The position numbers were made by a program, and so were the translations under genes. DNA of 64,000 nt from Spongiactinospora sp. TRM90649 (lineage in GTDB: Bacteria; Actinomycetota; Actinomycetes; Streptosporangiales; Streptosporangiaceae). Below are positions 1 through 64,000 of the stretch, in pieces. The DNA is taken from NCBI RefSeq assembly GCF_029382225.1, contig NZ_JARLTC010000002.1, positions 558,001 to 622,000 of the forward strand. Reading direction: 5' to 3'. A model generated the notes under the pieces. It did no database searches. It saw only the letters and a list, made by a program, of their open reading frames with translations, and had not been told where the DNA came from. Position 1 is the stretch's first letter, and each line of letters opens with the position of its first letter.

Positions 1-165
1 CATGGCGCTGGTGAGCACCTTGTAGACGGGCTCGCTCGCCGCCTGGGGAGCGAACTGCAGCACGGCCTGCGCCTCCGAAGCGGGCAGCCCGCGAATGAGG
101 TCCACCACACGGCGGGCCTTCTGGGGCGTGACACGGACGAACCGCGCCTGAGCCCTGGCTTCCAT
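1..165 (-). CDS. rplV: 50S ribosomal protein L22, 3' end beyond window
   Basis: The first 55 codons of L22 are visible. The ATG is at 163-165 and the product begins [19 protein letters not shown], the conserved start of the family; the rest lies beyond the left edge. L22 lines the peptide exit tunnel of the large subunit. The gene follows rpsS by 25 bp in the S10 operon and is surely co-transcribed with it. The truncation is only the window boundary. Confidence 0.95.
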
Positions 166-190
166 CGCTTACTCCTCGTTTCTGAAGGCG

Positions 191-469
191 CTACCGCCGG
201 CTACGCCGGTCTTCCTTGACGTGGCTGCGGAAGGTCCGCGTAGGAGCGAACTCGCCCAGCTTGTGGCCGATCATCGCCTCGGTGATGAACACCGGGACGT
301 GCTTGCGACCGTCGTGGACGGCGATCGTGTGACCGAGCATGTCGGGCACGATCATGGAGCGCCGCGACCACGTCTTGATGACGTTCTTGGTCCCCTTTTC
401 GTTCTGGACGTCCACCTTCTTCTGCAGGTGGTCGTCCACGAAGGGGCCCTTCTTAAGGCTACGTGGCAT
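191..469 (-). CDS. rpsS: 30S ribosomal protein S19
   Basis: 92 residues, the usual S19 length, starting [15 protein letters not shown] and with the family block [20 protein letters not shown] in the middle. S19 binds the head of the 30S subunit next to S13. It lies 11 bp after rplB and 25 bp before rplV, so it belongs to the S10 operon. The C-terminal tail (EDRRSRR) is basic, as expected for an rRNA contact. Nothing is unusual. Confidence 0.98.
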
Positions 470-480
470 CTCGCTTGCTC

Positions 481-1317
481 CTACCGCTTCTTCCTCTTGC
501 TCCGACGACGGATGATCAACCGGTCACTGGACTTGTTGGCCTGGCGGGTACGACCCTCCGGCTTGCCCTTGGGGTTGACCGGGTGGCGACCACCGGAGGT
601 CTTGCCCTCACCACCGCCGTGCGGGTGGTCGACCGGGTTCATGGCCACACCTCGCACCGAAGGACGCTTGCCCTTCCAGCGCGCCCGGCCGGCCTTGCCG
701 AGGTTGATGTTGCCCTGCTCGGCGTTGCCGACCTGGCCCACCGAGGCCCGGCACCGCACATCGACCATGCGCATTTCACCGGACGGCATACGCAGCGTGG
801 CGTACTGCCCCTCCTTGGCCAGGAGCTGGATCTGCGCGCCCGCGGAACGGCCCAGCTTGGCGCCACCGCCCGGCTTCAGCTCCACCGCGTGGATGAAGGT
901 ACCGGTCGGGATGTTGCGCAGCGGCAGGCAGTTGCCCGGCTTGATGTCGGCCCCGGGGCCGTTCTCGACCCGGTCGCCCTGCTTGAGGCCGGCCGGCGCG
1001 ATGATGTAGCGCTTCTCGCCATCGGCGTAGTGGAGCAGCGCGATGCGGGAGGTGCGGTTCGGGTCGTACTCGATGTGCGCGACCTTGGCCGGCACGCCGT
1101 CCTTGTCGTCCCGCCGGAAGTCGATGATCCGGTAGGCGCGCTTGTGGCCACCGCCCTGGTGGCGCGCGGTCACCTTGCCGTGTACGTTACGGCCGCCCTT
1201 GTTGTGAAGGGGAGCAAGCAGCGACTTCTCGGGTGTGCTGCGCGTGATCTCGGAGAAGTCCGAGACACTCGCGCCGCGACGACCCGGCGTCGTCGGCTTG
1301 TACTTACGGATGCCCAT
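481..1317 (-). CDS. rplB: 50S ribosomal protein L2
   Basis: 278 residues, full length. It begins [14 protein letters not shown] and has the C-terminal signature [20 protein letters not shown] with the histidine near the peptidyl-transferase centre. L2 is needed for subunit association. It sits between rplW (49-bp gap) and rpsS (11-bp gap) in the S10 operon. The very basic C-terminal tail ends in RRRSKRKKR. Assignment is certain from the motif and the context. Confidence 0.98.
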
Positions 1318-1366
1318 CTCTTTCGTTCATCCTTCGTCGGTGCTGGCTACGGGTTCGGACGGCGGT

Positions 1367-1669
1367 TCAGCCGACCTGGCCGAAGATGTCGATCCGGTCG
1401 TCTCCCGCCAGGCTCACGATCGCCCGCTTGGTGTCGGGACGCTTGCCGAAGCCCGCGCGGGTCCGCTTGCGCTTGCCCTGCCGGTTGATGGTGTTGACGC
1501 TGCTGACCTTGACGCCGAAGATCTGCTCGACAGCGATCTTGATCTGCGTCTTGTTCGCCGTCTTCTTCACCAGAAACGTGTACTTGTTGAACTCATCGAT
1601 CAGGCCGTAGCTCTTCTCAGAGACGATCGGCTTGATGATGATGTCGCGCGGGTCGGCGACCTTCTCCAT
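1367..1669 (-). CDS. rplW: 50S ribosomal protein L23
   Basis: 100 residues containing the L23 signature ([15 protein letters not shown] near the N-terminus and the [20 protein letters not shown] loop). L23 forms the docking platform for trigger factor and SRP at the tunnel exit. The ATG shares its A with the TGA stop of rplD (TGATG), so the two genes are translationally coupled. Standard S10-operon position. Confidence 0.98.
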
Positions 1670-2316
1670 CAGGCGTCCTCCTGCCCGCTCTTGCCCAGCC
1701 GGGTGACGACCTGGTCGTACGCGGCCTGCGTGAAGACCACGTCGTCATTGACGAGCACGTCGTAGGTGTTGAGCTGCCCGGCGTCCAGCAGGTGGACCTC
1801 GGGAGCGTTACGCAGGCTCAGCCAGGTCAGCTCGTCGGCCTCGTCGAGGACGACCAGGACCGAACGGGCCTGCGTGATCTTGCGCAGCGCCTGCAGCGCC
1901 GCCTTGGTCTTGGGCGTCTCGCCGTCGACCAGGTCGCTCACTACGTGGACGCGGCCGAGCGAGGCGCGGTCGGACAGGGCGCCGCGCAGCGCGGCGGCCT
2001 TCATCCGCTTGGGGGTGCGCTGGGAGTAGTCACGCGGCACGGGGCCGTGGACCACGCCGCCACCGGCGAACTGCGGGGCGCGGGTCGAACCCTGACGGGC
2101 CCGGCCGGTGCCCTTCTGGCGGTACGGCTTCTTGCCGCCACCGCGGACCTCACCACGGCTCTTGGCCTTGTGGGTGCCCTGCCGGCGAGCGGCGAGCTGG
2201 GCCACGACCACCTGGTGGATCAGCGGGACGTTCACCTTGGCGCCGAAGATCTCCTCCGGCAGCTCCACCGTGCCGACCTTCGCACCGCCGCGGTCGAGGA
2301 CGTCAACGGAACTCAC
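1669..2316 (-). CDS. rplD: 50S ribosomal protein L4
   Basis: 215 residues with a GTG start at 2314-2316. It has the L4 loop [19 protein letters not shown] (around residues 60-78) that reaches the exit tunnel. The start overlaps the rplC stop as GTGA and the stop overlaps the rplW start by one base, so rplC-rplD-rplW are tightly coupled. In E. coli L4 also autoregulates the S10 operon; whether it does so here cannot be seen. Confidence 0.98.
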
Positions 2317-2966
2317 TTGGCAGCCCCCTTCTTAACAGCGGTGCGAATGAGGACCAGGCTGCCGTTGGCGCCGGGGATCGCACCCTTGATCAGGATGAGG
2401 TTCTTCTCGGCGTCCACGGAGTGGACCTTCAGGCTCTGCACGGTGGTCCGGACGTTGCCCATCCGGCCCGCCATCCGCAGGCCCTTGAAGACGCGGCCGG
2501 GAGTGGCGCATCCGCCGATGGAGCCGGGCGAACGGTGCTTGCGCTGGGTGCCGTGCGAGGCGCCCAGGCCGCCGAAGCCGTGACGCTTCATGACGCCAGC
2601 GAAGCCCTTGCCCTTGCTCTTGCCCGTCACGTCGACGAACTGGCCGGCCTCGAAGGCGTCGGCGAGGACTTCCTGGCCGACGGTGTACTCGGTCGCGTCG
2701 TCCGTGCGGACCTCGGTGAAGTAGCGGCGCGGGGTGATGTCGTGCTTACGCAGGTAGTCACCCAGCGGCTTGTTGACCTTGCGCGGGTCGACCTGTCCGT
2801 AACCGAGCTGGATGGCGGAGTAGCCGTCCTTGTCCTGGGTGCGGACCCTGGTCACCACGCACGGACCGGCCTCGACGACGGTCACCGGTACGAGCCGGTT
2901 GTCCGCGTCGAAGACCTGGGTCATGCCGAGCTTCTTGCCCAGGACGCCCTTGATCTGCTTAGCCAT
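2313..2966 (-). CDS. rplC: 50S ribosomal protein L3
   Basis: 217 residues, full length. It starts [19 protein letters not shown] and has the family block [20 protein letters not shown] followed by [14 protein letters not shown], the loop near the peptidyl-transferase centre that carries the methylated glutamine in other bacteria. It starts 14 bp after rpsJ and overlaps rplD by 4 bp. Second gene of the S10 operon. Confidence 0.98.
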
Positions 2967-2980
2967 GTCAGTGCGTTCCC

Positions 2981-3289
2981 TCAGTACTTGATCGAGATGT
3001 CGACGCCGGACGGGAGATCCAGTCGCATGAGCGCGTCGACGGTCTTCGCGGTCGGGTCGAAGATGTCGATCAGCCGCTTGTGCGTCCGCATCTCAAAGTG
3101 CTCGCGGCTGTCCTTGTACTTGTGCGGCGAGCGGATGACGCAGTACACGTTCTTCTCGGTCGGCAGCGGCACCGGGCCCGCGACCTTCGCGCCGGTCCGT
3201 GTCACCGTCTCGACGATCTTCTTGGCCGAGCTGTCAATGACCTCGTGGTCATAGGCCTTGAGCCGGATGCGGATCTTCTGTCCCGCCAT
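2981..3289 (-). CDS. rpsJ: 30S ribosomal protein S10 / NusE
   Basis: 102 residues ending [19 protein letters not shown] and then the [11 protein letters not shown] tail, typical of S10. It works both in the 30S head and as the NusE antitermination factor bridging NusG and the ribosome. First gene of the S10 operon, 234 bp downstream of tuf. That gap holds the tuf terminator and a long imperfect palindrome, consistent with an independent S10 promoter. Confidence 0.98.
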
Positions 3290-3372
3290 AGTGGCCTCGG
3301 TGTCCTTCGCTGTCGTCCTGTAAAAGCATCGTGCGGCGATGCGCCGCCTTCGTTGGGCTCACCGCCCGATCC

Positions 3373-3419
3373 GTGATCTTGCAGGTGTTTCGATCGAGTC
3401 GAAACCGCTGCGAGATCAC
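3373..3419 (-). promoter_or_regulatory. Imperfect 47-bp palindrome in the S10-operon leader
   Basis: Arms GTGATCT (3373-3379) and AGATCAC (3413-3419), then GCAG/CTGC, then GTTTCGA/TCGAAAC pair around a 5-nt centre (3394-3398), with two small symmetric mismatches. It lies about 85-130 nt upstream of the rpsJ start, between the tuf terminator and rpsJ. It could be a leader-RNA hairpin, a regulator site or an attenuator. I do not recognise it as a named S10 leader. Confidence 0.5.
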
Positions 3420-3476
3420 GGCCTTGTGCGGTGGCCGCGCGAGACGCCGGCCATACGGCCCGCCCCTCTCGTGGTT

Positions 3477-3510
3477 CGGCGGTCGGCCTCTTGTGGGAGG
3501 CCGACCGCCG
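3477..3510 (-). terminator. Hairpin terminator after tuf
   Basis: Perfect 14-bp stem CGGCGGTCGGCCTC / GAGGCCGACCGCCG with a 6-nt loop (3491-3496), starting 13 bp downstream of the tuf stop. There is no U-tract, as is common for actinobacterial intrinsic terminators. It separates the str operon (rpsL-rpsG-fusA-tuf) from the S10 operon. Confidence 0.75.
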
Positions 3511-3523
3511 CCCCGCGGTCGTT

Positions 3524-4717
3524 CTACTTGATGATCTTGATGACGTTACCGGCGCCGACGGTCCGGCCACCCTCACGAATCGCGAACTTGAGGCCGTCCT
3601 CCATCGCGATCGGCTGGATGAGCTGGACGACCATCTCGGTGTTGTCACCGGGCATGACCATCTCGGTGCCCTCGGGCAGCTGCACCACGCCGGTCACGTC
3701 CGTCGTCCGGAAGTAGAACTGCGGACGGTAGTTGTTGAAGAACGGCGTGTGGCGGCCACCCTCGTCCTTGGCCAGGATGTAGACCTGGGCCGTGAACTCG
3801 GTGTGCGGGGTCGTGGTGCCCGGCTTGATGACACACTGACCGCGCTCGACCTGGTCGCGCTTGATGCCGCGGAGCAGCAGCGCCGCGTTGTCGCCCGCGT
3901 GACCCTCGTCCAGCATCTTGTTGAACATCTCGATGCTGGTGACGGTCGTGGTGGTCTTCTCCTCCTGGATGCCGATGATGTCGACGGTCTCGTTGACCTT
4001 GACGACACCGCGCTCGATCCGGCCGGTGACGACGGTGCCACGACCGGTGATCGAGAAGACGTCCTCGATCGGCATCAGGAACGGCTTGTCGATGGCGCGC
4101 GGCGGCTCGGGAACGCTCTCGTCCACGGCGTCCATCAGCTCGACGATGGAGTCGGCCCACTTGGCGTCGCCCTCAAGCGCCTTGAGCGCCGAGACGCGGA
4201 TCACGGGCAGGTCGTCGCCGGGGAACTCCTGAGCGGTCAGCAGCTCGCGGACCTCGAGCTCGACGAGCTCCAGGATCTCCTCGTCGTCCACCATGTCGGC
4301 CTTGTTCAGGGCGACCACGATGTACGGCACGCCGACCTGGCGGGCCAGGAGCACGTGCTCCTTGGTCTGCGGCATCGGGCCGTCGGTGGCGGCGACCACG
4401 AGGATCGCGCCGTCCATCTGCGCCGCACCGGTGATCATGTTCTTCACGTAGTCGGCGTGACCGGGACAGTCCACGTGGGCGTAGTGCCGCTTCTCGGTCT
4501 GGTATTCGACGTGCGCGATGGAGATGGTGATACCGCGAGCCTTCTCCTCGGGCGCCTTGTCGATCTTGTCGAACGGGGTCGCCTTGTTCAGCTCAGGGTA
4601 GCGCTCGTGGAGCACCTTGGTGATCGCCGCGGTCAGAGTGGTCTTGCCGTGGTCGATGTGCCCAATGGTGCCGATGTTCATGTGCGGCTTGGTCCGCTCG
4701 AACTTGGCCTTGGCCAC
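3524..4717 (-). CDS. tuf: Elongation factor Tu
   Basis: 397 residues. G1 GHIDHGKTT near residue 19, G3 [12 protein letters not shown] near 81 and G4 NKADM near 136 define the GTPase; domain II and III sequences follow to [13 protein letters not shown]-Tu delivers aminoacyl-tRNA to the A site. It follows fusA by 62 bp and ends at a strong hairpin, so it is the last gene of the str operon. It is the only tuf seen in this window. Confidence 0.98.
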
Positions 4718-4779
4718 TGCTCTGTCTCCTTAGAGATTCTGACTGACTTTCGTCTTCTCAACTCAGGCTAGGGGGAGTG

Positions 4780-6879
4780 CTACTCGCCCCGAACCTTCGC
4801 GACGATCTCCTGAGCGATGCCCGGAGGCACTTCCGCGTAGGAGTCGAACTGCATGCTGTAGACAGCCCGGCCCTGGGTCCTGCTGCGCAGGTCACCCACG
4901 TAACCGAACATCTCCGACAGCGGGACGAGGGCCTGGATGACCTTGGCCCCGGTCCGGTCTTCCATGGCCTGAATCTGCCCGCGGCGGCCGTTGAGGTCGC
5001 CGATGACATCGCCCATGTAGTCTTCCGGCGTCGTCACCTCGACCGACATGACCGGCTCAAGGAGCACGGCGCTCGCCTTGCGAGCGGCCTCCTTGAAGGC
5101 CATCGATCCGGCGATCTTGAACGCCATTTCCGAGGAGTCGACGTCGTGCGCCTGTCCGTCGGTCAGCGTCACCTTGACGCCCACCATCGGGTAGCCGGCC
5201 AGCACGCCGAACTCGGCGGCCTCCTGCGCGCCCGCGTCCACCGAAGGGATGTACTCCCTGGGGATGCGGCCACCGGTGACCTTGTTCGCGAACTCGTAAC
5301 CGTCGTTGCCCTCGCCGAGCGGCTCAAGGTTGATGATCACCCGCGCGAACTGGCCGGAACCACCGGTCTGCTTCTTGTGGGTGTACTCGACCTTCTCCAC
5401 CTTGCGGCGAATGGTCTCGCGGTAGGCCACCTGCGGACGACCGACGTTGGCCTCGACCTTGAACTCGCGGCGCATCCGGTCGACCAGGATCTCCAGGTGC
5501 AGCTCGCCCATGCCCCAGATGACCGTCTGACCGGTCTCCTCGTCGCGGCGGACCTGGAAGGACGGGTCCTCCTCGGCCAGGCGCTGGATGGCGGTGCTGA
5601 GCTTCTCCTGGTCGCCCTTGGTCTTGGGCTCGATGGCCACGTTGATGACCGGCGCCGGGAAGGTCATCGACTCCAGGACCACCTGGTCGCTGGGGTCGCT
5701 GAGCGTGTCGCCCGTGGTGGTGTCCTTCAGGCCCATGACGGCGACGATCTGCCCCGCGGTCGCGCTCGGCCGCTCCTCACGCTTGTTGGCGTGCATCTGG
5801 TAGATCTTGCCGATCCGCTCTTTCTTGCCCTTCCCGGAGTTGATCACCTGGGAACCGGCCTCGAGCGAGCCCGAGTAGATGCGGAGGTAGGTGAGCTTGC
5901 CCAGGTGGGGGTCGCTCATGATCTTGAAGGCCAGCGCGGCGAACGGCTCCTTGGGGTCCGCGTGCCGCTCGACGACCTGCTCCTCGTTGCCGACCGCATG
6001 GCCCTTGAAGGCCGGGATGTCGATCGGAGCGGGCAGGTAGGCGACGATGGCGTCGAGCAGCGGCTGCACGCCCTTGTTCTTGAACGCGGTGCCGGTCAGG
6101 ACCGGGTTGACGGTGCCCGACAGCGTGGCGCGACGGATCGCCGCGACGAGCTGCTCCTCGGTCGGCTCGACGGCCTCCAGGTAGAGCTCCATCAACTCGT
6201 CGTCGTTCTCGGCGATGGTCTCGACCAGCTTGTCGCGCCACTCGCGAGCGGCGTCGACGTGGTCGGCCGGGATGTCGACGACGTCGTACATCTCGCCCTT
6301 CGCCGCCTCCTCGCTCCAGAGCAGGCCCTTCATCCGCACCAGGTCGATGACGCCGCGGAAGCCGGCCTCGACGCCCCAAGGGAGCTGGATGACCGCGGGA
6401 ACCGCGCCCAGACGGGTGACCATCATGTCGACGCAGCGGTGGAACTCCGCACCCACGCGGTCCATCTTGTTCACGAAGCAGATGCGCGGAACGTTGTAGC
6501 GGTCGGCCTGACGCCACACCGTCTCCGACTGCGGCTCGACGCCGGCGACACCGTCGAACACCGCCACCGCGCCGTCGAGGACGCGAAGGTTGCGCTCGAC
6601 CTCGATGGTGAAGTCGACGTGACCGGGAGTGTCGATGATGTTGATGGTGTTACCGGCCCACTCGCAGGTAGTCGCGGCAGACGTGATCGTGATGCCACGC
6701 TCCTGCTCCTGCTCCATCCAGTCCATCGTGGCGGCGCCGTCGTGGACCTCACCGATCTTGTAGTTGATGCCGGTGTAGAACAGGATGCGCTCGGTCGTCG
6801 TGGTCTTGCCCGCGTCAATATGGGCAATGATCCCAATATTGCGGACCTTGGCCAGGTCAAGAGCGGTCGTTGCGGCCAC
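4780..6879 (-). CDS. fusA: Elongation factor G
   Basis: 699 residues. GTPase motifs [15 protein letters not shown] (residues ~18), [15 protein letters not shown] (~87) and NKMDR (~141), then the domain III-V sequence including [14 protein letters not shown] and the C-terminal YGYVGDLRS-like [15 protein letters not shown]. It drives translocation and, with RRF, ribosome recycling. It lies between rpsG (75-bp gap) and tuf in the str operon. No internal stops or insertions. Confidence 0.98.
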
Positions 6880-6954
6880 TTCTCTCGCGTCCTCGTCGTC
6901 TCGTCTCGTGCGGCCGGACCCAGGTGGGTGACACCCCGGCCCGGCCTGTGGGCA

Positions 6955-7425
6955 CTACCAGCGGTAGTGGGCGAAGGCCTTGTTGGACTCGGCCATCTTG
7001 TGCGTGTCCTCGCGCCGCTTGACACTGGCGCCGAGGCCGTTGCTCGCGTCGAGCAGCTCGTTCATCAGCCGCTCGGTCATGGTCTTCTCGCGGCGGGCGC
7101 GGGAGTACTGCACCAGCCAGCGCAGCGCCAGCGTGGTGCTGCGCGCGGCGCGCACCTCCACCGGCACCTGGTAGGTGGCGCCACCGACTCGGCGGCTGCG
7201 CACCTCAAGAGTGGGCTTGACGTTGTCGAGCGCCCGCTTGAGGGTGACCACGGGGTCGTTGCCGGTCTTGTCCCGGCAGCCCTCCAGGGCGTTGTAGACG
7301 ATGTGCTGGGCGAGCGAGCGCTTGCCGTTCAGCAGCACCTTGTTGATCAGTGCGGTCACCAGCGGGGAGCTGTAGACCGGGTCGGCCATGAGCTGGCGAC
7401 GACCTGCGGGGCCCTTACGCGGCAT
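6955..7425 (-). CDS. rpsG: 30S ribosomal protein S7
   Basis: 156 residues, starting [16 protein letters not shown] at the ATG 7423-7425; the frame stays open upstream but that part lies inside rpsL. The family blocks [15 protein letters not shown] and [14 protein letters not shown] are present. S7 nucleates assembly of the 30S head. The start lies 1 bp after the rpsL TGA, so the two are coupled. Confidence 0.97.
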
Positions 7426-7426
7426 C

Positions 7427-7801
7427 TCAGCTCTTCTCCCTCTTCGCGCCGTAGCGGCTGCGAGCCTGCTTGCGGTTGCGGACGCCCTGGGTGTCCAGCG
7501 AGCCGCGGATGATCTTGTAGCGAACACCCGGCAGGTCCTTCACACGGCCGCCGCGCACGAGCACGATCGAGTGCTCCTGCAGGTTGTGGCCGACGCCCGG
7601 GATATAGGCGGTCACCTCGATGCCGTTGGTGAGCCGCACACGAGCCACCTTCCGCAGGGCGGAGTTGGGCTTCTTCGGCGTGGTCGTGTAGACGCGCGTG
7701 CAAACACCCCGCCGCTGCGGGCTTCCCTTAAGAGCCGGGGTCTTGGTCTTACTGACCTTGTCCTGGCGGCCCTTGCGGACCAACTGCTGAATCGTGGGCA
7801 C
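7427..7801 (-). CDS. rpsL: 30S ribosomal protein S12
   Basis: 124 residues from a GTG at 7799-7801 ([15 protein letters not shown]), the conserved S12 start; the frame extends upstream but without family similarity. The two streptomycin-determining regions are wild type: [12 protein letters not shown] (Lys43 region) and [13 protein letters not shown] (Lys88 region). S12 acts in decoding. First gene of the str operon rpsL-rpsG-fusA-tuf. Confidence 0.97.
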
Positions 7802-8325
7802 CGCGTCTCCGTTCGTGCAATCTGGCCGGTATCTCGGTTTCATGCATTGCTGCATTCGCAGGTACTGCCGGTGTCATGACCTGCTGTTCTACTGCTCTCG
7901 CCGACCCCCGCGCTCGGGCGTGTCGCGCTCTTGTCGCATCACGCACGGCCTAGACCGGGCTGTTGGGGAGAAGCCATGCCGCACCCGCCTGGACCCCTGG
8001 GCAGAGACCCACAGCGTCGAGCGCGCGCATGAGAGCCCATGTAGCCATGGGCACGAACGGATAGCCTACCCAGGCCCGCGCAGCACGTCAAAACGGCTGT
8101 CACGTGGGGCCTCGGCGCGGCGCGGCCGACGTGCTTTCCATGGTCCCCGGAAGACGCCGATCCCTCCGGCACGACGTCACCCATTCCGGACTCTCGCGGA
8201 ATTATAGCGGCGTTCCGGCGTCGTTATCGCGCTTTGCCCTCGATCCGGGCCCATCCGCTTGCCGAAGGTAAACGTAACTGATCACTGGCGCGTCTCAGGT
8301 GCAGCCCCACTTCTCAGGAGGCACC
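7802..8325. other. Non-coding gap: divergent promoter region upstream of rpsL and the DUF4352-like gene
   Basis: No convincing gene on either strand in about 520 bp. On the minus strand 8201-8206 reads TATAAT, a perfect -10 hexamer that is rare at this GC content, about 395 nt upstream of rpsL. No good -35 stands 17 bp before it (CGATAA). It is a weak candidate for a str-operon promoter. Several GC-rich stems are visible but none is a clear terminator. Confidence 0.35.
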
Positions 8326-8985
8326 ATGTCCCACCCGCACCACCCGCGCGCCGTGCGCGACACCGGGCCGCAGGGCAGGAGCCCGGCGTACTGGCTCGTG
8401 GCGACAGGGGCTCCGATCCTGTTGTTGTTCGGCTGCACCGCCGTGGCCACCGGCGCTCTGCGCACCCCGCCGCGCGTGTTCGACCAGCGGGATCCGATCG
8501 AGGAGCTGTCGGCCGTCTACGACGCTCCCCCGGCCGCCGGCCGCGTCGCCCAGGTGCGGCAGGACACCCGGCCCGCGCGGCTCGGCGAGACGATCATGCT
8601 GCGCGGGTCCGGCGACGTGGAGATCACCGTCACCGCCAAGCGTGTCGTGAACACCGGGACACCCGCGAGCGACCTGCTCAGGCCCAAGTCCGGCCACCGC
8701 TACTACGCGGTCGAGCTGACCATCGGCACCAGGAGCAGCGTCCCGTACACCGGCGTCCCAGCGGACGGCGCCGTGGTGTCCGACGCCGACGGCAACCGGT
8801 ACCCCGCCAGCGCCATCGGCGACGTCCGTGAAGGCGTCCCCCTCGGTTCGTTGAGCATCGCCCCCGGCGACAGCCGTAAGGGCCTGGTCGTCTTCGAGGT
8901 GCCGGAGAAGGCCCGGATATCCGCGCTCCAGCTCGGCCTCGACACCGGCTTCACCGACCAGCCCGCCGAGTGGCACTTCGGCTGA
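8326..8985 (+). CDS. Membrane-anchored DUF4352-like protein
   Basis: 219 residues from the ATG at 8326, chosen because AGGAGG lies 7 nt upstream. One transmembrane segment near residues 23-46 (YWLVATGAPILLLFGCTAVA) is followed by an extracytoplasmic beta-rich domain of about 130 residues. That domain has the pattern of DUF4352/telokin-like domains: ARLGETIMLRG, a central YYAVELTIGT strand, DADGNRYPAS, and a late SIAPGDSRKGLVVFEVP. Function unknown; relatives are surface proteins. Orientation is opposite to the str operon. Confidence 0.7.
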   Translation: MSHPHHPRAVRDTGPQGRSPAYWLVATGAPILLLFGCTAVATGALRTPPRVFDQRDPIEELSAVYDAPPAAGRVAQVRQDTRPARLGETIMLRGSGDVEITVTAKRVVNTGTPASDLLRPKSGHRYYAVELTIGTRSSVPYTGVPADGAVVSDADGNRYPASAIGDVREGVPLGSLSIAPGDSRKGLVVFEVPEKARISALQLGLDTGFTDQPAEWHFG

Positions 8986-9016
8986 CGGGTTTCATCCGCC
9001 CAGGAGGGGCAGAGGG

Positions 9017-9045
9017 CAGCCACACAGCCACACAGCCACACAGCA
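9017..9045. repeat. Short tandem repeat, period 8 (CAGCCACA x3.6)
   Basis: CAGCCACA occurs three times head to tail followed by CAGCA, in the 74-bp gap between two plus-strand genes, just before the ribosome-binding site of the second. Such repeats are prone to slippage and would change the upstream spacing. Confidence 0.8.
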
Positions 9046-9059
9046 TCGGGGGGAAGAAC

Positions 9060-9356
9060 ATGATGCGAACACTGCACAAGATGGGGATCCGGTCGGGGAT
9101 CTTCTACTTCGCCGGAGTCGCCTCGGTCGGTCTCTCCTTCGCCGCGTGGCTGGCGTCCCGGCAGTTGGAGGACGCGGGCCTGGACAGGGCCGACCGCTGG
9201 GGGCTCTTCATCGGCGAGTGGGCACCCACGTTCTTCGCCATGGGAGTGGCGCTGCGCATCGAGGAGACCCACTGCCAGGAGAGCGGCGGCGTCCACGACA
9301 TCGAGCACGAGCGTCATCGTCACCACGACCGGCAGGCGTCCATGGCCGGTGTGTGA
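9060..9356 (+). CDS. Small two-helix membrane protein, unknown function
   Basis: 98 residues from the ATG at 9060 (a second ATG follows at 9063) behind GGGGGGAAG. Two hydrophobic segments, near residues 13-31 and 46-63, the second reading FIGEWAPTFFAMGVALR. The C-terminal tail is His/Glu-rich (IEHERHRHHDRQ). It resembles short hypothetical membrane proteins common in actinomycetes, but I recognise no named family. The gene stands between the DUF4352-like gene and an alpha/beta hydrolase, all on the same strand. Confidence 0.65.
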   Translation: MMRTLHKMGIRSGIFYFAGVASVGLSFAAWLASRQLEDAGLDRADRWGLFIGEWAPTFFAMGVALRIEETHCQESGGVHDIEHERHRHHDRQASMAGV

Positions 9357-9434
9357 CCTCTGCGCGGTCCACGTGGGAGCGACCGTCTCCCACGTGGACA
9401 CCATCGTCACCGCGCGGAGGGGCAGAATGACCAC

Positions 9435-10145
9435 ATGCCCTCCACGCCTTCGCCGGTCCTCCTGCACAGCCCGCTGGTAGGCCCGCTGACCTGGGAGGCG
9501 ACGGCGATGTGCCTCCGGGAGGCGGGGCACGCAGCGGTCACCCCCTCACTGCTCGGCGCGCTGGAGGACGGCCCGCCGTACTACCCGGCGTTCGCACGCG
9601 CCGTCGCGGACGACTACCCGGGTGACGAGGACGGTCCTGTCGTCCTCATCGCGCACAGCGGGGCGGGGGCGCTGCTCCCGGCGGTCGCCGCGGCGCTCGG
9701 CGGCGCGGTGCGCGCCGCCGTCTTCGTGGACGCCGTGCTGCCCGCGCCCGGCGCCGACTGGTTCTCGACCGCTCCCGAGCACCTGCGCGGCCACCTGACC
9801 GCCCTCGTCCACGACGGACGGCTCCCGCCCTGGCACGAGTGGTTCCCGCCGGGAACGGTCGCCGCGCTGCTCCCCGACACCGCCCTCCGCGATCGGTTCA
9901 TCGCCGAACTCCCCCGCCTGCCCGTCGCCTACCTGCGCGAGCCCGCCCCGCCCGAAGACCCCTCCTGGGGCCGAGTACGCCCCGCCTACATACGGCTGAG
10001 CGCCGCCTACGACTCCGAGGCCGACGAGGCCGCCCGCCTGGGCTGGCCCGTCCTGCGCGCCGACGCCGACCACCTGGCCATGCTCACCCGCCCCGAGACG
10101 GTCGCCACACTGATCGCTCAGGCGATCCGGCGAACGACGGTGTAA
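9435..10145 (+). CDS. Alpha/beta hydrolase
   Basis: 236 residues. An N-terminal strand VLLHSPLVGPLTWE takes the place of the usual HG loop. The nucleophile elbow is AHSGAG near residue 75. A late ADADHLAML holds the probable catalytic histidine. This is the fold of small serine hydrolases such as esterases; the substrate cannot be predicted. The ATG follows a GGAGGGGC run by about 9 nt. The stop lies 62 bp before the sigma-factor remnant. Confidence 0.7.
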   Translation: MPSTPSPVLLHSPLVGPLTWEATAMCLREAGHAAVTPSLLGALEDGPPYYPAFARAVADDYPGDEDGPVVLIAHSGAGALLPAVAAALGGAVRAAVFVDAVLPAPGADWFSTAPEHLRGHLTALVHDGRLPPWHEWFPPGTVAALLPDTALRDRFIAELPRLPVAYLREPAPPEDPSWGRVRPAYIRLSAAYDSEADEAARLGWPVLRADADHLAMLTRPETVATLIAQAIRRTTV

Positions 10146-10207
10146 GAAGCGGGGCTCTCCGCTCACTTCCCTTCACTGGCGCATCCAAGGAAGGGAGGAA
10201 CGCACGC

Positions 10208-10658
10208 ATGGAGGAACCCGTTCCAAGGGACCGATTCACCGCCCTGTACGACTCCTGCTACGCGAACGTCTACGCGTACGCGGTCAGCCGTGCCGGGCGC
10301 GGGCTCGCCGAGGAGGTGGCGAGCGAGACGTTCTGCGTCGCCTGGCGCCGGATAGACGACGTTCCCGGCGACGTTCCGGGCGGGCCTGTTCCGGCTCATG
10401 GCCGACCTGCCCGCCGTCCGCTCGCTCGGTGCGACACGCGACCCACTGGGCCGCGACGCGGTCGGCGTGGCCTTGCGGAGCTGCGACAACGGCTACGCGT
10501 CCGAGACCCGGGCGCTGTTCGGCCGCACCGGCGGCAGGCTGCTCGCGGTGCTGCGGGCCACCGGCGACTCCGGCTGCCAGAAGGTCTCCCCCATCGCCTG
10601 GACCGCCATGCTGGGCTCCGGCTGGACCGACGCGAAGCCGGTGCTTCCGCGCCGCTGA
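10208..10658 (+). pseudogene. Deletion-fused remnant: 5' of an ECF sigma gene joined to 3' of a CU044_5270-type gene
   Basis: From the ATG at 10208 (GGGAGG upstream) one frame reads a sigma-70 region 2 start: FTALYDSCYANVYAYAVSR, then EEVASETFCVAWRRIDD. Similarity stops near 10375. From about 10385 a different frame reads LFRLMADLPAVRSLG and DPLGRDAVGVAL and ends at 10658, the C-terminal pattern of CU044_5270-family proteins, which usually follow such sigma genes. The simplest reading is an internal deletion that removed sigma region 4 and the N-terminal half of its neighbour. Family naming is from memory. Confidence 0.6.
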
Positions 10659-10892
10659 ATTTCCGGCGACAACATTTGAGCGGCCGCTCAGGTAATACCG
10701 GTAAAAGGCAGGGAAACGGCCACGTGGAGTGGCCGGCGAATTGCACCGCTGACGCGGCGCCGCCGGTCACACCACGTTGACATGTGCCAATACCGCTGGG
10801 TCGTTTTCGCGACTTTTCTTGTTGGCCGGGTCTTGCCCGTTCCGTCAAGTCGGCTTTGAATGATCTCCATAGCGGTGATCCAGGAGGAGCCG

Positions 10893-12929
10893 ATGCGTGT
10901 ATTGCGGGCGTCCGCAGTAGTACTGACGATCGTTTTGGCCACATTTCCGGCCGCCGGGCCCTCGTTGCCGGCGGTCGCCGGCCCGACCGACCCGGAGCCG
11001 GTCTCCCTTGTGACGCTGTCCGTGCCCGACCAGGCCGCGATGGAACGGCTGGTGGCCACGGGAGCCGACCTCACCGAACGAGTCCGTCCCCAGGCTGACG
11101 GCAGCGTCCAGGTGGACGCCGTCGTCACCGACAGCCAGCTCGCCGCCTACAGGCCGCTCGGCGCGACACTCGCGCCCAAGGCGGCCCCCCAGGCCAAGCG
11201 GGCCCCCACGGCGGGGGCCGCGCAGGATCAGATCGTGATCGAGCGGGCCGTCTGGTTCAAGTCCCGGGCGGGCTACTTCCTGTCCGTCGAAGCGTCCAGC
11301 AGCGCGGGAGGCGAGGCCGCGCTCAGCGTGTCGTGGAAGGGCAAGCGCGGCACGAGCGGACAGGCGCCGCTGGTCCCGTACGTGGACGTCGGGTCCTACC
11401 TCGGCCACCAGTTCTCCACCCCGGTCCCCGCCACGGAACAGCCGCAGTGGGTGACCGTCACCTCGGCGACCGGCGGCAAGGCCGACGCCAAGGTCTCCGA
11501 GTGGCCGGACGGCGAGCGCCCCGACCGCAACCGCCCCGGCTACCAGAAGGACTTCATCACCCAGTACATGCCCCCCGCGCAGCTCAACCAGCGGGTCAAG
11601 GACCTGCACAAGCGCTATCCCAAGCTGACCGACATCATCACGCTGCCCAACCGCACCAACGGCTACCGGCGGCACGCCCAGGCCGTGATCGGCACCCCGC
11701 CCGGCGCGGCCATCGTGGCTACCTCCAACGCCTACGGCTCCGAGGGCGGCAACGACCTGGGCGTCGAACTGGTCGATCCCGGCGCGGCCGACCGTCCGCT
11801 GCGGGTCACCGTGAACGGCAAGCAGGTCAGCGTCAGCCTGGCCACCGACGCGTCCGGTAAGCCGGTCAGCACAGCCGCCCAGGCCGCCGCCGCGATCAAC
11901 GCCACGGCGGGCAGCCCCGTGCGGGCCTCGGTCTACCAGAACGACCCCGGCCAGGGCGTACTCGCCCCCGTGCCGCTCACCCAGCTCACCGACTCCCTCA
12001 AGGCCCCCGCCGACGTGTCCCGCGCCCCCGCGCGGGTGCTGGCGCTGCGCGTCGGCGTCCACCGGGACGGCTCGCGCCCCGGCGTGCTCGCCTACGCCCA
12101 GGAGCACGCGCGGGAATGGGTGACGCCGCTGGTCACCATCGAGACCGCCGAGCGGCTGCTGCGCAACTACGACCGTGACCCGGCGACGCGGAAGCTGCTG
12201 CGCCGCACGGACATCTTCATCGTGCCGACGGTCAACCCCGACGGCGCGAACTACAGCTTCTACGACTTCAACTTCCAGCGGAAGAACATGACCAACCACT
12301 GCCCCGCCGCGCAGGCCGACCCGGCCCGCCGCGACTCCTGGGGCGTGGACATCAACCGCAACTACGCGGTCGGGTCGCTGTTCGACGGCTACTTCGGCGC
12401 GTCGACCAACTGCCTGAGCGGGACGTTCGCCGGTCCCGCCGAGCACTCCGAACCCGAGAGCCGCAACGTGATCTGGCTGGCCAAGACGTACCGGAACATC
12501 AAGTTCGCGATGAACGTGCACAGCTACGGCGGCTACTTCATGTGGCCTCCCGGCGCGTACAAGCTCGAAGGCCGCGTTCCGCTGCCCCGGCCGTCCAAGG
12601 AGCAGGAGGCGTACTTCCTGCGCTCGGCCCGCACCATCGAGCAGGCCATCGCCGCCGAACGCGGCACGGTCACCTGGCCGCAGCAGACCGGCCCGGTGAC
12701 CGACGTGCTCTACTCGGCGGCGGGCAACTCGGCGGACGAGCTCTGGTACGACTACGGGATCTTCGGCTGGGACTTCGAGGTCGGCAACGACATCTGGAAC
12801 CCGGAGACCAAGCAGTGGGAGGGCGTCGGCTTCCAGCCGCCGTTCGAGGAGGGCCACCAGGAGGCGCTTGAGTTCGCCTCCGGCCTGATCTCGCTCATCG
12901 GCGTCGCCGCCGACTACCGCGAGCCCTGA
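10893..12929 (+). CDS. Secreted M14 zinc carboxypeptidase with an inserted domain
   Basis: 678 residues from the ATG at 10893, with AGGAGG 5-6 nt upstream. A signal peptide (MRVLRASAVVLTIVLATFP) is followed by a propeptide-like N-terminal region. M14 signatures: HAREW with the zinc ligands H and E near residues 405-408, third ligand in NVHSYGGYF near 543, catalytic Glu in WDFEVGND near 628. Between about residues 275 and 390 sits an extra domain (GGNDLGVELVDPG ... VSLATDASG) resembling beta-domains of phage tail proteins. Probably an extracellular exopeptidase. It ends at a strong terminator. Confidence 0.9.
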   Translation: MRVLRASAVVLTIVLATFPAAGPSLPAVAGPTDPEPVSLVTLSVPDQAAMERLVATGADLTERVRPQADGSVQVDAVVTDSQLAAYRPLGATLAPKAAPQAKRAPTAGAAQDQIVIERAVWFKSRAGYFLSVEASSSAGGEAALSVSWKGKRGTSGQAPLVPYVDVGSYLGHQFSTPVPATEQPQWVTVTSATGGKADAKVSEWPDGERPDRNRPGYQKDFITQYMPPAQLNQRVKDLHKRYPKLTDIITLPNRTNGYRRHAQAVIGTPPGAAIVATSNAYGSEGGNDLGVELVDPGAADRPLRVTVNGKQVSVSLATDASGKPVSTAAQAAAAINATAGSPVRASVYQNDPGQGVLAPVPLTQLTDSLKAPADVSRAPARVLALRVGVHRDGSRPGVLAYAQEHAREWVTPLVTIETAERLLRNYDRDPATRKLLRRTDIFIVPTVNPDGANYSFYDFNFQRKNMTNHCPAAQADPARRDSWGVDINRNYAVGSLFDGYFGASTNCLSGTFAGPAEHSEPESRNVIWLAKTYRNIKFAMNVHSYGGYFMWPPGAYKLEGRVPLPRPSKEQEAYFLRSARTIEQAIAAERGTVTWPQQTGPVTDVLYSAAGNSADELWYDYGIFGWDFEVGNDIWNPETKQWEGVGFQPPFEEGHQEALEFASGLISLIGVAADYREP

Positions 12930-12959
12930 TCAGCGATGATCCTCTGAACGACAGCGGGC

Positions 12960-12987
12960 GGGCCGCAGGGAAATCCCCCTGCGGCCC
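12960..12987 (+). terminator. Terminator of the M14 peptidase gene
   Basis: Perfect 11-bp stem GGGCCGCAGGG (12960-12970) / CCCTGCGGCCC (12977-12987) with a 6-nt loop, 30 bp downstream of the stop. Very GC-rich and without a U-run. Confidence 0.75.
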
Positions 12988-13020
12988 GCTCGGCTCGTCA
13001 GGTGACGCCTGACGGATTAG

Positions 13021-13084
13021 AAAAGCCCTCGCTTCGCTCGGACGATCTTTCCCGGGTCGGGCTTCGCCCGACAGTGGTTGCGCC
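13021..13084 (+). repeat. Dispersed ~60-bp intergenic element, copy A
   Basis: Contains CCTCGCTTCGCTCGGACG, a 10-nt spacer, then the hairpin GTCGGGC-TTC-GCCCGAC and a TTGCGCC end. It aligns over its whole length with copies at 14252-14311 (opposite strand) and 35365-35425. It lies beside a truncated methyltransferase fragment. Confidence 0.8.
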
Positions 13085-13130
13085 CCGGACTCCAACGCTT
13101 CGCGAGCGCGGCCGCTTCCCGCCGTTACGG

Positions 13131-13253
13131 CACCCCGTGCTGTGCGCCCGGCTCGGCTCGGGGCGGGTCACCGCGATCGATGTGGACCCCTACCTCAACG
13201 CCACGGCGCTGGCCGTCCAACTCGGCATCCTGGTCCGCTTGGGTGCCGCCTGA
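13131..13253 (+). pseudogene. Fragment of a protein-isoaspartate-methyltransferase-like gene
   Basis: A 40-codon stretch reads PVLCARLGSGRVTAIDVDPY followed by LNATA, matching the SAM-binding part of PCMT-like methyltransferases (acidic-loop motif VTAIDVDPYL). Upstream the frame runs into the dispersed repeat and downstream it stops at once. No start codon or remaining domain is visible, so this is a decayed or truncated gene. From 13254 to 13523 I see nothing else recognisable. Confidence 0.45.
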
Positions 13254-13523
13254 CTCCTCGGCGGGGCGCACACGCCCCTTCCCGGCCACTCCCCGCCGAG
13301 GACCAACCGTCGTGGCCGCGTCCCGGCCCTGCGAGACCGCCGCACATGGCAGTGGTCCCGCACCCGTGGGAGATCGGAAGCCCGGCGGGGCGCGCGCCTG
13401 GTTCAGCGCCGCCGGGGCCTGCCTGAGCAACTCGACGAGGCAGAACCGCTGCGGCGGAGGAAGCCCGTGGACGCCGATGAGGACGCGCCGCGCGGGATCA
13501 CGAGCCGGACGACGGTCCCGGGG

Positions 13524-14036
13524 TCAGTGGCCGGGGGCCGCCAGGCAACCACCGTCATTAATGAACCCGCCCACCTCCACCTTCGACTCACGCTCGTCGT
13601 AGAAGCCGGTCAGGCATCCTCCCGGCAGCGCGATCGCGAACTCCACAGCGGAGCGCGCACCGCCCGCCCTCATGATCACGTGCGTTCCCTCCGGGGCGAC
13701 CGCTCGGACCGCCTTGGCGACGTGGGCCTCGCCGTGCAGTTCCCGCTCGCGTAGGCCGGCGAATCGGCCCCGCAGAGCCTCGGCCACCGGCTCGGCCGCC
13801 GCGGCCGTCTCCGGAGAGAGCGTGTGGCGCTGGCGGTATGCCCTGTTGCCCGCGTGCTTCTGCTCCCAGGAGGGCATCGTCACGCAAGGGCCGGGCGCTG
13901 GCGAATCCGCGGCTTCCGGGCAGGGGAGCAGCGCCGATGGCGACGCCGACGGCCCGGCTCCCTGCGCCCCCACCAGGCCACAGCCGTTCAGGACGGCCAG
14001 CAGCAGCACGGCGACAAGGGCCATCAAGATCCTCAT
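13524..14036 (-). CDS. Putative lipoprotein, unknown function
   Basis: 170 residues from the ATG at 14034-14036, with GGAGG 1-2 nt upstream on the minus strand. Signal sequence MRILMALVAVLLLAVLNGC with the lipobox cysteine at residue 19, then an Ala/Ser/Pro-rich linker. The C-terminal half (EPVAEALRGRFAG ... VIMRAGGARSAVEFAIALPGG) looks like a small folded domain but I do not recognise it. It stands alone, opposite to the M14 gene. Confidence 0.65.
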   Translation of the reverse strand: MRILMALVAVLLLAVLNGCGLVGAQGAGPSASPSALLPCPEAADSPAPGPCVTMPSWEQKHAGNRAYRQRHTLSPETAAAAEPVAEALRGRFAGLRERELHGEAHVAKAVRAVAPEGTHVIMRAGGARSAVEFAIALPGGCLTGFYDERESKVEVGGFINDGGCLAAPGH

Positions 14037-14251
14037 GCCTCCACAGTCGGGCAAGGCGAGCCGGGACACAAGTGAACGGGCGGTGGCGCCTGACCGCCGG
14101 ACTCGCCCAACGAGCGTGGCGAGGGCCAGGGGGTGGACGGCACCGCCGTCCGGACCATCCCTGATGGACGATCGTCGATCATCGTGATGACTGGCAGGCG
14201 GGCTACAAAGATCGTTGATCGCGGCATCCGGTACCCAAGTGATGGACCTGC

Positions 14252-14311
14252 GGCGACAGCGTCGGGCGGAGCCCGACCCCGGAAAGAACGTCCGAGCGCA
14301 GCGAGGGCCTT
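14252..14311 (-). repeat. Dispersed ~60-bp intergenic element, copy B
   Basis: Minus-strand copy of the element at 13021-13084: CCTCGCTGCGCTCGGACG, then the hairpin GTCGGGC-TCC-GCCCGAC. The loop is TCC rather than TTC but the stem is intact. It lies between the lipoprotein start and the rpoC terminator. Confidence 0.8.
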
Positions 14312-14362
14312 GCGACGGGAAACGGCGCGGGGCGGGGGTCGTCGAGATGGGGAAGGACGGAG

Positions 14363-14398
14363 AACGGCCGCCCCGCGCTTTCGTGCGGGGCGGCCGTT
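14363..14398 (-). terminator. Terminator of the rpoBC operon
   Basis: Perfect 14-bp stem AACGGCCGCCCCGC (14363-14376) / GCGGGGCGGCCGTT (14385-14398) with an 8-nt loop, 30 bp downstream of the rpoC stop. Confidence 0.8.
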
Positions 14399-14427
14399 GG
14401 TTGTTCGACTGGCTTCGACTGGGTCGG

Positions 14428-18303
<3,876 letters not shown>

Positions 18304-18321
18304 TGTCATACCCCCTTTGAA

Positions 18322-21300
18322 TTAGACCTCGTCCACGCTCATGGCACCCTCGTTGGGGCGTCTGGCGAGATCGATGCCGAGTTCCTCGGCCGCACGGAAG
18401 ACGTCTTCGTCGGTGTCGCGCATCTCGATGGACATGCCATCGCTGGAGAGCACCTCGACGTTGAGGCACAGCGACTGCATTTCCTTGATGAGCACCTTGA
18501 ACGACTCCGGGATGCCCGGCTCGGGAATGTTCTCGCCCTTGACGATCGCCTCGTAGACCTTCACTCGGCCGGTGACGTCGTCGGACTTGATGGTCAGCAG
18601 TTCCTGGAGGGCGTAGGCGGCGCCGTAAGCCTCCAGCGCCCACACCTCCATCTCACCGAAGCGCTGGCCGCCGAACTGCGCCTTACCGCCCAGCGGCTGC
18701 TGGGTGATCATCGAGTACGGGCCGGTCGAACGCGCGTGGATCTTGTCGTCGACCAGGTGCAGCAGCTTCAGGATGTAGATGTAGCCGACCGAGATCGGGT
18801 CCCTGAACGGCTCGCCGGAGCGGCCGTCGAACAGCCGCGCCTTGCCGCTCTGCTGCACCATCCGGTCACCGTCACGGTTCGGGATGGTGTTGTCCAGCAG
18901 GCCGACGATCTCTTCCTCGTAGGCGCCGTCGAAGACCGGGGTGGCGACCTTGGTGCGCGGGTCGACCTGGCCGAAGCCCTTGTCCCGCAGCCGCTGGCCC
19001 CACTCCTCCTGGACGCCGCTGAGCTCCCAGCCCTGGGCGGCGATCCACCCGAGGTGGGTCTCCAGGACCTGGCCGACGTTCATTCGGCCGGGCACGCCCA
19101 GCGGGTTGAGGATGATGTCGACCGGGGTACCGTCCTCCAGGAACGGCATGTCCTCGACCGGGAGGATCTTGGAGATGACGCCCTTGTTGCCGTGCCGGCC
19201 GGCCAGCTTGTCGCCGTCGGTGATCTTACGCTTCTGGGCCACGTAGACGCGGACCAGCTCGTTGACGCCGGGCGGCAGCTCGTCGCCCTCCTCGCGGGAG
19301 AACACACGGACGCCGATGACCTTGCCGGACTCGCCGTGCGGCACCTTCAGCGAGGTGTCGCGGACCTCACGGGCCTTCTCACCGAAGATCGCGCGAAGCA
19401 GCCGCTCCTCGGGGGTCAGCTCGGTCTCACCCTTGGGGGTGACCTTGCCCACCAGGATGTCGCCGGGGGTGACCTCGGCGCCGATCCGGATGATGCCCCG
19501 CTCGTCGAGGTCGGCGAGGACCTCCTCGGAGACGTTGGGGATGTCGCGGGTGATCTCCTCGGGGCCCAGCTTGGTGTCGCGGGCGTCGACCTCGTGCTCC
19601 TCGATGTGGATCGAGGACAGGACGTCGTCCTGCACCAGACGCTGAGAGAGGATGATCGCGTCTTCGTAGTTGTGACCCTCCCACGGCATGAACGCCACGA
19701 GGAGGTTCTTGCCCAGGGCCATCTCGCCCTGGTCGGTGCACGGGCCGTCGGCGACGACCTGGTTCACCTCGACCCGGTCGCCCTCGTTGACGATCGGCTT
19801 CTGGTTGAAGCAGGTGCCCTGGTTGGACCGCTTGAACTTGGCGACACGGTAGGTGGTGCGGGTGCCGTCGTCGTTCATCACGGTGACGTAGTCGGCGGAG
19901 ACCTCCTCGACCACACCGGCCTTCTCGGCGATGATCACATCGCCGGCGTCGGTGGCCGCGCGGTACTCCATGCCGGTGCCGACCAGCGGGGCCTCGCTCT
20001 TCAGCAGGGGCACCGACTGGCGCTGCATGTTGGAGCCCATCAGGGCGCGGTTGGCGTCGTCGTGCTCCAGGAAGGGGATCATCGCGGTCGCGACCGACAC
20101 CATCTGGCGCGGCGAGACGTCGATGTAGTCGACCTCCTCGGCACGGGCGAGCTCGGTCTCACCGCCCTTGGTGCGGACCAGCACGCGGGACTCGGCGAAG
20201 GAGCCGTCCGCGTTCAGCGGCGTGTTGGCCTGCGCCTTGACGTAGCGGTCCTCCTCGTCGGCGGTGAGGTAGTCGATCTGCTCGGTCACCTTGCCGTCGA
20301 CGACCTTGCGGTACGGGGTCTCGACGAAGCCGAAGGAGTTGACCCGCCCGTAGGAGGAGAGCGAGCCGATCAGGCCGATGTTCGGGCCTTCGGGAGTCTC
20401 GATCGGGCACATCCGGCCGTAGTGGGACGGGTGCACGTCACGGACCTCGAAGCCGGCCCGCTCACGGGACAGACCACCGGGGCCCAGCGCGGACAGACGC
20501 CGCTTGTGCGTCAGGCCGGCCAGCGGGTTGGTCTGGTCCATGAACTGCGAGAGCTGGGAGGTGCCGAAGAACTCCTTGATCGACGCCACCACGGGGCGGA
20601 TGTTGATCAGGGTCTGCGGGGTGATCGCCTCGACGTCCTGGGTGGTCATCCGCTCGCGGACGACGCGCTCCATCCGGGCCAGGCCCAGCCGGACCTGGTT
20701 CTGGATCAGCTCGCCGACCGTGCGCAGACGGCGGTTGCCGAAGTGGTCGATGTCGTCGACCTCGACCACGACCTCGCCGGACGCGCCGGGCATGGAGTTC
20801 TCGCCGGCGTGCAGCCGGACGAGGTACTCGATGGTGGCGACGACGTCTTCCTCGGTCAGGGTGCCCTGGTTGATCTCGGCGTCTACCGCGAGCTTCTTGT
20901 TGATCTTGTAGCGCCCGACCTTGGCGAGGTCGTACCTCTTGGGGTTGAAGTACAGGTTCTCCAGAAGGGTCTGGGCGGACTCCTTGGTCGGAGGCTCACC
21001 CGGACGCAGCTTCCGGTAGATGTCGAGCAGCGCGTCGTCCTGGCCGGCCGTGTGGTCCTTCTCCAGGGTGGCGCGCATCGACTCGTACTGCCCGAAACGC
21101 TCAAGGATGCGGTCGTTGGTCCAGCCGAGTGCCTTCAGCAGCACTGTCACCGGCTGCTTCCGCTTGCGGTCGATTCGGACGCCGACGGCGTCGCGCTTGT
21201 CGATCTCGAATTCGAGCCAGGCGCCCCGCGAGGGGATCACCTTGCACCCGTAGATGTCCTTGTCCGAGGTCTTGTCGACACTGCGGTCGAAGTAGACGCC

Positions 21301-21798
21301 GGGAGAACGCACCAGCTGGGAGACCACGACACGCTCGGTGCCGTTGATGATGAAGGTGCCCTTGCCGGTCATGAGCGGGAAGTCGCCCATGAAGACCGTC
21401 TGGCTCTTGATCTCACCAGTGGTGTTATTGATGAACTCCGCCGTGACGAACATCGGGGCGGAGAAGGTCATGTCCTTGTCTTTGCACTCGTCTACGGAGT
21501 ACTTGGGCGGCTCGAACCGGTGATCGCGGAACGACAGGGACATGGTTCCGGAGAAGTCCTCGATGGGACTGATCTCCTCGAAGATCTCTTCGAGACCGGA
21601 CTGGGCCGGAACGTCCTTGCGCCCGGCCTGGCGGGCCGCCTCGACCCGGGCCTTCCACTTCTCGTTTCCGAGCAGCCAGTCGAACGACTCGGTCTGCAGG
21701 GCGAGAAGGTCGGGAACCTCGAAGGGCTCCTGAATACGCGAAAAGGAGACACGACGGGGACCAGCGGGTACGGCGGAGGCGTTGCGCGAGGCTGCCAA
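18322..21798 (-). CDS. rpoB: RNA polymerase beta subunit
   Basis: 1158 residues from a TTG at 21796-21798 with GAAGGA 6 nt upstream; the product starts [20 protein letters not shown]. The rifampicin region (about residues 412-440) reads [13 protein letters not shown], then [13 protein letters not shown], that is, the sensitive-type Asp, His and Ser residues. Some Nonomuraea carry a second, resistant rpoB; this copy is not that type. Transcribed from the promoter at 21905-21933 and coupled to rpoC. Confidence 0.98.
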
Positions 21799-21904
21799 CA
21801 GATGTCCTTCCGAGGGCTCGCGGCGGACTGATCTACACGCACGCCAGACAACCTCGCAAGACTACAGAGAGAAGCGAGGTCGTCAAAGGGCAGCGCAAAG
21901 GAGC

Positions 21905-21933
21905 AGTGTAGCCGAAAGGCATACACCTGTCCA
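21905..21933 (-). promoter_or_regulatory. rpoB promoter (TGGACA-17-TACACT)
   Basis: On the minus strand TGGACA (21928-21933) and TACACT (21905-21910) are separated by exactly 17 bp, close to the principal-sigma consensus of actinobacteria. It implies a leader of about 100 nt before the TTG start. A TTGACG at roughly 22 kb further upstream may be a second element. From about 21950 to 22264 there is no gene, only AT-richer DNA. Confidence 0.65.
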
Positions 21934-22264
21934 CTCTAAGTCCGCTGCATGCTCCACGTTGCTCGCAGCATCGCTCCTCTGAGGCGAAACGTCAAGCCCG
22001 AGAGCAGACATTTCAGCCACTTAGTGGCCAGCACGCTGGGAAATCCCCTCCGTGTGACTCGTCCGCGCTGCCGGATCCCAGACGATACCCACGAGCGCCC
22101 TGGGGTAACGCTGCGTCACACAGAGGTTCCAACCCTTGCGATCCAACGGAACTCTTGGGGCTTCCATCCCCCTTGTCACACCTTCCCCAAACCGTTTCTT
22201 TGCTAACAATTGAATAACGCGGACACGCCAGAGGTCTACCCCAGAGGGCGCCCGGGGACACCCC

Positions 22265-22861
22265 TCAGTTGGACGGCACGCTCCCGAGCAGCGTGGACAG
22301 CTCCGCGACCAGCCACCGGGCACCCGACTTGACCATGACGAACCTGGCCCGGTCGCGGGACACCTGCTGCTGCGGATCACGCGCGCCGGCCACCGTCCGC
22401 GTGGTGGTCATGTCCACGAACAGCAGCACCTCGACCCGGTCCGGCTCGGCCCGTTCCACGGCCGCGCTGACCACCTCGGCCTGCCGCACCGTGCGCTGCT
22501 GCCGGACGGCGGGCACCAGCACCTGGAGCAGCCGCGTGTAGTGGCCCGTCAGCTCCCCCGTGGTGTGGCTCCGCCCCCGCACGAGATCCTGTTCGACCGT
22601 CTCGTGGTTGTAGGAGAGCATGTCCGGCGCCACCGAGCGGGCCGTCTCCAGCGCCTCCCCGGCCGCGACCTCGCCCTGACGCAGCCAGCGCAGGTTCGCG
22701 TGCAGCACCAGCGCCGCCGCGCCCAGCCCCAGCGCCAGCACGATCAGCGCGGCCACGGCGATCCCGAACGGCCGCGACCTGGAACGCGACAACGCCCGGG
22801 CACGGGCGCGCGGGCCGAGCCCCGCCTCGGCCGCCCCGTAGGGCTCGATGGAACGGTTCAC
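22265..22861 (-). CDS. Mce-associated membrane protein
   Basis: 198 residues. A short cytoplasmic N-terminus is followed by a transmembrane helix near residues 33-55 (IAVAALIVLALGLGAAALVL). The extracytoplasmic domain has DMLSYNHETVEQDLVRG and TGELTGHYTRLLQVLVP, the pattern of Mce-associated (Mam-like) proteins encoded in mycobacterial and other actinobacterial mce operons. It lies 37 bp after a second protein of the same type. Likely stabilises or assists an Mce lipid-import complex, but no Mce core gene is nearby. Confidence 0.75.
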   Translation of the reverse strand: MNRSIEPYGAAEAGLGPRARARALSRSRSRPFGIAVAALIVLALGLGAAALVLHANLRWLRQGEVAAGEALETARSVAPDMLSYNHETVEQDLVRGRSHTTGELTGHYTRLLQVLVPAVRQQRTVRQAEVVSAAVERAEPDRVEVLLFVDMTTTRTVAGARDPQQQVSRDRARFVMVKSGARWLVAELSTLLGSVPSN

Positions 22862-22898
22862 AAGCGCACCGCCGATCCGGCCAGGGACGCCGTCCGCG

Positions 22899-23429
22899 TC
22901 ACTGGACCTCCTCCCAGCGCGACACGAGCCAGGACCCGCCGGTCTTGGTGAGGTCCATGGTCCACCGGTAGAAGCGCTCCTGCGGCGCGGCGTCCTTGCC
23001 CTCCCAGTAGATGACCCCGTCGGCCACCACGAGGGCCTTGGCCGTGGTCTCGTCCATGGAGACGACGCCGACGGCCCGCAGCACGCCGGTCTGCACGACC
23101 TTGTTGGCCACGGTGGTCTGCCGCAGCCGGGCGACGCCCGCCTGATAGGCGTCGCGGGCCGCCCCCGTGGAGGAGGCGAGCACGCGCCGGATGTCGTCCT
23201 CGACGTTCTGGTGGCTCACCGACAGCACGTTCACCGCGTGCGCCCCCGCCGCGCGGACGACGGCCTCGCGCTCCACCGCCCGGTCTCGCTCGGCCCCGAG
23301 GTCGCGGGTGATCCACACCACCGCGCCGCCCAGCCCGAGCACCAGGACGGCCAGCACCCCGATCACGACCGCCCTCATCCGCCCTCCCCGCAGGGCAGCC
23401 CGCGCCGCCGACATCCGGGTCGTCGGCAT
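22899..23429 (-). CDS. Mce-associated membrane protein
   Basis: 176 residues. The ATG at 23429 is used; another Met five codons in (MSAARAALRGG) is equally possible. One helix near residues 19-40 (AVVIGVLAVLVLGLGGAVVW), then VLSVSHQNVEDDIRRVLA and a C-terminal FYRWTMDLTKTGGSWLVSRW, matching the same Mam-like fold as its neighbour. It lies between the ABC ATPase (142-bp gap with a small GC-rich hairpin at 23514-23528) and the second Mce-associated gene. Confidence 0.72.
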   Translation of the reverse strand: MPTTRMSAARAALRGGRMRAVVIGVLAVLVLGLGGAVVWITRDLGAERDRAVEREAVVRAAGAHAVNVLSVSHQNVEDDIRRVLASSTGAARDAYQAGVARLRQTTVANKVVQTGVLRAVGVVSMDETTAKALVVADGVIYWEGKDAAPQERFYRWTMDLTKTGGSWLVSRWEEVQ

Positions 23430-23570
23430 CCGGGTCGTTCGGCGGCCACTGCCATGGGTCCACTCTCCTCCCGCGCCGGTCGCCGGATCATAACCCGCGG
23501 CGTGGGCGGCAACCCCGGCTTCGCCGGGACATCCACAGCCCGTGCGCGGACGGGGACGGGGACGGGAGTG

Positions 23571-24590
23571 TCAGCCCGCCAGCAGGCGCGGATACTCGGC
23601 CCGCCAGTCGCGGCCGTGCTCGTCCACGAACGACCCGGCGGGCGGCACCACCCCGTTGGCGCTCAGCCACGCGCCCGGCACCGGCTGGCTGGCGCGGATG
23701 CGCCCGCCGCTCGGCATGAGCTGCGGCGGGATCGGCGGCAGGCCCCCGAACCGATGCTCCTCCGCCGGCTCGGAAGCGAGCTCGCGGGACCCCTGCTCGA
23801 TGCCCTGCTCAGTGCCCTGCTCTGTGTCCTGCTCCTCCGACATGCCGATCGGCCCGTGCCTGCGCGCGTTGAGGAACTGCCGGACCACCGGTTCGTCGCT
23901 GGAGAGAACCATCTCCCGGGGCCCGAACATGACCAGCTCGCGGCGGAACATCAGGCCGATCTCGTCGGGGACCGTGCGGGCGGTGTTGACGTCGTGGGTG
24001 ACGATCAGGAAGGTCGCCCCGGTGTCGGCGTTGAGATCGACGATGAGCTGGTTGAGGTAGGCGGTACGGACCGGGTCGAGGCCGGAGTCGGGCTCGTCGA
24101 ACAGGATGATCCGGGGATCGAGCACCAGCGCCCTGGCCAGCCCCGCCCGCTTGCGCATCCCGCCGGAGATCTCGCCGGGCAGCTTGCCCTCCGCGCCGCG
24201 CAGCCCGACCAGTTCGACCTTGCCCATCACGATCCTGCGGATCTCGGCCTCGGTCTTCCTGGTGTGCTCGCGCAGCGGGAAGGCGATGTTGTCGTAGAGG
24301 GTCATCGAGCCGAACAGCGCGCCGTCCTGGAACAGCACGCCGAACAACCTGCGCAGTTCGTAAAGCTTGCGCTCGCCGCAGTTCGCGAGGTCGTGGCCGT
24401 CGATCCAGATGTGGCCGCGGTCGGGGCGGAGCAGGCCGACCAGGGTCTTGAGGAAGACCGACTTGCCGGTGCCGGAGGGGCCGAGCAGCACCGAGATCTC
24501 ACCGGCGGGGAGGGTGAGCGAGACGTCTCGCCAGATGACCTGCCTGCCGAACGACTTGGTCAGCCCCTCGACCACGACCTCGACGCTCAC
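23571..24590 (-). CDS. Mce-type ABC transporter ATPase (MceG/Mkl family)
   Basis: 339 residues from the GTG at 24588-24590, chosen for AGGTGG 5 nt upstream; a GTG three codons earlier overlaps that site. Walker A GPSGTGKS near residue 38, signature SGGMRKRAG, Walker B IILFDEPDSGLDP, H-loop THD. The order and the C-terminal extension match Mkl/MlaF ATPases that power Mce lipid importers. Near residue 255 the linker holds a short EQG tandem (DTEQGTEQGIEQG). No YrbE permease gene lies beside it, so its partners must be elsewhere or lost. Confidence 0.85.
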   Translation of the reverse strand: MSVEVVVEGLTKSFGRQVIWRDVSLTLPAGEISVLLGPSGTGKSVFLKTLVGLLRPDRGHIWIDGHDLANCGERKLYELRRLFGVLFQDGALFGSMTLYDNIAFPLREHTRKTEAEIRRIVMGKVELVGLRGAEGKLPGEISGGMRKRAGLARALVLDPRIILFDEPDSGLDPVRTAYLNQLIVDLNADTGATFLIVTHDVNTARTVPDEIGLMFRRELVMFGPREMVLSSDEPVVRQFLNARRHGPIGMSEEQDTEQGTEQGIEQGSRELASEPAEEHRFGGLPPIPPQLMPSGGRIRASQPVPGAWLSANGVVPPAGSFVDEHGRDWRAEYPRLLAG

Positions 24591-24744
24591 GAACGCCACC
24601 TACCGTTATCAATACATCACTCACCGCACACTTTACTTCCAGATGCAACAACCGTAGCGGCGTTCTCCCGCATTCGAGGGAGTTCCCATCGCCCGGCCCG
24701 ATCGTTACGCCGCCGTTATGGCGGGCCACGGGGTCCAGGGACGC

Positions 24745-24787
24745 GAAGAGGGCGGCCCACCCGGCACCTGGGTGAACCGCCCTCTTC
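24745..24787 (-). terminator. Terminator of the rplJL operon
   Basis: Outer stem GAAGAGGGCGG (24745-24755) / CCGCCCTCTTC (24777-24787) and inner stem CACCC/GGGTG, 27 bp past the rplL stop. On the minus strand the descending arm ends GCCCTCTTC. A strong hairpin. Confidence 0.75.
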
Positions 24788-24814
24788 ATGGGTCGTGCGT
24801 GGAGCCTCAGAGCG

Positions 24815-25207
24815 TCACTTGACGGTGACGGTGGCGCCGGCGCCCTCAAGGGCGGCCTTGGCCTTCTCCGCGGCCTCCTTGTTGACCTTCTCCAGCAGCG
24901 CCTTCGGCGCGCCGTCGACCAGGTCCTTGGCCTCCTTGAGGCCCAGGCTCGTCAGGGCGCGCACCTCCTTGATGACCTGGATCTTCTTGTCGCCGGCGGC
25001 CTCGAGGATGACGTCGAACTCGTCCTGCTCCTCGACCTCGGCCTCGGCGCCGGCACCGCCACCGGCGGGGGCGGCGGCGACGGCGGCGACCGGAGCGGCG
25101 GCCTTGACGTCGAACGCCTCTTCGAACAACTTCACGAAGTCGGCAAGCTCAAGGAGGGTCATCTCCTTGAAGGTGTCGAGCAGCTCGTCGGCGCTGAGCT
25201 TCGCCAT
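24815..25207 (-). CDS. rplL: 50S ribosomal protein L7/L12
   Basis: 130 residues from the ATG at 25205-25207 ([20 protein letters not shown]), after GGAGGAA. N-terminal dimerisation helices, an Ala/Gly-rich hinge, and the C-terminal factor-binding domain with [20 protein letters not shown] and the TVK end. It forms the flexible stalk that recruits EF-Tu and EF-G. It lies 67 bp after rplJ. Confidence 0.97.
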
Positions 25208-25274
25208 GGTGGTGTTCCTCCGTATGAATGGTTGATCAAGAATCGGGACCGCGGTGAGCGGCAATCCCCTGGTT

Positions 25275-25883
25275 CTACTCGCCGCCCGCGTCCGCGTCGG
25301 CCGGTGCGTCGACCGGCTCGCCGGCGGGGGCGTCGGAAGCATCGGAGGCGGGCGCGTCGGCCGCGCCGCCCTCGGCCTTCTTCGCTCGCAGGGCCTCGGC
25401 GAGCTGGGCCATCTTGGTGGGCAGCGCGTTCAGGACGGCGGCCGCGTGGCTCTGCTTCGCCTTCATGGCCCCGGCGAGCTTCGCGAGGAGGACCTCGCGC
25501 GACTCCAGGTCGGCAAGCTTGGTGATCTGGTCCGGGTTCATCGACTTGCCGTCGACGACACCGCCCTTGATCACCAGGAGGGGATTGGCCTTGGCGAAGT
25601 CACGCAGCCCCTTGGCGGCCTCGACCACGTCGCCCTTGACGAACGCGATCGCCGACGGACCCTGCAGCAGGTCGTCCAGGGCCGAGATCCCGGCCTGGTT
25701 CGCCGCCAGCTTGGTCAGCGTGTTCTTCACCACGGCGAACTTCGCATTCCCACCGAGAGAACCGCGCAGCTCCTTGAGCTGAGCGACGGTGAGACCGCGG
25801 TACTCGGTCAGAACGGCGGCGCTGGAGCCCTCGAACTCACTCCTGAGTTCGGCGACAGCCGTCGCCTTTTCCGCCTTCGCCAT
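25275..25883 (-). CDS. rplJ: 50S ribosomal protein L10
   Basis: 202 residues from the ATG at 25881-25883 ([17 protein letters not shown]), with GGAAGGAGG 2-3 nt upstream. The core [18 protein letters not shown] and [11 protein letters not shown] is typical of L10, which anchors L7/L12 to the ribosome. The C-terminus carries an Ala/Asp-rich tail of about 30 residues ([20 protein letters not shown]), common in actinobacteria. The 5' leader resembles the L10 leader RNA. Confidence 0.97.
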
Positions 25884-25904
25884 GGGCCTCCTTCCAGATG
25901 TGCC

Positions 25905-26082
25905 GCCGGTGCGTGAAGGACCCCGGGAAAACAGAACGCCCCGGCGCAGGCGCACGGGGCTCGCACATCGGACGTCACAGCGGGACGGCCATATGGAACA
26001 CTCATCCACCTACGCGGGCCGCCCACTTAACGGGGCCTTCGGCCACCGAGCTTGCCTCGGTGACGACCGGCGGTCTTCGGCA
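25905..26082 (-). ncRNA. L10 leader (autoregulatory 5' UTR of rplJL)
   Basis: The minus strand upstream of rplJ holds GCCGAAGACCGCCGG, stem ACCGAGGC/GCTCGGT, GGCCGAAGGCC, the CCCGCGTAGG box, and a final GC-rich hairpin (GCCCCG ... CGGGGC) before the ribosome-binding site. This order resembles the Rfam L10 leader, where free L10(L12) complex binds and represses its own operon. A TACTCT hexamer at 26089-26094 is a plausible -10 for the transcript start. Boundaries are approximate. Confidence 0.65.
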
Positions 26083-26123
26083 CCAACCAGAGTACCTCAT
26101 CAAACGGCCTGTGTATGCGCGGG

Positions 26124-27005
26124 TCAGTGCGAGGCGGGGACGGCGGAGGCGCGATAGGCGCTCGGGCTCATCCCGCGCGTGCGCTTGAAGGCCGCGCTGA
26201 AGCCGAACGCGTCGGAGTAGCCGACGCGGCGGGCCACCGCCGCCACCGTCGAGGCGCGCTCGGCGAGCATGTCGGCCGCCAGCGCCATCCGCCACTCGGT
26301 CAGATACGTCAGCGGCGGCTCCCCCATGATCTCGGTGAACCGGCGGGCGAACGTGGTGCGCGAGACGTTCGCGGTGGCGGCGAGCGAGGCCAGCGTCCAG
26401 GGCCGCGACGGGTCGTCGTGGATCGCGCGCAGCGCCGGACCGGCCACGTCGTCGCCCAGCGCGACGTACCAGGCGGGCCTGGCCGCCTCCGGCCGGTCGA
26501 ACCAGTCGCGCAGCGTGCAGACCAGCAGCCAGTCCAGCAGCCGGTCGAGCACGACCTGACGGCCGGGGCAGCCGGAGAGGAGCTGGGCCTCCAGGTAGTC
26601 GCGCATGCCGCCGCACCCGTGCTCGTCGGGGACGACGAGCATCGGCGGCAGCAGCCGCACCAGCCGCCGCGCGACCTCGCCGTTGACCCGGTAGGTCCCG
26701 GCCAGCAGCACGGTGTCCCCCGTCACCTCACCGGGACCGGCGCTCGGCAGGTCCGTGACGGCCCCGGGCGTGGGCGTGTCGGCGAACACGAACGGCTCGG
26801 GGCCCCGGACGACGGCGGACTCGCCCGCGCGCACCCTTCTGGCCTCCCCGGCTCGCACGAGCCACCCTTCGCCGCGCAGCGGCGCGCACAGCGTCATCGA
26901 GTGGCCGCTGGTGAAACCGAGCGCGAACGGCGGCGACAGCGCCGTCGCCCCGAAGACGGAGCCCTCTCCCCGCACGCCCCGAAGAAGATCGTCATACGGG
27001 TCCAT
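26124..27005 (-). CDS. AraC-family transcriptional regulator
   Basis: 293 residues from the ATG at 27003-27005 (MDPYDDLLRGVRGEG). The N-terminal half is a cupin-like sensor of the AraC_binding_2/CuRP type (FALGFTSGHSMTLCAPLRG). The C-terminal 90 residues hold two helix-turn-helices (TLASLAATANVSRTTFARRF and VAAVARRVGYSDAFGFSAAF). Divergent from the NAD(P)-binding protein gene across 113 bp, which is probably its target. Its stop lies only about 40 bp upstream of the L10 leader. Confidence 0.88.
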   Translation of the reverse strand: MDPYDDLLRGVRGEGSVFGATALSPPFALGFTSGHSMTLCAPLRGEGWLVRAGEARRVRAGESAVVRGPEPFVFADTPTPGAVTDLPSAGPGEVTGDTVLLAGTYRVNGEVARRLVRLLPPMLVVPDEHGCGGMRDYLEAQLLSGCPGRQVVLDRLLDWLLVCTLRDWFDRPEAARPAWYVALGDDVAGPALRAIHDDPSRPWTLASLAATANVSRTTFARRFTEIMGEPPLTYLTEWRMALAADMLAERASTVAAVARRVGYSDAFGFSAAFKRTRGMSPSAYRASAVPASH

Positions 27006-27118
27006 ATCCGTCAGACTACGCAAACCCCCTGGCCGCGCCCGCACGCCGGGACGATCGCACAGGCCCCACGGACGCTCGCCCATGTCCGCCCCGGGCGCGG
27101 CGGGGTTGGCTGAGAGGC

Positions 27119-27937
27119 ATGAACGACATTCTGATTCTGGGAGCGACGGGGAAGACCGGACGCCGGGTGACGCGGCGGCTGCATGAGCGGAACCTGCCGG
27201 TCCGGGCGGCGTCCCGCTCCAGCGCCGTCCGCTTCGACTGGACCGATCCGGATACGTGGGAACCGGCCACGCACGGTGTGGGGGCCGTCTACCTGGTGGC
27301 GCCGGACGACCCGGCGCCGATCCGCCCGTTCGTCGAGGGGGCCAAGGGCGTCGAGCGCTTCGTGGTCTTGTCCGGGCGCGGCATGGACCACGTGCAGAGC
27401 GGCTTCGGCGAGGGCATGGCCGAGGCGGAGCGCGCCGTCCAGGACTCGGGGGCTACCTGGACGATCCTGCGGGCCAACAACTTCGCCCAGAACTTCAACG
27501 AGGACCTCTGGCACGCCCCGGTGCGCGCCGGGCGGCTGGCGCTGCCGACCGGCGGGGTGCCCGAGCCCTTCGTGGACGTCGAGGACATCGCCGACGTGGC
27601 CGTGGCCGCGCTCACCGAGGACGGCCACGCCGAGCGGATCTACGACCTCTCCGGGCCCGAGGCGCTGTCATGGGACCGGGCCGTCGAGATCATCGCGCGA
27701 GCGGCGGGCCGTCCCATCGAGTTCGCCGAGCTGACCCCCGCCGAGTACCAGGCGGAGCTGCGCGCGGACGGTCTCCCGCCGGAGTTCGCCGGGGCGCTCG
27801 GCGTCCTGTTCGAGGTCATGCGCACGGGCGCGCTGGCCGAGGTCGCCGACGGTGTGGAGCGCGCGCTCGGCCGTCCGGCCGCGCCGTTCCACGAGTACGT
27901 CGCCCGCGTCGCCCCCACCGGAGCCTGGTCGCGCTAG
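27119..27937 (+). CDS. NAD(P)H-binding (NmrA/SDR-a type) protein
   Basis: 272 residues. The N-terminal Rossmann motif GATGKTGRR (residues ~8-16) is followed by the NmrA-like pattern FVEGAKGVERFVVLSGRG, WTILRANNFAQNF and EPFVDVEDIADVAV. Proteins of this type are NAD(P)H-dependent reductases (azo/quinone) or redox sensors. Divergent from the AraC regulator, which suggests substrate-induced expression. Convergent with the SDR gene across 24 bp. Confidence 0.82.
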   Translation: MNDILILGATGKTGRRVTRRLHERNLPVRAASRSSAVRFDWTDPDTWEPATHGVGAVYLVAPDDPAPIRPFVEGAKGVERFVVLSGRGMDHVQSGFGEGMAEAERAVQDSGATWTILRANNFAQNFNEDLWHAPVRAGRLALPTGGVPEPFVDVEDIADVAVAALTEDGHAERIYDLSGPEALSWDRAVEIIARAAGRPIEFAELTPAEYQAELRADGLPPEFAGALGVLFEVMRTGALAEVADGVERALGRPAAPFHEYVARVAPTGAWSR

Positions 27938-27961
27938 CGGAGAGCCGCTAATGGGGAGCCG

Positions 27962-28735
27962 CTAACGGGAGTGGGGGCCGCCGTGGCCGAGCCACTGGCC
28001 GCCGCTGGCGTCGATGGCGGCGCCGGTCACCCACCGGGCGTCGGCGGAGGCCAGGAAGGCGATCACGCCCGCGATGTCGTCGGGCTCGCCGATCCTGCCC
28101 AGCGCGGTGATCGAGGCGACGCCCTCCTTGATCCCCGGCGCGGCGTGCAGCCAGGCCGCCATGTCGGTGTCCACCGCGCCGGGCGTGACGGTGTTGACGG
28201 TGACGCCGCGCCCGCCGAGCATCTGGGCCAGGCCGCGCGTCATCACCTCGACCGCGCCCTTGGCCATGGCGTAGTGCAGGAACGGCCCGGCGATCCGGGT
28301 GACCGTGGAGGAGATGTTGATCACCCGGCCGCCCTCCGGAAGCAGCGGCAGGGCGCGCTGGGTGACGAACAGCGGGGCCACCACGTTGATCGCCCAGGTC
28401 TGCTCGAAGATGTCGCGGGTGAGCCGGTCGTAGGGGGTGGTGTCGAGGATGGCGGCGTTGTTGATGAGGATGTCGAGCTTGCGCCCGTTCAGACCGGCTT
28501 CGAGACCGGCGAACAGGATCTCCACGCCGTCGTCCAGCCCGAGGTCGGCCCGGACGGCGAACGCCTCGCCTCCGGCGTCGGTGATCTCGGCGACCACCTC
28601 CTTGGCTGCCGTCTCGCCGGCGGAGTAGTGCACCGCCACCAGCGCGCCGTCCGCGGCCAGCCGGACGGCGACGGCCCGCCCGATCCCGCGGGACGCGCCG
28701 GTCACCAGCGCCGTCCTGCCCTTGAGAGGCACCAT
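27962..28735 (-). CDS. SDR-family oxidoreductase
   Basis: 257 residues from the ATG at 28733-28735 (MVPLKGRTALVTGASRGIGR); a Met six codons upstream has no ribosome-binding site. Cofactor motif TGASRGIG near residue 12, NNAA near 93, catalytic Ser in INISSTVTR, and YAMAK. The C-terminus DIAGVIAFLASADARWVTGA is classical SDR. Substrate unknown. Monocistronic on the minus strand between a convergent gene and the XRE regulator. Confidence 0.88.
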   Translation of the reverse strand: MVPLKGRTALVTGASRGIGRAVAVRLAADGALVAVHYSAGETAAKEVVAEITDAGGEAFAVRADLGLDDGVEILFAGLEAGLNGRKLDILINNAAILDTTPYDRLTRDIFEQTWAINVVAPLFVTQRALPLLPEGGRVINISSTVTRIAGPFLHYAMAKGAVEVMTRGLAQMLGGRGVTVNTVTPGAVDTDMAAWLHAAPGIKEGVASITALGRIGEPDDIAGVIAFLASADARWVTGAAIDASGGQWLGHGGPHSR

Positions 28736-28872
28736 GTCCCGAACTCCCGTCATCGGTCACCGGGGCGCGCCCGCGTCCCCCGCATACAAACAACCGATAG
28801 CGGATCTTCATCAAGATTCCCACCAACCGTCCGGAATCGGTCACGACGGTCGGTAACCCCCCACAGCACCCG

Positions 28873-30168
28873 TCAGTTCACGAGCAATGCCCGAAGGTCA
28901 CGTACTGGGGCAAGCCGTCGCGCGTCCAGCGGGACGGCCCGCAGCACCCGGCGGCCCGTTTCCATGATCATTTGGTTTCGGTAAGCGGGCGGCAGCTCGC
29001 CGATGATCGTGGCGGCCTGCTCCGCCCCCTTGCCCACACCACCGTTGACGATCACGCACAGCGCCTGCTGCAACGCGGAGTTGGCGGAGTACTGATAGTC
29101 GGGTCTTCCAGCGTTCAACCGATCCAGCGCCGCCGTGAGCTGGGACTCGTCGCCTGAGGCGGCGTGCACCCACGCGTCCGCGAAGTGGACCCGTTCCCCG
29201 GCCGGTTCCCAGAAGCCGGTGACAGCGGCCAAGCCTTGGTCCACGGTCTCGTGCAGGGCGTTGAGCCGCAGGCGCGCCTCCTCGTGCCGCCCCAGCAGGG
29301 TCAACGCCTTGGCCCCGGTCGCGGTGAGGAGGGCGCGACCCACCGATGGGCGATCACCGGCCAACCGCTCCCCGCTTCGCGTCATATCGAGGATGGCGGA
29401 CGGGTCGCGCAGGCCGTAGAGGCCGTGGCCCGCCTCGTGCGCACGGATCCTCACCCGCAGATCCAGATCACCAGAGAGGTCGGCCGCACGATTGGCCGCC
29501 CGATACATTCGCAACGCGGGACCGAACTCGTCCAGCCTCACCAGGACGCTGGCCTGGAACGCGCCCAGCACCGCGAACGTGCGCTGTAGTTCGGTGATCT
29601 CCTCCGCCGTATGCTCGCCGGACTCGATCTGCTCACGCAGGAGCAGCAGATCGATCAGCAACTCCTGCCGGATCCGGGACGCCGGGCGTGTATGGATCGC
29701 ATGCAAGTGATCGAGGATCGAGCGCTCCCATTCGTCTACCGTGCGGGGCTCATCCTCAACGGCGTTGAGCATCCACGAGGTGGACTCGACGACCGGCCCG
29801 AGCATCCCGCCGATGCCGGCGGCGGTCGCGAACCGCAGAGCGCCGCGACGATCCGTGATGCCCTGCCCTAGTTCGTTCTTGAACTTATCCAGGAGCTTTC
29901 GCGTTCGTTCCAGTTCGCTCACGGTCGCATATATACCCACAAGGCGATTATCCGCACCGAAAAGCTCGTCGAGTGCCCGCACCGACTCCACCCTCGGATG
30001 GGCCACGCCCCGCTCCCATTTAGAAAGGTCACCTTTGTCCAGGTGGGCGAGCTTTGCCACGTCCACGTGGCGATAGGAATTGAGGTCGCGCCAGTACCGA
30101 ATATGCGAGCCGAGCAGGTGCCACGGGGACGCCAGCGGATCCACCGGCTCAGGGGGACGACCGGCCAC
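28873..30168 (-). CDS. XRE-family regulator with TPR-like C-terminal domain
   Basis: 431 residues from the GTG at 30166-30168 with AAGGAG 8 nt upstream. The HTH spans about residues 15-70 (HLLGSHIRYWRDLN, then VAKLAHLDKGDLSKWERG). The remaining 350 residues are helical repeats (ALRMYRAANRAADLSGDL, EEARLRLNALHETVDQGL) like the TPR sensor of signal-peptide-responsive regulators. Such proteins in Streptosporangiales often sit beside small genes, as here. The divergent intergenic region is about 150 bp. Confidence 0.8.
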   Translation of the reverse strand: MAGRPPEPVDPLASPWHLLGSHIRYWRDLNSYRHVDVAKLAHLDKGDLSKWERGVAHPRVESVRALDELFGADNRLVGIYATVSELERTRKLLDKFKNELGQGITDRRGALRFATAAGIGGMLGPVVESTSWMLNAVEDEPRTVDEWERSILDHLHAIHTRPASRIRQELLIDLLLLREQIESGEHTAEEITELQRTFAVLGAFQASVLVRLDEFGPALRMYRAANRAADLSGDLDLRVRIRAHEAGHGLYGLRDPSAILDMTRSGERLAGDRPSVGRALLTATGAKALTLLGRHEEARLRLNALHETVDQGLAAVTGFWEPAGERVHFADAWVHAASGDESQLTAALDRLNAGRPDYQYSANSALQQALCVIVNGGVGKGAEQAATIIGELPPAYRNQMIMETGRRVLRAVPLDARRLAPVRDLRALLVN

Positions 30169-30321
30169 AACGACCACTCCTTCTACTGGGAAAGCTGGAA
30201 TCACCTGAATCCAGAAGGCAACGTCTGGCGCATTACTTCCGAGCGCCTTCACTATGACACTCACTTCCCGTGAGCACGGGAGAAAGCCAGCAATTAAAAC
30301 GAAGAGGAAGGTCCTGCGCCA

Positions 30322-30600
30322 ATGAATGTCGGCAGGGCGGCAAGGCGGCAAGGCCCGGGAATCGGCGTCCCATATCCGGCCCGCTCGCGGCCCCGGAACT
30401 GGTGCCCCCGGGAACGCGCCGCCGCGACGGCGCTCAATGAATCCGAGCGCGGCTGGGAGATCTGGTACGGCGTGGGCTCCCGGCTCTTCTTCGCCGCGCC
30501 GCTGGGATGGGGCCCGCTGATCGTGCGATCGTCATCCGTCGCCGGCCTCATTGGACGAATGCGGGACGCCGAGGACGCGCGAACCACAGGATCGGCATGA
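30322..30600 (+). CDS. Small protein divergent from the XRE regulator
   Basis: 92 residues. After a basic N-terminus comes SERGWEIWYGVGSRLFFAA, then PLIVRSSSVAGLIGRMRDAE. This resembles short actinomycete proteins of unknown function (WEIWY motif, C-terminal helix) found next to XRE-TPR regulators. GGAAGG lies about 10 nt before the ATG. The stop overlaps the next start as ATGA, so the two small genes are coupled. Confidence 0.6.
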   Translation: MNVGRAARRQGPGIGVPYPARSRPRNWCPRERAAATALNESERGWEIWYGVGSRLFFAAPLGWGPLIVRSSSVAGLIGRMRDAEDARTTGSA

Positions 30601-30878
30601 GCCGCCCTCCCTACGGGCGCGTCTTCGTGTGGTGGGCGGATGACGGAAGCGGGGACCGCCGTTCGCTGGGCGTCTGCGGCGACCGGGTCCTGGCCGAGCG
30701 CCGCGTACTGGAGGCCCTGGACGGCATGCCGGGGCCGGGCGCGCACGGCGAGGTCGCCACGGCGTCCACCGACTGCCTCGGCCGCCCGGTCTACACCCCG
30801 CCCGTTCCGCTGGCCCATTACTACCGCGACCCGGCGACCGGCCGGATCCGCCGCCACCCCCCGTCCCCGCCCTGCTGA
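30597..30878 (+). CDS. Small hypothetical protein coupled to the previous gene
   Basis: 93 residues from the ATG at 30597 that overlaps the upstream stop by 4 bp. The sequence MSRPPYGRVFVWWADDGSGD, RVLAERRVLEALDGMPGP and HYYRDPATGRIRRHPPSPP has no named family that I recognise. The RDPATGRIRR pattern occurs in small actinomycete proteins that accompany regulators. It forms a two-gene unit with 30322-30600. Confidence 0.55.
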   Translation: MSRPPYGRVFVWWADDGSGDRRSLGVCGDRVLAERRVLEALDGMPGPGAHGEVATASTDCLGRPVYTPPVPLAHYYRDPATGRIRRHPPSPPC

Positions 30879-30935
30879 ACCTCCGCCCGCGCCGAGCCGT
30901 GGCGCGGGCGGAGAGCGCGCTCTTGACGGCGAATC

Positions 30936-30955
30936 GATAGTGACTGTTTACTATC
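30936..30955. promoter_or_regulatory. TetR operator 1 overlapping a probable leaderless promoter
   Basis: The palindrome GATAGT-N8-ACTATC ends 4 bp before the tetR ATG. TACTAT at 30949-30954 sits five bases before the ATG with no ribosome-binding site, as in leaderless actinobacterial transcripts; TTGACG at 30923-30928 is a -35 candidate though the spacing (20 bp) is long. A similar 20-bp site lies upstream of the next gene. Confidence 0.65.
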
Positions 30956-30959
30956 AAAC

Positions 30960-31505
30960 ATGGCCACGGCACGTCGTCCCCGGGTGAGCGCGCAGCAGCG
31001 GCGCGAGGAGATCCTCGCCGCCGCCCTGCACGAGTTCAGCCACAAGGGGTTGCACGGTGGCTCCACGATGACCATCGCGCAGGCGGCCGACCTGTCGCAC
31101 CCCAACCTGTTCCGTCTCTTCTCCACGAAGAAGGAACTGTTCATGGAGGTGCTGCGCAGAGCCTTCGACACCGTCTCCCGCGAGATGGTGCAGCGTGGCG
31201 AGGAGGCCGTGACCGATCCCGTGCGGGTGATGGCCCAGGCGTGGAACCAGTTGATGAACCAGCGCGAGTTCATGCTCATGCTGCTGCAGGGCTACGCCGC
31301 CAGCGACGACCCCGACATCCGCGACCTGATGCACGACTGGACACAGGACGTGTTCCAGCGGGTCGAGGCGATCCGCGGCGTGGGCACCGACGCGGCGCAC
31401 CGATTCGTCGCCGAGGGCATGCTCTACATGGTCGCCACGGCGATGAACCTGCCTTCCATGGCGAACGTCGACGCGTTCGCGAAGCGCTTCCTGAACTCCG
31501 GCTGA
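30960..31505 (+). CDS. TetR-family regulator
   Basis: 181 residues. N-terminal HTH: RREEILAAALHEFSHKGLHG, then IAQAADLSHPNLFRLFSTKK. The helical C-terminal ligand/dimer domain is short. An inverted repeat overlaps its own promoter and a near copy precedes the downstream membrane gene, which implies autoregulation and control of that gene. A run of eight Ts follows the stop (31505-31512). Confidence 0.88.
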   Translation: MATARRPRVSAQQRREEILAAALHEFSHKGLHGGSTMTIAQAADLSHPNLFRLFSTKKELFMEVLRRAFDTVSREMVQRGEEAVTDPVRVMAQAWNQLMNQREFMLMLLQGYAASDDPDIRDLMHDWTQDVFQRVEAIRGVGTDAAHRFVAEGMLYMVATAMNLPSMANVDAFAKRFLNSG

Positions 31506-31521
31506 TTTTTTTTGGGCTTTT

Positions 31522-31541
31522 GATAGTGAGTAGTCAGTATC
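31522..31541. promoter_or_regulatory. TetR operator 2, upstream of the DUF2306 gene
   Basis: GATAGTGAGTAGTCAGTATC; its reverse complement matches operator 1 at 16 of 20 positions. It lies between tetR and the membrane-protein gene, overlapping a possible promoter (TTGGGC at 31512, CAGTAT at 31535, 17-bp spacing). Confidence 0.6.
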
Positions 31542-31559
31542 AAGAAGGGACGCCAAGCA

Positions 31560-32285
31560 ATGAGCAGCATGACCTCCACACCCCCGTCCGCCGCCCGTCG
31601 CCGCTGGTGGTGGGCATTATGGGGGCTCATGGCCGTCTCGGCGGTCAGCATCGCCGCCTTCGCGCTGCCCCCCTACCTGACCGGGAACCCCGCCGACGCC
31701 ACCCTGCCGCTCGACCCCGATGTGGCGCTGCACTACCTGTCGCTCGTCGCCCACGCCGTGCCCGGCGGCCTAGCCTTGATCCTCGGCCCGCTGCAGTTCC
31801 TCACCCCGCTGCGCAACCGCCGCCCCCGCCTGCACCGGATCACCGGCCGGGTCTACATGATCTCCGTCGTGGCCGGCTCGATCATGGCCTTCTTCGCCGC
31901 CACGTTCTCCGTCAACGGCCTCCCGGCCCAGATCTCCTTCTACCTGCTGGCGGTCGCCTGGCTGTACTCGCTCTACATGGCATACGTGCACATCCGGCGC
32001 GGCGACGTGCAGATGCACCGGGTCTGGATGATCCGCAACTACGCGCTCACGCTGGCCGCGGTGTCCCTGCGCGTCTTCCTGCTCATCGGGATGGCGCTGA
32101 TGCCGTCGTTCCCCTCGCTGGAGTTCGGCGACGTCTACACCTCCAGCGCGTGGGCCGCCATCATGATCAACATCGTGGTGGCCGAGTACTTCGTCGTCCA
32201 CCGCGTCCTCAACCAAATGACTCGCCGTCGCAGGCGCCCCGAGTCCACCGCCTCCGCCGCACCGGCCGCCGCGCCGCTCGCCTGA
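31560..32285 (+). CDS. DUF2306 family membrane protein
   Basis: 241 residues with about six transmembrane segments (first near 17-38, LWGLMAVSAVSIAAFALPPY). The family signature is the charged loop RPRLHRITGRVYM near residue 95 and the later DVQMHRVWMIRNYALT. DUF2306 proteins have no proven function; they are typically controlled by an adjacent TetR, as here. AAGAAGGGA precedes the ATG. The last 25 residues form an Arg/Ala-rich cytoplasmic tail. Confidence 0.82.
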   Translation: MSSMTSTPPSAARRRWWWALWGLMAVSAVSIAAFALPPYLTGNPADATLPLDPDVALHYLSLVAHAVPGGLALILGPLQFLTPLRNRRPRLHRITGRVYMISVVAGSIMAFFAATFSVNGLPAQISFYLLAVAWLYSLYMAYVHIRRGDVQMHRVWMIRNYALTLAAVSLRVFLLIGMALMPSFPSLEFGDVYTSSAWAAIMINIVVAEYFVVHRVLNQMTRRRRRPESTASAAPAAAPLA

Positions 32286-32445
32286 CGTTCGGGAAGTGCG
32301 CTGCCGGACCGGCGCACGCCGTCCCCCGGCCCGCTGGATACGGTGGGCTGCGGTAACGGCACACGAACGTCAGGACGAACGACATGAGCACCCACGAGCA
32401 CGACGGGCTCGGCGACGGCACGCGGAAGACCTGATCGCCGACGTA

Positions 32446-33198
32446 CTACGGGCCCTCGGCGTCGCCGTCGGCGGCCGTCCGTAGTTCCTCGGCCCCCGCC
32501 CGCTGCCGCCACCGCTCCAGCACCTGCTGGTGGGCCTCGCTCACCATGAGCAGGAACTCGGCGGAGGCCGCGAAGCGGACCCCCGCAGGTGTCCCGGCCC
32601 CCATGACCTCGGCGCCGCGCCGCGCCTCGGCCGCCAGGACGTCGTTCATCCGCAGCGCCGCGAGTAGCGACCGCAGCCAGATCTGGTCGTCCATGACATA
32701 GCGCTCGCGCCGAGCGGTGCCCGGGAGCCGCTCCCGCCTGATCATGCCCTGCTGTTCGAGGAAAGCGACGGCGTGCGAGACCGACGCCGGGCTGACGCGC
32801 AGCCGCTCGACCAGGTCGGCGGCGGTCAGAGCACCCGTGTCGGTGATGTGGAGGCAGGCCAGCACCCGGGCCTCCATCCGGGGCAGCCCCTGCTGCACGA
32901 GAAGTTCGGTGAACGACTCCGTGAAGACCCGCACCGCCTCCGGATCGCGCCCGTGGCCGCCGTCGATGACCGGCGGGGCCGGGGGGCGGGTCCGCTTGTG
33001 CCGTCGCGCCCGGTGCCGGGTGGCCTCCTGCGCCCGCTCGGCCCCGTAGTCGTCGGGCCCGCCGTTGCGGGTGACCTCCCGCATGACGGTCGAGGCGGGC
33101 CGTCCCAGACGGCGGCCGATCTCGGCGTATCCGAGCCCTTCGGCCAGTCCGGCCGCGATCCGCCGACGCTCGTCGTCGCTGAGCCTGCCTCCTGGCAT
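32446..33198 (-). CDS. Fusion regulator: IS30-type HTH plus GbsR/MarR winged helix
   Basis: 250 residues. Residues 1-70 read LSDDERRRIAAGLAEGLGYA, then EIGRRLGRPASTVMREVTRN, which is the HTH_38 domain of IS30 transposases, followed by a basic linker. Residues ~85-240 are a GbsR/MarR winged helix (ARVLACLHITDTGALTAADL, LRVSPASVSHAVAFLEQQGM). Known in actinobacteria as a GbsR-like subgroup. Divergent from the beta-lactamase-fold gene over a 240-bp region with repeated CATTGCA boxes. Confidence 0.8.
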   Translation of the reverse strand: MPGGRLSDDERRRIAAGLAEGLGYAEIGRRLGRPASTVMREVTRNGGPDDYGAERAQEATRHRARRHKRTRPPAPPVIDGGHGRDPEAVRVFTESFTELLVQQGLPRMEARVLACLHITDTGALTAADLVERLRVSPASVSHAVAFLEQQGMIRRERLPGTARRERYVMDDQIWLRSLLAALRMNDVLAAEARRGAEVMGAGTPAGVRFAASAEFLLMVSEAHQQVLERWRQRAGAEELRTAADGDAEGP

Positions 33199-33260
33199 CG
33201 GTGCCGGCCCCCTGCTCGTCGTGTGGGTGCGTGGGGATCAGTATGCATTCACCGGCAGTC

Positions 33261-33388
33261 CATTGCAAAGCCGACCTAGTCATTCATTGCATTCAGCCTC
33301 AAGTTCATTGCAAAGTATGCTTCAGCGTGACGCTTGCAGCAGGGATTTTGATGCATTGCTTCATATTGACGGATTTATGAATGCAATG
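33261..33388. promoter_or_regulatory. CATTGCA operator array and promoter of the beta-lactamase-fold gene
   Basis: CATTGCA at 33261-33267, 33285-33291 and 33306-33312, CATTGCT at 33354-33360, and inverted TGCAATG at 33382-33388. Two boxes continue as CATTGCAAAG. The last two form an inverted pair (CATTGCTTCATA ... TATGAATGCAATG) around TTGACG (33366-33371), with TAGCGT 17 bp later as -10. The region is notably AT-richer than its surroundings. Likely bound by the divergent fusion regulator. Confidence 0.6.
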
Positions 33389-33438
33389 TAGCGTCGCAGA
33401 CGTTCAGAGATTCCCGAACGCCTGTGGGGAGACACACG

Positions 33439-34668
33439 ATGAGACACGGCAACGGCGGCTTCTCCGAAGCGGGCCTGCGCAGGTGGCGTGACGTGCTGGC
33501 ACGGCATGTCGAATCCGGGAGGATCCCTGGGCTGGTCGCCCTGGTCAGCCGGGGCGATGAGACGCACGTCGAGGCCATCGGGACCATGCGCCACGACGGC
33601 GGTCCGCCGATGAGCCGCGACACGATCTTCCGGATGGCCTCCACCTCCAAGCCGGTCACCGCCGCCGCGACGATGGTCCTGCTCGACGAATGCGGACTGC
33701 GGCTGGACGACCTGGTGCAGACCTGGCTGCCCGAACTCGCCGACCGGCAGGTGCTGAAGCGGATCGACGGCCCGCTGGACGACACCGTCCCCGCGCGGCG
33801 GCCGATCACCGTGCGGGACGTGCTGACCTCCACGTTCGGTCTCGGCATGGACATGACGTCGCTGGGCACCCCGATCATGAACGCGGTCTTCGGGCAGGGC
33901 CTCACGCCCGACCTGCCGGAGCCGATGCCCGAGCCGGACGAGTGGATGCGCCGCCTCGGCACGCTCCCGCTGATGCACCACCCCGGAGAGCACTGGCAGT
34001 ACCACATCGGCAACGACCTGCTCGGCGTCCTCGTCGCCAGGGTCACCGGTCGGTCGTTCGAGACGTTCCTGCGCGAACGCGCCTTCGGCCCGCTGGGGAT
34101 GAAGGACACCGGTTTCCACGTTCCGGCCGACCAGATTCACCGGCTGCCGCCCCTCTACGCCCCCGACCCGCAGACCGGCGAGTTCATGGTGTGGGACGAG
34201 GCCGAAGGCGGACGCTACAGCCGTCCCCCGGCGTTCCAGGGCGGCGGGGGCGGGCTGGTCTCCACCGTGGACGACTACCACGCCTACTTCCGCATGCTGC
34301 TGAACGGCGGGACGCACGGCGCCGAGCGAATCCTGTCCCGGCCCGCCGTCGAGCTGATGACCACCAACCGCCTCACCGCGGAGCAGACCGCCGCCCGGAC
34401 CGCCCTGGCCACCAACAACGTCCATATCTCATACGGCCAGGGACAGCACGGCGGCTGGGGTTTCGGCATGGCCGTGCGCACCTACCGCGGCGACTACGCC
34501 CCCACCGGCCAGTTCGGCTGGGACGGCGGCAGCGGCACCTCTACCTACGCCGACCCGACGACCGGCCTCACCGGCATCCTGCTCACCCAGGTCGGCATGA
34601 CCGTCCCGGCCCCGGCCCACGTCATCCACGACTTCTGGACCACCGTCTACCAGGCCCTCAACGACTGA
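33439..34668 (+). CDS. Serine beta-lactamase-fold hydrolase (class C/EstB-like)
   Basis: 409 residues from the ATG at 33439 with GGGGAG 7 nt upstream. The SxxK motif is STSK in FRMASTSKPVTAAA near residue 72. PGEHWQYHIGNDLLG carries the Tyr motif and FGWDGGSGTSTYADP replaces the KTG box. There is no signal peptide, so it is probably a cytoplasmic esterase/peptidase rather than a resistance enzyme. Followed at 27 bp by a conserved small gene; control by the divergent GbsR-like protein is likely. Confidence 0.85.
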   Translation: MRHGNGGFSEAGLRRWRDVLARHVESGRIPGLVALVSRGDETHVEAIGTMRHDGGPPMSRDTIFRMASTSKPVTAAATMVLLDECGLRLDDLVQTWLPELADRQVLKRIDGPLDDTVPARRPITVRDVLTSTFGLGMDMTSLGTPIMNAVFGQGLTPDLPEPMPEPDEWMRRLGTLPLMHHPGEHWQYHIGNDLLGVLVARVTGRSFETFLRERAFGPLGMKDTGFHVPADQIHRLPPLYAPDPQTGEFMVWDEAEGGRYSRPPAFQGGGGGLVSTVDDYHAYFRMLLNGGTHGAERILSRPAVELMTTNRLTAEQTAARTALATNNVHISYGQGQHGGWGFGMAVRTYRGDYAPTGQFGWDGGSGTSTYADPTTGLTGILLTQVGMTVPAPAHVIHDFWTTVYQALND

Positions 34669-34695
34669 CCCCGCTATTCGAAGGAGCACATGACC

Positions 34696-35103
34696 ATGTC
34701 CGTCACCCTTACCGACCAGGACAAGCTCACCCTGCGGACCGCCGCCTACGGCGCCGTCTCCCTGCTGGCCGCCGCCGACGCCACCGGCTCGCCGCACAAG
34801 GTCGCCACCGCGGGCTCCATCGCCCTGGCCTCCGCCACCGGCCCGATCGGCCACGTCCTGGCCGAGAAGTCGACGGCGGTCAACCTGGACGGCAAGACCG
34901 TGGCCGAACTCGCCGACCACGTACTGCCCGCCCTGACGGAGGCCATGAGCCTGCTCAACAAGCAGTCTTCAGCCGAGGCCGCCAACTTCCGCAACACCAT
35001 CATCGTCGCCATCGAGGCGGCCACCCAGGCCCACCGCGGCCAGCCCAGCCCCACCATGGCCGACATGACCAACAAAATCACCACAGCCCTCGACGCCTCC
35101 TGA
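34696..35103 (+). CDS. Conserved hypothetical protein, co-transcribed with the hydrolase
   Basis: 135 residues from the ATG at 34696, which stands 9 nt after AAGGAG; the ATG at 34690 is only 3 nt away. The sequence (DQDKLTLRTAAYGAVSLLAA, SPHKVATAGSIALASATGPI, then a C-terminal TMADMTNKITTALDAS) belongs to a conserved actinobacterial family without known function. It is helical and soluble, without a signal sequence. It follows the beta-lactamase-fold gene by 27 bp. Confidence 0.65.
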   Translation: MSVTLTDQDKLTLRTAAYGAVSLLAAADATGSPHKVATAGSIALASATGPIGHVLAEKSTAVNLDGKTVAELADHVLPALTEAMSLLNKQSSAEAANFRNTIIVAIEAATQAHRGQPSPTMADMTNKITTALDAS

Positions 35104-35140
35104 CCCACGAGTCTCATCACCCCCACCCTCGGTCCGCTCC

Positions 35141-35201
35141 TGCCATCCGTACGGCCCCCTTCCGTACGGTGCTGCCATCCGTACGGCCCCCATCCGTACG
35201 G
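35141..35201. repeat. Two 29-bp direct repeats carrying four CCGTACGG palindromes
   Basis: 35141-35169 and 35173-35201 differ at one base. Each has TGCCATCCGTACGGCCCCC followed by a second CCGTACGG. Because the octamer is self-complementary each unit can fold into a hairpin. It starts 38 bp after the stop of the upstream gene and could act as its terminator. Confidence 0.75.
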
Positions 35202-35364
35202 CAGGCAGCGGTGCCGGCCGACGCCCGTGCCCGCTCACGGCCCGGTCCCCGGCGTTTCCCGGGAGCGGCCACGTCTCACCGTTACGGCACCGGCTATCCA
35301 CATCCACGCCACTACGCATGGAGACGTCCCCGCCGCACGCCGCGCCATCCGCACCGCTCAGAAC

Positions 35365-35425
35365 CCAAAGGCCCTCGCTGCGCTCGGACGCGCCTTCTTG
35401 GGTCGGGCTTCGCCCGACGCTTGCG
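35365..35425 (+). repeat. Dispersed ~60-bp intergenic element, copy C
   Basis: Same layout as copies A and B: CCTCGCTGCGCTCGGACG, spacer, hairpin GTCGGGC-TTC-GCCCGAC, and a TTGCGCC end. It lies in an 820-bp gap (35104-35923) in which I find no credible gene. Confidence 0.8.
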
Positions 35426-35710
35426 CCTCAGGTCGGTCGTCTGGATTCGGTGTCATTGCCCCAACACCACTCGGGCGCATGCCTCAACGACCAACCCCAA
35501 CATGATCTGCCTGCCAATTCCGTGAGGCGGCGTTCGAAACCTTCGCATGCGGTGGGTCGCGTCCCGCGGGCTGGTGGAACTTTGGTGCGGCCGGAGCAGC
35601 CGACCTGCGCGATGTCGCGCGTGTCCACCGTCGGGGCCGTGACGGTGACAGGCCGCGCGTTCGCGCAGATCACGGCGCTCAGCTCTGTGTTCGCCCAGCA
35701 GAGCCACCGT

Positions 35711-35738
35711 TCCTTGAACACTCCTCCTTGAACACTCC
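35711..35738. repeat. 14-bp tandem duplication TCCTTGAACACTCC
   Basis: Two perfect adjacent copies in a non-coding stretch. It could be slippage or the footprint of an excised element. The surrounding 35426-35710 shows no recognisable coding sequence on either strand. Confidence 0.7.
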
Positions 35739-35867
35739 CCGATGTCCGATATGACCGCTCCCATTCACACCACTCGGCGGGGCACCATCTCGGTCTGCGG
35801 TCTGGTTCGCATCACGACGGTGTTGAGCAGGTGGGATCGGGCGCCGATGAGAAATGGCGCCGACAGT

Positions 35868-35881
35868 CGTCTAAGTAGACG
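35868..35881. promoter_or_regulatory. Palindrome CGTCTAAGTAGACG upstream of the RibD_C gene
   Basis: A perfect 14-bp palindrome 42 bp before the start of the reductase gene, in the position expected for an operator or promoter element. No regulator gene is adjacent. Confidence 0.4.
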
Positions 35882-35923
35882 TCCGGTGAAAACGCGCTGC
35901 GCGCATCAAGGGAGAGCAACGAG

Positions 35924-36493
35924 ATGAGACCACTTCGATACTCGATCAACGTCACGCTCGACGGCTGCTGCCATCACGAGGCAGGGCTCCTCCCGGACGA
36001 GGAGTCGATGCGTTACTGGACCGCCGAGATGGAGCGAGCCGATGCCCTGCTGTTCGGCCGGGTGACCTACGAGATGATGGAGTCGGCGTGGCGGAAGCCG
36101 GCCACTGACACGTGGCCTGACTGGATGGATGAGTGGCAGATCCCGTTCGCCGAGACCATCCACCGGGCAAAGAAGTACGTCGTGTCGAGCACGCTGAGCG
36201 CGGTCGATTGGAATGCCGAGCTGGTGCGAGGCGACTTCGGGCAAGCGGTTCAGCGGCTCAAGCAGGAGTCAGGCGAGGGCCTGTGGGTGGGTGGCGTGAC
36301 GCTCCCCCTGGCATTGGCAGATCTGGGACTGATCGACGAGTACGAGTTCCTTGTGCAGCCGGTCCTTGCCGGACACGGACCGACGTTGCTCGCCGGTCTG
36401 CGCGAGCGCATCCAGCTCGAGCCCGTGGACCGCCGTGAGTTCCGGTCGGGGGCGGTCGCCCTGCGATACCGGCCCACGCGAGTTACGGCTTGA
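35924..36493 (+). CDS. Dihydrofolate-reductase-family (RibD C-terminal domain) protein
   Basis: 189 residues with GGGAGAG upstream. It starts MRPLRYSINVTLDGCCHHEA, then ADALLFGRVTYEMMESAW, AKKYVVSSTLSAVDWNAEL, and GLWVGGVTLPLALADLGLID with the late EYEFLVQPVLAGHGPTLLAG. These are the blocks of single-domain RibD_C reductases (YwjB/YyaP-like), which bind NADPH. Physiological substrate unknown. It is alone, flanked by two gene-poor stretches. Confidence 0.85.
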   Translation: MRPLRYSINVTLDGCCHHEAGLLPDEESMRYWTAEMERADALLFGRVTYEMMESAWRKPATDTWPDWMDEWQIPFAETIHRAKKYVVSSTLSAVDWNAELVRGDFGQAVQRLKQESGEGLWVGGVTLPLALADLGLIDEYEFLVQPVLAGHGPTLLAGLRERIQLEPVDRREFRSGAVALRYRPTRVTA

Positions 36494-37205
36494 AGTGATT
36501 CATCCTGGCACGTTGGCCGCCTCGCGACAGAACGACGGCTCGGAGTCGCGCCGGCCACGCTGGCCGTTCCCCCGAACGCGCCGGACATATCGACGGGGGA
36601 CATCGCCCCGAGGTGCCGGTAGCGGGCAGGGCAAACGTTGCGAATCGCCGTATACAGCTCGACCTTGGTCGTCGCTACGCGCATGGGGTCCCCAAACGGG
36701 AGAAGCACACCGACTCTCCCACCGCAAGGACCCCACTGCCGTCAAAACTCGGCGACATCACCCCTCACCACACGAAGCCGCCTTCCCTGCCCCGGCAACA
36801 AACACCTTCGCATCCACCCAGGCAGACGAGTCCCACAGGCCGGGCAGCACCGCCCGTCCGTCACCGGCATGCCACCACACTGGCTCAACCCTCAGCATGA
36901 GCACCAGGACCCTCAGGGCCACGACCACCGCACCCACGTCCCCGGCCCTCTCTCATGCCTTCCATTCATCCCGGGGACGGTGGTGTCCGAGATCAAGAGT
37001 TCAGCAACACCCTCTTAGGCACTGAGCAGCACGAACGGCAGGACGCGCGGCAACGCGGGCACCTGGGGACCAACGAGCCGACAGCCGGTGCCGTAACGGC
37101 GAGATCGACCACTCCTGGGAAACGCCGGAAACCAGACAGTGGCCAGACACGGGCCTCGGCTGGTGCCACTGCGTGCCGTACCGAAGGCCCACCGTAGAAA
37201 TGCGG
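36494..37205. other. Gene-poor stretch with a probable IS21-type transposase fragment
   Basis: No intact gene in 712 bp. On the minus strand 36625-36684 reads MRVATTKVELYTAIR, like the N-terminus of IS21-type IstA transposases, then loses similarity. Upstream of it on the same strand (about 36754-36870) a 37-codon frame has CCPACGTRLPGW, a possible zinc-ribbon remnant. No terminal inverted repeats or target duplication could be fixed by eye. Best read as decayed mobile-element DNA. Confidence 0.35.
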
Positions 37206-37236
37206 CGGCCCGCGCCGTAGGGAGCGGCGCGGGCCG
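37206..37236 (-). terminator. Terminator of the LppX-like lipoprotein gene
   Basis: Perfect 12-bp stem CGGCCCGCGCCG / CGGCGCGGGCCG with a 7-nt loop, 18 bp beyond the stop codon. Confidence 0.75.
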
Positions 37237-37254
37237 GCGGTGGGATGTGGTACG

Positions 37255-38085
37255 TCAGTTGGTCTGCGTGCGGTTCGGGATCTCGCCGACCTCGCTGGCC
37301 GGAGGGGCGGTGATCTCGACGGGCTCGTTGTAGCCCTTGAACATCATGGTGGCGTTGAACTTGCCGCGGTCGGCCTCGCCGCTCATGGTGATCTTGCGGG
37401 GCAGGCTCTGCGCGTCGGCCCACAGGTCGAACTTCATGTTCTTGACCTCGCCGAAGCTCTGGGACGCCTGGTCGCGGTGGGCCGGGTCGAGCAGCTTGAC
37501 GGCCTCCTCGACCGGGAAGGTCCCGGAGTAGTGGGTGGTGTCGACGCCGCCCACGCTCTCGGTGCCCACGGACTTCACGTCCTTGGACGCGGTGACCAGC
37601 TTGACGGCGGCCGAGAGGTCGAACTGCTGGATGCGGCCGAGGGCGTTCTGCGCCTCGGTGCGGCCCTGGCCGTCGAGGTCGGAGACCGACGCCTTGATCC
37701 ACGGCTTGGTGACACCGGTCATCGACTTCAGGGCGTCGAGCTTGATGTACGCGGTGTCGCCGACGAGGATGGCGCGGGCCCCACCCGGCAGGTTGTTCTG
37801 ACCGAAGCTCACCGTGTCGAGTGTGAGATCGACGGCGAGCTGCGGCTTGCTCTGGTACACCATGCGGCCCTGCACCTTACCGGCGCCGCCGTCGGGGTGG
37901 GAGAAGTCGGCTACGGCGTCCACGGTGTAGCTGCTGACGGCCTCGGCCTGCTGGGCGCTCTGCGCCACGGCCTCGGCCGCGGCCAGCTTAACGCTGCCGA
38001 GTTGCGGGCTCGTTGAGCCGCACCCGGTGAGGACGACCGCGCTGGCGGCGCCCACGGCGGCGATCGCGAGAGTAATCCGGCGCAT
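37255..38085 (-). CDS. LppX/LprG-like lipoprotein
   Basis: 276 residues. Signal MRRITLAIAAVGAASAVVLTGC with the lipidated Cys22. The mature part (ADFSHPDGGAGKVQGRMVYQ, LVGDTAYIKL, DLWADAQSLPRKITM) has the alternating strand pattern of the LolA-like LppX_LprAFG fold, which carries lipids across the cell envelope in mycobacteria. Related proteins in Streptosporangiales are annotated only as lipoproteins. Monocistronic; an Ala-rich helix near residues 30-50 precedes the fold. Confidence 0.72.
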   Translation of the reverse strand: MRRITLAIAAVGAASAVVLTGCGSTSPQLGSVKLAAAEAVAQSAQQAEAVSSYTVDAVADFSHPDGGAGKVQGRMVYQSKPQLAVDLTLDTVSFGQNNLPGGARAILVGDTAYIKLDALKSMTGVTKPWIKASVSDLDGQGRTEAQNALGRIQQFDLSAAVKLVTASKDVKSVGTESVGGVDTTHYSGTFPVEEAVKLLDPAHRDQASQSFGEVKNMKFDLWADAQSLPRKITMSGEADRGKFNATMMFKGYNEPVEITAPPASEVGEIPNRTQTN

Positions 38086-38278
38086 TTCTATTTAAGTCCC
38101 TTCATTTCCCCCTGCTCTGCTACCGACCCTACGCGCCGGAGGAGGCGTGTGGGCCGCGGTCCCCGGCAGATCCGGGTTAGTTCCGGGTTTACCCTGAGAA
38201 GCCGCCATTATCAGAATGTCCGCGAAATCTTCACGAAATGAACTCATTAGAACGACAAAAGCGCAGGTGAAAGCACAG

Positions 38279-38308
38279 AACCCCCGCCACCATGCGGTGA
38301 CGGGGGTT
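38279..38308 (-). terminator. Terminator of the rplKA operon
   Basis: Outer stem AACCCCCG (38279-38286) / CGGGGGTT (38301-38308) and inner stem CACC/GGTG, 17 bp past the rplA stop. The 194 bp between the lipoprotein start and this hairpin (38086-38278) hold no gene. Confidence 0.75.
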
Positions 38309-38324
38309 TCGGTGAGTACAGGCG

Positions 38325-39044
38325 TCAGGCGGTTGCTTCGCCGACCAGGCCGCGGGTGACGTTGGGGTCGACCGGGATGCCGGGGCCCATGGAGGTGCTG
38401 AAGGTGACCTTCTTCAGGTAGCGGCCCTTGGCGGCGGACGGCTTGAGCCGGAGCACCTCGTCGAGGGCGGCGGCGTAGTTCTCGATGAGCTGGTTCTCGC
38501 TGAACGACGACCGGCCGATGATGAAGTGCAGGTTGGCGTGGCGGTCGACGCGGAACTCGATCTTGCCGCCCTTGATCTCGGTGACGGCCTTGGTCACGTT
38601 GGGGGTGACGGTGCCCGTCTTCGGGTTGGGCATCAGGCCACGCGGGCCGAGCACGCGGCCGAGGCGGCCGACCTTGCCCATCAGGTCGGGCGTGGCCACG
38701 ACGGCGTCGAACTCGCCGAGGCGGTTGCCCTTGGAGATCTCGTCGATCAGCTCGTCGGCGCCGACAATGTCGGCGCCCGCCTGACGGGCCTCCTCGGCAC
38801 GGTCACCGGTCGCGAAGACCAGGACCCGGGCGGTCTTGCCGGTGCCGTGCGGGAGGTTGACGGTGCCGCGCACCATCTGGTCGGCCTTGCGGGGGTCGAC
38901 GCCCAGCCGCAGGGCCACCTCGACGGTGGCGTCGAACTTGGTGGCCGAGGTCTCCTTGGCCAGCCTGGCCGCGTCGGCCGGGGTGTAGAGCTGGTCTCTG
39001 TCGATCTGTGCCGACGCGTTGCGGTAGCTCTTGCTGCGCTTCAC
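38325..39044 (-). CDS. rplA: 50S ribosomal protein L1
   Basis: 239 residues, starting [20 protein letters not shown], with [40 protein letters not shown] and the L1 end [14 protein letters not shown]1 forms the E-site stalk and in many bacteria represses its own operon. It lies 99 bp after rplK. In most relatives rplJ follows closely; here about 12.4 kb of other genes intervenes. Confidence 0.98.
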
Positions 39045-39143
39045 TGCTCACTCCTGTGTGGACGAGTGTCGTGGTCGGGGCCAGCGCTCGGGCCCTCCCA
39101 CTGAGGAAAAGTCTGGAACGACGAAGGACGACGAGGAACGACG

Positions 39144-39575
39144 TCAGTCGGCGACGGTGACGCCCATCGACCGGGCGGTGCCGGCGATGATCTTCTCGGC
39201 GGCCTCGATGTCGTTGGCGTTGAGGTCCTGCATCTTGGTCTCGGCGATCTGCCGCAGCTGCTCCCTGGTGAGCTTGCCCACCTTGTCGCGGTGCGGGTTG
39301 GCGCTGCCCTTGTCGAGACCGGCGGCCTTCTTGATCAGCTCAGGCGCCGGGGGCGTCTTGGTGATGAAGACGAAGCTGCGGTCTTCGAAGATGGTGATCT
39401 CGACGGGGATGATGTTGCCCCGCTGGGCGTCGGTCGCAGCGTTGTACTGCTTCACGAAGTCCATGATGTTGACGCCGTGCGGACCGAGGGCGGTACCGAC
39501 GGGCGGGGCGGGCGTGGCCTGTCCGGCGGGGAGCTGGACCTTGACCAGGGCCGCGATCTTCTTCTTAGGAGGCAT
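39144..39575 (-). CDS. rplK: 50S ribosomal protein L11
   Basis: 143 residues from the ATG at 39573-39575 ([20 protein letters not shown]), preceded by [30 protein letters not shown] and the C-terminal rRNA-binding part [20 protein letters not shown] are typical. L11 is part of the GTPase-associated centre and the site of thiostrepton action. It follows nusG by 91 bp. Confidence 0.98.
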
Positions 39576-39666
39576 CTGTCCTTCTCCGGGTCTTGTCTTC
39601 GAGACCCCGTGGGCATGGTGGATCGACACACCACCACGGGGACGAGTAGCTAGTCTACGCGATTGC

Positions 39667-40479
39667 TCAGATCTTCGAGACCTGGTTGAACGACAGCTCC
39701 ACCGGGGTCTCCCGGCCGAAGATCGAGACGAGCACCTTCAGCTTCTGCGACTCGGCGCTGATCTCACTGACGGTCGCGGGCAGCGTGGCGAACGGCCCGT
39801 CCATGACGGTGACGGACTCGCCGACCTCGAAGTCGACCGTCGCCGGAGCGGCCTTGGAAGAGGCCCTCTTGGACTCCTCGGCGGGCTCGGGAGCGAGCAG
39901 CTTGGCGACCTCGTCGAGGTTGAGCGGGCTCGGCTTGTTGGAAAGGCCCACGAAGCCGGTGACGCCGGGGGTGTTGCGGACCGCGGCCCAGGACTCGTCG
40001 GAGAGGTCCATCCGGACCAGGACGTAGCCGGGCAGCACCCGCTCCTTGACCGGGACCTTCTTACCGCTCTTGAACTCGGTGACGGTGTGGGTGGGCACCT
40101 CGACCTGGAAGATGAAGTCTTCCATGTTGAGCGAGCCGATCCGGGTCTCGATGTTGGACTTCACCCGGTTCTCGTAACCGGCGTAGGAGTGGATGACGTA
40201 CCACTCACCCGGGAGGCCGCGCATCTGGCGCTTGAATTCCTCGACCGGGTCGATGTCGGAGAGCTCCGGAAGAACGTCACCGTCGTCATCGACGGCCGTG
40301 GCGTCGTCGTCGGACTCGCCGGGAGCCCCCGGCTCAGACGCTTCGGCCGACTCGGACGCCTCAGGCGATTCCTCGGACTCCACCGCCTCGACGCTCTCGT
40401 CTACGGCCTCGATCGCCTTGTCCGGCTCGCTGTCCCACTTCTCGCGGGATCCGCCGGCCGACAGTGGGGACTCGGACAC
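39667..40479 (-). CDS. nusG: Transcription elongation/antitermination factor NusG
   Basis: 270 residues from the GTG at 40477-40479 ([10 protein letters not shown]), about 5 nt after GAAAGAG. Residues 1-85 are a strongly acidic, disordered extension rich in Glu, Asp and Ser. The NGN domain then begins [20 protein letters not shown] and the KOW domain is [20 protein letters not shown]. It couples RNA polymerase to Rho or the ribosome (S10). The extension is common in actinobacteria. It follows secE by 76 bp. Confidence 0.97.
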
Positions 40480-40555
40480 GGTGACTCTTTCTCTTTCCTC
40501 GGTGGGCTGCTGGCAATACCGGCGGGCGCGACCGCCGGTATCGGCTCCGGAACGC

Positions 40556-40804
40556 TCAGGAACCGCCGAAGACCGCCAGCACACCCTCCGTAAGCAGGAA
40601 GTCTAGCGCGGACACGATGGCGACCATGATCAGTACGAAGACCAGGACGACCATGGTGTAAGTGATGAGGTCCTTACGCGTCGGCCAGATGACCTTGCGC
40701 AGCTCCGCGACCACCTGCCGGTAGAACAGGGCAGGCGTGGTGCGCTTCTTCTTGGGACTGGGAGCCGGCTTGTCCGAAGTCTCGCCGCGCGTGTCGATCG
40801 CCAC
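40556..40804 (-). CDS. secE: Preprotein translocase subunit SecE
   Basis: 82 residues from a GTG at 40802-40804. The family core [20 protein letters not shown] precedes a single transmembrane helix ([20 protein letters not shown]). An N-terminal basic, Pro/Lys-rich tail (SPKKKRTTP) lies in the cytoplasm. It forms the SecYEG channel and heads the secE-nusG-rplK-rplA run, 76 bp after tRNA-Trp. Confidence 0.96.
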
Positions 40805-40880
40805 AGTTCATCACCTGATCCGTCGTGTCCTCGCCACCTGCGGTGCGCATGTACACGCCTGCCGCGTGGACCGCTTCTCG

Positions 40881-40953
40881 CAGGGCACGAGGGACTCGAA
40901 CCCCCAACCGCCGGTTTTGGAGACCGGTGCGCTACCAATTGCGCCAGTGCCCT
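40881..40953 (-). tRNA. tRNA-Trp (CCA)
   Basis: 73 nt. Acceptor stem AGGGCAC/GTGCCCT, D-loop AATTGGTA, anticodon stem CCGGT/ACCGG with loop CTCCAAA (anticodon CCA), and T-arm GGGGGTTCGAGTCCCTC. No CCA is encoded; the next bases are C and G. It is the usual neighbour of secE in actinobacteria. TATGGT (40969-40974, minus) with CTAGAC 16 bp upstream is a plausible promoter. Confidence 0.96.
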
Positions 40954-41208
40954 TGGTCGTGAAACCCAACCATACCCCGACTGAACCGAAGTCTAGCCAG
41001 GATGCGCGCAGCCTGCTACGAGACGAGCGGTAGCACGGCCACGTCGGAAGTCTACGGGGGTTTCGCGCTCACGTCGAACCGAAACTCCCGTGGACGGCGG
41101 TGACCCACGTCCGCCGCGTCGGCGTGTCTGGGAGAGTCTGGGGAAATTCCCACTGAACCCAGACGAACCACCGGCACCTCGTATGGCGGATATAGGGAGG
41201 TGACGGCC

Positions 41209-42438
41209 ATGCGGGTCTGGGAGCATGGAGGCATGACCCGACCTCGCATCTCTGCGCGCATCTCAGCCATCTCCGAGTCGGCGACCCTCGCCGTGGACGC
41301 CAAGGCCAAGGCCATGAAGGCGAGCGGCCGTCCGGTGATCGGCTTCGGCGCGGGCGAGCCGGACTTCCCGACGCCCGACTACATCGTCGAGGCCGCCGTC
41401 GAGGCCGCCCGCAACCCGCGTTTCCACAAGTACACCCCGGCCGGCGGCCTGCCCGAGCTGAAGGAGGCCATCGTCGCCAAGACGCTGCGCGATTCGGGCT
41501 ACCGGATCGACGCGTCGCAGGTGCTGGTCACCAACGGCGGCAAGCAGGCGGTCTACGAGGCGTTCGCCACCATCCTCGACCCGGGTGACGAGGTCATCGT
41601 GGTCGCGCCGTACTGGACCACCTACCCCGAGGCGATCAAGCTGGCGGGCGGGGTGCAGGTCGACGTCGTCACCGACGAGACCACCGGCTATCTGGCGAGC
41701 CTGGAGCAGCTTGAGGCGGCCCGCACCGAGCGCACCAAGGCGCTGCTGTTCGTCTCGCCGTCCAACCCGACCGGCGCCGTCCACAGCCGCGCCGAGGTCG
41801 AGGCGATCGGCCGCTGGGCGGCCGAGCACGGGCTGTGGGTGGTCACCGACGAGATCTACGAGCACCTCGTCTACGGCGACACCGAGTTCACCAGCATCGC
41901 CACCGCCGTCCCCGAGCTGGGCGACCGCGTGATCGTGCTGAACGGCGTGGCCAAGACCTACGCGATGACCGGCTGGCGGGTGGGCTGGCTGATCGGCGCG
42001 AAGGACGTCGTGAAGGCCGCGACCAACCTGCAGTCGCACGCCACCTCCAACGTGGCCAACGTCTCCCAGGCCGCCGCCCTGGCCGCGCTTACCGGCGACC
42101 TCTCTGCCGTCGCCGCCATGCGCGTGGCGTTCGACCGCCGCCGCCAGACCATCGTGCGGATGCTCAACGAGATCCCCGGCGTCATCTGCCCCGAGCCGCA
42201 CGGCGCGTTCTACGTGTATCCGTCGGTCAAGGGCGTCATCGGCAAGGAGCTGCGCGGCCGTCGCCCGCAGACCTCCTCCGAGCTGGCCGAGCTGATCCTC
42301 GAAGAGGCCGAGGTGGCCGTGGTGCCCGGCGAGGCGTTCGGCACGCCCGGCTACTTCCGCCTCTCCTACGCGCTCGGCGACGACGACCTGGCCGAGGGCG
42401 TCAGCCGCATCGCCAAGCTGCTCGCCGAGGCGCGCTAG
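41209..42438 (+). CDS. Pyridoxal-phosphate aminotransferase, aspartate aminotransferase type Ib
   Basis: 409 residues from the ATG at 41209 with GGGAGG 7 nt upstream; many homologues start at the ATG at 41233 ([20 protein letters not shown]). [47 protein letters not shown] and the PLP lysine in [19 protein letters not shown] mark fold type I, class I aminotransferases. It transfers amino groups between aspartate and 2-oxoglutarate. Its place next to secE/tRNA-Trp is conserved in many actinobacteria. Confidence 0.92.
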
Positions 42439-42450
42439 CCGACGACGTGA

Positions 42451-42486
42451 ACCGCCCTGCCCGGAGCCGGGCTCCAGCAGGGCGGT
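42451..42486. terminator. Bidirectional terminator between convergent genes
   Basis: Outer stem ACCGCCCTG (42451-42459) / CAGGGCGGT (42478-42486) with an inner GGAGC/GCTCC stem, placed between the aminotransferase stop and the stop of the minus-strand PASTA protein. Confidence 0.75.
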
Positions 42487-42508
42487 CCTGTGTGCGAGCG
42501 GGCCGGGG

Positions 42509-43591
42509 TCAGTCCAGGACCACGGCCGCTTCCGCGATCTTCTTCAGCTCCGCGTCCACGTCCACCTTGGCGGCGAAATCAGGGCTCGCCATGATCTCGA
42601 CGGCCAGTCCCGACGACTCCACCCACACCAGCGTCCGCGTGCTGGACATGGGTTCCCCCTCGTTCGGAGCGGGCTTGCCCTGCTTGTTCGCCTCGTCGAA
42701 CTTCAGCTCCTCCTCAAGGGCTTCGGGGTCCTTGGGAGTGCCGCTCGGCTCGGGCTCCGACGTGGGGTCGAAGGTCGACGTCATGGTGACCTTGTCGGTG
42801 GGGGGGACCAGTTCGCCGACGGCCTCGCCCACGCTGACCAGGAAGGCCCGCTTGCCGTCCCGGATCTTGATGGGCTCCGCGCCCTGGTCGCGGTAGCCGT
42901 CCATCCGCTTGCGGATGTCGGCGACCGCCCCGCCCCGGTAGACGACGACCTCGATGCCGTAGGTGCCGTCGGACCGACCGGAGAAGCTCCACGACGTGGC
43001 CGCGCTGTTCACGCCGAACGTGTCCTCGACGAACCAGTTGGCCCACTTCAGGCCGCCCGGCAGGTACTTCCAGTCCACGCCCGCGAAGCGGGTGCCGCCG
43101 TCGCCCAGGTCTCCCATCTCGGATGGAAGCTTGTCCTTCGTCCCGTTGGCCACGTTCACCCGCACGTCCGAGCCCGGCTCGGCCGGTGCGCCAGGCGGGG
43201 GCGCCTGGGAGACGACCGAACCGCCCGGCACGTCGCTGGACGGCACGTCGTAGAAGCGTCCGCGCAGTCCCGCCGCCTTCAGCGCCTGGTCCGCCTGCTC
43301 CGACGTCATCCGTGCGAGGTCGGGCACGACCGCCCCCGGCGCGACCGTCGCCCCGGCGGTGGACGTGGCGCCCGAGGCCACGTCGCCGCCGCGTTCCGGC
43401 CCCGCGTTGACCGCCAGGTAGACCGGCACCGAACCGGCGACGACCGCGGTGACCAGCGCCGCGCCCGCCGTCCGCAGCCCGACGACGCGGCGGCGGTGCC
43501 GCCTGCGGATCGCCGCGCCCGTGGCCGGATCCGCGCGTACGTCGCCGACGTGGCCGGACATGGCGTCCTTGAGTGCGTCCTCGATGCTCAT
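42509..43591 (-). CDS. Single-pass membrane protein with a PASTA domain, coupled to an ECF sigma factor
   Basis: 360 residues from the ATG at 43589-43591, which overlaps the sigma stop as ATGA. The N-terminal 36 residues are cytoplasmic (MSIEDALKDAMSGHVGDVRA), then comes a basic stretch RRRHRRR and a transmembrane helix at about 38-60. Outside, residues ~85-150 form one PASTA domain (VVPDLARMTSEQADQALKAA, VVSQAPPPGAPAEPGSDVRV). The remaining ~200 residues are unassigned. PASTA domains bind peptidoglycan or beta-lactams in PknB. The position suggests an anti-sigma or sensor role. Confidence 0.75.
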   Translation of the reverse strand: MSIEDALKDAMSGHVGDVRADPATGAAIRRRHRRRVVGLRTAGAALVTAVVAGSVPVYLAVNAGPERGGDVASGATSTAGATVAPGAVVPDLARMTSEQADQALKAAGLRGRFYDVPSSDVPGGSVVSQAPPPGAPAEPGSDVRVNVANGTKDKLPSEMGDLGDGGTRFAGVDWKYLPGGLKWANWFVEDTFGVNSAATSWSFSGRSDGTYGIEVVVYRGGAVADIRKRMDGYRDQGAEPIKIRDGKRAFLVSVGEAVGELVPPTDKVTMTSTFDPTSEPEPSGTPKDPEALEEELKFDEANKQGKPAPNEGEPMSSTRTLVWVESSGLAVEIMASPDFAAKVDVDAELKKIAEAAVVLD

Positions 43592-44088
43592 GCGCTCACT
43601 CCTTCCAGTTTCACCAGACGCTCGCGGATCCGGGTCAGCCCCCGTGCCGCCTGACTCTTCACGGTCCCGACGGAACAGCCGAGCAGCGTCGCCGTCTCGG
43701 TCTCCGACAGGTCCTCCCAGTACCGCAGCACCAGTACGGCGCGCATCCGGGCCGGCAACCGCCGCAGTTCGGCCAGCAGCGACTCGCGCAGGTCGAGGTC
43801 GGCGGCGGTGTCCGCGGTCTCCGGAGGCCGCGCGAAGGAGATCTCCCTGATCACCTTCTTCCGCCGTGCCACCGAGATGGCGGCGTTGACCACGACCCGC
43901 CGGGCATAGGACCCGGGATTGTCGTGCCGGATGCGCGGCCAGTGCCGGTAGACCTTCTCCAGCGCGTGCTGCAACAGGTCTTCGGCGTCGTGCTCCGACG
44001 CGCCGCAGACCAGGATCGCGGTGCGCAGCAGTGCCGTGCTTCTGGCGGCCAGGAACTCGTCGAAGGCCGCCTCGTCTTCGTCCGTCAT
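43588..44088 (-). CDS. ECF RNA polymerase sigma factor, SigE family
   Basis: 166 residues from the ATG at 44086-44088 (MTDEDEAAFDEFLAARSTAL) with AAAGGGGA about 8 nt upstream. Region 2: HDAEDLLQHALEKVYRHWPR. Region 4: LVLRYWEDLSETETATLLGC and SVGTVKSQAARGL. The length and sequence fit the actinobacterial SigE-family group. Its stop overlaps the start of a PASTA membrane protein that is probably its regulator. Divergent from the deaminase gene. Confidence 0.9.
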   Translation of the reverse strand: MTDEDEAAFDEFLAARSTALLRTAILVCGASEHDAEDLLQHALEKVYRHWPRIRHDNPGSYARRVVVNAAISVARRKKVIREISFARPPETADTAADLDLRESLLAELRRLPARMRAVLVLRYWEDLSETETATLLGCSVGTVKSQAARGLTRIRERLVKLEGVSA

Positions 44089-44166
44089 CTGCGAGGTCCC
44101 CTTTCGACCCTCCCAACGCACCGGCCTTCGCGCAGGTTGAGTGCGAAGTTACGGCACGATGGGGAA

Positions 44167-45204
44167 ATGCCACGCCCAATCGACACCCTGCCGAAGGCGC
44201 ACCTGCATCTGCACTTCACCGGTTCAATGCGGCATTCGACGCTCATCGAACTGGCCAGAGAGCAGGGAGTGCACCTTCCCGACGCCCTTGAGGAGGACTG
44301 GCCGCCCACGCTGCGCGCCACCGACGAGCGGGGCTGGTTCCGCTTCCAGCGGCTGTACGACATCGCCCGCTCGGTGCTGCGCCGTCCGGACGACGTCTAC
44401 CGGCTGCTGCGCGAGGCCGCGCAGGACGAACGGGCCGAGGGGTCGGCGTGGCTGGAGATCCAGGTGGATCCATCGGGTTACGCGCACCGGTTCGGGGGGC
44501 TGACCGCGACGCTCGACCTGGTGCTGGACGCGGCGCGGTCGGCGGCGCTGGCCGAGGGGGTCGGCATCGCGGTGGTCGTCGCGGCGAACCGCACCCGCCA
44601 TCCGCTGGACGCCAAGACGCTGGCCAGGCTCGCCACGCAGTACGCGGGCGAGGGCGTGGTGGGGTTCGGCCTGTCCAACGACGAGCGCAAGGCGCGGGCG
44701 CGCGACTTCGACGGCGCGTTCCGCATCGCCAAGCGGGCGGGACTGCTGGCGGTGCCGCACGGCGGGGAGCTGGCCGGGGCGGTGAGCGTGGCCGAGTGCG
44801 TGGACGACCTCGGGGCCGACCGCGTCGGTCACGGGATCCGGGCCGCCGAGTCGCCGAGGCTGCTCGACCGGCTGGCCGACCGTCAGATCACCTGCGAGGT
44901 GTGCCCGGCGTCGAACGTGGGCCTGGGCGTCGCCGAACGCGCGGAGGACGTGCCGCTGCGGCGGATGTTCGACGCCGGGGTGCCGATCGCGCTGGGCGCG
45001 GACGACCCGCTGCTGTTCGGCTCCCGGCTGCTGCGGCAGTACGAGCTGGCCAGAGACGTGTACGGCTTCCGCGACGCGGAGCTGGCCGAGCTGGCCCGTC
45101 AGTCGATCCGCTCCTCCACCGCCCCCGAGCACGTCGCCAAGGACCTGCTCAAGGGCATCGACGCCTGGCTCGCCGCCGACGAGGAGCCCGGATCAGCCGG
45201 CTGA
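44167..45204 (+). CDS. Adenosine deaminase-like amidohydrolase
   Basis: 345 residues from the ATG at 44167. The metal-binding HLHLHFTGS stands where adenosine deaminases have HxHLDG. VPHGGELAG takes the place of HAGE, followed by RVGHGIRA and LGADDPLLFGS, which carry the remaining zinc ligands and the catalytic Asp. Fold and motifs are clear, but the altered first motif leaves the substrate open (adenosine, adenine or a modified purine). The 3' end overlaps the convergent anti-sigma-like gene by 12 bp. Confidence 0.85.
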   Translation: MPRPIDTLPKAHLHLHFTGSMRHSTLIELAREQGVHLPDALEEDWPPTLRATDERGWFRFQRLYDIARSVLRRPDDVYRLLREAAQDERAEGSAWLEIQVDPSGYAHRFGGLTATLDLVLDAARSAALAEGVGIAVVVAANRTRHPLDAKTLARLATQYAGEGVVGFGLSNDERKARARDFDGAFRIAKRAGLLAVPHGGELAGAVSVAECVDDLGADRVGHGIRAAESPRLLDRLADRQITCEVCPASNVGLGVAERAEDVPLRRMFDAGVPIALGADDPLLFGSRLLRQYELARDVYGFRDAELAELARQSIRSSTAPEHVAKDLLKGIDAWLAADEEPGSAG

Positions 45205-46011
45205 GCGCATGATCCGCAGCGCCTCCGTGACGTTCTCCGCGCCTTCCAGGCGCAGGCCCACCGAGCCGTGCTGCCAGATCAGCGTGGGCCCGGCGAGGCG
45301 GTCGAAGGTGACCGGCCCGCCCCGGCGCGGCAGGTAGGTCAGCGCGTGGTGGCGCGGGATCCACCAGCCCTGCCCGGCCTCTTCGGGGAACGGCGGGCCG
45401 AGCTCCTTGCGGAAGACGGCGTCGAGCCGTCCGTCGTACTCGTCGAGCCGCATGCCGGGCCACAGCAGGGTGACGACCCGGCCGCCGTCGCTGAGCCGTA
45501 CCTCGTCCGGCTCGCCCAGCTCGCGCGGCACCGCGATCGGGAAGGGCGCGGCCCGGCGGGCCTCTTCCAGGGAGACCCGCCGCTCGCCGGGCAGCGGCGG
45601 CGTGGCCTGCGGGGTGGCGGGCGGGACGGGCTGCTCGCCGACCCGCACCTCGACCCCGGCGAAGCGGAGGATCTGCACGACGGCGGCGCGCCCCTGGGGG
45701 GTGGCCGCGACGAGCGCGGCCACGGCGGCCACCACGGCCGCCGCGATCAGCAGCCGCCGCGGACGCCGCCGCCGGGACGGCGGAGCCCCCGGGCGCACGG
45801 TGGCCGCCGGTTCCTCCGGATTCGCCGGACCGCCCGGGGTCGCCGGAGGCACGGACGGGGCCAGGGACTCAAGCCGGGCCCGTACGGCACGCGCGGTCCG
45901 CTCCGGCGCGGGGGCGTCCGGCAGGTCGATCGCCTCGCCCAGCGCGCGCAGCTCCGCCTCGAACTCGTCGTCCGGCCCGGCCGCCGGGCTGGGGCCGTCA
46001 TGCGAGGTCAC
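45193..46011 (-). CDS. Anti-sigma-like membrane protein paired with an ECF sigma factor
   Basis: 272 residues. A cytoplasmic N-terminus of about 85 residues (DEFEAELRALGEAIDLPDAP) is followed by an Arg-rich stop-transfer and a helix (LLIAAAVVAAVAALVAATPQ). The outer domain (SLEEARRAAPFPIAVPRELG, VVTLLWPGMRLDEYD) resembles DUF4367-like sensor domains found next to ECF genes. The start overlaps the sigma stop by 14 bp, so the two are coupled. The stop lies inside the convergent deaminase gene. Confidence 0.7.
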   Translation of the reverse strand: MTSHDGPSPAAGPDDEFEAELRALGEAIDLPDAPAPERTARAVRARLESLAPSVPPATPGGPANPEEPAATVRPGAPPSRRRRPRRLLIAAAVVAAVAALVAATPQGRAAVVQILRFAGVEVRVGEQPVPPATPQATPPLPGERRVSLEEARRAAPFPIAVPRELGEPDEVRLSDGGRVVTLLWPGMRLDEYDGRLDAVFRKELGPPFPEEAGQGWWIPRHHALTYLPRRGGPVTFDRLAGPTLIWQHGSVGLRLEGAENVTEALRIMRSAG

Positions 46012-46690
46012 GATCCACCTCCTTCCGCAACCGGGCGATCCCCCGGGAGGTGCGCGACTTGACCGAGCCGAGCGGCCAGCCGAGCACCTCCGCGGTCTCC
46101 GCCTCCGACAACTGTAGGAAGTACCTGCAGACCACGGCCTGACGTTCCCGTTCCGGCAGAGTCCGCACGACGGCCAGCAGCCGCGCGCGCCGGTCCGTGG
46201 CGAGGGCGGCGTCCTCTGGGTCGTCGTCGCCGGACTGCCGCTCGGGCTCGGCCTGGGCGCGCAGGACCAGCTCGCCCCGGCGTCCCCTGGAGCGGGTCAG
46301 GTTGTGGGTCTCGTTGGCCACGATGCGCAGCAGCCAGGGGCGGAACGGCGCGTCACGCCGGAAGGAGGCCAGATGCCGGTACGCCTTGACGAACGCCTCC
46401 TGCACCACGTCGTCGGCTTCGTTCCCGGCTCCGAGCATGGCGGCGGTGCGGTGCGCGAGCGCGGAGTACCGGGCGACCAGCGCCTCATAGGCGTCCAGGT
46501 CACCGGCCAGGGATCGGGCGATCGCCTCGTCGTCGTCCGTGGGGGGCTCCTTGTCGATTCGACGTGAGAGATCTACCGCACCGGGCAGAGTTTGAGAAGG
46601 GCCGCGGTGAACCCCACTAGACTCGGCCCAGTCCGTACCGTGGCCGCCGGCCGCGGTTTTGTGCGAAAAGCGAGCTGGACGGAATCGCAT
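45998..46690 (-). CDS. ECF RNA polymerase sigma factor (start uncertain)
   Basis: Region 2 reads DDVVQEAFVKAYRHLASFRR and FRPWLLRIVANETHNLTRSR; region 4 is AVVCRYFLQLSEAETAEVLG, then GSVKSRTSRGIARLR. The only ATG in frame (46690) has no ribosome-binding site and overlaps the divergent gene start; the first 50 codons have no sigma similarity. A good AAGGAG stands 6 nt before an ACG at 46538-46540, where conserved sequence begins (180 residues). The true start is unresolved. Coupled to the anti-sigma-like gene. Confidence 0.85.
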   Translation of the reverse strand: MRFRPARFSHKTAAGGHGTDWAESSGVHRGPSQTLPGAVDLSRRIDKEPPTDDDEAIARSLAGDLDAYEALVARYSALAHRTAAMLGAGNEADDVVQEAFVKAYRHLASFRRDAPFRPWLLRIVANETHNLTRSRGRRGELVLRAQAEPERQSGDDDPEDAALATDRRARLLAVVRTLPERERQAVVCRYFLQLSEAETAEVLGWPLGSVKSRTSRGIARLRKEVDRDLA

Positions 46691-47423
46691 GTCTGGGTAT
46701 GACCGTGTAGTTCAACCGGCGGCCGGGGACGAAGCCCTGGAGAACCACCTGGGCGGCGACGAGGCCAGGAACTACCGCCAGTACGAGTACGACATGGTCG
46801 CTCCGCACGTGGGCCGGTCCATGCTGGAGATCGGCTCCGGGCTCGGGCACTTCGCCGAGCAGTTCCTGCCCCGGCTCGACCGGCTGGTGGTCAGCGACTT
46901 CGACCCGTACTGCGTGGAGCGGCTGCGCAAGCGCTTCGACGGGCACGAGAAGGACATCGACGTCCTGCAGTTCGGCCTGCCGACCGAGATCCCGCTGGAG
47001 GGCGACGACCGGGTCGACACGGTCGTGATGATGAACGTCCTTGAGCACATCGAGGAGGACGTCGAGGCGCTGCGGTCGCTGGCCAGGGTGACCGTCCCCG
47101 GCGGGAAGATCATCATCTGGGTGCCCGGCTACATGCAGCTTTATGGCGACTTCGATCGCAAGGTCGGCCATGTCACCCGCTACACCCCGGCGACCCTGCG
47201 CAAGACGGTCACCGAGGCGGGGCTGCGGGTCGACACGCTCAAGCCGATCAACTTCCTGGGCGGCATCGCCTGGTGGCTCGCGGTGCGGCGGGGCGGCGTC
47301 GGCTATCCCGACCCGCGCCTGGTCAAGATCTACGACCGCACGGTGGTGCCGACCACCCGCTTCATCGAGCGTTTCATCCGCCCGCCGTTCGGCCAGACGG
47401 TCTTCTGCGTGGCCAAGGTCTGA
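46689..47423 (+). CDS. Class I SAM-dependent methyltransferase
   Basis: 244 residues from the ATG at 46689 (MSGYDRVVQPAAGDEALENH). SAM-binding motif I is MLEIGSGLGHFAEQFLPR, with VVSDFDPYCVERLRKRF after it, then TVVMMNVLEHIEEDVEALRS and VPGGKIIIWVPGY. The acceptor is unknown; related proteins are annotated only as methyltransferases, often near sugar or polyprenyl genes. It starts back to back with the sigma gene and ends at a strong U-tailed terminator. Confidence 0.85.
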   Translation: MSGYDRVVQPAAGDEALENHLGGDEARNYRQYEYDMVAPHVGRSMLEIGSGLGHFAEQFLPRLDRLVVSDFDPYCVERLRKRFDGHEKDIDVLQFGLPTEIPLEGDDRVDTVVMMNVLEHIEEDVEALRSLARVTVPGGKIIIWVPGYMQLYGDFDRKVGHVTRYTPATLRKTVTEAGLRVDTLKPINFLGGIAWWLAVRRGGVGYPDPRLVKIYDRTVVPTTRFIERFIRPPFGQTVFCVAKV

Positions 47424-47442
47424 CCCGCCCCTTCCGGGCCTG

Positions 47443-47475
47443 ACGCCCCCTGCCCAGCCGGGCAGGGGGCGTTTT
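47443..47475 (+). terminator. Intrinsic terminator after the methyltransferase gene
   Basis: Perfect 13-bp stem ACGCCCCCTGCCC / GGGCAGGGGGCGT, 4-nt loop AGCC, followed by TTTT. It is the most canonical terminator in the window. Confidence 0.9.
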
Positions 47476-47519
47476 CGTGTGCGCCCACCGCGCATGCACC
47501 CGCTCCACAGGCGCTAGAA

Positions 47520-47767
47520 ACTGGTCTATACCGGCCGATCGCCGACATCACACCCCAGGTCGCCACGCCCCTCGGCGAGGTGATCCAGGCCACAGGCGCG
47601 ACAGCCGGTCTAGACCACCGACACCCTTTCGCCATCCGCTCGTTGCGAATCCGATATATGCCGGTATGGACCGCCCGTCATATGCCCGCTTACGCTGGCG
47701 GAGCCGTACCCGGGACGTGGCCGGTCGGACGGCCTGACACTCCCGCGAAAAGCCGGTACGGACCACA
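47520..47767. promoter_or_regulatory. Array of four DasR-like (dre) palindromes upstream of a sugar ABC importer
   Basis: Sites at 47520 (ACTGGTCTATACCGGC), 47604 (GCCGGTCTAGACCACC), 47660 (GCCGGTATGGACCGCC) and 47752 (GCCGGTACGGACCACA) share GGT-N4-ACC. The second carries GGTCTAGACCAC, the core of the Streptomyces DasR-responsive element. All lie in the 323 bp between the terminator and the start of the solute-binding lipoprotein gene. They imply a GntR/HutC-type repressor responding to an amino-sugar signal. Confidence 0.7.
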
Positions 47768-47798
47768 CATTCACACAGGTCAAGGTGGTATTTCACTG

Positions 47799-49070
47799 AT
47801 GAGAACGAGGATCGCGGGCGCTTTGGGCCTGGCGGCCGTCCTGGCCCTGGCCGGTTGTGGGTCCGGCACCGACCAGAGCGGCGGGGGCGGCGACGCCGGC
47901 AAGGCCTCTTCGGGGGGCGCGGTCACGCTGAAGATGGTCGCCGCCGACTACGGCGACGGCCCCGGCGCGGACAACGCCGGCGACAAGTTCTGGAAGTCCG
48001 TCGTGGACCAGTTCCAGGCGGCCAACCCGAACATCAAGGTCGAGGTCCAGGTCATCAACTGGAACGACATCGACAAGCAGGTCGCCACCATGGTCCAGAA
48101 CGGCCAGGTGCCCGACATCCTGCAGACCGGCGACTACTCGGGCTTCGTCAAGGACGGTCTCCTGCACAAGGTCGACGAGATCGTCTCTCCCAATGTTCAG
48201 CAGGACCTGCTGACCAAGTTCGCCGACTTCGGCAAGGTGGACGGCACCGCCTACGGCCTGCCGTTCGTCTCCTCGGCACGCGCGCTCTACTACAACACGG
48301 AGCTGTTCGACAAGGCCGGGATCACCGAGCCGCCCAAGACCTGGGACGAGCTCAAGGCCGCCGCCGAGAAGCTGAAGTCGGCGGGCGTCAGCCAGCCGTT
48401 CGGCCTGCCGCTGGGCCAGGAGGAGGCGCAGGCCGAGTCCTTCCTGTGGTTCCTCGGCGCGGGCGGCGGCTACAAGGACACCGCCGGCAAGTGGGCGATC
48501 AACTCGCCGCAGAACGTCGAGGCCTTCACCTTCCTCAAGGGTATGGTGGACGCGGGCCTGACCACCCCGAACCCGGGCACCAAGGACCGCAAGACGGTCT
48601 GGGAGGACTTCGCCGCGGGCAAGGTCGGCATGGTCAACGGCGGCCCGATGTCGATTCCGATCTTCGACAAGGGCGCGGTGAACAACAAGTACGCCGTCGT
48701 GCCGATCCCCGGCAAGACCGCGCCGCTGGACACCACGCTCGGCGTCATGGACTGGATCATGGCGTTCAACAAGAACAACCACCCGGCGGAGATCAAGAAG
48801 TTCTTCGACTTCTTCTACACCGGCGACGCCGTCCAGAAGATCGTGGACAACTACAAGCTGCTGCCGGTGACCAACGGCGGCATCAAGAAGCTCGAAGGGG
48901 ACGCCAAGCTCAAGCCGTTCCTCGACGGGCTCCCCAACGCCAGCTTCTACCCCTTCACCGACCCCAAGTGGTCCACGGTGAACACCACCATCAAGCAGAC
49001 CATCGGTGGCGCGGTGAAGGACCCTGCCAAGGTGCTCGGCGACATCCAGAAGTCCGCCGAGACCGGCTGA
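47799..49070 (+). CDS. Sugar ABC transporter solute-binding lipoprotein
   Basis: 423 residues from the ATG at 47799. Signal MRTRIAGALGLAAVLALAGC with the lipobox Cys20, then a Gly/Ser linker and a family 1 solute-binding fold (FQAANPNIKVEVQVINWNDI, GLPFVSSARALYYNTELFDK, VWEDFAAGKVGMVNGGP). It would deliver a sugar or oligosaccharide to the two permeases downstream. The dre-like sites upstream point to N-acetylglucosamine or chitooligosaccharides; that is inference. No ATPase gene follows, so a shared MsiK-type ATPase is likely. Confidence 0.9.
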   Translation: MRTRIAGALGLAAVLALAGCGSGTDQSGGGGDAGKASSGGAVTLKMVAADYGDGPGADNAGDKFWKSVVDQFQAANPNIKVEVQVINWNDIDKQVATMVQNGQVPDILQTGDYSGFVKDGLLHKVDEIVSPNVQQDLLTKFADFGKVDGTAYGLPFVSSARALYYNTELFDKAGITEPPKTWDELKAAAEKLKSAGVSQPFGLPLGQEEAQAESFLWFLGAGGGYKDTAGKWAINSPQNVEAFTFLKGMVDAGLTTPNPGTKDRKTVWEDFAAGKVGMVNGGPMSIPIFDKGAVNNKYAVVPIPGKTAPLDTTLGVMDWIMAFNKNNHPAEIKKFFDFFYTGDAVQKIVDNYKLLPVTNGGIKKLEGDAKLKPFLDGLPNASFYPFTDPKWSTVNTTIKQTIGGAVKDPAKVLGDIQKSAETG

Positions 49071-49171
49071 GCAGGTCATGACCGTACGGCCGGCGCCTCC
49101 CCCCACGTCGCCCGAGGCGCCGGCCGTACTCCTGCGCGAAACCCCCGAGACCCTCCTAGGAAGCAGGACAG

Positions 49172-50068
49172 ATGCGGCACAGACCGAGGGCATTCCGCGC
49201 CCTCGAACCCCTGGCCTGGGTCGGACCGGCCGTCGTGCTGATCGCCCTCGTGGTGATCTGGCCGGTCATCGAGATGATCAGATCGTCGTTCCTGAAGATC
49301 AGCCGGTTCGGCGTGGTCCAGGGCGGCAACGGAACCGCCAACTACGACAAGCTGTTCGCCGAGCCGGACTTCGCCGGCGTCATGTACCGCAGCCTGATCT
49401 GGGTGGTCGCGGTCGTCGGGCTGACCGTGATCATCTCGCTCTGCCTGGCACAGCTCTTCAACCAGCGCTTCCCCGGCCGCACGGTGGCGCGCTGGGCGCT
49501 GATCGCCCCCTGGGCCGCGTCGGTGCTGATGACGGCGATCATCTTCAAGTGGATGCTCGACCCCGAGGTCGGCATGATCAACATGATCCTGCACGACCTG
49601 GGCGTGATCGACGCCATGGGCGGCGCGTCGGCCGACCCGCTCGGTGACGCCGCCACCGCGATGCCGTGGCTGATCTTCGTGGCGGTCTTCGTGTCGGTGC
49701 CGTTCACCACGTACGCGCTGATCGCGGGCCTGTCCACGATCCCCGGCGAGCTGTACGAGGCGGCCAAGATCGACGGTGCGTCCAAGTGGAAGACCTACTG
49801 GTCGATCACGTTCCCGCTGCTCCGCCCCGCGCTCACCGTCGCGGCGCTGATCAACGTGATGAACGTCTTCAACAGCTTCCCGATCATCTGGGCGATGACC
49901 CACGGGCAGCCCGGTTACTCGACCGCGACCTCCACCATCTTCATGTTCATCCTGAAAAACTCCGACATCGGGGAGTCTGCCGCGATGTCGGTGGTCAACT
50001 TCGGCATGGTGATCATTCTGACCGCCGTCTTCCTGAGGGTCACCCGCTGGCGATCGGAGGCCGTGTGA
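49172..50068 (+). CDS. Sugar ABC transporter permease, MalF type
   Basis: 298 residues with six predicted transmembrane segments. The EAA loop reads ELYEAAKIDGASKWKTYWSI, where the ATPase docks. It follows the binding-protein gene by 101 bp and its TGA overlaps the ATG of the second permease (TGATG). Confidence 0.9.
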   Translation: MRHRPRAFRALEPLAWVGPAVVLIALVVIWPVIEMIRSSFLKISRFGVVQGGNGTANYDKLFAEPDFAGVMYRSLIWVVAVVGLTVIISLCLAQLFNQRFPGRTVARWALIAPWAASVLMTAIIFKWMLDPEVGMINMILHDLGVIDAMGGASADPLGDAATAMPWLIFVAVFVSVPFTTYALIAGLSTIPGELYEAAKIDGASKWKTYWSITFPLLRPALTVAALINVMNVFNSFPIIWAMTHGQPGYSTATSTIFMFILKNSDIGESAAMSVVNFGMVIILTAVFLRVTRWRSEAV

Positions 50069-50913
50069 TGGCACACTCCGCTCCCGCCCCCTCGCGGGCC
50101 CTCCCCCGCGTGAAGACCGTGATCGTGGCGGCCGCCGCCTACGTGATCGCGTTCATCTTCCTGTTCCCCTACCTGGTCATGCTGCTCACCGCGCTCCGCC
50201 CGCAGGAGTCGCTGCGCAACCCGACCTACCTGCCGGAGACCTTCCAGTGGTCGAACCTGGTGGGCTTCTGGAGCGGCGGCCTCGCCGACAACCTGCTCGT
50301 CACCCTCCAGGTGGCCGGCGGCTCGACCGTGCTGGTGCTGCTGGTCGCGCTGCCCGCCGCGTACTACACCGCCCGCCACACCTTCCGGTTCCGGACCGCG
50401 TTCCTGATCCTGGTGCTGGTCACCCAGATGTTCCAGCCGACCGCCATGCTGGTCGGCATCTACCGGGAGTTCTTCCAGTTCGGCCTGGTGGACACGATCT
50501 GGTCGCTGATCCTGGTGAACGGCGGGTTCAACCTGGCCTTCGCGGTGTGGATCCTGAACGCCTACTTCGCCTCGATCCCGCGTGAGCTGGAGGAGGCCGC
50601 GTTCATCGACGGCAACGGCCGGTTCGGCACGCTGTTCCGGATCACCCTGCCGCTGGCCATGCCCGGCGTGGTCACCGCGCTGATCTTCACCTTCATCGCC
50701 GCGTGGAACGAGTTCGTGGTGGCCCTGACCCTGACCACCTCGCCGGAGAACCAGCCGCTGACCGTGGCGCTCAACTCGTTCATCGGTCAGTACCAGGTGG
50801 ACTGGCAGAACCTGTTCGCCGGATCGGTGATCGCCACCATCCCGGTCATCATCCTGTTCGCGCTCATCGAACGGAAGGTGGTGGGCGGCCTCACCGCAGG
50901 CTCCATCAAATAA
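50068..50913 (+). CDS. Sugar ABC transporter permease, MalG type
   Basis: 281 residues from the ATG at 50068, sharing one base with the upstream stop. Six transmembrane segments and the EAA loop ELEEAAFIDGNGRFGTLFRI. The C-terminus LFALIERKVVGGLTAGSIK is typical of this subfamily. Together with the two upstream genes it forms a CUT1 importer lacking its own ATPase. Confidence 0.9.
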   Translation: MAHSAPAPSRALPRVKTVIVAAAAYVIAFIFLFPYLVMLLTALRPQESLRNPTYLPETFQWSNLVGFWSGGLADNLLVTLQVAGGSTVLVLLVALPAAYYTARHTFRFRTAFLILVLVTQMFQPTAMLVGIYREFFQFGLVDTIWSLILVNGGFNLAFAVWILNAYFASIPRELEEAAFIDGNGRFGTLFRITLPLAMPGVVTALIFTFIAAWNEFVVALTLTTSPENQPLTVALNSFIGQYQVDWQNLFAGSVIATIPVIILFALIERKVVGGLTAGSIK

Positions 50914-51116
50914 ATCGGTTGCACCCCTGCGGACCCCCTCGTAGGGTCGATGACATGTGGATTTCCTGATCGACGGCAGCCGACCGGTTCACGTTGACAA
51001 CGACGCCCGGTTCGCATCCGCTCAGCTTTCTGACCCGTTCATCCGACGCGGTAGCTGAGAACAGGCACGGCTCGACTTCGGTCGCCGCGTCACCACATAC
51101 GTCGAGGAGTCCGCAT

Positions 51117-51251
51117 ATGCGCAACCGCCATGCCAGGAAAACCGGTAAGAACCCTGCGCTGCCGCAGCGGGACTTTCCCAGGCAGACACCGATGCCCCGG
51201 ATGCCGAGGCGCCCGATTCAGCAGCCGCGCAGGCTGCCGAAGGGTCGCTAG
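51117..51251 (+). CDS. Small basic, proline-rich protein (44 aa)
   Basis: 44 codons from an ATG at 51117 with GAGGAG 8 nt upstream. MRNRHARKTGKNPALPQRD and then MPRMPRRPIQQPRRLPKGR: about a third Arg/Lys and a fifth Pro, no acidic patch and no membrane segment. I recognise no family. The start is well placed and the frame ends just before a strong terminator, which supports a real small gene. The 203-bp upstream region holds TTGACA (50994) and an inverted CTCAGCT/AGCTGAG pair (51021-51058). Confidence 0.5.
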   Translation: MRNRHARKTGKNPALPQRDFPRQTPMPRMPRRPIQQPRRLPKGR

Positions 51252-51270
51252 CCCCATCCGCCGGGCGGGC

Positions 51271-51313
51271 GCGGTGTCCCGGCCTCCGACTGGAGCGGAG
51301 GCCGGGGCACCGC
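51271..51313. terminator. Bidirectional terminator between the small gene and the thiolase gene
   Basis: Stem GCGGTG-T-CCCGGCCTCC / GGAGGCCGGG-G-CACCGC (17 bp with one G-T wobble), 9-nt loop, placed between the two convergent stops at 51251 and 51325. Confidence 0.8.
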
Positions 51314-51324
51314 CCCAAACCTTT

Positions 51325-52470
51325 CTACAGGCGTTCGATGATGGTCACGTTGGCCTGGCCGCCGCCCTCGCACATGGTCTGCAGGCCGTAACGGCCGCCG
51401 GTGCGCTCCAGCTCGTGCAGCAGCTTGGTCATCAAAATCGCGCCGGTGCCGCCCAGCGGGTGGCCGAGGGCGATCGCGCCGCCGTTGGGGTTGGTGGTCG
51501 CCGGGTCGGCGTCCAGCTCGCGCAGCCAGGCCAGCGGCACCGGGGCGAACGCCTCGTTGATCTCCGTGACCGCGATGTCGCCGATGGACAGCCCCGCCCG
51601 CGCCAGCGCCTTGCGGGTCGCCGGGATCGGCGCGGTCAGCATGTAGACGGGGTCGTCGCCGGTCAGCGTCAGCGTCACGATCCGGGCCCTCGGGGTCAGC
51701 CCGTGGGTGCGGACGGCCTGCTCGGAGGCGATCAGCAGCGCGCCCGCGCCGTCGGAGATCTGGCTCGACGTGGCGGCGGTGATCCGGCCGCCCTCGCGCA
51801 GGGTCTTCAGCGCGGCCATCTTCTCCAGGGTGGTGTCGGGGCGCGGCCCCTCGTCGTCCTCGACGCCCGCGATCGGCGCGATCTGCTCCCGGAACACCCC
51901 GGCGGACACCGCCTTGGCGGCCCGCTGGTGGCTCTCGTAGGCGTAACGCTCAAGATCCTCCCGTGAGAGGTCCCACTTCTCGCACATCAGCTCGGCCCCG
52001 CGGAACTGCGAGATCTCCTGCGTGCCGTACCTGGTCGTCCAGCCCTCGCCGAACGGCAGCGGCATGCCCTTCTCCAGCGCCGCGCCGATGCCCGACCCCA
52101 TCGGGACGACGCTCATCGACTCGACCCCGGCCGCGACCACGAGGTCCTGGGTGCCGGACAGCACGCCCTGCGCGGCGAAATGGACGGCCTGCTGGGAAGA
52201 GCCGCACTGGCGGTCGATGGTCACGCCCGGCACGCTCTCCGGCAGGCCCGCCGACAGCCAGGCGTTCCTGGCGATGTCCAGGCTCTGCGGGCCGAACTGC
52301 ACGACACAACCCATGATCACGTCGTCCACCGCGGACGGGTCGATCCCGGTGCGCCCGACCAGCGCGCCGAGCGCGTGCGCGGCCAGATCCACCGGGTGGA
52401 CGGCGGACAGCCCGCCCTTCTTCCTGCCCACCGGGGTACGGACCGCCCCGACGATGTACGCCTCTGCCAC
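51325..52470 (-). CDS. Acetyl-CoA C-acetyltransferase (thiolase)
   Basis: 381 residues from a GTG at 52468-52470 with GGGAGG 6 nt upstream. Nucleophile Cys89 in TIDRQCGSSQQAVHFAAQG, the His motif NPNGGAIALGHPLGGTG, and the second catalytic Cys in MCEGGGQANVTI. Steroid- and lipid-degradation thiolases (FadA5-like) share this pattern. It condenses or cleaves acyl-CoA in beta-oxidation. Monocistronic here. Confidence 0.92.
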   Translation of the reverse strand: MAEAYIVGAVRTPVGRKKGGLSAVHPVDLAAHALGALVGRTGIDPSAVDDVIMGCVVQFGPQSLDIARNAWLSAGLPESVPGVTIDRQCGSSQQAVHFAAQGVLSGTQDLVVAAGVESMSVVPMGSGIGAALEKGMPLPFGEGWTTRYGTQEISQFRGAELMCEKWDLSREDLERYAYESHQRAAKAVSAGVFREQIAPIAGVEDDEGPRPDTTLEKMAALKTLREGGRITAATSSQISDGAGALLIASEQAVRTHGLTPRARIVTLTLTGDDPVYMLTAPIPATRKALARAGLSIGDIAVTEINEAFAPVPLAWLRELDADPATTNPNGGAIALGHPLGGTGAILMTKLLHELERTGGRYGLQTMCEGGGQANVTIIERL

Positions 52471-52539
52471 GACGCCCTCCCGAGCAATGTTCGGTTCAGT
52501 CAGGAATCTACCATCGGCGCCGCCGTCCGCCCCACCGCG

Positions 52540-52938
52540 CTAACCCTCGATGACCGCGCTCACGGTGAGGACCTCCTCGCCCGCGCGCCCGCTGACCCGG
52601 ACGGTGAGCTGCCACGCTCCCGGCATGGAGAACAACTCGCCCTCGGCCAGAAAGCGGCCGGGCGCGGCTCGCCGCGCGGCGATCTCGGGCATCGCGTGGC
52701 CCATGGCCGGCATCACCGCCGACACGGTGACGGCGTCGGCCTCGCCGGAGTTCAGCAGCACCTCGATCCGGGACGTGCCGGAGTCGATCGGGCTGATCAG
52801 CGCGGTCACGGCGTAGTGCTCACCGGCGGTGGAGACCTGCACGGGCCGCCCGACCAGGTCGCGGCCCAGGAGGAACAAGATCACCGCGACCGCCGCCAGT
52901 ACGGCGACGGCCAGGATCCGGGTCGCCGGAGATCTCAC
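52540..52938 (-). CDS. FixH-like membrane-anchored protein
   Basis: 132 residues from a GTG at 52936-52938 with GGAGG 6 nt upstream, overlapping the previous stop as GTGA. One N-terminal transmembrane helix (RILAVAVLAAVAVILFLLG), then a beta-sandwich with VSAVMPAMGHAMPEIAARRA and FSMPGAWQLTVRVSG, the FixH/YtkA pattern that carries Met and His residues. Such domains are linked to copper delivery and cytochrome-oxidase assembly. Third gene of a three-gene operon. Confidence 0.7.
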   Translation of the reverse strand: MRSPATRILAVAVLAAVAVILFLLGRDLVGRPVQVSTAGEHYAVTALISPIDSGTSRIEVLLNSGEADAVTVSAVMPAMGHAMPEIAARRAAPGRFLAEGELFSMPGAWQLTVRVSGRAGEEVLTVSAVIEG

Positions 52939-54206
52939 CGGGCGCCTCCCCCGCCCGCGACGTCCACGGTGAACGGCACGGTCGTGATTCCGGTGTCGGT
53001 GGCGTACTGCGCCCAGGCGAGGTAGCGGCCGGGCCTGGGGAAGTTGAAGGTGAAACGCGCCTCCCGGCCGGACCGCCCCATCGCGTGCACGTGGCCGAAG
53101 TACGTGCCGTCGCCGTCCCGCACGATCAGGTGGCCGGTCATGCCCAGCCAGGGGCGGCCGGCCCCGTTGATCGCGACGCCGATGGTGGCCGGACGGCCCG
53201 CGACCGGCGCGGCCGGCCGTACCGTCACCCCGGTCCGTACCAGTGGCGGCACCGAAGCCTGCTTCGATGGTTCGCCGTCCACGGTGAACCCGCCGGAGAC
53301 GAGCTGGCCGCCGGAATCCTCGCGTTCCAGCTCCACGTGCACCAGATAGCTGCCCGCCGGAACGCCCGCGAGCACGGCGGAGAGCCGCCCCGGCGCTCTC
53401 CGCGGCGGGTGCAGATGGCGGAAGAAGCCGCCGTCCCTGCTGGTCACCACCACATGGGCGAGGGCCTCGTGGTGCAAGGCCAGGTCGTCCACGGGGGTTC
53501 CGGTGGAGCCGTCGGTGAGGTCGATCCGCAGGGTGAAGCCCGCCCCGGCCGTCGGCCGTTCCGGCACGGTCGCCACCCGCGCCTGCACGAACGGGCGGCC
53601 GGCGATGGGCGTGGCCGGGACCGGGGCCGCGCCGTCGGGCGGGCTCGCCGGGAGCATCGGCTCCACCACGACCATCACGACGGCGAAGGTCAGCGCGGCC
53701 CCGACGCCCCCGGCGAGCACCATCGCCGGGGTGCGCCGGGACAGGGCGCCGGTGAGCAGCGCCCCGACCGCGAGCGTCCCGGCGACGAACAGCCCCGCGT
53801 AGATCAGCGCCTCCGTGGCCGATCCGCGCTGGACCAGCACCCGGAAGGGCAGCACGGCCGTCTCGCCCCCGGCGCGCAGGGTCAGCTCATACGGGCCGGT
53901 CCGCTCGACCCGCAGTTCGGTGAACCCGCCGCTCCCCTCCGCCCGGACCTCGCCGGTGACCCGCCGCCCATCGGCCACCGAACGCAGCTCCAGCGCCACT
54001 GACAGCCCGGTGACCGGCTGGAAGGCGACCACGCCCACCCGCAGCGGCCCCGGCACCCGCTCGGTGCCCTCGACCACCACGGTCACCTCGTGGCCGGCGA
54101 TCGTCTGCGCGATCCGCAGGTCCGCGCCGACGGTGACATTGTGCGCGGCGGCCGGGACGGCCAGCGCCACCAGGAGGACGAACGCCAGGCAGAGCGCCCG
54201 GATCAT
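52935..54206 (-). CDS. Membrane protein with two extracytoplasmic FixH/YtkA-like domains
   Basis: 423 residues from the ATG at 54204-54206, overlapping the upstream stop by 4 bp. Signal MIRALCLAFVLLVALAVPAAAH, then a beta domain, two helices near residues 130-185, and a C-terminal part with His/Met-rich patches (LHHEALAHVVVTSRDGGFFR then HLHPPRR; GTYFGHVHAMG). The His motifs resemble copper-handling secreted proteins. No catalytic motif seen. Middle gene of the operon. Confidence 0.65.
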   Translation of the reverse strand: MIRALCLAFVLLVALAVPAAAHNVTVGADLRIAQTIAGHEVTVVVEGTERVPGPLRVGVVAFQPVTGLSVALELRSVADGRRVTGEVRAEGSGGFTELRVERTGPYELTLRAGGETAVLPFRVLVQRGSATEALIYAGLFVAGTLAVGALLTGALSRRTPAMVLAGGVGAALTFAVVMVVVEPMLPASPPDGAAPVPATPIAGRPFVQARVATVPERPTAGAGFTLRIDLTDGSTGTPVDDLALHHEALAHVVVTSRDGGFFRHLHPPRRAPGRLSAVLAGVPAGSYLVHVELEREDSGGQLVSGGFTVDGEPSKQASVPPLVRTGVTVRPAAPVAGRPATIGVAINGAGRPWLGMTGHLIVRDGDGTYFGHVHAMGRSGREARFTFNFPRPGRYLAWAQYATDTGITTVPFTVDVAGGGGAR

Positions 54207-55282
54207 GCGCGCCGTGCGTTGGGCAGGAACAGCACGCCGAGCGCGAGCCCCACCAGTCCGGCCACGATCGGCGGGCCGGTCCACAGTTCGGCGACGGTGG
54301 GCAGCCCGCCCCCGGTGAACGAGGCCACCGCGATGAACATCGACCAGGTGACGAACGCCGACAGCCCGGCGAACGCCCAGTACGCGCCGCGCCGCGCGGC
54401 CGACGGGCGCAGCCACCGGATCAGCAGGTCGGCGACCAGCCCGGAGACGACGAAGCCGGCCAGCAAGAACGGCTCGTCGAAGCCCGTCATCGCGCCCGGC
54501 ATCAGGATCGCCACCGCCGACATCACGGTCACGCTGCCGAACGGCAGCTCCCAGCGGCGCAGCAGGAACAGCACGGGGGCGAGCAGATAGACGTTGGTGA
54601 TGACCATCGACGCCGCCAGCCGCGTGGTGCGGGGATTGTCCAGGGACGAGAACGCCTCGACGATGCCGCGCGCGCCGTACTGCATGGCGTTGCCGTAGGT
54701 CATCAGCAGCGCGACCAGGGTGACCGCGAAGGACAGCCCGAGCAGCGTGGGCAGCAGCCGGCCGAGCGACGGCCGGTCGCCGATGTCCGGCGCGTTCCAG
54801 GCCGAGCGCAGCGGGGTGGTGATGATCAGCACCATGGTCGCAAGCAGCCCCAGATGCGACGGGCTGAACAGGATGTCGACGGTGGTCTCGATACCGAGAA
54901 AGGTGTGCCACAGCATGTCGGCGACGCCGAACGCGCCGAACGCCGGGATCGCCAGCAGCCCCGCCAGGTAGCCGTCGGGGACAGCGGCCAGCCCCTGGCG
55001 TCCGGCCCTGGCATTGCGCGCCACCTGCCAGACGATCCAGCCCGAGATCGCGATGAAGCCGGAGTAGAACGCCGCGTGCCACGGCGTGAAGAACGTCTCC
55101 AGCTCGGTCAGGTTGCTGTGCGCCCACGCGTCGATCATCAGTCCGATGCCGAACCAGACGCCCAGCAGCGCGGTGACGAGATCGGTTCGCGGCGGCACCC
55201 AGGTTCGCTTCTCCCCGGAATCCACCACCAGCCGGCGTAAGCCGGCGTTTGCCAAGACCACCTTCGGGCTCCCTTCGTTCAC
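54203..55282 (-). CDS. Polytopic membrane protein, unknown function
   Basis: 359 residues from the GTG at 55280-55282, with GGGGGAGG 6 nt upstream. About nine or ten transmembrane helices. Conserved-looking polar stretches within them are DAWAHSNLTELETFFTPWHA, ADMLWHTFLGIETTVDILFS and PSHLGLLATM, with several His residues that might bind metal. No named family is recognised. First gene of a coupled three-gene operon with two FixH-like proteins, which suggests metal handling at the membrane. Confidence 0.65.
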   Translation of the reverse strand: MNEGSPKVVLANAGLRRLVVDSGEKRTWVPPRTDLVTALLGVWFGIGLMIDAWAHSNLTELETFFTPWHAAFYSGFIAISGWIVWQVARNARAGRQGLAAVPDGYLAGLLAIPAFGAFGVADMLWHTFLGIETTVDILFSPSHLGLLATMVLIITTPLRSAWNAPDIGDRPSLGRLLPTLLGLSFAVTLVALLMTYGNAMQYGARGIVEAFSSLDNPRTTRLAASMVITNVYLLAPVLFLLRRWELPFGSVTVMSAVAILMPGAMTGFDEPFLLAGFVVSGLVADLLIRWLRPSAARRGAYWAFAGLSAFVTWSMFIAVASFTGGGLPTVAELWTGPPIVAGLVGLALGVLFLPNARRA

Positions 55283-55327
55283 GGGAATCCTCCCCCGCGC
55301 GCCAGGGCCCCGGAAGCCGGGTGACCA

Positions 55328-55363
55328 CACCGCGCAGGTGCGGTTAACCGCACCTGCGCGGTG
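55328..55363 (-). terminator. Perfect 36-bp palindrome, probable terminator
   Basis: Every base from 55328 to 55363 pairs with its mirror position; the centre is GCGGTTAACCGC. It starts 28 bp downstream of the response-regulator stop and lies about 45 bp upstream of the membrane-operon start. As RNA it gives a 16-bp stem with a UUAA loop. There is no U-run, so an operator role is also possible. Confidence 0.6.
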
Positions 55364-55409
55364 GCGTGACTCGTTCAAGTACCGCGTGGCGTCACGCGTT
55401 CAAGTACCG
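55360..55409 (-). repeat. 25-bp tandem duplication at the 3' end of the response-regulator gene
   Basis: On the minus strand 55409-55385 and 55384-55360 match at 22 of 25 positions (both start CGGTACTTGAACG). The first copy carries the last codons and stop of the regulator; the second is non-coding. Confidence 0.75.
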
Positions 55410-56039
55410 GAGTACGGCCAGCACCCGCCGGTGGTCGTGCGGCCCCGCCTCCAGGCCGAGCTTGCCGAAGATGCTCGTGCAGTGCTTCTCCACCGTCCGC
55501 TCGGCGATGATCAGCCGTTCCGCGATGGCCAGGTTGGTGCGGCCCTCGGCCATCAGCCGCAGCACGTCCCGCTCGCGGGCGGTGAGCTGGATCAGCGGGT
55601 CGTCCGGCTGACGGTGCCTGCTCACCAGTTGCTCGACCACGACCGGATCCAGCGCCGAGCCGCCCGACCCGACGCGGCGGATCGCCGCCGCGAACTCCGC
55701 CAGGTCGGAGACCCGGTCCTTGAGCAGGTAGCCGATGCCCTCCACGCCCCCGTCGAGCAGCTCGACCGCGTAGCTGACCCGCACGTACTGCGACAGCACC
55801 AGCACCCCGACCTCCGGGTGCCGCCGCCGCAGCACGCGCGCGGCCCGCAGCCCCTCGTCGGTGTGGGTGGGCGGCAGCCGGATGTCGAGCACGGCGACGT
55901 CCGGGCGGTCCTCGGCGACGCGCTCCAGCAGGTCGTCCGCGTTGTCCACGGCGGCCAGCACCTCGTAGCCCGCCTCGCTCAGCAGCCGGGACATGCCCTC
56001 GCGGAACAGGGCGGAGTCCTCGCAGATGGTCACCCGCAC
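55392..56039 (-). CDS. NarL/LuxR-family response regulator
   Basis: 215 residues from a GTG at 56037-56039 overlapping the kinase stop by 10 bp; the GTG at 56033 (GTGA overlap) is an alternative start. Receiver domain ICEDSALFREGMSRLLSEAG with the phospho-acceptor Asp in VAVLDIRLPPTHT near residue 53. C-terminal LuxR HTH: LTARERDVLRLMAEGRTNLA, then AERTVEKHCTSIFGKLGL. Partner of the adjacent kinase. Confidence 0.92.
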   Translation of the reverse strand: MRVTICEDSALFREGMSRLLSEAGYEVLAAVDNADDLLERVAEDRPDVAVLDIRLPPTHTDEGLRAARVLRRRHPEVGVLVLSQYVRVSYAVELLDGGVEGIGYLLKDRVSDLAEFAAAIRRVGSGGSALDPVVVEQLVSRHRQPDDPLIQLTARERDVLRLMAEGRTNLAIAERLIIAERTVEKHCTSIFGKLGLEAGPHDHRRVLAVLRYLNA

Positions 56040-57721
56040 GGCAGCGTCACCGCGAGCACCGTGCCCATCCCCGGACGGCTGTCGAGGCGGAGCCGTCCGC
56101 CGTTGGCCTCGGCGCGGTGGGCCAGCCCCTCCAGCCCGGAGCCGAGGCGCGGATCGGCGCCGCCCCGGCCGTCGTCGCCGATCTCCACGACGAGGTGCCC
56201 GTCGCCCCCGGCCAGGCGCACCCACGCCCGGGTCGCCTCGGCGTGCTTGGTCACGTTGGCCAGCCCTTCGTTGACGATGTAGTAGGCCGCGCTCTCGACC
56301 GCCGGCGGCAGCGGCTCCGCCATGTCGATCAGGCACTCGACCGGAACCGGCGCGACCGCCGCCAGCTCCTTGACCGCCCCTGGCAGCCCGCGCTCGGTGA
56401 GCACCGGCGGATGAATGCCGTGGCTGACGGCCCGCAGGTCGTCCAGCGCGGTCAGCATGGCCCGCTTCGCCTCGCTGACCAAGGTGTCCTTGCGGTCAGG
56501 ATCGGTGGTGGCCTCGGCCAGGCCGAGGGTCATCGCCACCGACAGCAGCCGCTGCTGCACGCCGTCGTGCAGGTCTCGTTCGAGCTTGCGGCGCTCGGCC
56601 TCGCCCCACTGCAGCATCCGCGCCCGCGACGCCGCGAGCTGGCGCAGCCGCGCCCGCAGGTCGGCGGTCAGCCGTTCGTTCTCCAGCGCCAGCGCCGCCG
56701 CCGCGCAGGCGGCCTCGACGAGCAGCGGCTCCTCCAGCAGCCCCTCGTCGTGCAGCAGGACGGCCAGCCGCGACTCGCCCTGGTCCACCCGCGTCATCAC
56801 CCGGCCGCTGCCGCTCGGCGGCAGCTCCACCGGCCGCCCCTCGGCGTCGACGTATCGCCCCTGCTCCGCCATCCAGTACGCCACCCGCAGCGTCGGGTCG
56901 TACAGGGTCGTCGCCAGCGCGCTCTCCATGCCGTCCCGCTGCTTGCGGCCGCGTAATCGCACCACCAGGTCGGCCACGCGCCCGCGGTCCAGCCGGACCC
57001 GCATCAGGCTGGCGAGGTAGGCCAGCGGGATCGCCAGGAACGCCCCGAACATCACGGTGGCGGGCACCCGCCGCAGCGTCTCCGGCCCCCACGCCCAGAA
57101 GTTCCAGTCGACCACGAACGCGATCGTGGCGACGGCCGAGCTGAGCACCACCGGCATGGCCGCGCGCCGCTGGGCCGCGCCGCCCTCACGCCAGCGCACC
57201 GCGGCCAGTCCCAGAACGGCCGCCGCGGTGAGCATGATGAGCTGCCAGGACGCCTGATCGACGAAGGCCGCGACTGACCGCAACGGCCCCTCGGGCAGTA
57301 TCTCGACGGCGACGCCCGTCACCGGGAGGATCAATGCCTCGCCATAGCCGAAGCCTACGACGAGCCGGGACGGCAGGCTGCCGAGCCGTCCCGTCGGGAA
57401 GGCCAGGAACAGGTGGCAGCCGACCGCCGACCACACGCTGGACACCGGGTTCCACAGGAGCAGCAGGTAGGGCACATCGGGCTGCAGCCGGAAGATCTGC
57501 GGGATCCAGGCGATGCCGAAGGCCACCATGAGCGGCCCGACGCGGTTGCGCGGACGGCCGCGCCAGGCCACCACCCCCGCGTAGACGAAGGCCATGCCCA
57601 CCAGTTCGGCGATCCCCCAGGACGGCTTGCGGTCCAGCATGGGAAGGGTCACCAGGAGCAGCCAGCCCGCCGCCGCCACGGAGGCGAGCGTCGCGGTGCT
57701 GATGTTGGGCCGCCTGGTCAT
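56030..57721 (-). CDS. Sensor histidine kinase, HisKA_3 type
   Basis: 563 residues. The N-terminal half has about eight transmembrane helices (residues 10-245). A GAF-like linker follows, then the dimerisation box LERDLHDGVQQRLLSVAM with the phospho-acceptor His near residue 384, and a HATPase_c domain with NEGLANVTKHAEATRAWVRL and DDGRGGADPRLGSGL. Typical of NarX/DesK-type kinases. Immediately upstream of, and overlapping, its response regulator. Signal unknown. Confidence 0.92.
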   Translation of the reverse strand: MTRRPNISTATLASVAAAGWLLLVTLPMLDRKPSWGIAELVGMAFVYAGVVAWRGRPRNRVGPLMVAFGIAWIPQIFRLQPDVPYLLLLWNPVSSVWSAVGCHLFLAFPTGRLGSLPSRLVVGFGYGEALILPVTGVAVEILPEGPLRSVAAFVDQASWQLIMLTAAAVLGLAAVRWREGGAAQRRAAMPVVLSSAVATIAFVVDWNFWAWGPETLRRVPATVMFGAFLAIPLAYLASLMRVRLDRGRVADLVVRLRGRKQRDGMESALATTLYDPTLRVAYWMAEQGRYVDAEGRPVELPPSGSGRVMTRVDQGESRLAVLLHDEGLLEEPLLVEAACAAAALALENERLTADLRARLRQLAASRARMLQWGEAERRKLERDLHDGVQQRLLSVAMTLGLAEATTDPDRKDTLVSEAKRAMLTALDDLRAVSHGIHPPVLTERGLPGAVKELAAVAPVPVECLIDMAEPLPPAVESAAYYIVNEGLANVTKHAEATRAWVRLAGGDGHLVVEIGDDGRGGADPRLGSGLEGLAHRAEANGGRLRLDSRPGMGTVLAVTLPCG

Positions 57722-57762
57722 CGCTCACCCCTACGGCGGATTCTATTGGCGGGGATCCGGAA

Positions 57763-57796
57763 TCGAGCGGGGATCGAGCGGCTTCGAGCGGGTTCG
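57763..57796. repeat. Short tandem repeat TCGAGCGGN(2-3) x3
   Basis: TCGAGCGGGGA, TCGAGCGGCT and TCGAGCGGGT follow one another in the 115-bp gap between the kinase start and the sortase stop. No gene lies in this gap. Confidence 0.6.
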
Positions 57797-57836
57797 GGGA
57801 GGCTCGTCCGGGTGCGCTGGGACGCGCGCGGCGCGC

Positions 57837-58709
57837 TCAGGAGGTGCGGGACCCCCGGTGGCTGCCGGTCAGCGTGGCGTAGACGATGACGTTGTCGGTG
57901 TAGTGCCCGGTCGAGCGGTTGTAGGTGCCTCCGCACGTGATCAGGTGGAGCTGCGCGTTGGTGCGGTCGCCATAGACCCGCTCGGTGGGGAAGGTGCGCT
58001 TGTCGGCCTGCTCCACGCCGCCCACGGTGAACACCGCGACCGTGCCGTCCTGGCGCCGCACCTCGATCTGGTCGCCGTAGCGCAGCTCGGCCAGCCTGCT
58101 GAACACCGCGCTGCGGGTGGCGGTGTCCTTGTGGCCCAGCATGATCGACGGCCCGGCCTCACCCGCCGTGGGCCCGTGACGGAACCAGCCCACCAGGTTC
58201 GGGTCATTGCCCGGCGGCACCTGGATCGTGCCGTCCTTGGCCAGGCCGAGCGACTTGATCGGCGCGTCGATGCCCAGCTTCTTGACCACCAGGCGCAGCG
58301 GGGTGGACGGCTGCATCGGTGGCGCGGGCTGGATCGGCGGAAGCGGCGGCGGCGCGGTGGGCGCCGCCTGGAACAGCCCGTTGTCGACCGACGGCTGCGC
58401 CTTGTGCGGAAGCTGGGTGCGCCCGTCGGTCAGGTTGTAGCCCGCCGGGTCGGCGATCATGAACAGCAGGCCCGCCACGACCGTCACCACCCCGGCCACG
58501 GCGGCCAGGATGAGGATCGACCGCAGCACCTTGCCGCCCTGCGGCCTGCCCGGCTGTTCGGGCTCCCGCCACTGCGGCTGCTGCTGGTAGTAGACCGGCT
58601 GGGGCTGGCCCTGCTGGTAGGGAGGCTGCGTGCCATACGGGACGGGATGGCCCTGGTAGGGATACCCGCCCTGCTGCGGGTATCCGCCCTCCGGAGGCTG
58701 CGTGGTCAC
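57837..58709 (-). CDS. Class F sortase
   Basis: 290 residues from a GTG at 58707-58709 with GGAGGGG 7 nt upstream. The cytoplasmic N-terminus (1-60) is rich in Gly, Tyr, Pro and Gln. A helix at about 62-84 anchors it. Catalytic His in MLGHKDTATR near residue 193, Cys in LITCGGTYNRSTGHYTDN near 258, and the Arg in that loop. Transpeptidase that links surface proteins to the wall. It follows its presumed substrate gene by 15 bp. Confidence 0.88.
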   Translation of the reverse strand: MTTQPPEGGYPQQGGYPYQGHPVPYGTQPPYQQGQPQPVYYQQQPQWREPEQPGRPQGGKVLRSILILAAVAGVVTVVAGLLFMIADPAGYNLTDGRTQLPHKAQPSVDNGLFQAAPTAPPPLPPIQPAPPMQPSTPLRLVVKKLGIDAPIKSLGLAKDGTIQVPPGNDPNLVGWFRHGPTAGEAGPSIMLGHKDTATRSAVFSRLAELRYGDQIEVRRQDGTVAVFTVGGVEQADKRTFPTERVYGDRTNAQLHLITCGGTYNRSTGHYTDNVIVYATLTGSHRGSRTS

Positions 58710-58724
58710 CGGCGGCCCCTCCGG

Positions 58725-59660
58725 TCAGCCCCGGGTCGCCGCAGTGCGCCGGCGCAGGAGCAGTCCGCCGATTCCCGCGCCGACCACGAGCACCGACCCG
58801 ACCAGCACGAACATCCGCCCGTCCGGGCCCATGTCGCCGCCGCCGCCGGTGGCCGCGCCGTCCTTGGGCGTCTTGTCGATCTGGCTGTCGGCCGTCACGG
58901 TGGCCGTCTTCGTGTTGGTACGGCGGGGCGTCGGCGACGTGCTGTCACTGGCGGTCGGGGTCGCGGTCGGCGTGGCGCTGGCGGTCGGCGAGCCCGTGCC
59001 GCCGACGGGCAGGTTCAGCGCCGGCCCCGCGCCGGCGGCGATGCAGTTGTAGTAGACCGTCGAGGTTCCGCTGCCCGACTTGAGCACGAAGCCCTGGCCC
59101 TGGAGGACGATCGTGCCTTCGCCGGTGGGCTGCAGGACCACGGCCATCGACGTGGGAATCGGCAGGTCGTCGGTCGTGGAGAGGGACTGCGTGGCGACCA
59201 CCGTGCCCTTGGCGACCGGGGTGGAACTCGCCACCGGGCCGCTGATCGACAGCGTGCCCTCGGCCGCGATCATGGCGCCGGACGCGATGGTGACCGGCGC
59301 GGGCAACGGGGTGCTCGTGGTGGTCGGGGTACCGCTGTTGGTGTCACTGGTCGTCGGCGTGGCCGACGGACTGGCGGTGGGCGACCCGGTGGCGGTCGAG
59401 CTCGTGGTGGGGCTCGCGCTGCCGCCGATCCGCCAGTTCACGGTGACCGCGGTATTGGGCTGCGGGGTGCCGGAAGGGCCGACCAGTTCCATCGGGAAGA
59501 CCACGGTGAGCCCCGGCTGCCCGTTGGTCGGCGTGCAGGTGTACTGGACATCGACCGGCGCCGCCAGCGCGGGGATCGCGCCGAACACGAGCCCGCACCC
59601 GATGGCTCCCAGGGCGGCGGTCTTCAGGGCGACGCGGCGTCGCGCCTTGGACTTCAGCAC
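58725..59660 (-). CDS. Secreted Ser/Thr-rich surface protein, probable sortase F substrate
   Basis: 311 residues. Signal peptide (RRVALKTAALGAIGCGLVFG ... ALAAP), a folded domain with the cysteine-containing strands YTCTPTNG and YYNCIAAG, two Thr/Ser/Pro linkers, then KDGAATGGGG, a hydrophobic helix VLVGSVLVVGAGIGGLLL and an RRR tail. This is the layout of a cell-wall sorting signal without LPXTG. The domain itself is unnamed to me. Directly upstream of a sortase gene. Confidence 0.7.
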   Translation of the reverse strand: MLKSKARRRVALKTAALGAIGCGLVFGAIPALAAPVDVQYTCTPTNGQPGLTVVFPMELVGPSGTPQPNTAVTVNWRIGGSASPTTSSTATGSPTASPSATPTTSDTNSGTPTTTSTPLPAPVTIASGAMIAAEGTLSISGPVASSTPVAKGTVVATQSLSTTDDLPIPTSMAVVLQPTGEGTIVLQGQGFVLKSGSGTSTVYYNCIAAGAGPALNLPVGGTGSPTASATPTATPTASDSTSPTPRRTNTKTATVTADSQIDKTPKDGAATGGGGDMGPDGRMFVLVGSVLVVGAGIGGLLLRRRTAATRG

Positions 59661-59841
59661 TGTCCCATTCTCCGTTTCAGCGGGGGCTCTCGGATCGACA
59701 GGCGGACCAGCGTGCCGGTCTTTAGTGATGACTCCAGTCAGATCCTATGAATAGATGATGCGAACAGGCACCCAAATACCGAAATCGGGCATAGATTCAT
59801 TCCCGCAACGGAAGATCGTTACGGGTGGTGATCGGGATGTC

Positions 59842-60834
59842 TCACCGAGTGCGCTTGGAGAGCGTCGCGTAGACGATGATGTTGTCGGTGTAGTGACCGG
59901 TCTTCGGGTCGTAGATGCCACCACAGGTGATCACCCGCAGGCTGGCGTCGTTGAGGTTGCTGTAGACGCGGGCCGTCGGGAAGGTGCTCTTGCTGATCTT
60001 CTCCACGCCGTCCACGGTGAATTCGACGATCTTGCCGTCGTTCCTGGCGACCCGGATCTTCTGCCCCCGCTTCACCTGGTTGAGCCGGTAGAAGACGGCG
60101 GGACCGGTGCGGTTGTTGACGTGCCCCAGGATCACGGCCGGGCCGATCTCGCCGGGCACCGGCCCGTACCGGTACCAGCCGCCCAGCTTCGGCCGGTTCA
60201 GCGGCGGCACCTGGATCTCGCGGTTCTGCTGCACGCCCAGTGACACCAGGCGGGCGGAGACCCCGATGGCCGGGATGGAGATGCGGGTGGGCCGGGTCTT
60301 CTCGGTCGTCTTCACCGGCGGCGGGGCCTTGACGGCGGGCAGCGGCGGCGGCGCGGCGGGCTCGGCCGGAGTCAGCGGCACGCCGGGGCCACCGGGGCCC
60401 ACCGTGGGCAGGGTCAGCGGGTCGGCCGCCTGCTGTACCGCCGCCGTCTGCGGGGCGGGCGGCTCGGCGGCCGGAGCGGCGGCGAGCACGCCCTCCTGGA
60501 CGGGAGGCGGGGCCAGGTAGGCGAGCAGCCCCGCCATGATCGCCGCGATCCCGCCGAGCGACACGACGATGAGGACGGCGGGCAGCACCGCCGAGCGCAG
60601 CCTGGCCTTCACACTCTGGCGGGCGGGCCTGCCGTACGGATCCTGTCCGAGCATGTGCCGGCCGGACGGGCCGGGGCCGATCGCGAACTGCTCGGGCTGC
60701 CCCGGGCCGAGCGCCGGCATCTGGGGCTGCTGGTAGGGCGCCTGGTACGGGTATTGATACGGCTGCTGGTAGGGCTGCTGCTGGTACGGCGGCTGCTCGT
60801 GAGGCGGCCCGCCGTACGGGCCCGGGTGGCTCAT
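59842..60834 (-). CDS. Class F sortase (second copy)
   Basis: 330 residues from the ATG at 60832-60834, overlapping the substrate stop (ATGA). Cytoplasmic N-terminus with a PYQQ-rich stretch (residues 17-40), a helix near 80-105, a Pro-rich stalk, then the catalytic domain: His in ILGHVNNRTG near 237, Cys in VITCGGIYDPKTGHYTDN near 303. Clear paralogue of the sortase at 57837 with a longer stalk. Confidence 0.88.
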   Translation of the reverse strand: MSHPGPYGGPPHEQPPYQQQPYQQPYQYPYQAPYQQPQMPALGPGQPEQFAIGPGPSGRHMLGQDPYGRPARQSVKARLRSAVLPAVLIVVSLGGIAAIMAGLLAYLAPPPVQEGVLAAAPAAEPPAPQTAAVQQAADPLTLPTVGPGGPGVPLTPAEPAAPPPLPAVKAPPPVKTTEKTRPTRISIPAIGVSARLVSLGVQQNREIQVPPLNRPKLGGWYRYGPVPGEIGPAVILGHVNNRTGPAVFYRLNQVKRGQKIRVARNDGKIVEFTVDGVEKISKSTFPTARVYSNLNDASLRVITCGGIYDPKTGHYTDNIIVYATLSKRTR

Positions 60835-62225
60835 CGCCCGCCTCCCGCCACGTGCGCTGCCCTGCGCCGGTGCAGCAGCAGGCCGCCCAGCACACCGCCG
60901 GTGAGCATCGCCACGCCCACGCCGATCAGCGGGCCGCCGGAGGGCGGTGTGGGCCCTTCACCGGTCTGCGGCGCGCCGACCGGGGTGATCTCCACCTGCG
61001 GGGTCGCGGTCGCCGTGACGGTGCGGGTGTTGGTCGGGCGCGGCGAAGCGGTGGCGGTGGCGGTCGAGGTGCTCGTGGAGGTCGCGCCGTTGCCGTTCTG
61101 GTTGCCGTTGCCGTTGCCGGTGTTGGACGGGCCAGGCGTGGTCGGACCGGTGTTGGTCGGACCAGGCGTGGTCGGGCCGGGGCCGGACGGGCCCGGGGTG
61201 CTCACGGTCGGGTCGGGGCTCTGCGTCACGCCGCCGCCGCTGCCCACGGTGATCTTGAAGGCCACGTTGGGGGTGTCGGGGGTGCAGACGGAACGGAACT
61301 CGGCGGGCGGGTTCTTCAGCTCGCGCGTGACGACCTTGAAGGCGTCCACGAACGCCCAGCTGTTGTCTTCGAGATTGGTGACGAGCAACGTGTGGTCGGC
61401 CTTGTAGGGCAGGTTGCGCATCTTCCAGATGGTGTATCCGCCCGCGTTGACCACGTTGACGTCGGTGCCGTCGTCGTTCTTGGACGGGTCGGCGGTGACC
61501 GGAACCCCTGGCTGGCCGTCGATCTTGAACTCCAGGTTGCCGCCGCGGTAGTCGCGCTCAGTGATGAAGTCCACGCCCGTCCCGGCGAACTTCAGCTCGA
61601 CGGTGGCGCCGCCCTTGGTGGTCGCGTGGACGTCGCGCCCCACGTCGTTGAAGCTGAGCGGCCGGTCGTTGTAGTCGCCCCACTCGGGACCGCTGTAGGT
61701 GATGCCCGCCTCGTCGTCGTTCACGATCTTCTCGCCCGCCGCCGGGGTGAAGTCGACCACCAGGTTGCGCGGCGAGATGCTGATCTCGCCCTCCTTGGTG
61801 GCCCCGACGGCGCCGGTGACCAGTGAGGGGAGCCGCAGCGGGTCGCCCACCCGCAGCTCCGGCTGGTCGATCGAGCCCTCGGCCGCGTCGTTGCCGGTCC
61901 ACGGCCCCTTGATGTTGAGGCGGCCCTTGCCGGACAGCTTGGACCCGGCGGCCAGGTAGCCCGGCGAGGTGAACGCGGTCTGGTCGCGGTACCTCAGATC
62001 CCACTTGACGTCGATCTCCTGGCCGACGGTCATCGTGGTCGGGGCCGTGATGGTCGCCCTCAGCCGGGTGCCCTTGCCCACGCCGTCCGTACACGTGTAG
62101 TCCAGTGCCACACCGACCGTGTCGGCCCCGGCCGGAGCGCCGGAGATCGCCACCAGCCCGCCACCGATCAGACACAGCACCGAACCGGCCACGGTTCTAC
62201 GGAGCCCAGTTCCCCAGCCGCCCAC
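60831..62225 (-). CDS. Large secreted surface protein, probable sortase F substrate
   Basis: 464 residues from a GTG at 62223-62225. Signal peptide of about 34 residues, a first domain (DYTCTDGVGKGTRLRATITA) related to that of the smaller substrate, then a jelly-roll-like domain with VELKFAGTGVDFITERDYRG and HTLLVTNLEDNSWAFVDAFK, as in carbohydrate-binding surface proteins. A Thr/Pro/Gly and Asn/Gly linker leads to TPVGAPQTGEG, a helix and HRRR. Coupled to the second sortase by a 4-bp overlap. Confidence 0.72.
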   Translation of the reverse strand: MGGWGTGLRRTVAGSVLCLIGGGLVAISGAPAGADTVGVALDYTCTDGVGKGTRLRATITAPTTMTVGQEIDVKWDLRYRDQTAFTSPGYLAAGSKLSGKGRLNIKGPWTGNDAAEGSIDQPELRVGDPLRLPSLVTGAVGATKEGEISISPRNLVVDFTPAAGEKIVNDDEAGITYSGPEWGDYNDRPLSFNDVGRDVHATTKGGATVELKFAGTGVDFITERDYRGGNLEFKIDGQPGVPVTADPSKNDDGTDVNVVNAGGYTIWKMRNLPYKADHTLLVTNLEDNSWAFVDAFKVVTRELKNPPAEFRSVCTPDTPNVAFKITVGSGGGVTQSPDPTVSTPGPSGPGPTTPGPTNTGPTTPGPSNTGNGNGNQNGNGATSTSTSTATATASPRPTNTRTVTATATPQVEITPVGAPQTGEGPTPPSGGPLIGVGVAMLTGGVLGGLLLHRRRAAHVAGGGR

Positions 62226-62343
62226 CGCACACTCCGATCAACCCGGACACGCCCAGGGAACGGGCCATCCGATCACAAGTCCGCGAGAATCGTACTGACA
62301 CCGCGCTTTTCTGGCCACACAAGCCGGCCACAGGGAGGCAACG

Positions 62344-63495
62344 ATGCGACGAGACCTCTTCGAAGAGGAGCACCTGCTCTTCCGCGAGAGCGTGCGCGAG
62401 TTCATGACCCGGGAAATCACCCCGCACCACGCGGAGTGGGAAAAGCAGGGAATCGTTCCACGAGACGTCTGGAAGCACGCCGGAGAGATGGGCATGTTCG
62501 GCTTCTCCGTGCCCGAGGAGTACGGCGGGGCGGGAATCACCGATTTCCGATACAACGTGGTCATCGTCGAAGAGATCATCAGAATCGGCGCCACCGGTCT
62601 CGGATTCGGCCTGCACAACGACATCGTGGCTCCCTACCTGGTGCATCTCACCGACGACGAGCAGAAACGGCGCTGGCTGCCCGGTTTCGTCACCGGCGAG
62701 CTGATCACCGCGATCGCGATGACCGAACCGGCGGCGGGCAGCGACCTCCAGGGCATCCGCGCCACCGCGACCAGGGCCGAGGGATCCGACCACTACGTGC
62801 TCAACGGGCAGAAGACGTTCATCACCAACGGCATCAACGCCGACCTGGTCGTGGTGGCCGCCAAGACCGACCCCGGGGCCGGGGCGCGCGGCATCACCCT
62901 GCTCGTTGCCGAACGCGGCATGGACGGATTCACCCGGGGCCGGAACCTGGAGAAGATCGGCATGCACGCCCAGGACACCGCCGAACTGTTCTTCCACGAC
63001 GTCCGCGTCCCGGTCGCCAACCGCCTCGGCGACGCCGATGGCCAGGGCTTCGTCCAGCTCATGCGCAACCTGCCGCAGGAACGGCTGTCCATCGCGGTGG
63101 CCGCGGTCGCGGCGGCCGAGTCGGCGCTGGAGGCGACCATCGAGTACTGCAGGTCGCGCACCGCCTTCGGCCGCAACCTGGGTTCGTTCCAGAACACCCG
63201 GTTCGTGCTCGCCGAACTGGCCACCGAGGTGGAGATCGCCCGGCATTACGTGGACAAGTGCGTCCTCGCCCTCAACGCCGGGGAACTCGACGCGGTCGAC
63301 GCCGCCAAGGCCAAATGGTGGACCACCGAACTGCAGAACAAGGTCATGGACCGCTGCCTGCAGCTGCACGGCGGCTACGGCTACATGCTCGAATACCCGG
63401 TCGCCAAGGCATGGCAGGACAGCCGCGTGCAGACCATCTACGGCGGCAGCACCGAGATCATGAAGGAGATCATCGGCCGCTCTTTCGGCTTCTGA
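62344..63495 (+). CDS. Acyl-CoA dehydrogenase
   Basis: 383 residues; GGGAGG precedes the ATG by 6 nt. The FAD-binding block AIAMTEPAAGSDLQGIRATA, LNGQKTFITNGINADLVVVA, CRSRTAFGRNLGSFQNTRFV and the C-terminal catalytic region QTIYGGSTEIMKEIIGRS are all present. It oxidises acyl-CoA in beta-oxidation or branched-chain degradation. The substrate cannot be told. The upstream 118 bp separate it from the divergent surface-protein gene. Confidence 0.92.
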   Translation: MRRDLFEEEHLLFRESVREFMTREITPHHAEWEKQGIVPRDVWKHAGEMGMFGFSVPEEYGGAGITDFRYNVVIVEEIIRIGATGLGFGLHNDIVAPYLVHLTDDEQKRRWLPGFVTGELITAIAMTEPAAGSDLQGIRATATRAEGSDHYVLNGQKTFITNGINADLVVVAAKTDPGAGARGITLLVAERGMDGFTRGRNLEKIGMHAQDTAELFFHDVRVPVANRLGDADGQGFVQLMRNLPQERLSIAVAAVAAAESALEATIEYCRSRTAFGRNLGSFQNTRFVLAELATEVEIARHYVDKCVLALNAGELDAVDAAKAKWWTTELQNKVMDRCLQLHGGYGYMLEYPVAKAWQDSRVQTIYGGSTEIMKEIIGRSFGF

Positions 63496-63807
63496 TTCGC
63501 CAGATCGGATTTCCGGCATCCATCGGTGTCCACCGGCATCCAGGGGGTGTCCACCGGTTTCTATGGGCCGGTGTGCACCAAGCCCGCCCACAGATCCGGC
63601 CTGCGCGGGTGGGCCTCGCGCATGCTCGGCGGTGCACGACCCGGCGTACGACGCGTGGCACGTCGGCTACCTGTGGGACGGCGACTCGTGGGGTCAACAA
63701 CGAGGGCCGGACCTTCAAGTGGGGCAGGGTCTTGAACTCGCGTCCCACCACCTGACGATCGCAACGCGGACGGCACCACACGCTCCCGCGTGCGGTGAGC
63801 GACGACG
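63496..63807. other. Gene-poor stretch with a possible frameshifted remnant
   Basis: No intact gene. At about 63632-63695 one plus-strand frame reads VHDPAYDAWHVGYLWDGDSW and at about 63693-63755 the neighbouring frame continues GVNNEGRTFKWGRVLNSRP before a stop, as expected of a single coding sequence broken by a frameshift. I do not recognise the protein. It also holds three short CCACCGG-containing repeats (63535-63563). Confidence 0.3.
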
Positions 63808-63840
63808 CCTGCGCCATCTCCCCCAGGATGGCGCAGGTTT
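63808..63840 (+). terminator. Hairpin with short T-run upstream of the ASCH gene
   Basis: Perfect 11-bp stem CCTGCGCCATC / GATGGCGCAGG with an 8-nt loop, then TTT. It is 28 bp upstream of the next ATG, so it could also be an operator. Confidence 0.6.
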
Positions 63841-63867
63841 CGCGGTCGCTCGCCGTAGAGTCGGACC

Positions 63868-64000
63868 ATGCTGTTCGAGCGTCGGCTGCGAGACGGGCTG
63901 CGGAATGGGACGATCACCGTCGCGTTCAGGCGGTGGAAGCGGCGGCAGGCCAGCGCGGGCGGGCGGTACCGCACCGGTGACGGCGGAATCGCCGAGGTGA
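63868..64000 (+). CDS. ASCH-domain (PUA-like) protein, 3' end beyond window
   Basis: 44 codons visible from the ATG at 63868: MLFERRLRDGLRNGTITVAF, then RRWKRRQASAGGRYRTGDGG, the N-terminal pattern of actinobacterial ASCH proteins, a PUA-related fold thought to bind RNA. TAGAGT at 63856-63861 stands 6 nt before the ATG and there is no ribosome-binding site, so a leaderless mRNA is likely. The rest lies beyond the right edge. Confidence 0.7.
   Translation, partial: MLFERRLRDGLRNGTITVAFRRWKRRQASAGGRYRTGDGGIAEV

Follow-up and report, generated by a model that had tools for sequence, protein, structure and literature searches.

Filamentous actinobacteria possess many class F sortases, whose physiological role is called unknown in papers published up to 2026. 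Two such enzymes are encoded in tandem in the window (the whole stretch of 64,000 nucleotides of Spongiactinospora sp. TRM90649 DNA that was analysed), each behind a secreted protein whose C-terminus carries no LPXTG, raising the question of which signal these sortases read. We favour, with a probability of roughly 0.86, the reading that the locus contains two dedicated class F sortase/substrate pairs derived from one duplicated operon unit, and that their sortases recognise a leucine-free signal. The analysis itself shows the gene order, the class F assignment of both enzymes, a conserved signal linked to class F throughout the phylum, the duplication, and the distinct sub-signals of the a and b pairs; recognition, the point of cleavage, wall attachment, and a preference of each sortase for its partner are inferred.

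Organization of the locus

A preliminary description had placed two tandem substrate-then-sortase pairs at positions 57837-62225 of the window, and four minus-strand genes are indeed found there, in the order substrate b, sortase b, substrate a, and sortase a, with both sortases above the class F cut-off. Their features are the following:

60831-62225, minus strand: substrate b, 464 residues, a secreted surface protein in which a signal peptide and a YTCT first domain are followed by a carbohydrate-binding-like jelly roll, a stalk rich in Thr, Ser, Pro, Gly, and Asn, and the sorting signal
61317-61739, minus strand: jelly roll of substrate b (residues 163-303), galactose-binding-like, resembling the CE2 N-terminal domain, CBM35, and CBM6
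60954-60983, minus strand: sorting motif of substrate b, PVGAPQTGEG (residues 415-424), predicted cleavage after T421
60852-60917, minus strand: predicted membrane helix at the end of substrate b (residues 437-458), which leads into the basic tail HRRR
59842-60834, minus strand: sortase b (SrtF-b), class F, 330 residues, 200.9 bits with profile NF033748
58725-59660, minus strand: substrate a, 311 residues, a secreted surface protein in which a signal peptide and a YTCT domain precede the Thr/Ser/Pro stalk and the sorting signal
58839-58868, minus strand: sorting motif of substrate a, PKDGAATGGG (residues 265-274), predicted cleavage after T271
58755-58808, minus strand: membrane helix at the end of substrate a (about residues 285-302), with RRR behind it
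57837-58709, minus strand: sortase a (SrtF-a), class F, 290 residues, 204.5 bits with profile NF033748, a-type clade

Within pair b, the stop codon of the substrate and the start codon of the sortase overlap in the bases ATGA; 15 bases separate substrate a from sortase a, and 181 bases lie between the pairs. As had been proposed, both substrates appear as secreted, Thr/Ser/Pro-rich proteins ending in a helix and an Arg tail, signal peptide, stalk, helix, and tail being present in each. The C-terminus of substrate b reads TPVGAPQTGEG, helix, and HRRR, while that of substrate a reads TPKDGAATGGGG, helix, and RRR. Both proteins therefore display the architecture of a sorting signal, being secreted and ending in a motif, a hydrophobic helix, and a basic tail.

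An acyl-CoA dehydrogenase gene adjoins the pairs in 92 of 105 related loci. A sensor histidine kinase gene comes after the pairs in the window (56030-57721) and in Spongiactinospora rosea, though not in the other 104 related loci; it was considered as a further component of the system and rejected, since it lies beside the pair in only 1 of the 105 related loci.

Regarding the ectodomain of substrate b, the predicted model of residues 163-303 shows the jelly-roll fold of CE2 N-terminal and CBM35-type domains, with Z-scores of 13.8 for 3nqh (rmsd 2.2, 112 residues aligned), 13.8 also for 2waa, and 13.4 for the CBM35 2w47. Profile PF17996 (CE2_N) gives weak matches in 11 of 28 substrate b orthologues. 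This closeness of the model to CE2 N-terminal domains and CBM35 makes a surface glycan-binding role plausible for substrate b.

Class, fold, and active site of the sortases

Both enzymes score well above the curated cut-off of 166 bits of the NCBI class F profile NF033748 and far below that of the class E profile (18.8 and 17.2 bits versus 160). They belong to the same profile family (NF033748 / IPR042001) as SrtF1-4 of Actinoplanes missouriensis and SrtF of Cutibacterium acnes. The genome of the strain encodes four sortases, all of class F, and no class E sortase scores above its cut-off in it.

SrtF-b consists of a cytosolic Pro/Tyr/Gln-rich tail, a membrane helix near residues 75-107, and a catalytic domain from about residue 175 on, the latter being modelled with pLDDT values of 95-98. 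A long tail of this composition precedes the membrane helix in SrtF-a as well. The SrtF-b model displays the sortase beta-barrel fold and resembles the class E sortase 9m2n (Z 17.4, rmsd 2.1, 130 residues aligned); a sequence search of the PDB returned no solved structure of class F. The catalytic His and Cys are kept in both window enzymes, and Asn occupies the Arg position (His238, Cys304, and Asn318 in SrtF-b), as it does in nearly all of the 303 class F relatives gathered here, in agreement with the Asn already reported for actinobacterial class F (PMC6998099). Three distant class F relatives from outside the class (L246, L247, and L248) keep Arg at this position; the idea that they pair with LPXTG proteins was rejected, no substrate-like neighbour being found at their loci.

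Class E enzymes and their LAXTG signals (Streptomyces SrtE1/E2) resemble the present system in being actinobacterial, in using a non-canonical signal, and in tolerating Ala at the second core position. They differ from the window enzymes and signals in that the catalytic Arg is retained, as is the Leu at the first position of the signal (PMC5148588).

Pilus-type (class C) sortases are often encoded beside their own substrate, and the arrangement of the locus might thus suggest that its sortases polymerise their substrates into a fibre, instead of attaching single molecules to the wall. Nonetheless, both window enzymes are described much better by class F than by class C (13.8 bits for SrtF-b versus a cut-off of 160), and each pair comprises a single substrate and no ancillary pilin gene, making fibre assembly extremely unlikely. 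Two dedicated class F pairs, each with a single substrate predicted to be anchored to the wall, remain the preferred reading.

A leucine-free signal in front of the C-terminal helix

GAPQTG and DGAATG are found in substrates b and a, respectively, where the LPXTG/LAXTG consensus would be expected, and the stretch of substrate a corresponding to GAPQTGEG of substrate b is GAATGGGG. The signal-spanning stretches of the two window pairs, both of the GAxTG type, are ITPVGAPQTGEGPT and DKTPKDGAATGGGGDM. LPXTG signals (PF00746, Gram_pos_anchor) share with them the succession of motif, hydrophobic helix, and basic tail, as well as a T-G at the predicted cleavage point, but the window signals lack Leu and show an extended motif with an upstream Pro and a downstream Gly. 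PF00746 matches neither window substrate at an E-value of 1 or better, and matches 4 of 28 substrate b orthologues weakly.

Upstream of every sortase of the genome (4/4) lies the gene of a secreted protein that ends in a helix and an Arg tail, and the corresponding pre-helix sequences (PVGAPQTGEG, PKDGAATGGG, PTKAPRAGGG, and PDYGPATGGG) align without gaps. The preliminary description had suggested the consensus GA-x(0,1)-x-TG-x-G; the motif is real and conserved, but its optional residue proved unnecessary, given this gapless alignment. The two window substrates share the ungapped motif P-x-x-[GA]-[AP]-x-T-G-x-G, whose core in LPXTG terms is [GA]-[AP]-x-[TA]-G, accompanied by the upstream Pro and by a Gly soon after the predicted cut. 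The consensus is better written without a gap; a conserved Pro stands ahead of its core, a second Gly is frequent, and A or S is allowed for T.

When the genome was searched with a profile of the signal, the four known substrates and a fifth protein were retrieved ahead of a gap in E-values from 2.8e-11 to 3.8e-4, only the fifth being informative because the other four belong to the training set of the profile. This protein (G000:C71:3512-3652; 1489-2394 of locus L416, minus strand) shares the architecture of the four: it is secreted, contains a YSCT domain, and ends in TPIGGASTGGGGDAGPDGR, helix, and RRR. No sortase gene is adjacent to it, and the sortase acting on it is probably encoded at a different locus.

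Conservation beside class F sortases in Actinomycetota

Class F sortases were gathered from the family, the class, and the phylum (303 non-redundant enzymes), and their neighbours were picked solely by position, signal peptide, helix, and basic tail. The pattern P-x-x-[GAS][AVPIM]x[TA]G was found in 158 of the 171 class F neighbours of the family versus 3.4 expected in shuffles, a family count that contains many orthologues and hence does not represent independent events. The pattern as literally given in the preliminary description was found in 77 of the same 171 (0.9 in shuffles). Outside the family, a matrix trained on family members recognised 38 of 52 neighbours, and 54 of 75 in an enlarged, non-redundant set from elsewhere in Actinomycetota thinned to <60% identity, the threshold in both cases being one that 0.54% of shuffles pass. 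When the regular expression was widened slightly to admit H and P as well, it matched 60 of these 75 neighbours (4.7 expected), and unseeded motif discovery with 44 sequences returned PxGG[VA]xTGxG with a score of 336.6 versus 127.0 for shuffled input. Chance or composition as the source of the motif is rejected by the shuffles together with the unseeded discovery. Conservation of GA..TG.G next to other class F sortases, on which the original proposal had been made to depend, is thus observed in the family, in the phylum, and at the four sortases of the genome.

An upstream candidate was not detected for 32 of 215 sortases of the family and 36 of 88 others, partly because of short flanks. Control proteins with a C-terminal helix located away from class F sortases numbered only 14 and gave one match, L134, a protein close to the end of its locus that is a class F-type substrate in its own right. 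Class E sortases were also considered as a matched control, but their 30 loci offered only 2 candidate neighbours, neither of them convincing, so that no class E comparison is possible. A variant signal, P-T-R-[IV]-D-[AT]-G-x-G, is seen beside lower-scoring class F relatives (L288, L334, L335, and L336).

The stretch is Gly-rich, sits at the end of a low-complexity stalk, and varies in parts (T may be A or S, and G may be A or P), features also expected if P-x-G-G-A-x-T-G-x-G were a mere flexible spacer before the helix of genuine substrates, with the sortase cutting elsewhere or reading some other feature. However, its position-specific conservation lies far above that of composition-matched shuffles, P, T/A, and G are held in proteins with differing ectodomains, and its register fits the x-x-x-T-G of LPXTG. 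A spacer is therefore unlikely, and the stretch is better regarded as the signal recognised by class F sortases.

The only class F enzyme studied biochemically, that of C. acnes, is reported to use LPXTG (cited in PMC13257024), while the window enzymes adjoin leucine-free signals; class F may therefore hold more than one specificity. If the enzymes considered here acted like that of C. acnes, their neighbours would be plain membrane proteins. Yet L[PA]xT[GA] occurs in these neighbours at or below chance, in 1 of 171 within the family (3.1 expected) and in 1 of 75 outside it (1.3 expected), which bears out the earlier claim of a non-LPXTG signal in which Gly/Ala replaces the Leu of LPXTG/LAXTG. 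Moreover, two Acrocarpospora loci (L094 and L097) have a protein with a canonical ELPKTGDG between a class F and a class E-type sortase, and L097 has, upstream of its class F sortase, a further protein with PLGGAATG. LPXTG specificity is thus very unlikely for these enzymes, and, as judged from sequence comparison, class F sortases most likely read P-x-G-G-[A/V]-x-T-G-x-G instead. The gene order at both Acrocarpospora loci is class F sortase, secreted ELPKTGDG protein, and class E-type sortase, a natural contrast of two sorting systems side by side.

No earlier description of the signal was found in the literature searched, in which Malik & Kim 2019 and Di Girolamo 2019 are represented through citations only and could therefore already mention the motif.

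Duplication and divergence of the pairs

The YTCT first domains of substrates a and b, suspected from the outset to be related, are homologous according to hhalign, with a probability of 98% and an E-value of 3e-13, where column-shuffled controls reach a probability of 0.18% at best, and the sortases split into two well-supported clades, a and b. Both observations together uphold the proposed duplication and divergence, and tandem pairs recur across the family. The sub-signals also differ after the predicted cut, where b substrates show TG-E-A-P and a substrates TG-G-G-G, a third conserved signal group being PTRAP[RH]AGGGG. A clean difference between the a and b sortases lies in the two residues that follow the catalytic His, K-D in a and V-N in b, which are candidates for determining partner preference. 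More broadly, it seems slightly favoured that most actinobacterial class F sortases combine the code P-x-G-G-[A/V/P]-x-T-G-x-G with a His-Cys-Asn site, and that divergence of the tandem pairs has given each partner its own version, TG-G-G-G in a and TG-E-A-P in b, matched by sortase differences such as these two residues.

Signals beside the sortases of Actinoplanes missouriensis

Deletion of all four srtF genes of A. missouriensis gave no phenotype in a 2026 mBio study (PMC13251363), a result that counts against the favoured reading. Its authors remarked on the gene context of AMIS_11010 (next to srtF1) and AMIS_36440 (next to srtF4), but set both proteins aside as they found no sortase motif in them (PMC13251363). 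The A. missouriensis loci were matched here by sortase sizes (273, 240, and 247 residues) and gene positions. The SrtF1 neighbour carries PARGPATGGG (C-terminus PARGPATGGGGTAP, helix, RRRRIG) and the SrtF4 neighbour PKGGVDAGGG (C-terminus PKGGVDAGGGSGAE, helix, GRRPRA). AMIS_11010 and AMIS_36440 thus resemble the window substrates in being secreted, in having a C-terminal helix with a basic tail and a class F neighbour, and in containing the signal; they differ in that, no known motif being recognised in them, they had previously been discounted as substrates of sortases. PGGVPSGDGG is found in the SrtF3 neighbour, and PRGGAQTGYGG, without a helix in frame, in that of SrtF2. The latter predicted substrate (L410) stops right after LPRGGAQTGYGGLAVGG, pointing to a truncation or frameshift.

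Proposed mechanism and implications

Each substrate would be exported by means of its signal peptide, and its C-terminal helix and Arg tail would then hold it at the membrane and present it to its own membrane sortase, which would prefer this partner. The sortase would recognise P-x-[GA]-[GA]-[A/V/P]-x-T-G-x-[G/A], the core standing for LPXTG with Gly/Ala at the Leu position, and would most likely cut between T and G through Cys304 and His238, Asn318 taking the place of the Arg of other classes (residues numbered as in sortase b). The cleaved substrate would finally be transferred to a cell-wall precursor.

The substrate screens in the literature rely on LPXTG-type patterns or on PF00746 and miss this leucine-free signal, and such a tag, being unlike LPXTG, would explain why class F targets were overlooked. 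A defined consensus turns orphan class F enzymes into testable enzyme/substrate pairs and supplies candidate substrates for the existing A. missouriensis srtF mutants, the signal being, in addition, a possible ligation tag distinct from LPXTG.
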